DNA from: Hysterium pulicare CBS 123377
Taxonomy: Eukaryota; Ascomycota; Dothideomycetes; Hysteriales; Hysteriaceae
Direction: 5' to 3'
DNA: 36,994 nt
Assembly: GCA_000467715.1 (NCBI GenBank)
Contig: AJFK01000637.1
Coordinates: forward strand, 1 to 36,994
A program made the position numbers and the translations under genes. The first letter of the stretch is position 1. Every line of letters begins with the position of its first letter. The notes under the pieces are model-generated. The model worked only from the letters and a program-made list of their open reading frames with translations, was not told the origin of the DNA and ran no database searches. Of the stretch, positions 1 through 36,994 are shown piece by piece.

Positions 1-1720
1 ATGATGCTAAGCTCCCGCACGACGGACCGCCAGAGCATGCGCCGGCCTGTTCTGATACTGACAGCATTGTTGGGCCGTTGCAGAGCCATCCTTCCACCTG
101 GCTTGCGCTCTGGATCGCGTTGCCCGACGGAGTGGAAAGCGCTGGACGCTGCAGATGCTGTCGGCCGCACGCCAAGCGGGTGAGATTGAGACCGTTCGCG
201 GCGATGTGGTGCAGGGTTATGTAAGGCTGTCCGGACCTGTCGCATCTCGTGTGCAAAGGCAACACCAACACCGTCGAGGGCGACGCTATGGCGCAATCAT
301 AGCACAATGCGAGGAAAAGGCATCAGCCACGGTCGACAGGCATTCGTATTCTTCACAGTCTGCATTTTGCATGTCCATCATTCGCTTCACTCGCTTCGCT
401 GCCGTCCGGGGTTGAGGTGGGCCTTCGGGACGCTTGAAGCGTGATGACGTTTTCAGCGTGTGCGGCGGAACGAAGCGTCAGCCCAGTCTTCTCGGCCAAC
501 CTTCTGCGAGCTTGATCGTCGCCTAGGCCCTTTACCAAATGCAAACTCCATCGCTCCCACGTTTCGAGTAATAACGATACTAATTCCCATGCCACTCTTC
601 CGGCTGTTAGCTTCAAGCCGTTGGGGAAATCTCTGCATTCTTACGTATTTCGTCGGGTTTGTTCTGTCCTAACACAACCCAAGTTAGAGGACTTCGTCTT
701 GTGGTATGGTCCGGAGTGACCGTTAGACGTACTTTTCTTGCCCTTCTACAGCACCGTTCGCAAGCTAGCACAGTCGTGTTCAAGCGCTTATTTATTGCCC
801 AGGTTGCCTCACAAATCCAATATCAGAGCAAGCACTGCGTACCGGTGAAGCTTCATGAGACCAGATCAAGCATCGTTGCCTGAGATGATTGGCAATCCTG
901 ATCGATGGCGTTTATGATTGGTCCATGCTCCTTTCACGAGGAGCTTGAGCGACAAGAGCGCTACGACAACATCAGTCAACTTATCCCTCAAGGATTCTGT
1001 TAGTGTCATCCTACCTGTTCGCCTCGTTCCGTGATGCGCATGAAAGTGCTTCCATTGCCGCGGGGCTGACGCAATCGATTCTCCTAGTTCTATCTCTTTC
1101 TACCTGACTATGAAAGGGAATCCTTAGTAAGTGCCAGCTTCACAGCAACACCAACTTTGGAACATGGATCGAAGAGGATATTATCTAATTGCTGAATATG
1201 CTCAATGTCTTTCACAAAATACTGAAAGGATGTATGTATGAGATAAAACGAATTGGATCGGGACTCATCTAGAGAAGAGTTCTGAATGTTTCAGCGGCGG
1301 GTATTTACCCCCACGTAAAACGTGGTGACGGGGTCCTGGAGCTCGAGTATCGCAGTCTCCTATTACATTCTACAAACTTCAGCATCTTACGATTGTCATG
1401 GAACATTCGGACAACATAGGGAATCTCGAAGTCAAGGCTCGTTTCATTCTTCCGAGATGCTGTCAAACTCGTACCATTACTCCGCTTGATGTGAACATTG
1501 AGGACATTGATTTAAGAAAGTGGATTGGTCTGTTCGAGTCATTCCGAAGCTCTTTTGAATTCTCTAGGCCAATTTATCAACTTCGATATCTTCATCCTGG
1601 TTCAATTTCAAGCTCAAGCTTAGTGTTGTATACAAGAACGTGAATAAAGAAGGAAGGCAGTAAGTAAAAAGTTGCAATAGTTAAGTATGTACACGAGGCT
1701 CACGGCTGCGGAGAACACTG
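1..1720. other. Unassigned sequence, no convincing gene
   Basis: The first 180 bases are GC-rich and the rest is more AT-rich. Open frames exist on both strands, but none has a recognisable domain, a good start and a spliceable partner. On the plus strand the frame starting at base 3 is open to a GTGAGA donor-like site near 181, so this edge could hold the end of a gene that lies mostly to the left. A 32-codon frame at 905-1003 reads like protein but is isolated. Confidence 0.4.
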
Positions 1721-2240
1721 CTAGGAGGACAATGCTCCTCCTCCAAGTGCTGAATTCTTGGAAGGTACTTCAATACCGGACGAGAAATCGGGTAATGGAT
1801 TTCGAGATCTTTTTGGTGTAGTTGATACAGATTCAAATAGATTACTGGTAAGGTTGCGGGGTGGTTTTAGAGCCTCGCTATGGAGAGTTGTTGGCAGCGA
1901 TGATTGTGCTGCCTTATAGTCTTCGCCGAGATCATTTAGTAGGACCGCAACCTCCACTTTCACAGGTCTCTCCACTTTCATAGGTCTCTCCACTTTCATA
2001 GGTCTCTCCACTTTCATAGGTTTCTCCACTTTCATAGGTCTCTCCGTTTTCACAGATATATGTCTCAGCTTCAGCTGTTGCTTGGTGTTCTCTTCTCCAT
2101 CACCTTTTTGTATTGGAATATAGACATTGTACCGAGGATCATAAATAAGATGCTGCGCCGGAGCCGGAGGTATTTGCTGGCAGGAGGGAGGATAGTGGCA
2201 GGGAGGATGATGGTCGGAAGCCGGAGTGCCAGCCTCTGGT
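1721..2240 (-). CDS. Possible exon of a Pro-rich protein with ERPMKV repeats
   Basis: The minus frame is open for 173 codons, from an upstream stop near 2258 to the TAG-type end at 1721, but has no ATG before the repeat. It reads as a proline- and histidine-rich start, then a YDPRYNVYIPIQ-like stretch, a charged linker, about five copies of the hexapeptide ERPMKV, and a Ser/Pro-rich tail. A good acceptor (GAAAG at 2241) lies in front and a GTAAGT donor sits at 2294, giving a 54-nt intron that keeps the frame. The upstream frame that fits this join (2500-2295) lacks an ATG, while the ATG at 2481 is in another frame, so the 5' end is unresolved. I do not recognise a family. Coding character is inferred from composition and the clean splice, not homology. 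Confidence 0.35.
1950..2056. repeat. 18-bp tandem repeat, about six copies
   Basis: The unit is close to CTCTCCACTTTCATAGGT on the plus strand. Central copies are identical and the outer ones diverge. Because 18 is a multiple of three, the array encodes the ERPMKV hexapeptide in the minus frame of the possible exon that contains it. Confidence 0.9.
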
Positions 2241-2295
2241 CTTTCGAAAATGAATTACCAGCGAGCGATATGTAAGAAAGTATATGGCACTTACT

Positions 2296-2742
2296 GGTTT
2301 ATTGCGGCATAGTAAGGAAGGAGGATAGGCGTGAACTGTAACTGAATACTCGAGAGTGAGGGGCGTTGGTCCGCGAAGGATGGAAAAGCGATGAGTGAGT
2401 GGATGAGAAGAGGTCGGGAACGTATGCTGTGGGGGAAGTAGCTAGGTACTCTTGTGGTGATAGTAACAGAAAAGAGAGCATGAGCTGTTAAACTAAGCAA
2501 CTCGATAAATATTTTTGATTGCTATATACTGCACAACGACAGATATGTCATTTCACACTTATAGCACTTCTTTTAGCAACTGCATTAAGCTAGACCAACA
2601 AAACAGACTTGAAGCGAATCGTACTCTGAGGTTGAAGGCAAAATGAAAGAAGAACGCAATATCAGCAACCACAAGCTCTGATCCAAACCCCGCCATCCAC
2701 TACATCGAACCTTGTCTCCACCTGTATCGTCTACCTCATACC
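2296..2742. other. Spacer between the two left-end minus genes
   Basis: It may hold the missing first exon of the ERPMKV protein (a minus-strand ATG lies at 2481, in a frame that does not join directly). The stretch 2500-2640 is AT-rich. I see no other gene. Confidence 0.4.
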
Positions 2743-3414
2743 CTATTCGCTCTGATGTTCCGCAGGTATGGGGAGAGCTCCAAGCGCAGGCAAAGAACTC
2801 GTGATAGCTCCAAGCGCGGGAAGAGAATTCGGGGTGGCTCCAACCGCGGATAACGAATTCGGGAGAGCTCCAAGCGAGGGTAAGGACGGTAAAGTCCCCA
2901 AAGGAAGGAGTTGAAGAACAAATTGGAGGAGAGTGCCGAGGAGACTCGTTGGAATAGGGATTGTTGATAAAACCGATGGGACCGGCACTGGTAGCGAAGG
3001 GGATAAAGATGGAATCAGATTTGTTGGCAAACCCCCAACCGCGCCCAAAGAAGCAGGATTTGGCAGAGCCGGTAGACCTGACAGAGCTGGCAGAGGTAGA
3101 CCCGGTGGCACGCCCAAAGAAGCAGGAGCTGGCAGAGCCGGTAGACCTGACAGAGGTGGCAGAGGTAGACCCGGTGGCACGCCCAAAGAAGCACTCGGCA
3201 GACCCGACAGAGCCGGTAGACCAGGTAGAGCGGGCAGCGCGCCTAAGGAAGAAGGATTCAGCGAAGCCCCAACAGCGCCCAAAGGAGAAGTACTTGGCAA
3301 AATCCCAACAGCGCCCAAGGAAGGGCTTGTGGAAGGAACAGAAGGAATCACAGCTCCAAAAACAATCTCAGCTTCCAAAGCCGCGAGGCAAATGAGAGCT
3401 TTCATGACGTTCAT
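2743..3414 (-). CDS. Secreted Leu/Gly/Pro/Ala-rich repeat protein
   Basis: This is a single open frame of about 223 residues if translation begins at the ATG at 3414. I prefer this start because it places a short hydrophobic signal peptide (core KALICLAALEAEIVFG) at the very N-terminus; a longer frame opens at 3456, and the ATG at 3405 would also work. Mature sequence is almost wholly built of Leu-Gly-Ala-Val, Leu-Pro-Ala-Leu-Ser-Gly-Leu-Pro and related short motifs, with no cysteines in the repeat part and few charged residues. Two 23-residue repeats match a 69-bp DNA repeat. There is no transmembrane anchor or obvious GPI signal. A structural, wall-associated or surface-active role is a guess. 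The antisense strand is open in two frames over the same region, which is a shadow of the biased codons. Confidence 0.6.
   Translation of the reverse strand: MNVMKALICLAALEAEIVFGAVIPSVPSTSPSLGAVGILPSTSPLGAVGASLNPSSLGALPALPGLPALSGLPSASLGVPPGLPLPPLSGLPALPAPASLGVPPGLPLPALSGLPALPNPASLGAVGGLPTNLIPSLSPSLPVPVPSVLSTIPIPTSLLGTLLQFVLQLLPLGTLPSLPSLGALPNSLSAVGATPNSLPALGAITSSLPALGALPIPAEHQSE
3040..3235. repeat. 69-bp imperfect tandem repeat in the Leu/Gly/Pro protein gene
   Basis: The motif GGCAGAGCCGGTAGACCTGA begins at 3062 and again at 3131, and the block between recurs with a few changes before decaying into a shorter third copy up to about 3235. The period of 69 corresponds to 23 codons, so copy-number change keeps the reading frame. 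Confidence 0.85.
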
Positions 3415-3456
3415 GATTGAATACTGTATCAGCAGACTTTGAGGATCGAGGGACAA

Positions 3457-4320
3457 TTAAAGATACTGGTAATGATAAGGACTGTGTCTAAACGAGGGAA
3501 AACAGTAGCCTGCCTTGCCGTCTAGGCCGTGAATTGTCGAGAATAAGTACTATAGCCAAGACATATCAGCTATGTAACGTCGCTGGGGACCATGGAACAT
3601 TCTTTGCTCAAGCTTGCTTGCCGTAAGGAATTCATGGCCAGAGTGACATTCCGGAATAACGAACATTGGGAAGATTGGAAAAGGAATGCCATTACACTGG
3701 GTGTAATAATCCGCTGAAGTATGGGCCGTGCATCAACCTCGTGATGACTACTCTTGCTGTCCTTGTATACAGTTCGAATCTGGCACCGCGATTCCAGAAG
3801 AGTGTCTGGTCCTTAGCGGACGTCGAGATTGTCGGCCGTATAACCTTCTGTAGTTGAATGTGCAGGAGATTTGAAGCCCCATTTTAACAAATCTTCACAC
3901 CGGTTGTGCATGCTATACTCTCCACGCCGATACAGTGTTGATCTGGTCTGGACTGGCAGGTTCAAACATTTGACAACACTGTCATGACCTTTTGCGGTTG
4001 GATGATAAAATTTACATAATCCGGGCTTGGAACTTGTGATCGAGATGGTCTATATCAAAGCATTGTTTGACAGCGCAACTGTTTAGGTGAGGTGTTTTAC
4101 AGCACAAGAACAGTCTCCTGTTGCAAAGATTCTATGCAACTCTCTTGGTAGAAAGGAGGGGCCAATGTACGTAGCTTCATCGTTTAGGAAATGCAGTTCC
4201 CATTAGCCAATGCTTTGTAATGTTGGCTTGATTGAAGCGGTTTGAATTCCTGCCGTGGGAATGTGTATGGCAAATAGGGAAGAGCTTTCCCCACAGATGG
4301 TTGCATCTTGAACGAGATCA
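3457..4320. other. Intergenic, nothing recognised
   Basis: Upstream region of the repeat-protein gene and downstream region of the SUZ-domain gene. A short plus frame at 3666-3857 has no features of a gene. Confidence 0.5.
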
Positions 4321-5219
4321 TTAGACGGCAGGACCCATACCACGGCCTCTTGGAGCAAATCCAAATCCACCACGTCCAGTTACTTGGGGTCCACGAGGCT
4401 CACGTATTGGTTGATGTTCGCTCGGAGTAGTCGGTCGACCATCCCCTGCTTCTTTCTTCTGGATGTAGACGGAATTTGGCTTTGCTGAGTACCCAGGATC
4501 GTACAACTGCCTCTTTTGATTTCCAGCCCGCGCAGGCGACTGGTCGGCACTCGATGTCGGATGACTGTCACGTCCGCCTCTTGCTCTGCCCTTGCCTCTG
4601 GTCTGCCGATTTGGAGGTGAAGCACGGCCCTGGAATTCTTCTGAGGGAGTAGCCGAACCGAATAATCTTTCCCGAACCTCGGCATACCGACGTTCCTTCT
4701 CTTCTCGTTCGCGCTGAGCTCGTGCTTGTCGTTCGCCAAGTGAGGCTTCGTTCTTCTTTCTCCTATCCTCTTCGCTGTCATCGTCATCCTCTATACTCAG
4801 GCCGGCCATCGAAGAGGTCGCGTCATTGCGAGAGAGAACTTGCGGTGGTTTTCGACTCAGCACAGTCACGTTGGGTTTGAAAGTTGATTTCAATGGGACA
4901 TTATCACGGGCTTCGAGGAACATGAGTTTTTCAGTATTCTCACTGGGTCAATGTTAGATTAGTCTAAATAGAGACAGGACAGGTGCAGAGACGTACGCAG
5001 AGTCCCATATCTGTTTATTCAATTCGGCATGGTGAGCCTTGCGCTCAGCTTTCGAGATCTTGGATTTTGCTGCTTGTCCTTGAGGTTGGTCGGACCCGTT
5101 TCGCTTCTGCAAGCACGTCAGCCTCTTCGTCTGATATTCTTTTTAGGGGGAATCCCCACATCGGCCGTGGATTCCCAGTCGTCATCCCACGCATCTGGGA
5201 CGGTCGCCTTTTTGTTCAT
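4321..5219 (-). CDS. SUZ-domain RNA-binding protein
   Basis: Three exons join to 263 aa: 5219-5160, 5106-4997 and 4942-4321, with introns of 53 and 54 nt (donors GTGGGG and GTACGT). The N-terminus reads MNKKATVPDAWDDDWES, an acidic Trp-rich opening, followed by a basic helix (SKISKAERKAHHAE) and a conserved block FLEARDNVPLKSTFKPN. The SUZ region spans roughly residues 80-140: the RKPPQVLSR motif, an acidic serine-rich linker and a charged helix with ERQAR and the VRERLFG end. The C-terminal third is basic and Gly/Arg-rich with RGG-like ends. SUZ domains bind RNA in other proteins, so a role in mRNA metabolism is inferred. The first 20 codons lie in an exon too short for simple ORF calling. 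It is divergent from the next gene across a 346-bp promoter. Confidence 0.85.
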
Positions 5220-5565
5220 TGGGTTCACGTGTGCTTATATTTGTTTATTGAGCGCACCTGAGCAGTTCGTATGGAAATTTCGATAAGCAAGAGTTGTTGT
5301 GGAGTAAAGTATCTCTAACATGTCAAGGTGGGAAGGGTTGTCCTGGAACGTTTGAAGCAAGCTAGGCACGGTGGCACGTGCAATGGTGCGTTCGCTCTGC
5401 GGGAACGCTAAATAACCTCCCGCAGCTCGTCATTCACTGTTGCCTCGTACCACGACGACATTCACCTCAGCCTCATTTGAAACATCAGTGTTGAAAGCGT
5501 CCCGCTCGAACAGTCTCCCGCTCTAGATCTCAACCTAGTCAACTACTCGTACACCGCATACAACC
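5220..5565. promoter_or_regulatory. Shared divergent promoter with E-box CACGTG
   Basis: 346 bp separate the start codons of the SUZ-domain gene (minus) and the small conserved gene (plus). A palindromic CACGTG at 5375-5380 lies near the middle, and a second CACGTG lies at about 5226-5231. CACGTG is the core bound by bHLH factors in fungi; use here is inferred. Confidence 0.5.
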
Positions 5566-6158
5566 ATGTCAGGTAAGTAAAGCACATCCATCCAACCCCG
5601 ATGCCCCGCCAAACACTGTAATTAACCTGAACTCCAGACGCCGACGGAGACTCCCAAATGCACTCCTCTCCGGAGCTCGATCCCGATGATGAGATGTTTC
5701 CAGACGAGGCTGGTGGACCAAGCACGCCTACCAATGCAGCCACGTTCGCTCTAGATCCGACCTCAGAGCTATCACCTCCAAACTCTCAAGGCCCTTCACA
5801 AGTTCGAGAAGACCCGTTCGCCGCTGCCTACTCCGGAGCAACACTGAATGCTAACGGAAAGAGGGTACATCCAACCACTGCGGCGACAATGCCTACCTCT
5901 GCTCCTTCGTCGACTGGACAGTATGTGCACAAGGCGAGTGGATACACGTGGGATAAGCCAGAAGACGAGCCCGGCTATGACTGGTTGAATAAGAGGGCCC
6001 AGGAGGAGCATGCTAGGGCATGGGAACAAATAGTGGATAAAGGTTCTATGATCAGAAGTGAGTTTCCGACACGTATTTCCGGACTGGACGTTGCCTAACT
6101 CTGCGCAGATCGATACGGTGATCCTCTGGATTCGAAGGTAGCAGTGTCGAAGCGATAA
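5566..6158 (+). CDS. Small conserved fungal protein, unknown function
   Basis: Three coding exons, 5566-5572, 5638-6057 and 6109-6158, give 158 aa. The first coding exon is only seven bases (ATG TCA G) before a GTAAGT donor; the 65-nt intron ends in CTCCAG. The second intron is 51 nt. The protein is acidic and Ser/Pro-rich up to about residue 90, then has a compact conserved-looking block with a Gly-Tyr-x-Trp motif (SGYTWDKPEDEPGYDWLNKR), a charged helix, and a YGDPLD end. I think this C-terminal block is shared among filamentous ascomycetes, but I cannot name a function. No signal peptide or membrane segment is visible, suggesting a cytosolic or nuclear location. The 3' splice is supported by frame closure at the TAA. 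Confidence 0.75.
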
Positions 6159-6618
6159 GCTCGCTTGCAACGTCGTTCTAAGCAAGGAACAATGACTGAG
6201 TGAATATTTGCATACGACAGCACTTAGAAGCAAGGCGTTTGGCGCATGAGAAGTTAAAATTTGGTCTCGACCGATTTAGTATTTGAAGTTGGGTTATGGG
6301 GAGAATGCGAAATGCATCCTCGCTGGATCTCATTATGATGAGAGCTTTTGCTGCCAACATCCAGCTTTGGGAGTCTTAGTTGGTGAAACAATCGGTGCTT
6401 TAAAGACCTAGCAAGTGGAAAAGGTAGTTGAAATACTGCCATTGTCGCACCCTCGCAGACATACTGATTCCTGAAGCTCATGCTCGTTTTCCAGGCCCGT
6501 GCAAGGCTCAGCATTTGAAAGCTTCCTGTCATCTCATATCATGATCCCGAACGCCACTTGATGCAAAGTGAACCAAAGCGCCCCAATATCACGACAAAAT
6601 ATCCTCTGAATCATTCTA
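6159..6618. other. Spacer between convergent genes
   Basis: 3' ends of the small conserved gene (plus) and the Dpb4-like gene (minus) face each other here. Open frames in it show no coding features; it probably holds both 3' UTRs. Confidence 0.5.
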
Positions 6619-7499
6619 CTAATCGCTTTCATCCCCATCAGATGCCTCATCCTCCATTCTGTCCGGCTCCCGCGTTTCAAGCAGGTCCTCCGTTAGTTCT
6701 TCACCATGTTCCACCTCTATCTCGTCATCTTCCTCGACCTCATCGTCCTCATGATCCTCCTGATCCTGCTGCTCCTCATCTCCTTGATCCTCCCCATCAT
6801 CTTCTTCCTCGCCAGACCCTGATGCATGTTCCCCAGCATCCACACTCGACCTTCTAGCCCTCTTTGCCGCGCGAGGGGAATCGCCATCCTCTGCACCATG
6901 CCCATTCAGCGCCCCACCCACTTCGGAATTATCGCCAACATTCTTTTGTGCCTTCTTTTCTTCTCGTACTTTTTTTCGATATGAGTTACGCTTGTCGCAT
7001 TGGATGGCGTTGTATTCTATAAGTCGTTCAGCATTGTTCAGGACCAGAGTCACTGGTTGACATACTATTTAACTCTGCTTCCAAACGAGGTAGAAATGCT
7101 TCCAATTCCAGTTCCTTGATAGCTTCGAGCACGTCTTTCGGCTGTATCGTTTTCTTATTTGAGCGCATGGCGTTGTCGTTGGCGCTGTGTGGAGTTTAAT
7201 TAGCTCCCTTTCTGATAACATATATACATGAATACGAGAACCCTGCTGGACCACGTACGTGCTAGTGAGGTGATTGACAAAGACGGTGGCACTCTTGGAC
7301 ATAGCCAGTAATGCATCTTTCTGTATCTGTGTATTCGGAGGAAGAACGCCTTTCGCAAGTCTCTGCACCATGGTTCTGGGTAGACTTAGATCCTGACATT
7401 TCGTGAGCACAGTTCGCACTTCTGCGCAACGTCGCATACCTCAACGCTCAATCCATCGCTGGGTGCTGGTTTCGATGCAGGCTCATCGGTGGAGGCCAT
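6619..7499 (-). CDS. dpb4: Dpb4/POLE3-like histone-fold subunit
   Basis: Four exons (7499-7440, 7392-7259, 7184-7066, 7016-6619) give 236 aa, with introns of 47, 74 and 49 nt. Residues about 21-110 form a CBF/NF-Y type histone fold: LPRTMVQRLAKGVLPPNTQI, a KDALLAMSKSATVFVNHLTS helix, then the ANDNAM, KKTIQPKDVLEAI and ELELEAFLPRLE segments. This fits the small subunit of DNA polymerase epsilon, shared with ISW2/CHRAC-type remodellers, that pairs with a Dpb3/POLE4 partner. The second half is a basic nuclear-localisation-like KRARR patch followed by a long Glu/Asp-rich tail. The start at 7499 is the first ATG before the fold. NF-YB is the main alternative, but the motif pattern and the acidic tail favour Dpb4. 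Confidence 0.88.
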
Positions 7500-8928
7500 G
7501 GAGGCGTTGCTTTTCCTCGCAGGCATTGTGGGTGGATATGTGGGAATAAATCTAACTCGATTGATTTACGGACGCCTGGTATCGCTGGGTTATGCGGGTA
7601 GATTTGTGTGTTTGGCGTTGCGAATGAGGCTCAAAGGTAGGTTGCGGACTAGGGCAGAGCACGCGTCTGTGAGTGCGGCGCGTAAAGTGGGTTTTTCGGT
7701 TCTCGGCTGCGCTTGCTCAAGCAACCTGACAACTGCATTTCATTTCATTATCCTTTTTTGCTATAATTAATCTAAGACGTAGCCAGATAAGAACGAATGA
7801 ATATGAGGAGTGAATTACTCGTTGCATTACATAAGTATCCCTATTCAACTCTTTCATCGCGAAGCCATCCAATCTTCTTCAGTCCACGATCAGACCGTTT
7901 GGAACACCATAATCATACCTTTCGATTCAAGATCTCCTCGGGGTCACAACGAGTATACCTACAGATGAAAGTCAAAGAGCCCTCATCTCTTACGAAGTCG
8001 TCATGTAGGCGATAACCTTGACCTTGTGTTCCATGCCCAGGGTCGTCCAGGTCATCCTGTTGAGCATCGTTACACGTTCGCGTTAACGCTACGTGACACT
8101 CCTGAGGGTGCACCAAAAAAAAGTCGAGTTCTAGGACGCTTCGATATGCAGATAATCCAAGATGTGCTTCGAAAAAGCAAAATTACCGCGGCACAGTCAG
8201 ATATGAGCTGTAAGAAGTAGGGTGCCTTACTTTCGCCTCTGCTATCGGCTCGCTATGTTCTGTACTGCTGGACTGGCCCTCTCAAGCTAGTCCTGAGTGT
8301 GGTTTGGGCGTAGCTGTCAGAACTGGAGGGTAACACTGCCCGATCTTTGTTGGTTCAACGTTTCTCGCGCGTTACTAGGTCGGACCCACGAAGCCACAAC
8401 CAAGCAGCGTATACTAAGGCGTCCTCGAAGATCAGAAGAAATCAGAAGAAGATCCTGATGTGCAATCTGCAGCCTGTCGCAGCCATGCAGTAGGCGTCCA
8501 TTGAACTCCAGCCGTCGTACGACTTCTACCAGTATGATATACAGCTGAGGTAGGCACTCCCAGCGCTGGAACCCATCTATCGCGTGGATGGCTCAGGTTG
8601 GAAAGCACGTTTGTACCCAGCCGCCGCCATCATCACCTCCATCCGTCTTTTCATTCAGACCTCTACTTCATTCGCCCTTTCCCTTTCCCTGTTCCTCTTT
8701 CCCCTTTCCCCTGTCCCTTTCCCTTTTCCCTTTCCCCTTTCCCCTTTCCCCTTTCCCTTGCTCTGACATGTTTGAGACCGTCTCGCTCCTTGGCACCGGC
8801 ACCGGCAAGCATCTCCCTACCACGTCTTGTTCTAAGGTGCCTTCGAGAGTGAAGTGCCTTTCAACCTTTATTTTGGTCTCTGCATTCATACACTCGTGTG
8901 CTTTGCAGGCATTGTTCCATACATCATC
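7500..8928. other. Long divergent intergenic region
   Basis: It separates the Dpb4-like gene from the arrestin-like gene. Between about 7887 and 8220 plus-strand frames read like broken protein, interrupted by stops and frame changes; I do not call a gene. A pyrimidine tract precedes the arrestin start. Confidence 0.4.
8673..8763 (+). repeat. CCCTTT-type pyrimidine tract
   Basis: About 90 bases are nearly all C and T, made of short CCCTTT/CCTTTCC units, ending 165 bases before the arrestin-like start codon. CT-rich boxes are common just upstream of transcription starts in filamentous fungi, so it may serve as the core promoter of that gene. A CTTTGCAG acceptor-like site at about 8907 could end a 5' UTR intron. 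Confidence 0.75.
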
Positions 8929-10479
8929 ATGCGGTCTTCTTCGCCGTCCCTCCGCGTCGTTGTCGATGATGCCCAACAGAGGACGTATGCTTCGGGCGAC
9001 CAGGTGAAGGGTAGAGTCATCCTAGAACTTCACAGGCAAGAGCAGATCAAGTCTTTGAAACTGAACTTCGTGGGGACATGCATCACCAAGGCCAAGAGAC
9101 CTTGTTTTGTGGAAGGGAACCCTGGCGGTGCCTCCGAATCGTCGACGAGAGAATACAGCGATCGAACATTCCTGTTCAACTTCGAGAGAATCCTCCTCAC
9201 TAAACTTGCTATTGGTTCCAATCTGTATTCGTGGTCTTTCGAATTCACATTCCCAGAACATACGCAGACTCGCCACTCTCGCTGGTTTCAGCCACGTAAA
9301 TACATGAAGGACTCCCATTCTTTACCGCCTTCATTTGATATCCACACCGATGAGCCGGGAGGCGAGGCCATCATCGCATATCGTGTCGAGGCAAAACTCA
9401 TCCGCTGCCGAAAGGGCAGCAATAAGGCTTCTCAGACGCTGTCATACTATCCAACGTCACGAAATCCCCCAGTGGAGCCCAGAATTTCTACTCGAAGTTT
9501 CGGCGATCGTGCTTTGAGATCCTCAAAGCCAAAATCAGAGAAGCGCACCCTAGCTCAGAAGCTTCTCCAAATGATGACTCGGAAATCTTCCCACCCTACT
9601 CCCAGCATACGTCTTGAACCGATACTATACTATCCAGAAGCGGTAGCACCAGGGCAAAGGATTCCACTCTCTTTATCTCTCCGCCGTCAGCCTACAGACA
9701 TGGACAACCAGGAATGTACTGTGGACAGTCTGTGCGTAGTGATATCAACCCTCACCCGTTTCGTCTGCAGCAAAACACTTTCTCATCCTCCCGATGTGGT
9801 TGTTAAGCACGTCAATTGCATCTCGCGAGGAGATATCAATCTCGAAATGCCATTCGATACTCCCACTGAGCTCACCCATGATTTTTGCCTAAGAGATGAT
9901 GCGGAGTGCATTCCGACATTCAATAGTTATAACATCTCGCGAAAGTACACCCTTACGATACGCATCGGTCTGAAATGCCAGGGCCAGGACTATCATATCA
10001 CTTCCACTGTTCCCCTGGTGATCTTACCTCGCAGCTATCTTCCATCCGAGCTACAACAAGGAGAGCTCGATGAATTGGTAGTTGATCCTCTTCCACTTTA
10101 CGCTCCACCGGCGCCAGAATACACAGAGTCGATCATGTCAGTGTCTCCACCTGCAACCCTATTGTCAACCGTCTTTTCAGAGGATCCTGGCTCAGAATCG
10201 TTGATGTCAACATCTCCTCCTTCAACTGTGCTATCCTCCCCGCTTTCAGAGGACCTGCAATCCGATATTTATACCTTCGACTCTGAGCCATCGCTACTGT
10301 TCACGCCCACCGCGATAACCGGCTCGGAACTGAACTCTGCGGTTCAAGATGGTGAAGGGTCGTTATCATCTACAGCATTGGCTCAGAGAAGGACTATGCC
10401 CTCAAGAAGACACATCAGGATCGAGGATACGGATATGAGGGATATATCGCAACACGTCATCCGGGATGTCTTGAGTTGA
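8929..10479 (+). CDS. Arrestin-like (ART family) adaptor
   Basis: One open frame of 516 aa from the ATG at 8929. I prefer it over the longer frame because the arrestin fold starts right after it (SLRVVVDDAQQRTYASGDQV, then KGRVILEL). Arrestin-N covers roughly residues 5-165, including the WSFEFTFPEH motif and the turn leading to IIAYRVEAKLIR. Arrestin-C covers roughly 210-370. The tail is Ser/Thr/Pro-rich and disordered. It carries an LPLY motif at residues 388-391 and a nearby APEY, close to the L/PPxY motifs that fungal arrestin-related adaptors use to recruit Rsp5-type ubiquitin ligases. By family, such proteins direct ubiquitination and endocytosis of plasma-membrane transporters or act in pH sensing; the cargo is unknown. 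No introns are needed, unlike most neighbours. Confidence 0.82.
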   Translation: MRSSSPSLRVVVDDAQQRTYASGDQVKGRVILELHRQEQIKSLKLNFVGTCITKAKRPCFVEGNPGGASESSTREYSDRTFLFNFERILLTKLAIGSNLYSWSFEFTFPEHTQTRHSRWFQPRKYMKDSHSLPPSFDIHTDEPGGEAIIAYRVEAKLIRCRKGSNKASQTLSYYPTSRNPPVEPRISTRSFGDRALRSSKPKSEKRTLAQKLLQMMTRKSSHPTPSIRLEPILYYPEAVAPGQRIPLSLSLRRQPTDMDNQECTVDSLCVVISTLTRFVCSKTLSHPPDVVVKHVNCISRGDINLEMPFDTPTELTHDFCLRDDAECIPTFNSYNISRKYTLTIRIGLKCQGQDYHITSTVPLVILPRSYLPSELQQGELDELVVDPLPLYAPPAPEYTESIMSVSPPATLLSTVFSEDPGSESLMSTSPPSTVLSSPLSEDLQSDIYTFDSEPSLLFTPTAITGSELNSAVQDGEGSLSSTALAQRRTMPSRRHIRIEDTDMRDISQHVIRDVLS

Positions 10480-11389
10480 AGATCAGAGCCCTGTATCTAC
10501 GGCCTCTCCTTTTTAATTTGGGATATTCGTACGAGGGATCAGGCGCGGAAAGGATGCTGTTCAAGCGTGCTTGAACTCACGGAGAACACAGCCATAAGGT
10601 GGGATACGTACACTCTCATGCCTTGGCTACGCTGTGTCTGAAATGAAGCAAGGACCAGAAATGTGGAGCCAGCTTGCAGGATCGATGGAGATGGGCATGG
10701 CTGGCCCGAGCTCTCCGACAGACCCCGGACTTTTCATATTATCTTATCATGGTATCTTCGGCTTATGGTTTCATGGAATACCGGCATCGCATGCATTGGC
10801 ATTTTACGGAGTATATGGTATCTATAGATAGATTCATTGTCATGATCATGGATGCGGGAGGGTTCAAAATAGCATAGAATTGGGACAACGACACGTGGGT
10901 TCTGTTTAAGTATATTGGTGATATGATAGATATATGTGCATTTTTTCGTATATAGGAATACGGAAAAAGGGAAATAGTCAACATTGGGTATAAAAAAGTC
11001 TTCCCAAGCCCCCTATCCCGAAAGGAGTAACCGGTCCAAAGCAATGAAGCATTAGAAGTCGGCCGAGAAATTTCTTACATCGTGAAGAAGTGTGTAGAAA
11101 GTGTGAACAAGGGGGTAATGAAACCCCAAAAGACCTTCGAAAAACACCGTCGGAATAACCCAACCCTCAAACCCGAGAATTACTCCCTTCATCAGCTGTC
11201 ACCGATATCCCAACGCCAGTAGAAAAGTGTCAATTGCATATCATATCCCGTTGACGTCATTTCCGCAAAATGGTGTCAAGCATCCGAGCTTTTCAGTCTT
11301 TTCAACTTGACATGATCATGATCGAATGGCAATCGTAGAGATTAGTGAAGATAGGAGCAAAAAGTCAAGTGGTGTTGGACCACTTCGGC
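10480..11389. other. Intergenic, probably two 3' UTRs
   Basis: Lies between the ends of the arrestin-like gene (plus) and the small basic protein gene (minus). Short ORFs here have no recognisable content. Confidence 0.5.
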
Positions 11390-11758
11390 TTACATGCGAC
11401 CATCAAGCACCTCAAAGATGCCCACACCCACGTGTCCCTCGACATGGGGCCTAGGTTCCAAAAGCTCCAGCTCACTCCCGAAGCTCCGCCTCTCCTCTTC
11501 CATCTCGATCTCCATGACGCTGGGCTTTCGCCTGAGCAGCAGCAGCGCGCGGATCGAGGAGTGCGTGCTCGAGGTGGAGCGGTGGGAGTCGGGGGACGAG
11601 GTCCGGGTCAGAGGGGAGGTGGTGCCGGTTGAGGAGGAGGGAGAGGTGGAGCGCGAGTTGCGGCGGACGGGGCTGAAGGCTGTTTTGAGGCGGCGGAGGG
11701 AGGGGGTGCGGAGGGGTTGGAAGGTTTGGAAGCGGTTTGTGCGGACGGTTGGGGCCAT
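11390..11758 (-). CDS. Small basic Ser/Arg-rich hypothetical protein
   Basis: From the ATG at 11758 the frame gives about 122 aa; an in-frame extension to 11827 looks less natural. The N-terminal half is basic and Ser/Thr/Pro-rich (MAPTVRTNRFQTFQPLR, then RRLKTAFSPVRR). The C-terminal half has an ALLLLRRKPS segment, a charged EMEMEEERR-like helix and an end LEPRPHVEGHVGVGIFEVLDG. This ending looks like a conserved motif of a small fungal family, but I cannot name it. GC content rises sharply across the gene. The purine-rich (minus-strand pyrimidine) tract at 12158-12300 upstream fits a promoter on this strand. Introns are not needed. The opposite strand is also open over much of the span, so the call is moderate. 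Confidence 0.5.
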   Translation of the reverse strand: MAPTVRTNRFQTFQPLRTPSLRRLKTAFSPVRRNSRSTSPSSSTGTTSPLTRTSSPDSHRSTSSTHSSIRALLLLRRKPSVMEIEMEEERRSFGSELELLEPRPHVEGHVGVGIFEVLDGRM

Positions 11759-11855
11759 TGTTGTGGTTGGTGATGGGAGGGATTGTCTTGATTGTGCTTT
11801 ACGTTGAAGGTGGTTCGCAATAGGCAACAGATCACCGAGTTACTGGTAATGTGTC

Positions 11856-11879
11856 TTGATTGATTGATTGATTGATTGA
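11856..11879. repeat. TTGA microsatellite, six copies
   Basis: Six perfect TTGA units lie about 100 bases upstream of the small basic protein start. Confidence 0.95.
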
Positions 11880-12157
11880 GAGTGAGTGTTGAGCGATCAG
11901 GTCCAGCCGAAAGCAGGTGTCTAGAACTTGTAATAGTCCAGCGAATGTCTTCTTTTCTCTTCACAGCGAGTGGAACGTGGGTCGTTCAAATAGTAGGTAG
12001 AGTCGACCTAGCAACGAAGGTGTGTCGTGCCTGAGGGAGGGGCAAAAACGACGTATGTGTGAACTTCTCAGAAGTCTCGGTTTTTTTCGGACAGCGAAAG
12101 TACCAGCCCAGTCTTCCAACCAGGAAAATCTGTCTTCCTCTGCAAAGTGCCCGAAGG

Positions 12158-12300
12158 AAAGATGAAGAAGAGAAGAATGAAAGAATGGAAATGGAAAGGA
12201 AGGGAGGGAAGGGGAAAGGGTAATATGGATAAGGAATATGGAACGCAACTCAACCCTGCGAAGGGGGAGGGGAGGATGAAGGTGCGGGGGGAGCACAAAT
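12158..12300 (-). repeat. Purine-rich tract (pyrimidine on minus)
   Basis: A run of A and G with few other bases, including AAGGGAGGGAAGGGGAAAGG. On the minus strand it is a CT-rich box like that in front of the arrestin gene, so it may mark the promoter of the gene ending at 11390. Confidence 0.6.
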
Positions 12301-13330
12301 AGGCAGGATTGAAAGCAATTCCAAAGCAGAAACAAAAGTGCAATCTCCTCCGCCCTTATTATAACACGACGAGAGAGAAAAGCATTCCCGCAGCCAGCAC
12401 TGGCCCACGGCCGGACAATCACACACGAACTGCCTCCTCCTTGGATCCCAAGGCAGTTCGCCGTGTCACATTGACTGAACCGGCAAAGGGATGGACAGGC
12501 TGGCTCCAGCGCGGCGGACGCACTAAGCGGACGGGTATCTGGCTGCGTTGATGATGGCGTGTCGTGGGCTCGCCAGCGGCCACCCAGCGGCGCGGCAGCC
12601 GGTTTCTGAGGGACGAGCTGTGTCGTGTCGAGAGAGGCAGGCTGTCTCATCGCCCCCGCCGCCTGTCTGCCCTGGCTCCAGCCGTTGAGCGGGCGAGCGA
12701 GGCCAAGCCGTTTTGCGCAGGGGATGTGACGCAGAGCCGAGTTTCACCACCCACGACCGCACGCCTCCTACACACGCCAGATGCGAGCGCACGCCAGCTC
12801 CCCATTTTCGTCTCCGCTGCTGCCGATGTTAGACGCGTCGAGAGTGGAATGAGGTACGTAAAGGTCCACGTTCAACGTTCTACAAATGGAGAATGAAATT
12901 AATGTGGTCCACCACGTCCAGCGCCGTCGCTATGCACCGCTAGAAGAAAAGACCATGATCCACCTCCCCTTTATGCCCAATCCCAAATGCTCATCATGCG
13001 GCCGTCTCTGTGTGCCACAATGTACAGTAAAATACGAAGCGAGCAGACCCAAGAAAAGCCTCCTCCTGTCACGCTGCTCATACCTTGTCCATCCTACAGC
13101 ACCTCGGTTTCCCTAACGCTTCGTGTCAGACAGCTCTGCGACATCCGATCCCGCATGCAACTGTATGCACGGTCTCCGTTCTGAGGCCCTTCCCAAAAGA
13201 CCCTTGCTCCCCAAACAACAGCTTGTCCGTCATGTTGTAGATCATTGCCCTCGGACACGAAACATCAACATCAAAGCAGCACTCCAAATCGGGAAATCCA
13301 CCCAAAAATCTCGCCCTTCCTAGACTCTTT

Positions 13331-16300
13331 TCACCTACCACTAGGCCGTCGTTGTGTGAAACTCCTCCTGATACTCTCGCCCCATACAGAGTTGTCAAGG
13401 ACCTCCAAAACATCTTGTGCGCTGACACTACTGTTGGCCCTGCTGCGCTCCCCACCTGGGTTTGGTTCTGCTTCGAGAGGGCTTGGCGGTCTGCTTATTG
13501 CTCTGGCAAACTGCCAGTCTCTACTGCCATCTGCAGGAGCAATGTATGGTGAAGCCTGTGGAGAGACGGCTCTTGTTGGAGACTGTGATGGCGTATGTTG
13601 AATAGAGTTTGCTCGACTCCTCAATGCCATGTCCGGCGGTGGTGACGGTTGTCGAATATCGGTAGCAGTAGTACGGAATGCCGAGTTGAGAGGCGATAGG
13701 TCGACAGGTGAGTGGAGCGGGCTAACATCTTGTGCTCGTCGCGCATTCGTTATGTCTTCATCATCAACGTAGATCTCCGGTACTGTGAACTGCGGCACTG
13801 CTGTCATGCGCCCTGAACTCTTGTGGTCCATGACGCGCCTGAATCGGCGAGCCCAGAATAGTGTGTCGAAGAATCCCACTACGACATTTCGTCGGACTGC
13901 TTCGTCGACACGCTGCAGCCGTGCTCTGCGACGAAGGAATTCTTCTAGCCTATATTCAAATGTCAGTTCATGTCGGCACGCAGACAAGAAAAATGGTTTA
14001 CATACCTCAAGCTCTTATTGTCGTTGATGACTTTGTAATGAGCGAGGATCATGAGAAGGGAATTGAATGAAATGCCACGATCGGGATCGCTTGACACTAG
14101 GACTTCTTCGTAGAACGTATTCATGCGCGCTCTTCTGCGTCGAATCTCGACAACCGGTAGTTCGGCTAAACGTCGATTCAACTTGGCGAGGTCGATCTCA
14201 GGGGCTGGTTCATGTCCTTGGACTGGAAGTTCCGAGAGGCGTCTGGACACACTGCAATCCTCAATGAGTCTCCGGACAGAGAAATCACCGTCGTAGATTC
14301 TCATCTCGAACACACCCGAGAGTTCCTGTGCCGAGATTAGCTTTTGCAATACTTTTGAACTAATTAGAACACTTACGCCAAGCAGTCTAGGGAAGGCTTC
14401 CTTTGATATATAGCCTGAACCGTTGGGATCGAACTCAGCCCAGGCTTGCTTGAATCGACGAATCTCCTCCCTACTGATAACAGACAGCCCGCTGCTTCTT
14501 TGATACACGTAGCTGAAGCTCTCGTAAATGAGCGACACAAACAAGTTGACGAAGATGTACATGCTTAGGATATTCCAGGATATGAACAGAGCTCGTGCCC
14601 AATCTGAGCTTCCGCAATCTCCATCGAAATACCGTTCACCCACCGTACACAATGGCGGCGTTATGGTAGCAAAGTCTTTCATGATCTGGTTCCAACCCTC
14701 TCCAGTGCTCGTTCTGAAGAGTAGAATTAGAGCTTTGGGTACATCTCTGAAATTGAGATTCCCACTCTCGCTTCCGTTGAATCTCGTGAGACCAAATGTT
14801 TGGGTGAGGGCGATAGCATAGACGAGGAACAGGACGAACCAAGTGGCAAGTAGATTCGCAATTGTCGGCAGACTTGCTGCTGCCGTTTTGAACAGCTGAT
14901 CAAGCTGGTTGTTCCGAGGGATGAGTAGGAGAGCAATGGAAACCAGGCATAGCTTGTGAAGCTGCATATAGACCCGCTCTGAAAAATTCGTAAGGAGTAA
15001 GATCGAGGTGACAAACGTTCCAGACACGGCAAATATTGAGTAAACGTCCCACGAACTCTTTCGGAAACGATGCCACGTCAAACCGACGATACGAATGACC
15101 ACGTTGGCAATGTAGAGAAAAGTGAGGAAGAGGAAAATATAATCTGAATGGTTAGCAGGCAAGCATTGCTAAGTGAAGTATAATGAAGTCTCACCTCTTG
15201 CTCGGTCCCATCCAAAATAGCCTGGATACCATTCCAGACATAGGAGAATGAGATGTAAGATCAGCATTCCTGTGATGAACCGCTGCCAACGTCCTGTCTT
15301 CCGGACAGCTCGACGATAGCACCATTCTTCCCAACTTTCCCTCTTCTTGGTAGATGATGGTCTCTTTGAAGGTGACACTTGCCGGAGCAGCTTCCTTAAT
15401 TCGAGCCAAGACCGCTGATCCGTAGTAAGAAAAGCGACACCGGTTTGCTCTGTATAGTTTCGCATGAAGACAGAAACGAATAGAGTCAACACGAAAACCG
15501 CTCCGAGCAAATTGAACATGACAAAGAAAATAGCATTGCCCTGTTGTGCAAACGGTTGCGGCTGAGTGAAGACTCCAGTGATACTCTGTGCTGCCCATTG
15601 GACGTCAATCCATCCTTCTTGGGAAACAATCTGGAAGAGAATGAAGAGTGAATCGCCGAAGTTGTCAAAATCGAAGTAAGGATTGGAGGCTTGACGGGGA
15701 GCTAAGACAGCCCAATTGTAGGGTGTGCTATTGTATTCATTGACACAATCTAGAAGGTTGAAAATTGCAGAGGTGCCATCGTTACAGTTTTGCATCCTAC
15801 CATTGAACAGGTTCAAACCATATATGGCAAATGGAATGAGCAAGCTCAAAGAGACGAATGCAGCCTGGGTTTTGTGTTAGCTTAATCTGAGAGCACATGA
15901 TCTGCAAAACTTACGGAAACAACTTTCCATCCAGCTCGGAAAATGAGAGAATGGAAGTGATCCCGAGCACTGTCACTAACATTGAGGAGTCGCAGTGCCC
16001 TTAGAGCCTTGAATGCACCGACCGTTCGAGTGACTTGCCCTTCATTCAACAAAGACGTCACAACGTTGATCCAAAGTGTGATGAGCACCACGCCGTCAAT
16101 GAAACCCCAAGAGCCTCGAAAATAAGCATTTGGAGTCCAGAAAAATCCATCCGCGATGACCTTGATGATCGCTTCGACTGTGAACAGGATGGCGAATCCC
16201 ATGTCGGTGAAAACGAACCAGTTTTTGACGCTGAACGTATGCGTTAAGAAGTAGTTTCTTTGATACAGCGGAGTGGTAATGCAAGCCAAAAGGACCATGG

Positions 16301-19300
16301 CAATGATCGCAGCATATATGAAGGCCGAAAACGCATACCAAACGGGAACAGAGGGCGCTACACCCTCCATGCGATCCCCGCCACGACCAGGGCCTACTAT
16401 ACGTTGGCAGAGTTTACGGATCGGATTATGGGGTCGGAAAATGAAGAGGGACACGTTGTAATTCGGATGCTTGCGAAGATAGTCCCTTTGAGCTTTCTTG
16501 CGTCGTTCCGTAGCGCTCACCACCTCCTTAGCCATTTGTCTCGGATCCAAGTCTTCGTATGCTCGTGTAAACTCTAGAGGCGAATAGAATGGATTTGGGT
16601 CGCGGTAGCTAATTTTGCGGAGAAGACGGGTCCACACGGCTGAAAAGAATCCTGCATTGGTAGTTGTAGTAGGAGCAGAACGAAGTACAGGTTGCGCTTC
16701 CTCATGAGTTGGACTCGTCCCAAGGTCACCAGGCTCATCGAGGAAATCTCGGACAACCGCATCCTTTAGCAACATCTCGGCTGCAGCTGAGCCATAATCT
16801 AATGGATCTTTGCGTCGTCCCGTGGCTTGACCAAGTTTAAAAATAGCGGAAAGAGACAGGTTTCTATAGTCATGAGTATGAAGCGCGTGTAAGCAAAATT
16901 TGATGACCTTACCCGTAAGATGATTCCATGCCATGTTCTTTCTTCTGAAGAAATGCCTTTACTTGTTGAAGACGTTTTGCATCCTCCGAAACGTCGAAAT
17001 TTTCCTGAATTACAGCAATAAACATATTTAGGACAATGACTAGACAACGATTAGTCTTGAGCAACTTTGCGGCATCTTTGGCGGACTTACAGTTGGCGAA
17101 TATGAACCACAGAATACAGAACGCAGCTCCAATCCAGGCGGTATTGAACTCATCCTCATAGCTAGTAATATTGTACATGATTGCCGTCCAATTCTCGCTG
17201 GAGAGGATTTGATACATCCCTAGGAAGGAGTTATAGATCGTAAAGAAGGTCACCTCGATCGGGTTTTGGTTGTTGTCTTGTTTAGGTATTTCGCCGCGAA
17301 AAATTTGGGCAGCAAATATCGCGGCTAGGAAAGTGAGGAGGAACACGAAAAGAATGAGGTTGAGTAGACCGCTAACATTACCCAGCACAATCATCTACAA
17401 AACAGTCAGCCATCAGTGCGTATTTAAGAATTCAGCTGATACCCACAATGAGATCGCGGGTTACGGGTACGGCTAAAACCACACGATAGATTCGGAGAAT
17501 TTGAAATATTGTTAACCAAGCGTAAGGTCTTCCACCATGAGCGTTTTTGATCGCGGGTATTTGTATGACGGTAGTGATGATAGCGAGACCTAGGTCCACC
17601 AGATTTCGCTTTCCTCGGAAGAAATGCCGCCAGTCTACCGCGAACCGAATAATGATCTCCACGAGCAAGATCAGGGTGACACCAGTCTCTGAGATGTTGA
17701 TAAAATATTCTCTGTTTGAGCTCATCGATGCACTCCTCAATGACTGGCACACCAAACCGTAGGCGATCACAACGATCCAGAACCAGGATGTCTTCTCGTA
17801 AAGTCGCTTCAAGGTGCTCACTCGACGCTTCCGCGGAGTATTCGTTTCCTCCTCCATCATGGGTTCGCTCTCTTCTCCAGTGAACGCGCTTGCTTTACTC
17901 TCTTCCCGGATGACTTGAAAAGAAGATGTGATCACAGCAATGAGCAAGTTGATAAGCCAAAGACTCATGATAACAATGGCAGATGCGAAGAACAGCGCTC
18001 CCGCAAGATAGTCACTGTCCGCCACCATATACAGCAAGTCGGAATAGGTGTTCGAGGACATTATGACGAAGACTAATTCAAGCGATTGGAATATATTGTC
18101 GAAGCTCTGGGTCCCGTTATGTGGATTGCCGGCTTCAATGCACATAGACCCTTTGGGACACAGAAAACCTTTGTGAGTCTCAGATCCATAGTCGTTGGTG
18201 GCCTTGATGAACGGCCTTGGATGCCCATCGTTGTCCAGCCACCCACCGCACCACTGATTAGTATTAGTGTAATTTTGTATGTGGTCAGGATCGATCCAGA
18301 CACAATTGCGTCTAAAACTAGATTTAAAGCTCTGTACACCGATAATGGCGAAGAGAAGCCAGAAGAAGCTGATCAGGAACGCAACATTAACTAGGAGCGG
18401 AGCAGCTTTTTTCAGGCTTCGTAAAATGACCTAACGAAACCCATTAGTCACGAATACCAGACAGATGAAAAAATCTACTTACCGATGTACCACTCGTCAG
18501 TAGAAGAAGTCTGAGAATGCGTAGGCAACTGAGCATTCGAAAAACGTATGCGTGTTTACTTGACTCGACACCAAAAACACCAAGAAGAAATGCTATCCAG
18601 AAAGACACGACAGCGAGAAAATCCAATCGATTAAAAGAATGTCGTAGGTAAGCTCTGTGAGCAAGTCGGACACGCTGTTGTTGCCGAGAATGCCCGGGCT
18701 GGTCCGGGTCAACCGGGGCAGTCGTAAAACTCCGAATGATAGAGGGTTGTTGAGTATCGAAGGTCGAACCGACCTTGATGGAGGATTGACGTTGTGGGCC
18801 AAAGAGTGCGCGACTTTTGCTCAGAACCGCTTGCGTTAGACCGACTTGCCGATTAATCGTGCTATATTCGATTGGATTAATAACGAAACCGGATACTATG
18901 GTCCTGATCACAATTTCAATACTATAAATGATGAATAGACCTAAAAGGGCGTAGTCTATCCAACTTGATCCCCATTTGCTGGATCGGTGAACCACATTAA
19001 CGTCACGGCTGGCGTCGACGGCCAAGAGAACAGTTTGAATAACGATAAGAAGGAGCAATAGTGGTTCGGTAACTGGGTGTACAAGAAGATCGCAGAGTTT
19101 TAATCGTAATTTGTTGTCTGGAGAAAAGATGCCCAGTGACTTTCCACGTAGCGGATTCGGTTGAGGTTGCCAGGGAAGACTTGGCCTTCTTCTTTCTAGT
19201 GGGGATTCCGGTTTCTCAATGGGCGAGTTAGGGTCGGAAGGGCCATCATGTAGATACGCAGGCAGTGCGGGAAACGATGGCGGCTCTTGAAGCCTCGCAT

Positions 19301-20159
19301 GTTTCAAAGAAGACTTTCTTCGAAGCGTTCTCTCAGCAATTTCGGGCTCGTTACTGATATTGACGACTCGTTGAGACACATTCCGCATGATAGTACCTGC
19401 CCGAGCCAATAATGGAGACTCGGCAGTTGAAGGTGAAAGTGACCTCTTCCTGGAGCCTGCCCGTCGAAGTCCTGAGTTGCCGGTTTCTGCATTGTGTAGG
19501 TCGTCCCCTAGTCTCGAGACTGGAGAAGTTGCGTCTGGCGTTAAGAAACGAACGCTTTGAAAACTTGATCGATCCTGTTGACCTAACGGTGTGGTGGGTG
19601 TTGCTCCACTGATGGGCTGGAGATGCCTTTCGTCTGTTAACCGCGCCGTATCCTCGTAGACGGGAGAGAAGTAACCACGCTCTTCAGATTCCTGCCTTGA
19701 AGGATGCGGGTCACTATCGTTCCTGCCACTTGAGGGTGGTGTTTCTATCGGGGGGGAATGTGACGGTTCTCCCTGGAAGCTGAGGCCCGCAAATCCACCG
19801 ATGGCAGCTTGAAATGCGCCTCCATCCTCCAAGGGCGAGTAACCTCCATCTTCCTCATGCGCTGTCCCTCCTTGCCCATGAGGAAAGGATGTGTTGATGT
19901 GAGGTCGGGCAGCAGTTCGTGTCGGACTTGGTGATGCTTCCGCTATTGGCGCATAACGAGAATTCCAAGATCCCCTCGCTGTTATTGATTCCGGACGTCT
20001 GAGTAGATTTCGGCCTCTATCGCTCAACGTTCTCCGATGCTGCGCCGCTTCTGTCGTGGGAGTGTCATCGTCGTCGTCTGGCGGGCGATTCAAGTCCTGT
20101 AAAGGTATCGATTGAGGAGCTGGAGGGCTTCTGCGGTTATATTGATCCTGGGAGGCCAT
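13331..20159 (-). CDS. cch1: Cch1-like four-repeat calcium channel
   Basis: Nine exons: 20159-18483, 18430-17447, 17394-17091, 17039-16913, 16863-15915, 15864-15195, 15143-14377, 14325-14006, 13949-13331. Joined length is 6417 nt, 2138 aa; introns are 49-56 nt. The N-terminal ~350 residues are Ser/Pro-rich and cytosolic. Four S1-S6 repeats follow; S4-type segments are clearest in I (LRILRLLLL), II (QILRIYRVVL) and III (ALRALRLLN), weaker in IV. P-loop filter positions read N686 (MSSNTY), E954 (LSSENW), E1430 (SQEGW), E1719 (TGEGW). After repeat IV comes an EF-hand-like loop DPNGSGYISKEA with Ala at the last ligand position. The Ser/Pro-rich tail ends at 13331. By family this is the plasma-membrane pore subunit that works with Mid1 in calcium uptake during stress and polarised growth. 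Two introns are in frame and stop-free. Confidence 0.93.
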
Positions 20160-21395
20160 TGGAACTGCCGGCGCTCCACTCGTATCGACAATTATTCATC
20201 GGGACGTAACTTTCAGCTCTGAAGGGCATGTAGCGAGTGGCATGGGCGGAGGATCGATGCGACGTCAAACGAAGGTAGGACAAAACACGGTTTCGAACAG
20301 GACTGGAGGGACCCAGTGGGGAGGGCGTCAGTTGGGGCGTGTGGAGGATGGTATGAGGGAGAAAAGGTGTGTTATCGTGTATGGATTTGTCGGGATGATA
20401 TCTATGCGCGTCCCACGACTTCCAAGTTGCGCTAGAACTTGGTGGTTAGTGTACTTAAGGAGGATTAGGGCTGCTCCTTGGCCACGCCCGCAGCAGCAAT
20501 CAGGGACCAAGGGCTGCTGATTGACCTACAATCTTTTTAGCACAGCCACAACCACCCGTATCATGAAGTGCAACAGCTATATGGAATACGGGGCATGAGG
20601 TAATCGGGGTTTTCGTTAGGTCTTTTTCTACAGAGGAACAACAACCATTGGAGGTAAGGATTGCGGAGCATCGCTCGTGCTCTAAAGTATTGCACCGGTG
20701 TCAGCACAAGGGCCATGGATTATCTAGCATGTGTCACTTTGAAACAGAGCATCCTTCTAGGTAAAGTCATGGTTATTGTCAGCTTGTCTAACTGGTAATA
20801 CACCCCGAATGCGTCCTCACTCTTATTCCTATGTAGCTTCTGGGAGGGGCGGTGGGATTGACTAGGGCCTGTTCGAGATGGGGACAACCCGCGGAACGAT
20901 GGTCCATGTGTTCGTAGCATGTCGTAAAGATGCAGATGGAGACAGGCATATCAAGTTCCACCAAACCGTGAAGGAGAAATGGAAGAAGGTGGCACAATAG
21001 CCAGTAGGGGTCGGCATGATTGCATTGGAATCTGGTAGGGGACCTTCATGACAGTGAATTCAGCTGGCACTGCCGTTTCAGGAACTGGCGGCCTTCTAGA
21101 TTGGCCGGGGAGGGCCGCTCGGATCGGCCGCCAAGCCTTTTGAATATTTGGTGAGGCAGTTGCAGTCATTGAAGCCGACGCCAGACGCGCCAACCTCAAA
21201 GACACACCTTCCACATCCACCGCACCCTCGCCACAACCACCTCGCAAGTCGCTGGGCTCCACCCGCCCGAGGCTGTTCTGCATCGGCACCTATCATCACC
21301 AGCAATCCCACGCCTCCACCGCTCCCTGCTCTCGTGGTCATTAGGGCAAGGCACCATTTTCTTCACGCGTCGCCGCCGAGCACGCTCCTGCCAAC
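20160..21395. promoter_or_regulatory. Divergent intergenic region, Cch1 / PHD gene
   Basis: 1.2 kb lie between the two start codons. The right part (21180-21395) is C-rich on the plus strand, as expected for a 5' UTR of the PHD gene. No protein-coding content is recognised. Confidence 0.5.
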
Positions 21396-24156
21396 ATGGT
21401 GTCTCGAAAGCGGGTGCGAGACGAGATGGAGGCGGAAGAACTGCCGCAGGAACCAAGCACCCTCGACAAACTGCGCAACATGTGGGAGTTCGCCAATCTC
21501 ATGCAATACATTTACTTGTTCGGAGATGCCGTCAAAATCAAGGACGACTTCGACGTGGAGGTACTGCATCACACTCGATGTCACCCAGGCATTCTTCTGG
21601 ATGACTGCGGCTCGTTGAAAAGGTGCTGACGACATAGCAGGCGCTAGAGACCGAATGCCTCAGACCACAGCCGTCCCAGAGACTCGCAGAGATCGGCTTG
21701 ACCCTCCTCAAGAATGTCTCCTCCCACAAAGGCTTGACGTGAGTGCACAACCCAAATGGCTTTGTGGAATCGATACTCATCCAACGCAGACCCGACATCT
21801 TCGATGAATACACGCGCCGGCAGTATGTTGCAAAGGCACCCCAGCGCAACCCTTTTGGCACCGAAGATACCCCCGGCAAGTTCGACGACTTCGACGTCTT
21901 TACAAAAATACGTGTATTACAGCAGCTATCAGTATGGACGCTACATAATCCGAATAACATCAGAGAGAAGATAGGTGCAACGGAAGCCGAGCAATTACAA
22001 TGGGTAAGAGATGTGTGCGACACCTGCCAACATCATACTGATCTATTTCCTTAGCGCATGGAACCCTTGAGTTGGGACATTGATGATCGTGCCTACTTCC
22101 TCTTTGATGATAATCGGCTCTATCGTCTCACCGAACCAACTCCACCTCCACCTCCCGCCAAGGCTAAGACGAAGGCGAAATCGAAAAAGTCCAGGGGTAC
22201 GCGAAGTAGCAAGAGGAGAAAGGTTTCTACACCCGAGCCTGAAGAAGATGAATACAATGAGGAGGAAGTCTCTCATATCGACAACCCGGAACTTGCAGAT
22301 AATGGACTCGGTGGTGCTAAGTGGGAATGCCTTTGTATCACATTGGAAGAATACCAGGCTTTCATGGACACGATTCGGAAATCTAGGGATCCCAATGAGA
22401 AAGAGTTATACCGACGTCTTGAGGAACAGGTTTTGCCGGCGGTTATCACGAATGCCGAGGAACAGCAACGTAAGGAAGCCAAGAAGTTGAAAGACCTAGA
22501 GGTCGCTCAGAAGCTTGCCAGCGCGAAGAGGTCTAGTAGGATTTCAGCAAAAATGGAGAAGCGGAAAGAGGATGAAGAGGCTGCTGAGGCGGAACGGAGA
22601 CGTCAAGCTGATTTAGCAATGGCCAAATCAGAACAGGAGAAGCAACGCAAGATGGAAGAGGTAAACATAGTCATTGCCGCCAAATGGGAACTCACTCTAA
22701 TCATTACTTAGGCACGGGAGTCTCGTATGATGACTCGTGAACAACGTCTCAAAGAGCGTGAGGTCAAGCGCATTCTTCACGAAGAAGAGCTCAAGAAGCT
22801 GCAAGAGAACAGCGAGAATCTTGAAACCAAGGAAGGTCGACTTTCTGAGCGACACCTCAAGGCTGAGATGAAGAGACGCCAGGAGGAACTGGAGAAACTT
22901 GCTGAGCAAGAGGACTGGGTGTTCGATTGTTCAGTCTGTGGCCTTCACGGAGAGAACCTTGTAAGATCATTCTGCCAGTTTGCAAAAACGGCGCTAATGT
23001 CCCACAGGATGATGGCTCTCATAGCATTCAATGCGAGAAGTGCAATGTATGGCAACATAGCAAATGCCACAACATCACTGTGGCTCAAGCAGAAAGAGAT
23101 GATTTCCACTTCGTATGCAAGGATTGCAAGCGACGTGCGGAAGAGGCTACGAAGCAGAAGCTTCCCCCCCTAAAGTTTCGTCTCACTTCCTCCTCACCAA
23201 AGACAGGCGAGTCAAGCGCACGTCCTTCTGAAAATGGGTTTGCAAATTCAAACGGCACTTCGCTGCCTCCAAATCCTTTCGCCCCCCGGAGGCTCGACTC
23301 GGTACAGATTCTTATGCCGCCAACCGCTCCTAACTCATCCCCACCCCGTCAACCTCAGTCTCTCATGAATGGACCGAGCCTTTCCCCGCGAGGTCAATCT
23401 GTCGGTCCACCCGGCATTCACAGGTCCGAAGCAGCATATGGAGTTTCTAGGAACGGTGTCAATGGGATGTCTCCTTCCACGAATCCACGCCCATATTCCT
23501 CTGGACAACCGGGCGGTATATCGATCGCCAATGGTTTCCCTACCTCATCACCACCTCAGTGGAATAGCCCTCGACTTCCTCCTCCAAGTGCCTTGAATAA
23601 TCATCAACTCCCCTATCCACAAGCCAACGGAAGTCCTTACGGAACTCAAAATTCGTTCATACCGCCCACACCTCACGATCCGTTTTCCAACAGCTTCAGC
23701 CGTCAAGGACCACCATCTGGAAGTCCCGCCCCTACCTACTATTCACCCGTAAAGCATTCCCCGGCTGCAACTCCCCAGCATTCAAATGGTATTCAAAACG
23801 GCAATGCATTCACACGTAGCCCAAGTGCTTCATTCCCGCCGTCCTCTGTCCAGCAGCCTTCATTCTCACCTATTAAGCAAAACTCGCCTCCTCTTCCGAT
23901 GTCGCCACCAGCCCCAATGCATCCTCATGTCGCTACCTCCCCAGCGCAAATCCTACCTCACCCAATGTCTGGTATATCGCCAGAGAAGCACGATGCTGCG
24001 AGGCCAACGTCTAGTCATAGCGTATCTGAGACGCCTATTTTACCACCTATCCGAAACCTCCCCCCAAACGCGAGTCCTCAGATCTTGAGCCCGCCGCTTA
24101 AGAAGATGACGCCTGAGAGGCCACGTTTTGATGGGTTTAACGGCCCTCCTTACTAA
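21396..24156 (+). CDS. DDT/WHIM-like and PHD-finger chromatin protein
   Basis: Six exons (21396-21560, 21641-21738, 21790-22003, 22055-22660, 22712-22960, 23008-24156) give 826 aa; introns are 80, 51, 51, 51 and 47 nt. Residues about 18-85 look like a DDT-type helical domain (LRNMWEFANLMQYIYLFGDA, then LAEIGLTLLKNVSSHKGLT). About 90-180 fit the WHIM region, with the WRMEPLSWDIDDRAYFLFDD signature followed by a basic NLS. A long charged coiled coil spans ~250-420. A complete C4HC3 PHD finger follows: C434/C437, C453/C456, H461/C464, C481/C484. The last 330 residues are Pro/Ser/Asn-rich and disordered. DDT/WHIM proteins bind ISWI-type remodellers and PHD fingers read histone tails, so a chromatin-remodelling reader (RSF1-like architecture) is inferred; histone specificity cannot be read. 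Confidence 0.87.
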
Positions 24157-24836
24157 ATATTGAGCGTTGGGCGCGCGTATTGGACACCAATTCATGATGG
24201 CTTGTATGCCCCGGTTGGCGAGCCTAGATTCATAGTCGGAGTTGTTTTGGGACGTCTATCCTCTATATACTCCATAGCGGCATGCAGCTGCAATTGGTCA
24301 TGAGTATGGGAAACGGGCGAACGGCTCCTGGGAGCTTGACGGTCGGTTGGATTATGTACGATATTACATCACGATAGGCGCCTAAGGATGGGGAGGCATC
24401 GGCTATGACATTCACGATGCCCCCTACCTGCATCACATTATCAAATTAGAGAATTATATGATTACTTTTATTGAGAGTCTTGGCTTTACTGTGTTGGTGA
24501 ACCAAGTTTCTTTCGTATCTTTATTAGCAAATGTGACGTCCCACAGAGGCGGAGTTTCTTGGGAAAAAGGATGGTCGAGAGCTAAGCCATAGGCTCCCTT
24601 GTTTGAACCTGCAAAAATCATAGAGAGGGGCAAGTGCGAAACAGTGAAAAATGTCAGATAGATAAACCTTATTCGAATTGTAAGATAGGGCCATAAAATG
24701 GAATAATCCTAAATTAGGAATCTAGATACAGTAGCCAGTAAAAACTCCTTCGAGATAGTTTATATTGCTTCTCCTTCTAGTGTTGCCGGTGGACGATCAG
24801 AGGAAGTACACTGGTTGACAATCCTACCTACTTACT
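24157..24836. other. Spacer between convergent genes
   Basis: 3' side of the PHD gene facing the 3' end of the decayed F-box copy. AT-rich in its second half. No coding content is seen. Confidence 0.55.
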
Positions 24837-25800
24837 TCAAGCTGGAACCCCATTTGGAGGACAATAGATCCTAGCAATTACACCGACCTTTGCAAAGTTC
24901 TGCTCAAAGGATTCTCTCAGAGCCAAGAACCAAGGAATGGAAAAATAGTCCTTGTAATAGTATATTGCGATGAGTTCGAGACCGGGGAAGCACGTTTTGT
25001 GATCCAAGAGATCATTCAGCCACAGAAGTGTCTTGTCGTCAGCTCTAGTTACTCTCAAATGCTTAAGTGACGCAGGTAACAGTCGATGGGCTGGAGTGGT
25101 GTGACTGTGCTCCGAGGCACTGAGTATACCAGCTTGAGGTGTGCCGATGACCGAAAGATGGTTGAATTCTCGAGGTGAGATGATTGATGCTTCTAGCTCC
25201 ATTGACGGTAACCATTCATCTGGCAGATCCAGGCTTTCTAAGGACTGATGAAGAGGTTTCAGGGCACGGATGAGGTTCATGTAGCTCCAATTCAATCCGA
25301 AGGGTATTCTCTCCGGATTCATGTTGGGATACGCATCGGGATTGTGAAAGAGACAAAGGCTTCTGAGGGAGTAGAAGGTAGGAAGGAGATTTCCTAGCAT
25401 TCTCACACAAATGGAGTTTTGGATCAAATCTTCGGGCGAACTCCTCAAAAACAGTGACGTTATATTTGAAAATGGTGCCGAAAGCACCGAACAGCTCCTC
25501 GCAAAGGGTTCTATCTCTCGAGGAGTTGTGGAACAGATCAAGGCTGCATAGGTTGGGCGTCATGGCCAGGAGTATTCCAACGTAGGCTGGCTGAAAGCCT
25601 AGGTCAATATTCTCGGCCCATTCGCCGATGTTACCGGTCCAATCCGAGAGGCTCATCGCAACTTTGACAGCACGAACCTTTGTATCCAAAACTGGGTTCT
25701 TGATACCCGAAATTCAGGAAGAATCGTCCTTATCCATATTGGTATCACCAAGAGGAGTCTTTGCTTAGGGGTCAACTCGCCCATGATTTGTGCCTCAAAC
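24837..25800 (-). pseudogene. Decayed F-box/LRR family copy
   Basis: Three minus-strand frames carry pieces that line up in order with the intact gene at 35567. Around 25800-25690 a frame reads RTILPEF and then IQRFVLSKL, like RTLLQRPD and IQRLVLPLD. A second frame from about 25690 has ENIDLGFQPAYVGILLAM and PNLCSLDLF, like NDINLGYQAAFCGLL and PNLRHLW. A third frame to the stop at 24837 matches the C-terminal LRR part, with LLWLNDLLDHKTCFPGLE and KDYFSIPWFLALRESFEQNF. Roughly 50 residues of the middle are missing, no F-box is found upstream, and none of the first two pieces starts with ATG. A short intron could explain one frame change but not the missing block. A truncated expressed product from the ATG in the third frame cannot be excluded. 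Confidence 0.7.
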
Positions 25801-26282
25801 ATAGATACTTAAGTTTGGAAGGGTCGCTAGAAGGACTGTGCAGTAGGCAACGTTGTCAATGCGACTATGTGATGTAGGTAGCTCTGAATCATTTGATGTT
25901 CACAACTGATGTAGCGATTCTGCTGGAACTGCGTTACGTTAGTATTAGGATTCCTCTAGAAGAATTTATTTTGGGGCTGAGCACCGAGTCTTTATTTTAG
26001 AACGACGGCTACATGAGACAGACACACATGAGAAGGCAGAAAAGTGTAAGATGATATACTTGAAACTATTAAAATGACGTGGAAATTTGGGAATTTAAGG
26101 ATGTAGAAGTGAGGATCTATAATTGAAAATGAAAAATACAGGTTCGACTCAAGAAGTCAGTTTATTAATGTTAATGGTTCCCCGGAACAGGAGCCCAGCT
26201 CGAGTGGTTTTTAAATGACTCACTACGCTTACAGCTTTATTGGCAGCCCATTCTCAGAGAAGCTGACACGCATTCGCCGACC
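25801..26282. other. AT-rich spacer, nothing recognised
   Basis: It would hold the lost 5' end (F-box) of the decayed gene, but I find no F-box-like frame on the minus strand here. Confidence 0.45.
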
Positions 26283-26966
26283 CTAACGGCGAACTGGCTT
26301 TGAAGACCGCTTTTTATAAGCTTTGAGCTCCTCTTGCAGGCTATCGCACATCTCTTGCAGGCTATCACGCTCCTCTTGTAGGCTACCGCGCTCCTCCTGT
26401 AGGTCATCGCACTCCTTTTGTAGGTCTTTGATGTAAGTCTTCTTACTCTTCAGCTTGTCTCTAAGAGTCGCAATGACCTTGTTGCACTGATTCATACAGT
26501 GAATCTGCTCTTCTTCTTGGTCGCCCATTCTCTGTCTTAAAACAGCTATTTTTTCCGAATGTACCGTTTTTAGAACAGATACTTCGTGACTATGCTGTCC
26601 GATTTTTTTCTCTAACACCTCGATTTTCGCTTTTGCCTCAGATATCTGCTGAACTTGCTGTCGGGTGTTTTTCTCCAATGCTCGGTTCTCAAGATGGAGG
26701 TTTTTCTCAACAAGGCGTTGCTGTTGGCCATCCTGTATGAGATCAGTTAGTTTCAGAAACATTTCCTCTGTGGAAGTTTTGCTGAGCAGGATTTGACGCA
26801 TATTTACTTGAAGATGTTCAAGCTGTTTGGCGACATCCTCTTTATCGGACTGCTGCTCGGCCTTAACTAGTCGTAGAGAGACGTCCTGATTGATGACTGC
26901 GGCAGAAATCATCGCCATGCCGTTATGAATATCTTCAAACGTGGTTGCAGGTTTGGAATCCATCAT
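26283..26966 (-). CDS. Coiled-coil protein with heptad repeat
   Basis: From the paired ATGs at 26966/26963 to the stop at 26283 the frame gives about 227 aa. The frame is open back to 27050 without an ATG, so an upstream exon is possible; a minus ATG at 27354 starts a plausible but unjoined peptide. Residues ~45-215 are a nearly continuous coiled coil rich in Gln, Glu and Lys (QQVQQISEAKAKIEVLEKKI; KVIATLRDKLKSKK). Near the C-terminus four seven-residue units follow each other (DDLQEER, GSLQEER, DSLQEMC, DSLQEEL), encoded by a 21-bp tandem repeat. The end is basic. No other domain is visible. Function unknown; the coil suggests a self-associating or scaffold protein. It lies between a pseudogene and the RtcB-like gene in an AT-richer tract. 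Confidence 0.6.
   Translation of the reverse strand: MMDSKPATTFEDIHNGMAMISAAVINQDVSLRLVKAEQQSDKEDVAKQLEHLQVNMRQILLSKTSTEEMFLKLTDLIQDGQQQRLVEKNLHLENRALEKNTRQQVQQISEAKAKIEVLEKKIGQHSHEVSVLKTVHSEKIAVLRQRMGDQEEEQIHCMNQCNKVIATLRDKLKSKKTYIKDLQKECDDLQEERGSLQEERDSLQEMCDSLQEELKAYKKRSSKPVRR
26328..26425. repeat. 21-bp tandem repeat encoding a heptad
   Basis: About five imperfect copies with core CTCCTCTTGCAGGCTATCGCA. The period of exactly seven codons means that gain or loss of units lengthens or shortens the coiled coil in register. Confidence 0.9.
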
Positions 26967-27400
26967 GGATACTGAACAGACGAGGTTTGCGTAGAGTTGT
27001 GTTTGGTGGTCTATAATGCTTGGTAAGTGCTTTGGATAGATCCTTCCCAAGAATAGTTGGCGTAGAATAGACTCCGGTGGTTCTGATGCTGTTTTACAAG
27101 AGTACTAAGCTGACTATTTATATTTTTGTAAACACCGGTTTGTAAATAAACAATGTTTGGGAACCAAACAATTGTTCATATATGATTGAGGAAGAGAGGA
27201 AGACAATTCGAAAGTAACAATAGGCCTCGTTTGGCCAAAATCTTCTCGGAGAACTGAAAGATGTCAGTCCCATTCCGGATAAAGTTGACTTGCTTTTCAA
27301 AAGGTTCGAGGAAAGTCCGGTGCCTAGCTTTTTGGCACCATTGTGATTGCTCATAGTTGCGATGACTCAAACGGCGAAATCACGTTCCTAGGAGTGGTGA

Positions 27401-27411
27401 ATATATAAACG
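27401..27411 (+). promoter_or_regulatory. TATA-like element before the RtcB-like gene
   Basis: ATATATAAACG lies about 165 bases before the ATG of the RtcB-like gene. If transcription starts downstream of it, a five-codon upstream ORF at 27471-27488 would be part of the leader. The region 26967-27571 otherwise contains no gene that I can support. Confidence 0.4.
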
Positions 27412-27571
27412 CGCATTAACACCTAATCACCGCGGGTGCGATATCCATCGCGTGCTTGAGCTCCAAATTGATGGTTTTCGAGCCTTGAAGTCGTCGTTCT
27501 TGGAAACCCTCAACCCAAAAATAGTGCGACCACCAGGATCTAACTTAATCCAGAACAAGTCCATCATCATC

Positions 27572-29340
27572 ATGCCCGCAACGCGCATCACCATCGCTCT
27601 CAACGCGAAGCAATCTCAGAAAGCTCCTCTCCTCCTCCCTGCTTCGGCATCATACGATCCTTCGGCGACCAACTCAATTCGTTCGCTCGTTGTCAAAGCG
27701 GCACAGTCAAAGCTGCGGTTGAAGAAGACCAACAGGGTATTCGTTGCTGGAACCGGTCAAGAGCTTCTCACAGAAGCCGACTGGAAAGATGCGGTCGAGG
27801 ATGATGTCACGCTACTTGCATCTGCTGGAGAAGAATATGTTGGGTTGAGGAAAGAGTCCTCTAAACTTCATCGTAAGCTCCAAAATTGTTTAAGTAGTCC
27901 TTAAATGCGACTAACACATTATGCTCAGCGGATGCAAATCCAAACTGCACAATTACTATCTTGGCAGAAAAGGCTCCCGTAGACCAGCTCTCTGTTACCC
28001 AAGTCGAGACGACCGCTCGCACCCTGCCGGGAATTGTTCATGCTGTAGGTCAACCTGACTTGCACCCAGGCACGAAATTCCCCATCGGCGCCGTATTTGT
28101 GTCGCATAAATGGATACATCCGCCATTAATAGGAGGCGACATTGGCTGTGGCATGGCGTGGTACAAGACCAAGCTTTCTCGAGCTCACGTAGACGGTGAC
28201 AAAGGCAAGAAAGTCGCAGAGAAGCTGAGAGGTCTCGAGGGCCCTTGGCGTTTCCAGTCGGACCGCGAAAAATGGCTGCAGGATACTGAGGGGAGCTGTT
28301 CAGCAGGAGATCAGTGGGATAGTGCCTTGGGAACGATTGGAGCTGGAAATCACTTTGCGGAGATCCAAGTCGTCGAGTCTTCTTCAATGCCGGCTAACGA
28401 TGAACTCGGACTTCATGAAGATGATGTCATGCTTCTGGTCCACTCGGGATCAAGAGGATACGGTGGGAGTATTCTCAAAAGCTTCACCTCAGAGTCACAC
28501 ACAAGTCTCGAAGAGAACAGCGACAAGATGAAGGAATATATGAAGGAGCACGATCGAGCTTGTCGATGGGCACAGGCCAACCGAGATCTAATCGCTCTTC
28601 GCTTTCTGTCTTGTCTCGAGCCAGGTGAAGAAGCATGGCACTTAGGTCAAAATCCCGCAAATGCCGAACGCCTTGATAACAACGACATCATATCGTATGC
28701 CAAGGCACACATCCAAGAGCGAAAGGTCGTTGATATTTGGCATAACAATGTCGAACGGATAAATTGGCCACCATGTCCGCCAAACAGCTCTGAAATATCA
28801 CCGATAGATGAACAGACGTTAAGACTGTCTTCTGTGGATCTTGATGAGGATCAAGGCAACGGCAATTGTTTTTATATCCACCGTAAGGGTGCAGCTCCCA
28901 CATATAATCCCAGCACCAATTTACCACTCTCCATTCTTCCATTACCTGGCTCTCGCGGAACACCGACTATCATTTTACGACCTTTATTCACCGAAGCAAC
29001 TTCTTGGGGTTTCAAGAATGCGCTGTCGCTTGCACATGGAGCAGGAAGAAGCATGTCTCGGGCCAAAGCACTGTCATCACTAAGCCAAAAGTACAAAAAT
29101 CCAGGTGTGCTCCTTCAACCTAGTCCTGGGTCGCAGACGCAAGCTAGGAACAAGGGAGAGGATGTTCACGGCGGGACGTGGGTCATCTGTGACGAGAAAG
29201 ACCTTGTATGGGAGGAGGCTCCCGAAGCTTACAAAGACGTCTATGCTGTATGTGATGACCTTGTCCGTGAGGGCGTGGCCGAGGTGGTTGGCTGGTGCCG
29301 AGCCCGAGTGAGCTACAAGGTCAGGAATGATTTGCGATGA
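27572..29340 (+). CDS. RtcB-type RNA ligase homologue with N-terminal beta-grasp
   Basis: Two exons, 27572-27872 and 27929-29340, give 570 aa; the 56-nt intron has a CTAAC branch-like site and ends GCTCAG. Residues ~5-95 form a small beta-rich domain (ITIALNAK; RVFVAGTGQELLTEADW; VTLLASAGEEYVGL) that resembles doublecortin/CIDE-N type beta-grasp folds. The rest is RtcB. All active-site motifs known from Pyrococcus RtcB are visible: GGDIGCGM (Asp and Cys metal ligands), GAGNHFAEI (Asn, His, Glu), VHSGSRGYG (His), DIWHNN (His) and LAHGAGRSMSR (the His that takes GMP). HRKGAAP and LPGSRG match conserved RtcB loops. RtcB joins 2',3'-cyclic phosphate or 3'-phosphate RNA ends to 5'-OH ends with GTP and Mn2+. 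Ascomycetes normally splice tRNA with Trl1, so this enzyme is more likely in RNA repair; that is inference. Confidence 0.9.
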
Positions 29341-30519
29341 ACGGCCTATCTTTGTGGAGTAGCAAGGTGTCATTGTCGCTGGGCCGGCAGCAGCATATAC
29401 AAGGAAGCGTAGTTGGTTTGTTCGATTTCCGATTTTGAATACATCCGTGTCTTCCCATTCAGCCTCGACGAAGGAGATTGGGTGAAAATGACGAAACAGA
29501 TGGGAATTGCTGGTCAGACATGTAAAGGTAACGAGATAGAAATTTCCTTCAGCAGACTCGCAGTATTAGGCAATCTGCCAGATTTGCCAAGGTGGGATAT
29601 CCATATTAGGTTGCGTCACTCGCATGCCAATCTGCCACAATGGAATCTCCGGTCGCACAGCTCTCCTTGTTTCTTTCTGCACACTTCTCATTTGTCGATG
29701 CTAAGCGCGGAGCTTCGTGCGCCATGTGTTGCTGTCACGACGGCACTCAGCGCGTGAAGGTGGTCAGCTCAGCCCCGTGCACCGCTCACTGGAGGACAGA
29801 TTCCAAAAAAGAAGCGATGCACTGCGCAGTGAAGGTGCAAAAAGCTTGTGCCCGGGTGCAATGTTTCCGCAGCTAGTCATTGGTTTGGTGCCTCATCCCC
29901 TGCAGCAAACGTTTCAGAAACAGGCAGCGGCCGTCAGTGCTCCAAAAGCTTAGCTGTGGCCCTTGCAGCGCGCCGTGGAAAACAGCAGCCAGTATCGGCC
30001 GACTTCGATCCCCACTTCTTAATTTGGATGTAGGCAAACACTGTGCCGGGACGCCCTTCGTATTGCCAGGGGAGTGGCTGAATTCGAGAGATCACCAGCG
30101 CGCAATCGAGGTGGCTGTTGCATGCCTTGTAGTACGCCGCTGGCATGTCAAGTGAATGCAAACGCCCATTTATTGCTCCAGCCCCCAGACGTCTTCAACG
30201 TTTCGTGTCACCCGTCGAGTCCTCCATATCTTAAGCCAGATTTCTGCCTCTGCCACAGTCTCTCCTCGGTTCTTTACTCTTCCGCTATACCCAGCAACCT
30301 GTCTCATTTCTGTCTCTGAGTTCAAAACAACGGCGATTTGAAGTGAGTTAACGTCAATCACATGCCCTGACTTGGCCACTGCATCACTTTCCAATTTTAA
30401 CTTTAAAGTCTCGCGCCTCTGCGCTTCTCCGTCCCTCCACCAACGTCGTCTTCATACCAAATTCCTAAATCTAATCCAATCCTTGTAGGGAACTACTCAC
30501 CAAGTCAATTCTCACCAAG
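29341..30519. promoter_or_regulatory. Upstream region of the SOD gene
   Basis: 1.2 kb between the RtcB-like and SOD genes, both on plus. The last 350 bases are pyrimidine-rich, as expected for a promoter and leader. Several short plus frames at 29640-30160 show no domain and are not called. Confidence 0.45.
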
Positions 30520-31405
30520 ATGCGGTCATTCACTCTTCTCTCCGCCCTTTCGGCCCTCACCGTCGTCAGCGCACAAAGCAGCGTAGCTGTCAATGCTCCG
30601 GTCGTGACAAACAACCCTCAAGGTGCTAGCGTCTTTGCGACCCTGCCAAATTCGAATAAGAACACTGTTCGTGGCTCCGTGTACGCTGTGTCAGACCCTT
30701 CCGGCACCGGTGTCGATTTCTCTGTTACCTTTTCTGGTCTTCCTATGGAGGGTGGCCCATTCTGTAAGTGATTGCCTTACTACTTCGTTATTAATACGGC
30801 AAGGCTAATGGTATGTCAGTATACCACATCCACGCAAAGCCTGTTCCTGCCGACGGAAACTGCACTGGCACTGGCGCCCATCTCGATCCATACAGCCGCG
30901 GCGAGACTCCAGCATGTAACCCCGCCACCAAGCAGCAATGTCAAGTTGGTGACTTGAGTGGCAAGTACGGAAAAGTGAACGGAACCGGCTTCTCCGCCTC
31001 GTAGGTGATCTCGAACAAGGCTGCTTGGCTGTAGTACTCATGGTGTACAGGTACAAAGACGAATATGCCTCATTGAATCCCGCAAACCCGGCGTACTTTG
31101 GCAATCTCAGCGTCGTTGTCCACTTCGCTAACAAGACCCGTATTACTTGCGCGAACTTCTCAACCAACGGAACGGCCTCAATCCCATCGGTTGCTCCCTC
31201 CACGATCCCTACCGGAATCCAGAATACCACGTTGTATGCCACAGCAACAGGAACAGGAGGTGACAATAGTGGAGCCAGTGTTGGCGGTAGCACTGGCACT
31301 GCCACGCCACCTAACCCGACCGCTCCTACGTCAACAGGCGCAGCTGCCCTAGCTGGATTGAGCTCCGGCGCTTTGCTTGCAGCGGTCATGGGAATGCTTT
31401 TTTAG
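30520..31405 (+). CDS. GPI-anchored Cu-only superoxide dismutase
   Basis: Three exons (30520-30763, 30820-31000, 31051-31405) give 259 aa; introns are 56 and 50 nt. A clear signal peptide (MRSFTLLSALSALTVVSAQ) opens the protein. The SOD domain shows copper ligands H84 and H86 (YHIHAKP), H102 (GAHLDPY) and H166 (VVVHFANKTR), with R172 near the active site and paired cysteines (C96, C114, C122, C175). The zinc-binding loop of classical Cu/Zn SOD is absent: the region GDLSGKYGK lacks the histidines, as in fungal extracellular Cu-only SODs (Candida Sod5 type). A Ser/Thr/Gly linker and a hydrophobic C-terminus (AALAGLSSGALLAAVMGMLF) fit a GPI signal. It should remove superoxide at the cell surface. 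The whole-domain fit supports both splice joins. Confidence 0.9.
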
Positions 31406-31914
31406 GACCCTGATTTCCTGACCCAGGTCCTTTGCGTGCATCATGGCGTTTTGGGACCATAAATTGGTTTTCTATGTTGTTCTTAATAACTTATTTTTTT
31501 GGTATGGATGTAGAATGTCAACATTGTCCCTGCCGAGGGGAAAATGAAGACACACCTGCGTACAGCTTTTCTTCTTCTGCAGACGGATACCCAAGTGGGC
31601 ATAAGGTTGAGATTAATGCTGGAGAAGTCGATAAAGTACGATTGTATAGTAAAATTGAAATGCGACAGCCATTGAGGCGTGACATAGACAAACACTTCCC
31701 AATGGCATCCCAGAGACGTTCGAAGGATCTGCACAAGGAAAGTGACAGCGTGAACCGTGAAACAGGAGCCTTGGCCCGAAATGCGATCGAGAAACGTTTC
31801 TGAAGAAGCTGGTACGTCGACTAGTGGAAAGCTTAGCTTCTGAATCGAACTAGCATCCCCCGATGTGAAACCCCTGAAACCGGGTGATGGTTCTCACGTG
31901 ACCTAGCCTTCGAC
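31406..31914. other. Intergenic; palindromic TCACGTGA at 31894
   Basis: 3' UTR of the SOD gene, then the upstream region of the peroxiredoxin-like gene. A TCACGTGA palindrome at 31894-31901 matches a bHLH E-box. A 123-codon plus frame at 31432-31803 has no domain and probably lies in UTR. Confidence 0.5.
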
Positions 31915-32924
31915 GTGCATCTTTCGCGACAGCAGTCGTTTCAAGCTTCAAACAACCTCCCCCTCAAGCTAGATAGAAAAGACCTACCCGACCCTCCACC
32001 CGAATACTGTACGTCGCCTCTTTCCAGTATCTCGAACAAGCGCCTTCCTTTACCTCCAGATTCATTGACAATGTTCAGCAAACTCTCCCAAAAAATCGTC
32101 CTCCACAAAGTCGGTCTCTCCAATATCACTCTCCCCTCCCTCCCCGCGAAACCGGCCTCAACCAGCAAAAATGCAGATGGAACTGCCGCGAGTGCGGATG
32201 GCTCCAACTGGCCATCGAATCCCTTCGCCAACGTGACGGTGTCGATGCCGAAAGCTTTACAATCATGGCAGACGCCACCGCCTCCTCCCGTCATGGTGCA
32301 GGATCCACCCATCATTGGGACGCGAGCACCTACGAATCCGAAACTGAAGTTTCCGGCTATGGATTCACGGCCGTGTGTAATTGTGTTTTTGAGGTTCTGT
32401 GGGTGTCCTTGTAGGTGTTCCCCTTTCCCCTCTCCAGTTCCGGACCAAAATCCCCGTGAATCTAAGACTCTATTTGAACAATTGGGAACGGTGCTAATGA
32501 CGATCTTGCAGTCACAGAAAAACTCTTCCTCTCCCTCCGTTCCCTTAGCACTCGGCACCCCGGAATCCATTTCATAGCCATATCCCACTGCACGCCCGCC
32601 GCCACCAACGCATGGGTATCCTCCCTCGGCGGCGCCTGGAATATTGACGTCGTAGTCGATCAGGCTCGAGAGCTTTATGCGCTCTGGGGGCTGGGCATCT
32701 CGAACTATGGACATCTGCTCAACCCTAGTATCGGGTATAACCAGTATTTGCTGGGCAAGAAGGAAGGGGTTTGGGGAAGGCAGGTTGGTGAGGGAGGATG
32801 TAGGTGGCAGGTTGGGGGTGCGTGGGCGGTGGATTCGAGGGGGATTGTTAGATGGGGTGCGGGGATGAAGAGGGCGGATGAGAGTGTGGAGTTGCTAGAC
32901 GGTGTAAAGGCGGTAGGTGGTTAG
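31915..32924 (+). CDS. Peroxiredoxin-like AhpC/TSA-fold protein
   Basis: Two exons, 31915-32410 and 32512-32924, with a 101-nt intron (GTAGGT...TTGCAG), give 302 aa. The N-terminal ~150 residues are Pro/Ser-rich. The thioredoxin fold starts at IVFLRFCGCPFTEKLFLSLR, with a Cys-Gly-Cys-Pro motif at the place of the peroxidatic Cys, followed by IHFIAISHCTP, the strand IDVVVDQARELYALWGLG and GGAWAVDSRGIVRWG. This pattern fits the AhpC/TSA antioxidant family related to animal PRXL2/AAED1. Peroxidase activity is not assured by the motif. The start is uncertain: ATG 32070 (MFSKLSQKIVLHKVGLSNIT) gives 251 aa and leaves room for a leader after the E-box at 31894, which sits only 14 bases before ATG 31915; the longer form has a PPPEY motif. 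The short form may be the main one. Confidence 0.82.
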
Positions 32925-33476
32925 GCATTTAGGGGCCAAAATCCAAGGGGTGGGATATGGGATTGTTGTGATATTATGATACCTTTGATCGTTGAAGCTT
33001 GGCTTATTTTTAAATTCCAAATCCTCACCCTTTCTTTGTTCAAACATTTGGTGAAGGGCAATTTGATTCCTGAAAGACCGGGAAAGAAAGTAGCAGGACT
33101 CTTCAGCATCAAATCCCAGCAAAGATATCACCAAATCAGGTATGTTCTTGTAAAGCATATCAAGATTTGCATTGCTGATATTAAGCCTATAGGAACACTC
33201 TAGATACATCTAAACTTGTTATAACCCCAAAAATAAGGCCCGATATTAAAGTAGATTTCCGGTAGAAAAGCTTGATATGTCCAGCCAGATCTGAAATAAG
33301 AGCTTGATTTGAGGACAGCAGAGGCAAGTGGAGTCTTCACCATCCATTTACCATTCTCCAACTTTCCCTAGTTCCGGACGTCTAATATGGGGACTCGCCC
33401 AAGTTATCATACCTTATTACTCACCAGTCCCGATGGCCGTCAAGCTATTAACCTCCACACTCAATTCACTTCCCTC
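32925..33476. other. AT-rich spacer between convergent genes
   Basis: 3' ends of the peroxiredoxin-like gene (plus) and epoxide hydrolase gene (minus) meet here. Short frames on both strands are not supported. Confidence 0.55.
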
Positions 33477-34749
33477 TCAATATCCGTGCTTCCCCTTCAC
33501 AATCCCAAAACACGGGCCTCCCTTCCCAAACATCTTGATCAAATCCCCAGAAATAACGTCCGGTCTCTCCCAAGCCGCAAAATGCCCTCCCTTATCATTC
33601 TCACTCCAATGCACCACCGGACCTAGCGTATATGCCCAAGACTTGGGGACAACCGTGAGTTCGCGCGGAAAATGCGCCAGTCCCAACTTCACATTCGGGA
33701 TCCACTCACTCAATCTCTCCCTGGTCGGGATCTTGGGAGTGGGGTTGTGGGCAACTTCATAATAAATGCGTACATGAGCATTGGGGCCTGCGGTCGAGAA
33801 ATAGTAGATGGAGACCCAGGTCAGGATTTCGTCGTCGGTCCAGGGGTAGCCGTCTGTCCAGTCGTGGAGTTTCTCATAGATCCACGCAAGGAGAGCGACA
33901 GGCGAGTCGGCGAAGGCGTAGGAGAGGGTTTGCGGTTTTGTGCTTTGGAGGAGGCGATAGCCCTGACCTTCTTCCACGAACCATTTACTCCTGTCGAAAC
34001 CCTTTTTTTCTGTATCGGAGTACGGCGTTAAGGCGTGCTGGAGTGCGAGCCCGGGATGTGATGAGAAGGTTGGAGGACTTGCCCGGATCATGTTCATGTG
34101 GCTTGCTAAGCACGATTCTGGGTAAAGAAGACCGATTGCGCGCGTCACGTAGAATCCCCAGTCGCCGCCCTGGGTCACGTAGGTCGTGTAGCCCAGTGAT
34201 TGCATCAGCTTGTGGCATACTTCGGCATATTGAGTGGCTGCGAAACCGGGCTTGAGAATCTTTTGGCTGAAGCCAAAGTTTGGAAGAGAGGGGGCTACTA
34301 CGTGGAAGGCCGGTGTGGTTGAAGAGCCTCTTAGTAGAGGGAGGATCTTGGCTACTTCGATAAAGGAGCCGGGCCCTGGGTACTTCTTAGCGTCTTTCTC
34401 GAATCAAGGAGTAGAGTTGGGATATAATCGTACATCCATGACAAAACAGTAGAGGGATTGCGTTCTTGTTCGGGCTGACTTGGTGTACGAAATGGAGGTC
34501 AATTTCTCCGAATCCATCTACTGGCACTTTCGCCCTGAAATTCGAGAGCTCGTTCAGCCCTTCTTCGTGCTTCTTCCAGTCGTAGCCACTCTGCCAATAC
34601 GATGCTAGTCTTTTCACATCGGAGAGTGGTGCGCCGTAAGGCCATTGATCCTGGGCGTCAAGCTCATCAGGATATTCACTTAATTCCAATCTCTTCTTCA
34701 ATCTCTCAATCTTCTCATCAGGTACTGATACCGTGTAGGGTGTTTCCAT
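33477..34749 (-). CDS. Epoxide hydrolase, EHN family
   Basis: Two exons, 34749-34434 and 34375-33477, separated by a 58-nt intron, give 404 aa. Residues 1-100 are the EHN domain (MEIPY-like opening, [55 protein letters not shown]). The alpha/beta-hydrolase core follows. The oxyanion motif H104-G-W-P-G spans the intron and is restored only with the CCCAG acceptor at 34376. The nucleophile is D177 in QGGDWG, the general base H370 in KGGHFAAWE, and E344 in FPREL is a candidate charge-relay acid. Cap tyrosines for epoxide activation are plausible (SIYYFST) but not assigned. It should hydrolyse epoxides to diols through an alkyl-enzyme ester; substrate unknown. No signal peptide or membrane anchor is visible, unlike microsomal animal EPHX1. 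Length is typical for fungal members. Confidence 0.9.
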
Positions 34750-35566
34750 TGTGGGAAGTCAACTGTCCTACGGAAGCTTACTATATTGTGAGCACTCTTT
34801 GGGTGGTTTGTAAGAATGATCTTGAGGTTGAATGGAATCGAGTTTTAGTTTCGACATCGGCCCTAGTTTATGTACCCCTCCCCATAACGCGCCCTTCAAG
34901 TCATAGTAAAGAAATTGACATCATCGTCGCTGATTCTGCCTCCTCAGCTGGCTTAACAAGCATACTCAACTAGTAAGGTCAATATATCCGTTGCCGCTTA
35001 GGTATTTCACTAACGTTAGCTTACGATAGAACTTCATGCTTATTAATCATGCCCGGGACGCCATTTTCCAACACCGTGAAGTAAAAGGCCCTGATGTGGA
35101 TGTTGTATTGCCGTTGATGTAAGATGATGCCTGAGCACAGCGAAAGATGCTAAAACAATTGTGGGTGCTTGGGCCAGAACGCGATCGGTGATGGTGTTAC
35201 AAGTGTGGCGTGAAGGACTCAGCGCTTTCTTCGCATCGACTTGCTTCTGTGCAAACTCTCATCCCGACCTCTCATCTATTGTGAATATCCTAATTCTTGA
35301 TCATCATTTTCTGGGTCTGTCGCCGGAAATGGGCATGCGTGGGGCGTGGCATTCTCAAGCTTCCGTGAGTTCAGAATCTGAGATACCTGTCGAATATCAA
35401 CTTCTCAACGTTTGCCAGGTGTGAGATCTTGACTCTGGATCCACCTGTCTCGAATGATATTGTCACCCGAAAATTGGTGTAAAGCTTTTGTGAGAACAGT
35501 TTGTCGCATGTTGGTGACGTTTACCGGCCACGTACAAAACATTGAGGACTCCTCATTAAAGATTCA
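34750..35566. promoter_or_regulatory. Divergent region, epoxide hydrolase / F-box gene
   Basis: 817 bp between the two start codons. A plus frame at 35161-35424 has no recognisable content. Nothing else is seen. Confidence 0.5.
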
Positions 35567-36994
35567 ATGGGTCCGAACATCAGCATTTCAGGTCTACCGG
35601 AAGAGCTCAGCATAAGGGTGGCATTTTATTTGAGCAGGCCTGACCTCTTGAGCCTTTCACTTGTCAGCAGGCAACTCTGCCGCGCTGCCCAAGATGTACT
35701 ATATACGACACCCGTATTGCCATTAAGACCTAAAGGGAACAAACTTGCAACACGACCAATTTCCCCAAAGGTAGTCTACCTTGTGAGAACCCTCTTACAA
35801 CGTCCAGATTTGGCACACAAGATCCAGAGGCTTGTACTCCCCCTGGATCTAGGGATTGACCGACCAGGTTACCGTGCAGCTCCGCCACGTGTGCAAATTG
35901 ATGAAGATACCAAAGCCCGAGGAGTCCAAGTCATACAAACGCTCCTCAAGCATCATTTTAAGGTAGACACATGGCTGAATGATATCAACTTGGGCTATCA
36001 AGCGGCATTTTGTGGTCTTCTTTTGCTTCTGGTGCCAAATTTAAGACATCTCTGGATCACACAGTATGGAAGAAGGTTTTCGATGCCATCAATATTCGAT
36101 GAGCTTTTCCGCCGATGCCTAACACAGAAGTCGGATATCCAACGAGTTCCTGGTCTCCAGCATGTCGAATCGTTAGCGGTTGAACTATGGAATCTCCCAG
36201 AACTTTTGCTTGCACTTCCGTCTATACGATCGTTGGGCATAGAAGGTGGCGGGCACGTACTCAATAGTACACTTGAGACGGGTGATTTCCCTAACCTGAC
36301 GGAGCTACATTTGATGTGTCCCGTAGAGAATCACGCCATTTCTCGGTTTCTTACGTATATTGAGCGCACACTACCACTTTTCAAGAACCTAAAAAAGATA
36401 GTTTTAGACCTGATCATTGTACCCGAGTCCTTTTCATTAGATGTGGTGCAGCTGAATATCCAAAGGCTGTTGGATGCTCTAGAACAAGTTCACTCGTCGC
36501 TGGAAATTCTGGAGATATCTCACGAATTCTTAGCGTGTACCCTCGACATGATTAGCTCACTTCAGATGCTCACCGGTCTACGTCACTTGATCACGCCCCA
36601 AATGGGTATACTCGCGGACGGTTACAAACTACCTCCTAATGAAAGTCTCCCTTCGTCGCTGGAGCTGTTGAGCATATCAGAGGCGGACGAAATCACTCTC
36701 GAGTGGTTGAACGACCTTCTGTCGCAGGTGACAGATTTACCCAAGCTCAGACGAATCGAGATCTTCTACTCCAAGAATTACTTCTCGGTGCCATGGTTCA
36801 GAGCGCTCAAAGAGTCCTTGCAAAGAGAGTTCGCGGAGGTCGGAATAGATGTTGTCATTTACTGTCCCCCAAAAATGGATAATCTGCACGCCGATTACGT
36901 TGTTCGCAACGGGGCTTGGAGCTGGTATCTGGAGCGTGAATCCTCCGAGGAAGATGAGAGTGAAGAAGAAGAGGAGGAGGAGGAGGAGGAGGAG
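35567..36994 (+). CDS. F-box/LRR-like protein, 3' end beyond window
   Basis: The frame is open from ATG 35567 through the last base, 476 codons without stop or visible intron, so the C-terminus lies outside. Residues ~4-45 are an F-box (ISISGLPEELSIRVAFYLSR, then LLSLSLVSRQLCRAAQDVLY), the Skp1-binding motif of SCF ubiquitin ligases. The rest has irregular leucine-rich segments (LVPNLRHLWI; VESLAVELWNLPELLLALP; FPNLTELHLM; LKKIVLDLIIV; LPKLRRIEIFY) typical of fungal F-box families, where they serve as the substrate-binding surface. A conserved end block (KNYFSVPWFRALKESLQREF) is shared with the decayed copy at 24837-25800. After an aromatic WSWYLE stretch the protein becomes Glu-rich, ending at the window edge in a (GAG)n run. 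The substrate is unknown. Confidence 0.85.
   Translation, partial: MGPNISISGLPEELSIRVAFYLSRPDLLSLSLVSRQLCRAAQDVLYTTPVLPLRPKGNKLATRPISPKVVYLVRTLLQRPDLAHKIQRLVLPLDLGIDRPGYRAAPPRVQIDEDTKARGVQVIQTLLKHHFKVDTWLNDINLGYQAAFCGLLLLLVPNLRHLWITQYGRRFSMPSIFDELFRRCLTQKSDIQRVPGLQHVESLAVELWNLPELLLALPSIRSLGIEGGGHVLNSTLETGDFPNLTELHLMCPVENHAISRFLTYIERTLPLFKNLKKIVLDLIIVPESFSLDVVQLNIQRLLDALEQVHSSLEILEISHEFLACTLDMISSLQMLTGLRHLITPQMGILADGYKLPPNESLPSSLELLSISEADEITLEWLNDLLSQVTDLPKLRRIEIFYSKNYFSVPWFRALKESLQREFAEVGIDVVIYCPPKMDNLHADYVVRNGAWSWYLERESSEEDESEEEEEEEEEEE
36971..36994 (+). repeat. GAG microsatellite coding poly-Glu
   Basis: Eight GAG codons preceded by three GAA codons, in frame with the F-box protein, running to the window edge. 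Confidence 0.95.

Follow-up and report, generated by a model that had tools for sequence, protein, structure and literature searches.

A predicted RNA ligase of the RtcB2 clade with an added N-terminal domain in the ascomycete Hysterium pulicare

Introduction

Why would an ascomycete carry an RtcB-type RNA ligase, and of which kind is it? In fungi, HAC1 splicing uses Trl1, which joins RNA with the same 2',3'-cyclic phosphate and 5'-hydroxyl ends as RtcB. Published reviews describe RtcB as absent from fungi or from most of them (PMC4090602, PMC13247085, PMC12699882), and PMC8668186 speaks only of 'some fungi' lacking it. Here we analysed a window, i.e. the whole 36,994-nt stretch of H. pulicare CBS 123377 DNA presented above, in which a first-pass annotation had recognised such a ligase preceded by an N-terminal extension.

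Results

Structure of the ligase gene

The window contains a single RtcB gene, on the + strand. It is predicted to start at ATG 27572, to end with the stop codon at 29338-29340 and to encode a 570-aa product, and the span 27572..29340 and protein length given at first pass were correct (splicing from GT at 27873 to AG at 27928). When the intron is retained, the frame ends after 110 aa, and the first in-frame ATG of exon 2 corresponds to residue 176, inside the catalytic GCGM motif; some upstream exon is therefore needed. ATG 27572 is the sole in-frame ATG in the open stretch ahead of the N-terminal domain. Residues 1-100 come from exon 1 and the entire ligase core from exon 2, so that the domain boundary approximately coincides with the intron (Table 1). 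The exon 1 frame ranked best of six for codon usage, which is mild support only because 176 of 986 open 300-nt windows reached the same score. Furthermore, the gene and the window differ little in GC content (0.505 and 0.495, respectively), which gives no sign of a recent arrival. As predicted, the exon-intron structure of the ligase gene is intact.

Table 1. Predicted features of the ligase gene (+ strand) and their alignment with other RtcB proteins
Feature	Coordinates	Strand	Remarks
Exon 1	27572..27872	+	N-terminal domain (residues 1-100) and one further base
Intron, 56 nt, GT...AG	27873..27928	+	Branch-like GACTAAC at 27909-27915; splicing joins the frames
Exon 2	27929..29340	+	Entire RtcB2-type ligase core, starting near residue 103, with the stop codon
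GGDIGCGM (starts at residue 169): D171, C174	28132..28155	+	Aligned with E. coli RtcB D75, C78
GAGNHFAEI (starts at residue 238): N241, H242	28339..28365	+	Aligned with E. coli RtcB N167, H168
VHSGSRGYG (starts at residue 271): H272, R276	28438..28464	+	Aligned with E. coli RtcB H185, R189
Fungal insertion, residues 332-355	28621..28692	+	Every column is a gap in 13 or more of the 15 other aligned RtcB rows
DIWHNN (starts at residue 369): H372, N373	28732..28749	+	Aligned with E. coli RtcB H281, N282
Fungal insertion, residues 381-410	28768..28857	+	Every column is a gap in 13 or more of the 15 other aligned RtcB rows
HGAGR (starts at residue 470): H470, R474	29035..29049	+	Aligned with E. coli RtcB H337, R341

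The ligase core retains the RtcB active site

The protein matched the Pfam RtcB model (PF01139) at 180.4 bits (E 9.5e-53, cut-off 27 bits), excluding chance. We aligned it with E. coli RtcB and bacterial RtcB2 proteins and observed that 14 of the 16 listed E. coli RtcB positions are identical, the fungal residues being D171, C174, N241, H242, H272, S273, R276, H372, N373, K420, H470, R474, R478 and K564. The other two, E206 and H280, differ, and both are variable in other rows too. We take D75, C78, N167, H168, H185, H281, H337 and R341 of E. coli RtcB to be metal and guanylylation residues, and the conservation of the aligned residues bears out the earlier claim that all RtcB metal and guanylation motifs are present. 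H470 would be the histidine expected to take GMP.

The core falls within the bacterial RtcB2 clade

The top NCBIfam models were those of PrfH-associated RtcB, PRK09588 (287.5 bits) and TIGR03073 (242.4 bits), matched by exon 2 from 27961; canonical E. coli RtcB scored 171.6 and 143.4 bits, respectively, against the same models. The fungal protein lies under both curated cut-offs (287.5 vs 407 bits for PRK09588, 242.4 vs 271.8 bits for TIGR03073), and all eight bacterial RtcB2 proteins scanned lie over them (435.5-642.8 and 354.4-617.8 bits, respectively).

Two trees, both built without animal RTCB or any row known to be archaeal and with most RtcB2 rows taken from a scan that used the fungal sequence and RtcB2 sequences as seeds, placed the fungal protein within the RtcB2 clade. 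In the first tree, which had 107 rows (the fungal protein, all 7 plasmid loci, 80 GTDB loci and 19 of 80 viral loci), this clade comprised 92 rows with an SH-aLRT of 100, and the fungal branch measured 1.63. The second tree had 57 rows, namely the fungal row, 38 hand-picked RtcB2 rows of plasmid, GTDB and viral origin, canonical E. coli RtcB, 4 viral rows and 13 further RtcB rows from eight genomes (duplicates dropped, one row cut to its last 620 residues); the clade comprised 39 rows with support of 100/99.8, and the fungal branch measured 1.53. No particular donor lineage emerged from the 57-row tree, where the fork concerned had support of 80/19.

Pairwise comparisons gave 183.8 bits to E. 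coli RtcB2 and 227.3 bits to the Thiocystis protein, and identity to six bacterial RtcB2 members was 35-40% (alignment A1). Nine RtcB sequences of the PDB matched at 61.1-68.5 bits (phmmer, with another database size and a slightly shorter query than in the RtcB2 comparison), presumably including human and archaeal RtcB at 67.1-68.5 bits. Animal and archaeal tRNA-splicing RTCB (HSPC117; P. horikoshii RtcB) belongs to the same family and shares the catalytic residues; however, these low phmmer scores against 183.8 bits to E. coli RtcB2 speak against it as the counterpart of the fungal protein, and no archease was found in the frames of the fungal genome read ignoring introns.

Of 57 plasmid records matched by tblastn, the first 29 contained RtcB-family loci of E. 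coli, Klebsiella and others at 28.9-37.5% identity; one locus, which we read as that of canonical E. coli RtcB, reached 24.9%. Among the 30 phage records listed of 335, one short record reached 32.0% and the other 29 ranged from 24.6 to 26.3%. A profile scan of viral contigs gave 250 relatives, of which 80 were kept; the best matched segments of these did not exceed 36% identity. No near relative was confirmed in viral contigs when exon 1 or exon 2 was queried alone.

Membership of the ligase core in the bacterial PrfH-coupled RtcB2 clade is well supported by these comparisons. The fungal protein resembles bacterial RtcB2 (E. coli RtcB2-PrfH; PRK09588/TIGR03073) in its compact core, active site and level of identity but differs in its intron, N-terminal domain, insertions, scores under the cut-offs and lack of a PrfH over the cut-off. 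Because both NCBIfam cut-offs were missed and no PrfH was found, we class the predicted protein as a derivative of the RtcB2 clade and not as a standard RtcB2. The family named at first pass, an RtcB-type ligase, stands; what it had missed is the bacterial PrfH-coupled type, to which both the search against RtcB and RtcB2 families and the trees point.

prfH linkage in bacterial relatives

A scan of GTDB contigs kept 80 of at least 555 confirmed relatives, and prfH lies directly downstream of the ligase gene in 63 of the 80. Five of the 17 GTDB loci without an adjacent prfH have less than 500 bases of downstream sequence. All three annotated loci that were fetched (E. coli, Skermanella and Methylosinus) carry prfH beside the ligase gene. 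Of 12 bacterial genomes that carry RtcB2 without prfH beside it, several being MAGs that may be incomplete, 11 lack a PrfH over the cut-off.

The available part of one study proposes that the RtcB-PrfH pair is a repair system against ribosome-jamming nucleases (PMC6514570). According to the accessible part of another, E. coli RtcB2-PrfH guards against colicin E3, a 16S rRNA cutter, and E. coli RtcB2 expressed alone is strongly protective, yet this enzyme, which acts on bacterial 16S rRNA, did not protect against two colicins that cut tRNA (PMC9223846). Since 11 of the 12 genomes show no PrfH over the cut-off and E. coli RtcB2 protects alone, RtcB2 can occur and act without PrfH.

We also observed RtcB2 without an adjacent prfH in three Verrucomicrobia and one other bacterium (L036, L042, L058 and L071) and in three Myxococcaceae (L059, L069 and L090). 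In both groups, no PrfH exceeded the cut-off genome-wide, and they form PrfH-free RtcB2 branches.

The N-terminal domain

About 100 residues, encoded by their own exon together with the start codon, precede the RtcB fold, and the extra residues noticed at first pass are thus present, on exon 1. This domain had no Pfam match at E≤10, no NCBIfam match at E≤1, no second copy in its own genome and no match (E≤10) among 6466 ORFs from the bacterial and viral-contig loci L009-L175. In the PDB, it gave one chance-level match (E 1.8) and none that is credible.

A likeness to doublecortin-type domains had been suggested for this stretch. A search of the whole genome with Pfam DCX (PF03607) gave no match, and the control gave none either. 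We then scored exon 1 with an improvised profile of four DCX domains and with another of ubiquitin and NEDD8; its scores were reached by 381 of 2000 and 627 of 2000 shuffles, respectively. Neither the doublecortin nor the ubiquitin likeness is supported at the sequence level, the former not by the Pfam and PDB results either. Hydrophobic moments indicated a strand-like start followed by a helix-like stretch within about residues 31-46. By these moments and by eye, the order of strand and helix could fit a beta-grasp fold such as that of doublecortin, but has no sequence support; it is compatible with such a fold and is not evidence for one.

RNA-ligation genes elsewhere in the genome

The 37.2-Mb genome contains one detectable RtcB gene. 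It also encodes Trl1, on contig C244, with ligase and CPD domains in a single 850-aa frame, part of which carries KENG and kinase P-loop-like motifs assigned by eye. Trl1 acts on the same RNA ends as the predicted RtcB-type ligase but is an unrelated enzyme with heal-and-seal chemistry, encoded by a separate gene. Its presence, anticipated at first pass, should make RtcB dispensable for the splicing of tRNA or HAC1. Tpt1 is present as well. A genome of 37.2 Mb with intron-bearing genes, Trl1 and Tpt1 is in keeping with a filamentous fungus.

No archease was found in the 37.2-Mb genome, with frames read ignoring introns. Likewise, no frame exceeded the PrfH cut-off of 166.65 bits; two matched the PrfH model below it, at 77.2 and 70.8 bits, and were read by eye as mtRF1-like and C12orf65-like, i.e. 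as mitochondrial-type release factors. Because introns were ignored, an intron-broken PrfH or archease could be missed.

Discussion

A candidate repair ligase derived from bacterial RtcB2

We consider it fairly probable that the gene encodes a ligase derived from bacterial RtcB2 that was captured by a fungus long ago, acquired a new N-terminal domain and is dedicated to rRNA or tRNA repair beside Trl1. An RtcB2 type points to a bacterial origin and to a function in mending ribosomal or transfer RNA that nucleases have cut. A dedicated repair role is the most likely one because Trl1 and Tpt1 already serve tRNA and, by known biology, HAC1 splicing. The RNA-repair role proposed at first pass thus remains the most likely reading, given Trl1 in the same genome and the RtcB2 type. 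Ligase activity, substrate, direction of transfer and role of the N-terminal domain are what we infer from the sequence. Substrate carry-over from RtcB2 is a weak argument, since the scores lie under both cut-offs and the branch is long.

The proposed enzyme would be an RNA 3'-phosphate (or 2',3'-cyclic phosphate)/5'-hydroxyl ligase derived from bacterial PrfH-coupled RtcB2. Transfer would presumably have run from bacteria to a fungus, where the captured ligase would have gained several loop insertions and, on a separate exon, an N-terminal domain of about 100 residues. Judging from the conserved residues, GMP would be loaded on H470, a cyclic phosphate would be opened by the ligase itself, and GMP would be passed to the 3'-phosphate, after which attack by the 5'-hydroxyl would join the ends. 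The substrates would be rRNA or tRNA with breaks made by ribonucleases. The N-terminal domain may give targeting, and may do the recruiting thought to be the task of PrfH in bacteria. A more specific version, in which the domain replaces PrfH in a fungal counter-attack system and brings the ligase to cytosolic ribosomes or tRNAs that ribotoxins or anticodon nucleases have cut, appears unlikely; if true, fungi would have, in addition to Trl1, a second way of repairing RNA that leaves no scar.

Alternative readings of the locus bear either on the N-terminal domain or on the chemistry and substrate of the core. We deem it very unlikely that exon 1 was mispredicted and that the gene encodes a plain RtcB2. 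Exon 1 has no homologue in the libraries and loci searched, the gene model is a prediction from sequence, and codon support is modest; against this, exon 2 offers no ATG before the GCGM motif, and the splice signals and reading frame agree with the two-exon model. A diverged RtcB with another end chemistry seems more doubtful still. Its long branch and several insertions would suit such a change, for which Myxococcus RtcB3, reportedly published as an enzyme of 5'-phosphate capping, offers an example, yet the fungal protein groups with RtcB2 and keeps 14 of 16 RtcB positions, the other two being variable.

Rather improbable, if less so than the two readings above, is a mitochondrial RtcB2, in which the N-terminus would serve import, the bacterial-type mitochondrial rRNA would be repaired and a mitochondrial release factor would replace PrfH. 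The first 52 residues contain 9 K/R against 1 D/E, both PrfH-model matches under the cut-off read by eye as mitochondrial-type release factors, and a diplonemid RtcB that belongs to the E. coli RtcB1 clade is predicted in print to be mitochondrial (available part of PMC12699882). However, there is no amphipathic helix (the best 18-mer helical moment within the first 42 residues is 0.27) and residues 5-13 are strongly strand-like (0.83 vs 0.19), so that support for a mitochondrial presequence is weak. A role alongside Trl1 as a reserve or stress ligase in the splicing of tRNA or HAC1 is, in our view, similarly improbable. Yeast Trl1 can be replaced by E. coli RtcB, as the accessible part of PMC9223846 has it, but the H. 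pulicare genome encodes Trl1 and Tpt1, archease was not found in it, and the sequence is far nearer to RtcB2 than to the RtcB proteins of the PDB.

Distribution and significance

If Trl1 is indeed accompanied by an intact enzyme of the RtcB2 type, two different RNA-ligation chemistries coexist in one fungal cell, and fungal repair of ribosomes or tRNAs after nuclease cutting becomes testable. Proteins of other filamentous fungi are entered in protein databases as RtcB-like or release-factor-H-coupled, so the gene is probably not unique. In the portions of the open PMC literature covered, no paper was found on a fungal RtcB2-type ligase or on its fusion to this N-terminal domain; the available part of PMC6777427 has no fungal RtcB in it, and PMC10316542 matched through primer names only. 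As far as the open PMC literature shows, fungal RtcB2-type ligases are functionally unexplored.

Neighbouring frames in the window

Ten neighbouring frames were scanned, seven of which had Pfam matches (an arrestin-like protein, four ion-channel pieces, a PHD finger and an F-box) and three had none. The arrestin-like frame lies at 8854-10479 (+ strand), the PHD-finger frame at 22927-24156 (+ strand) and the F-box frame at 35567-36994 (+ strand), the last running past the end of the window. On the - strand, four consecutive Ion_trans frames occupy 13963-20159; they are probably one intron-containing gene for a four-repeat voltage-gated cation channel, read by eye as a calcium channel.
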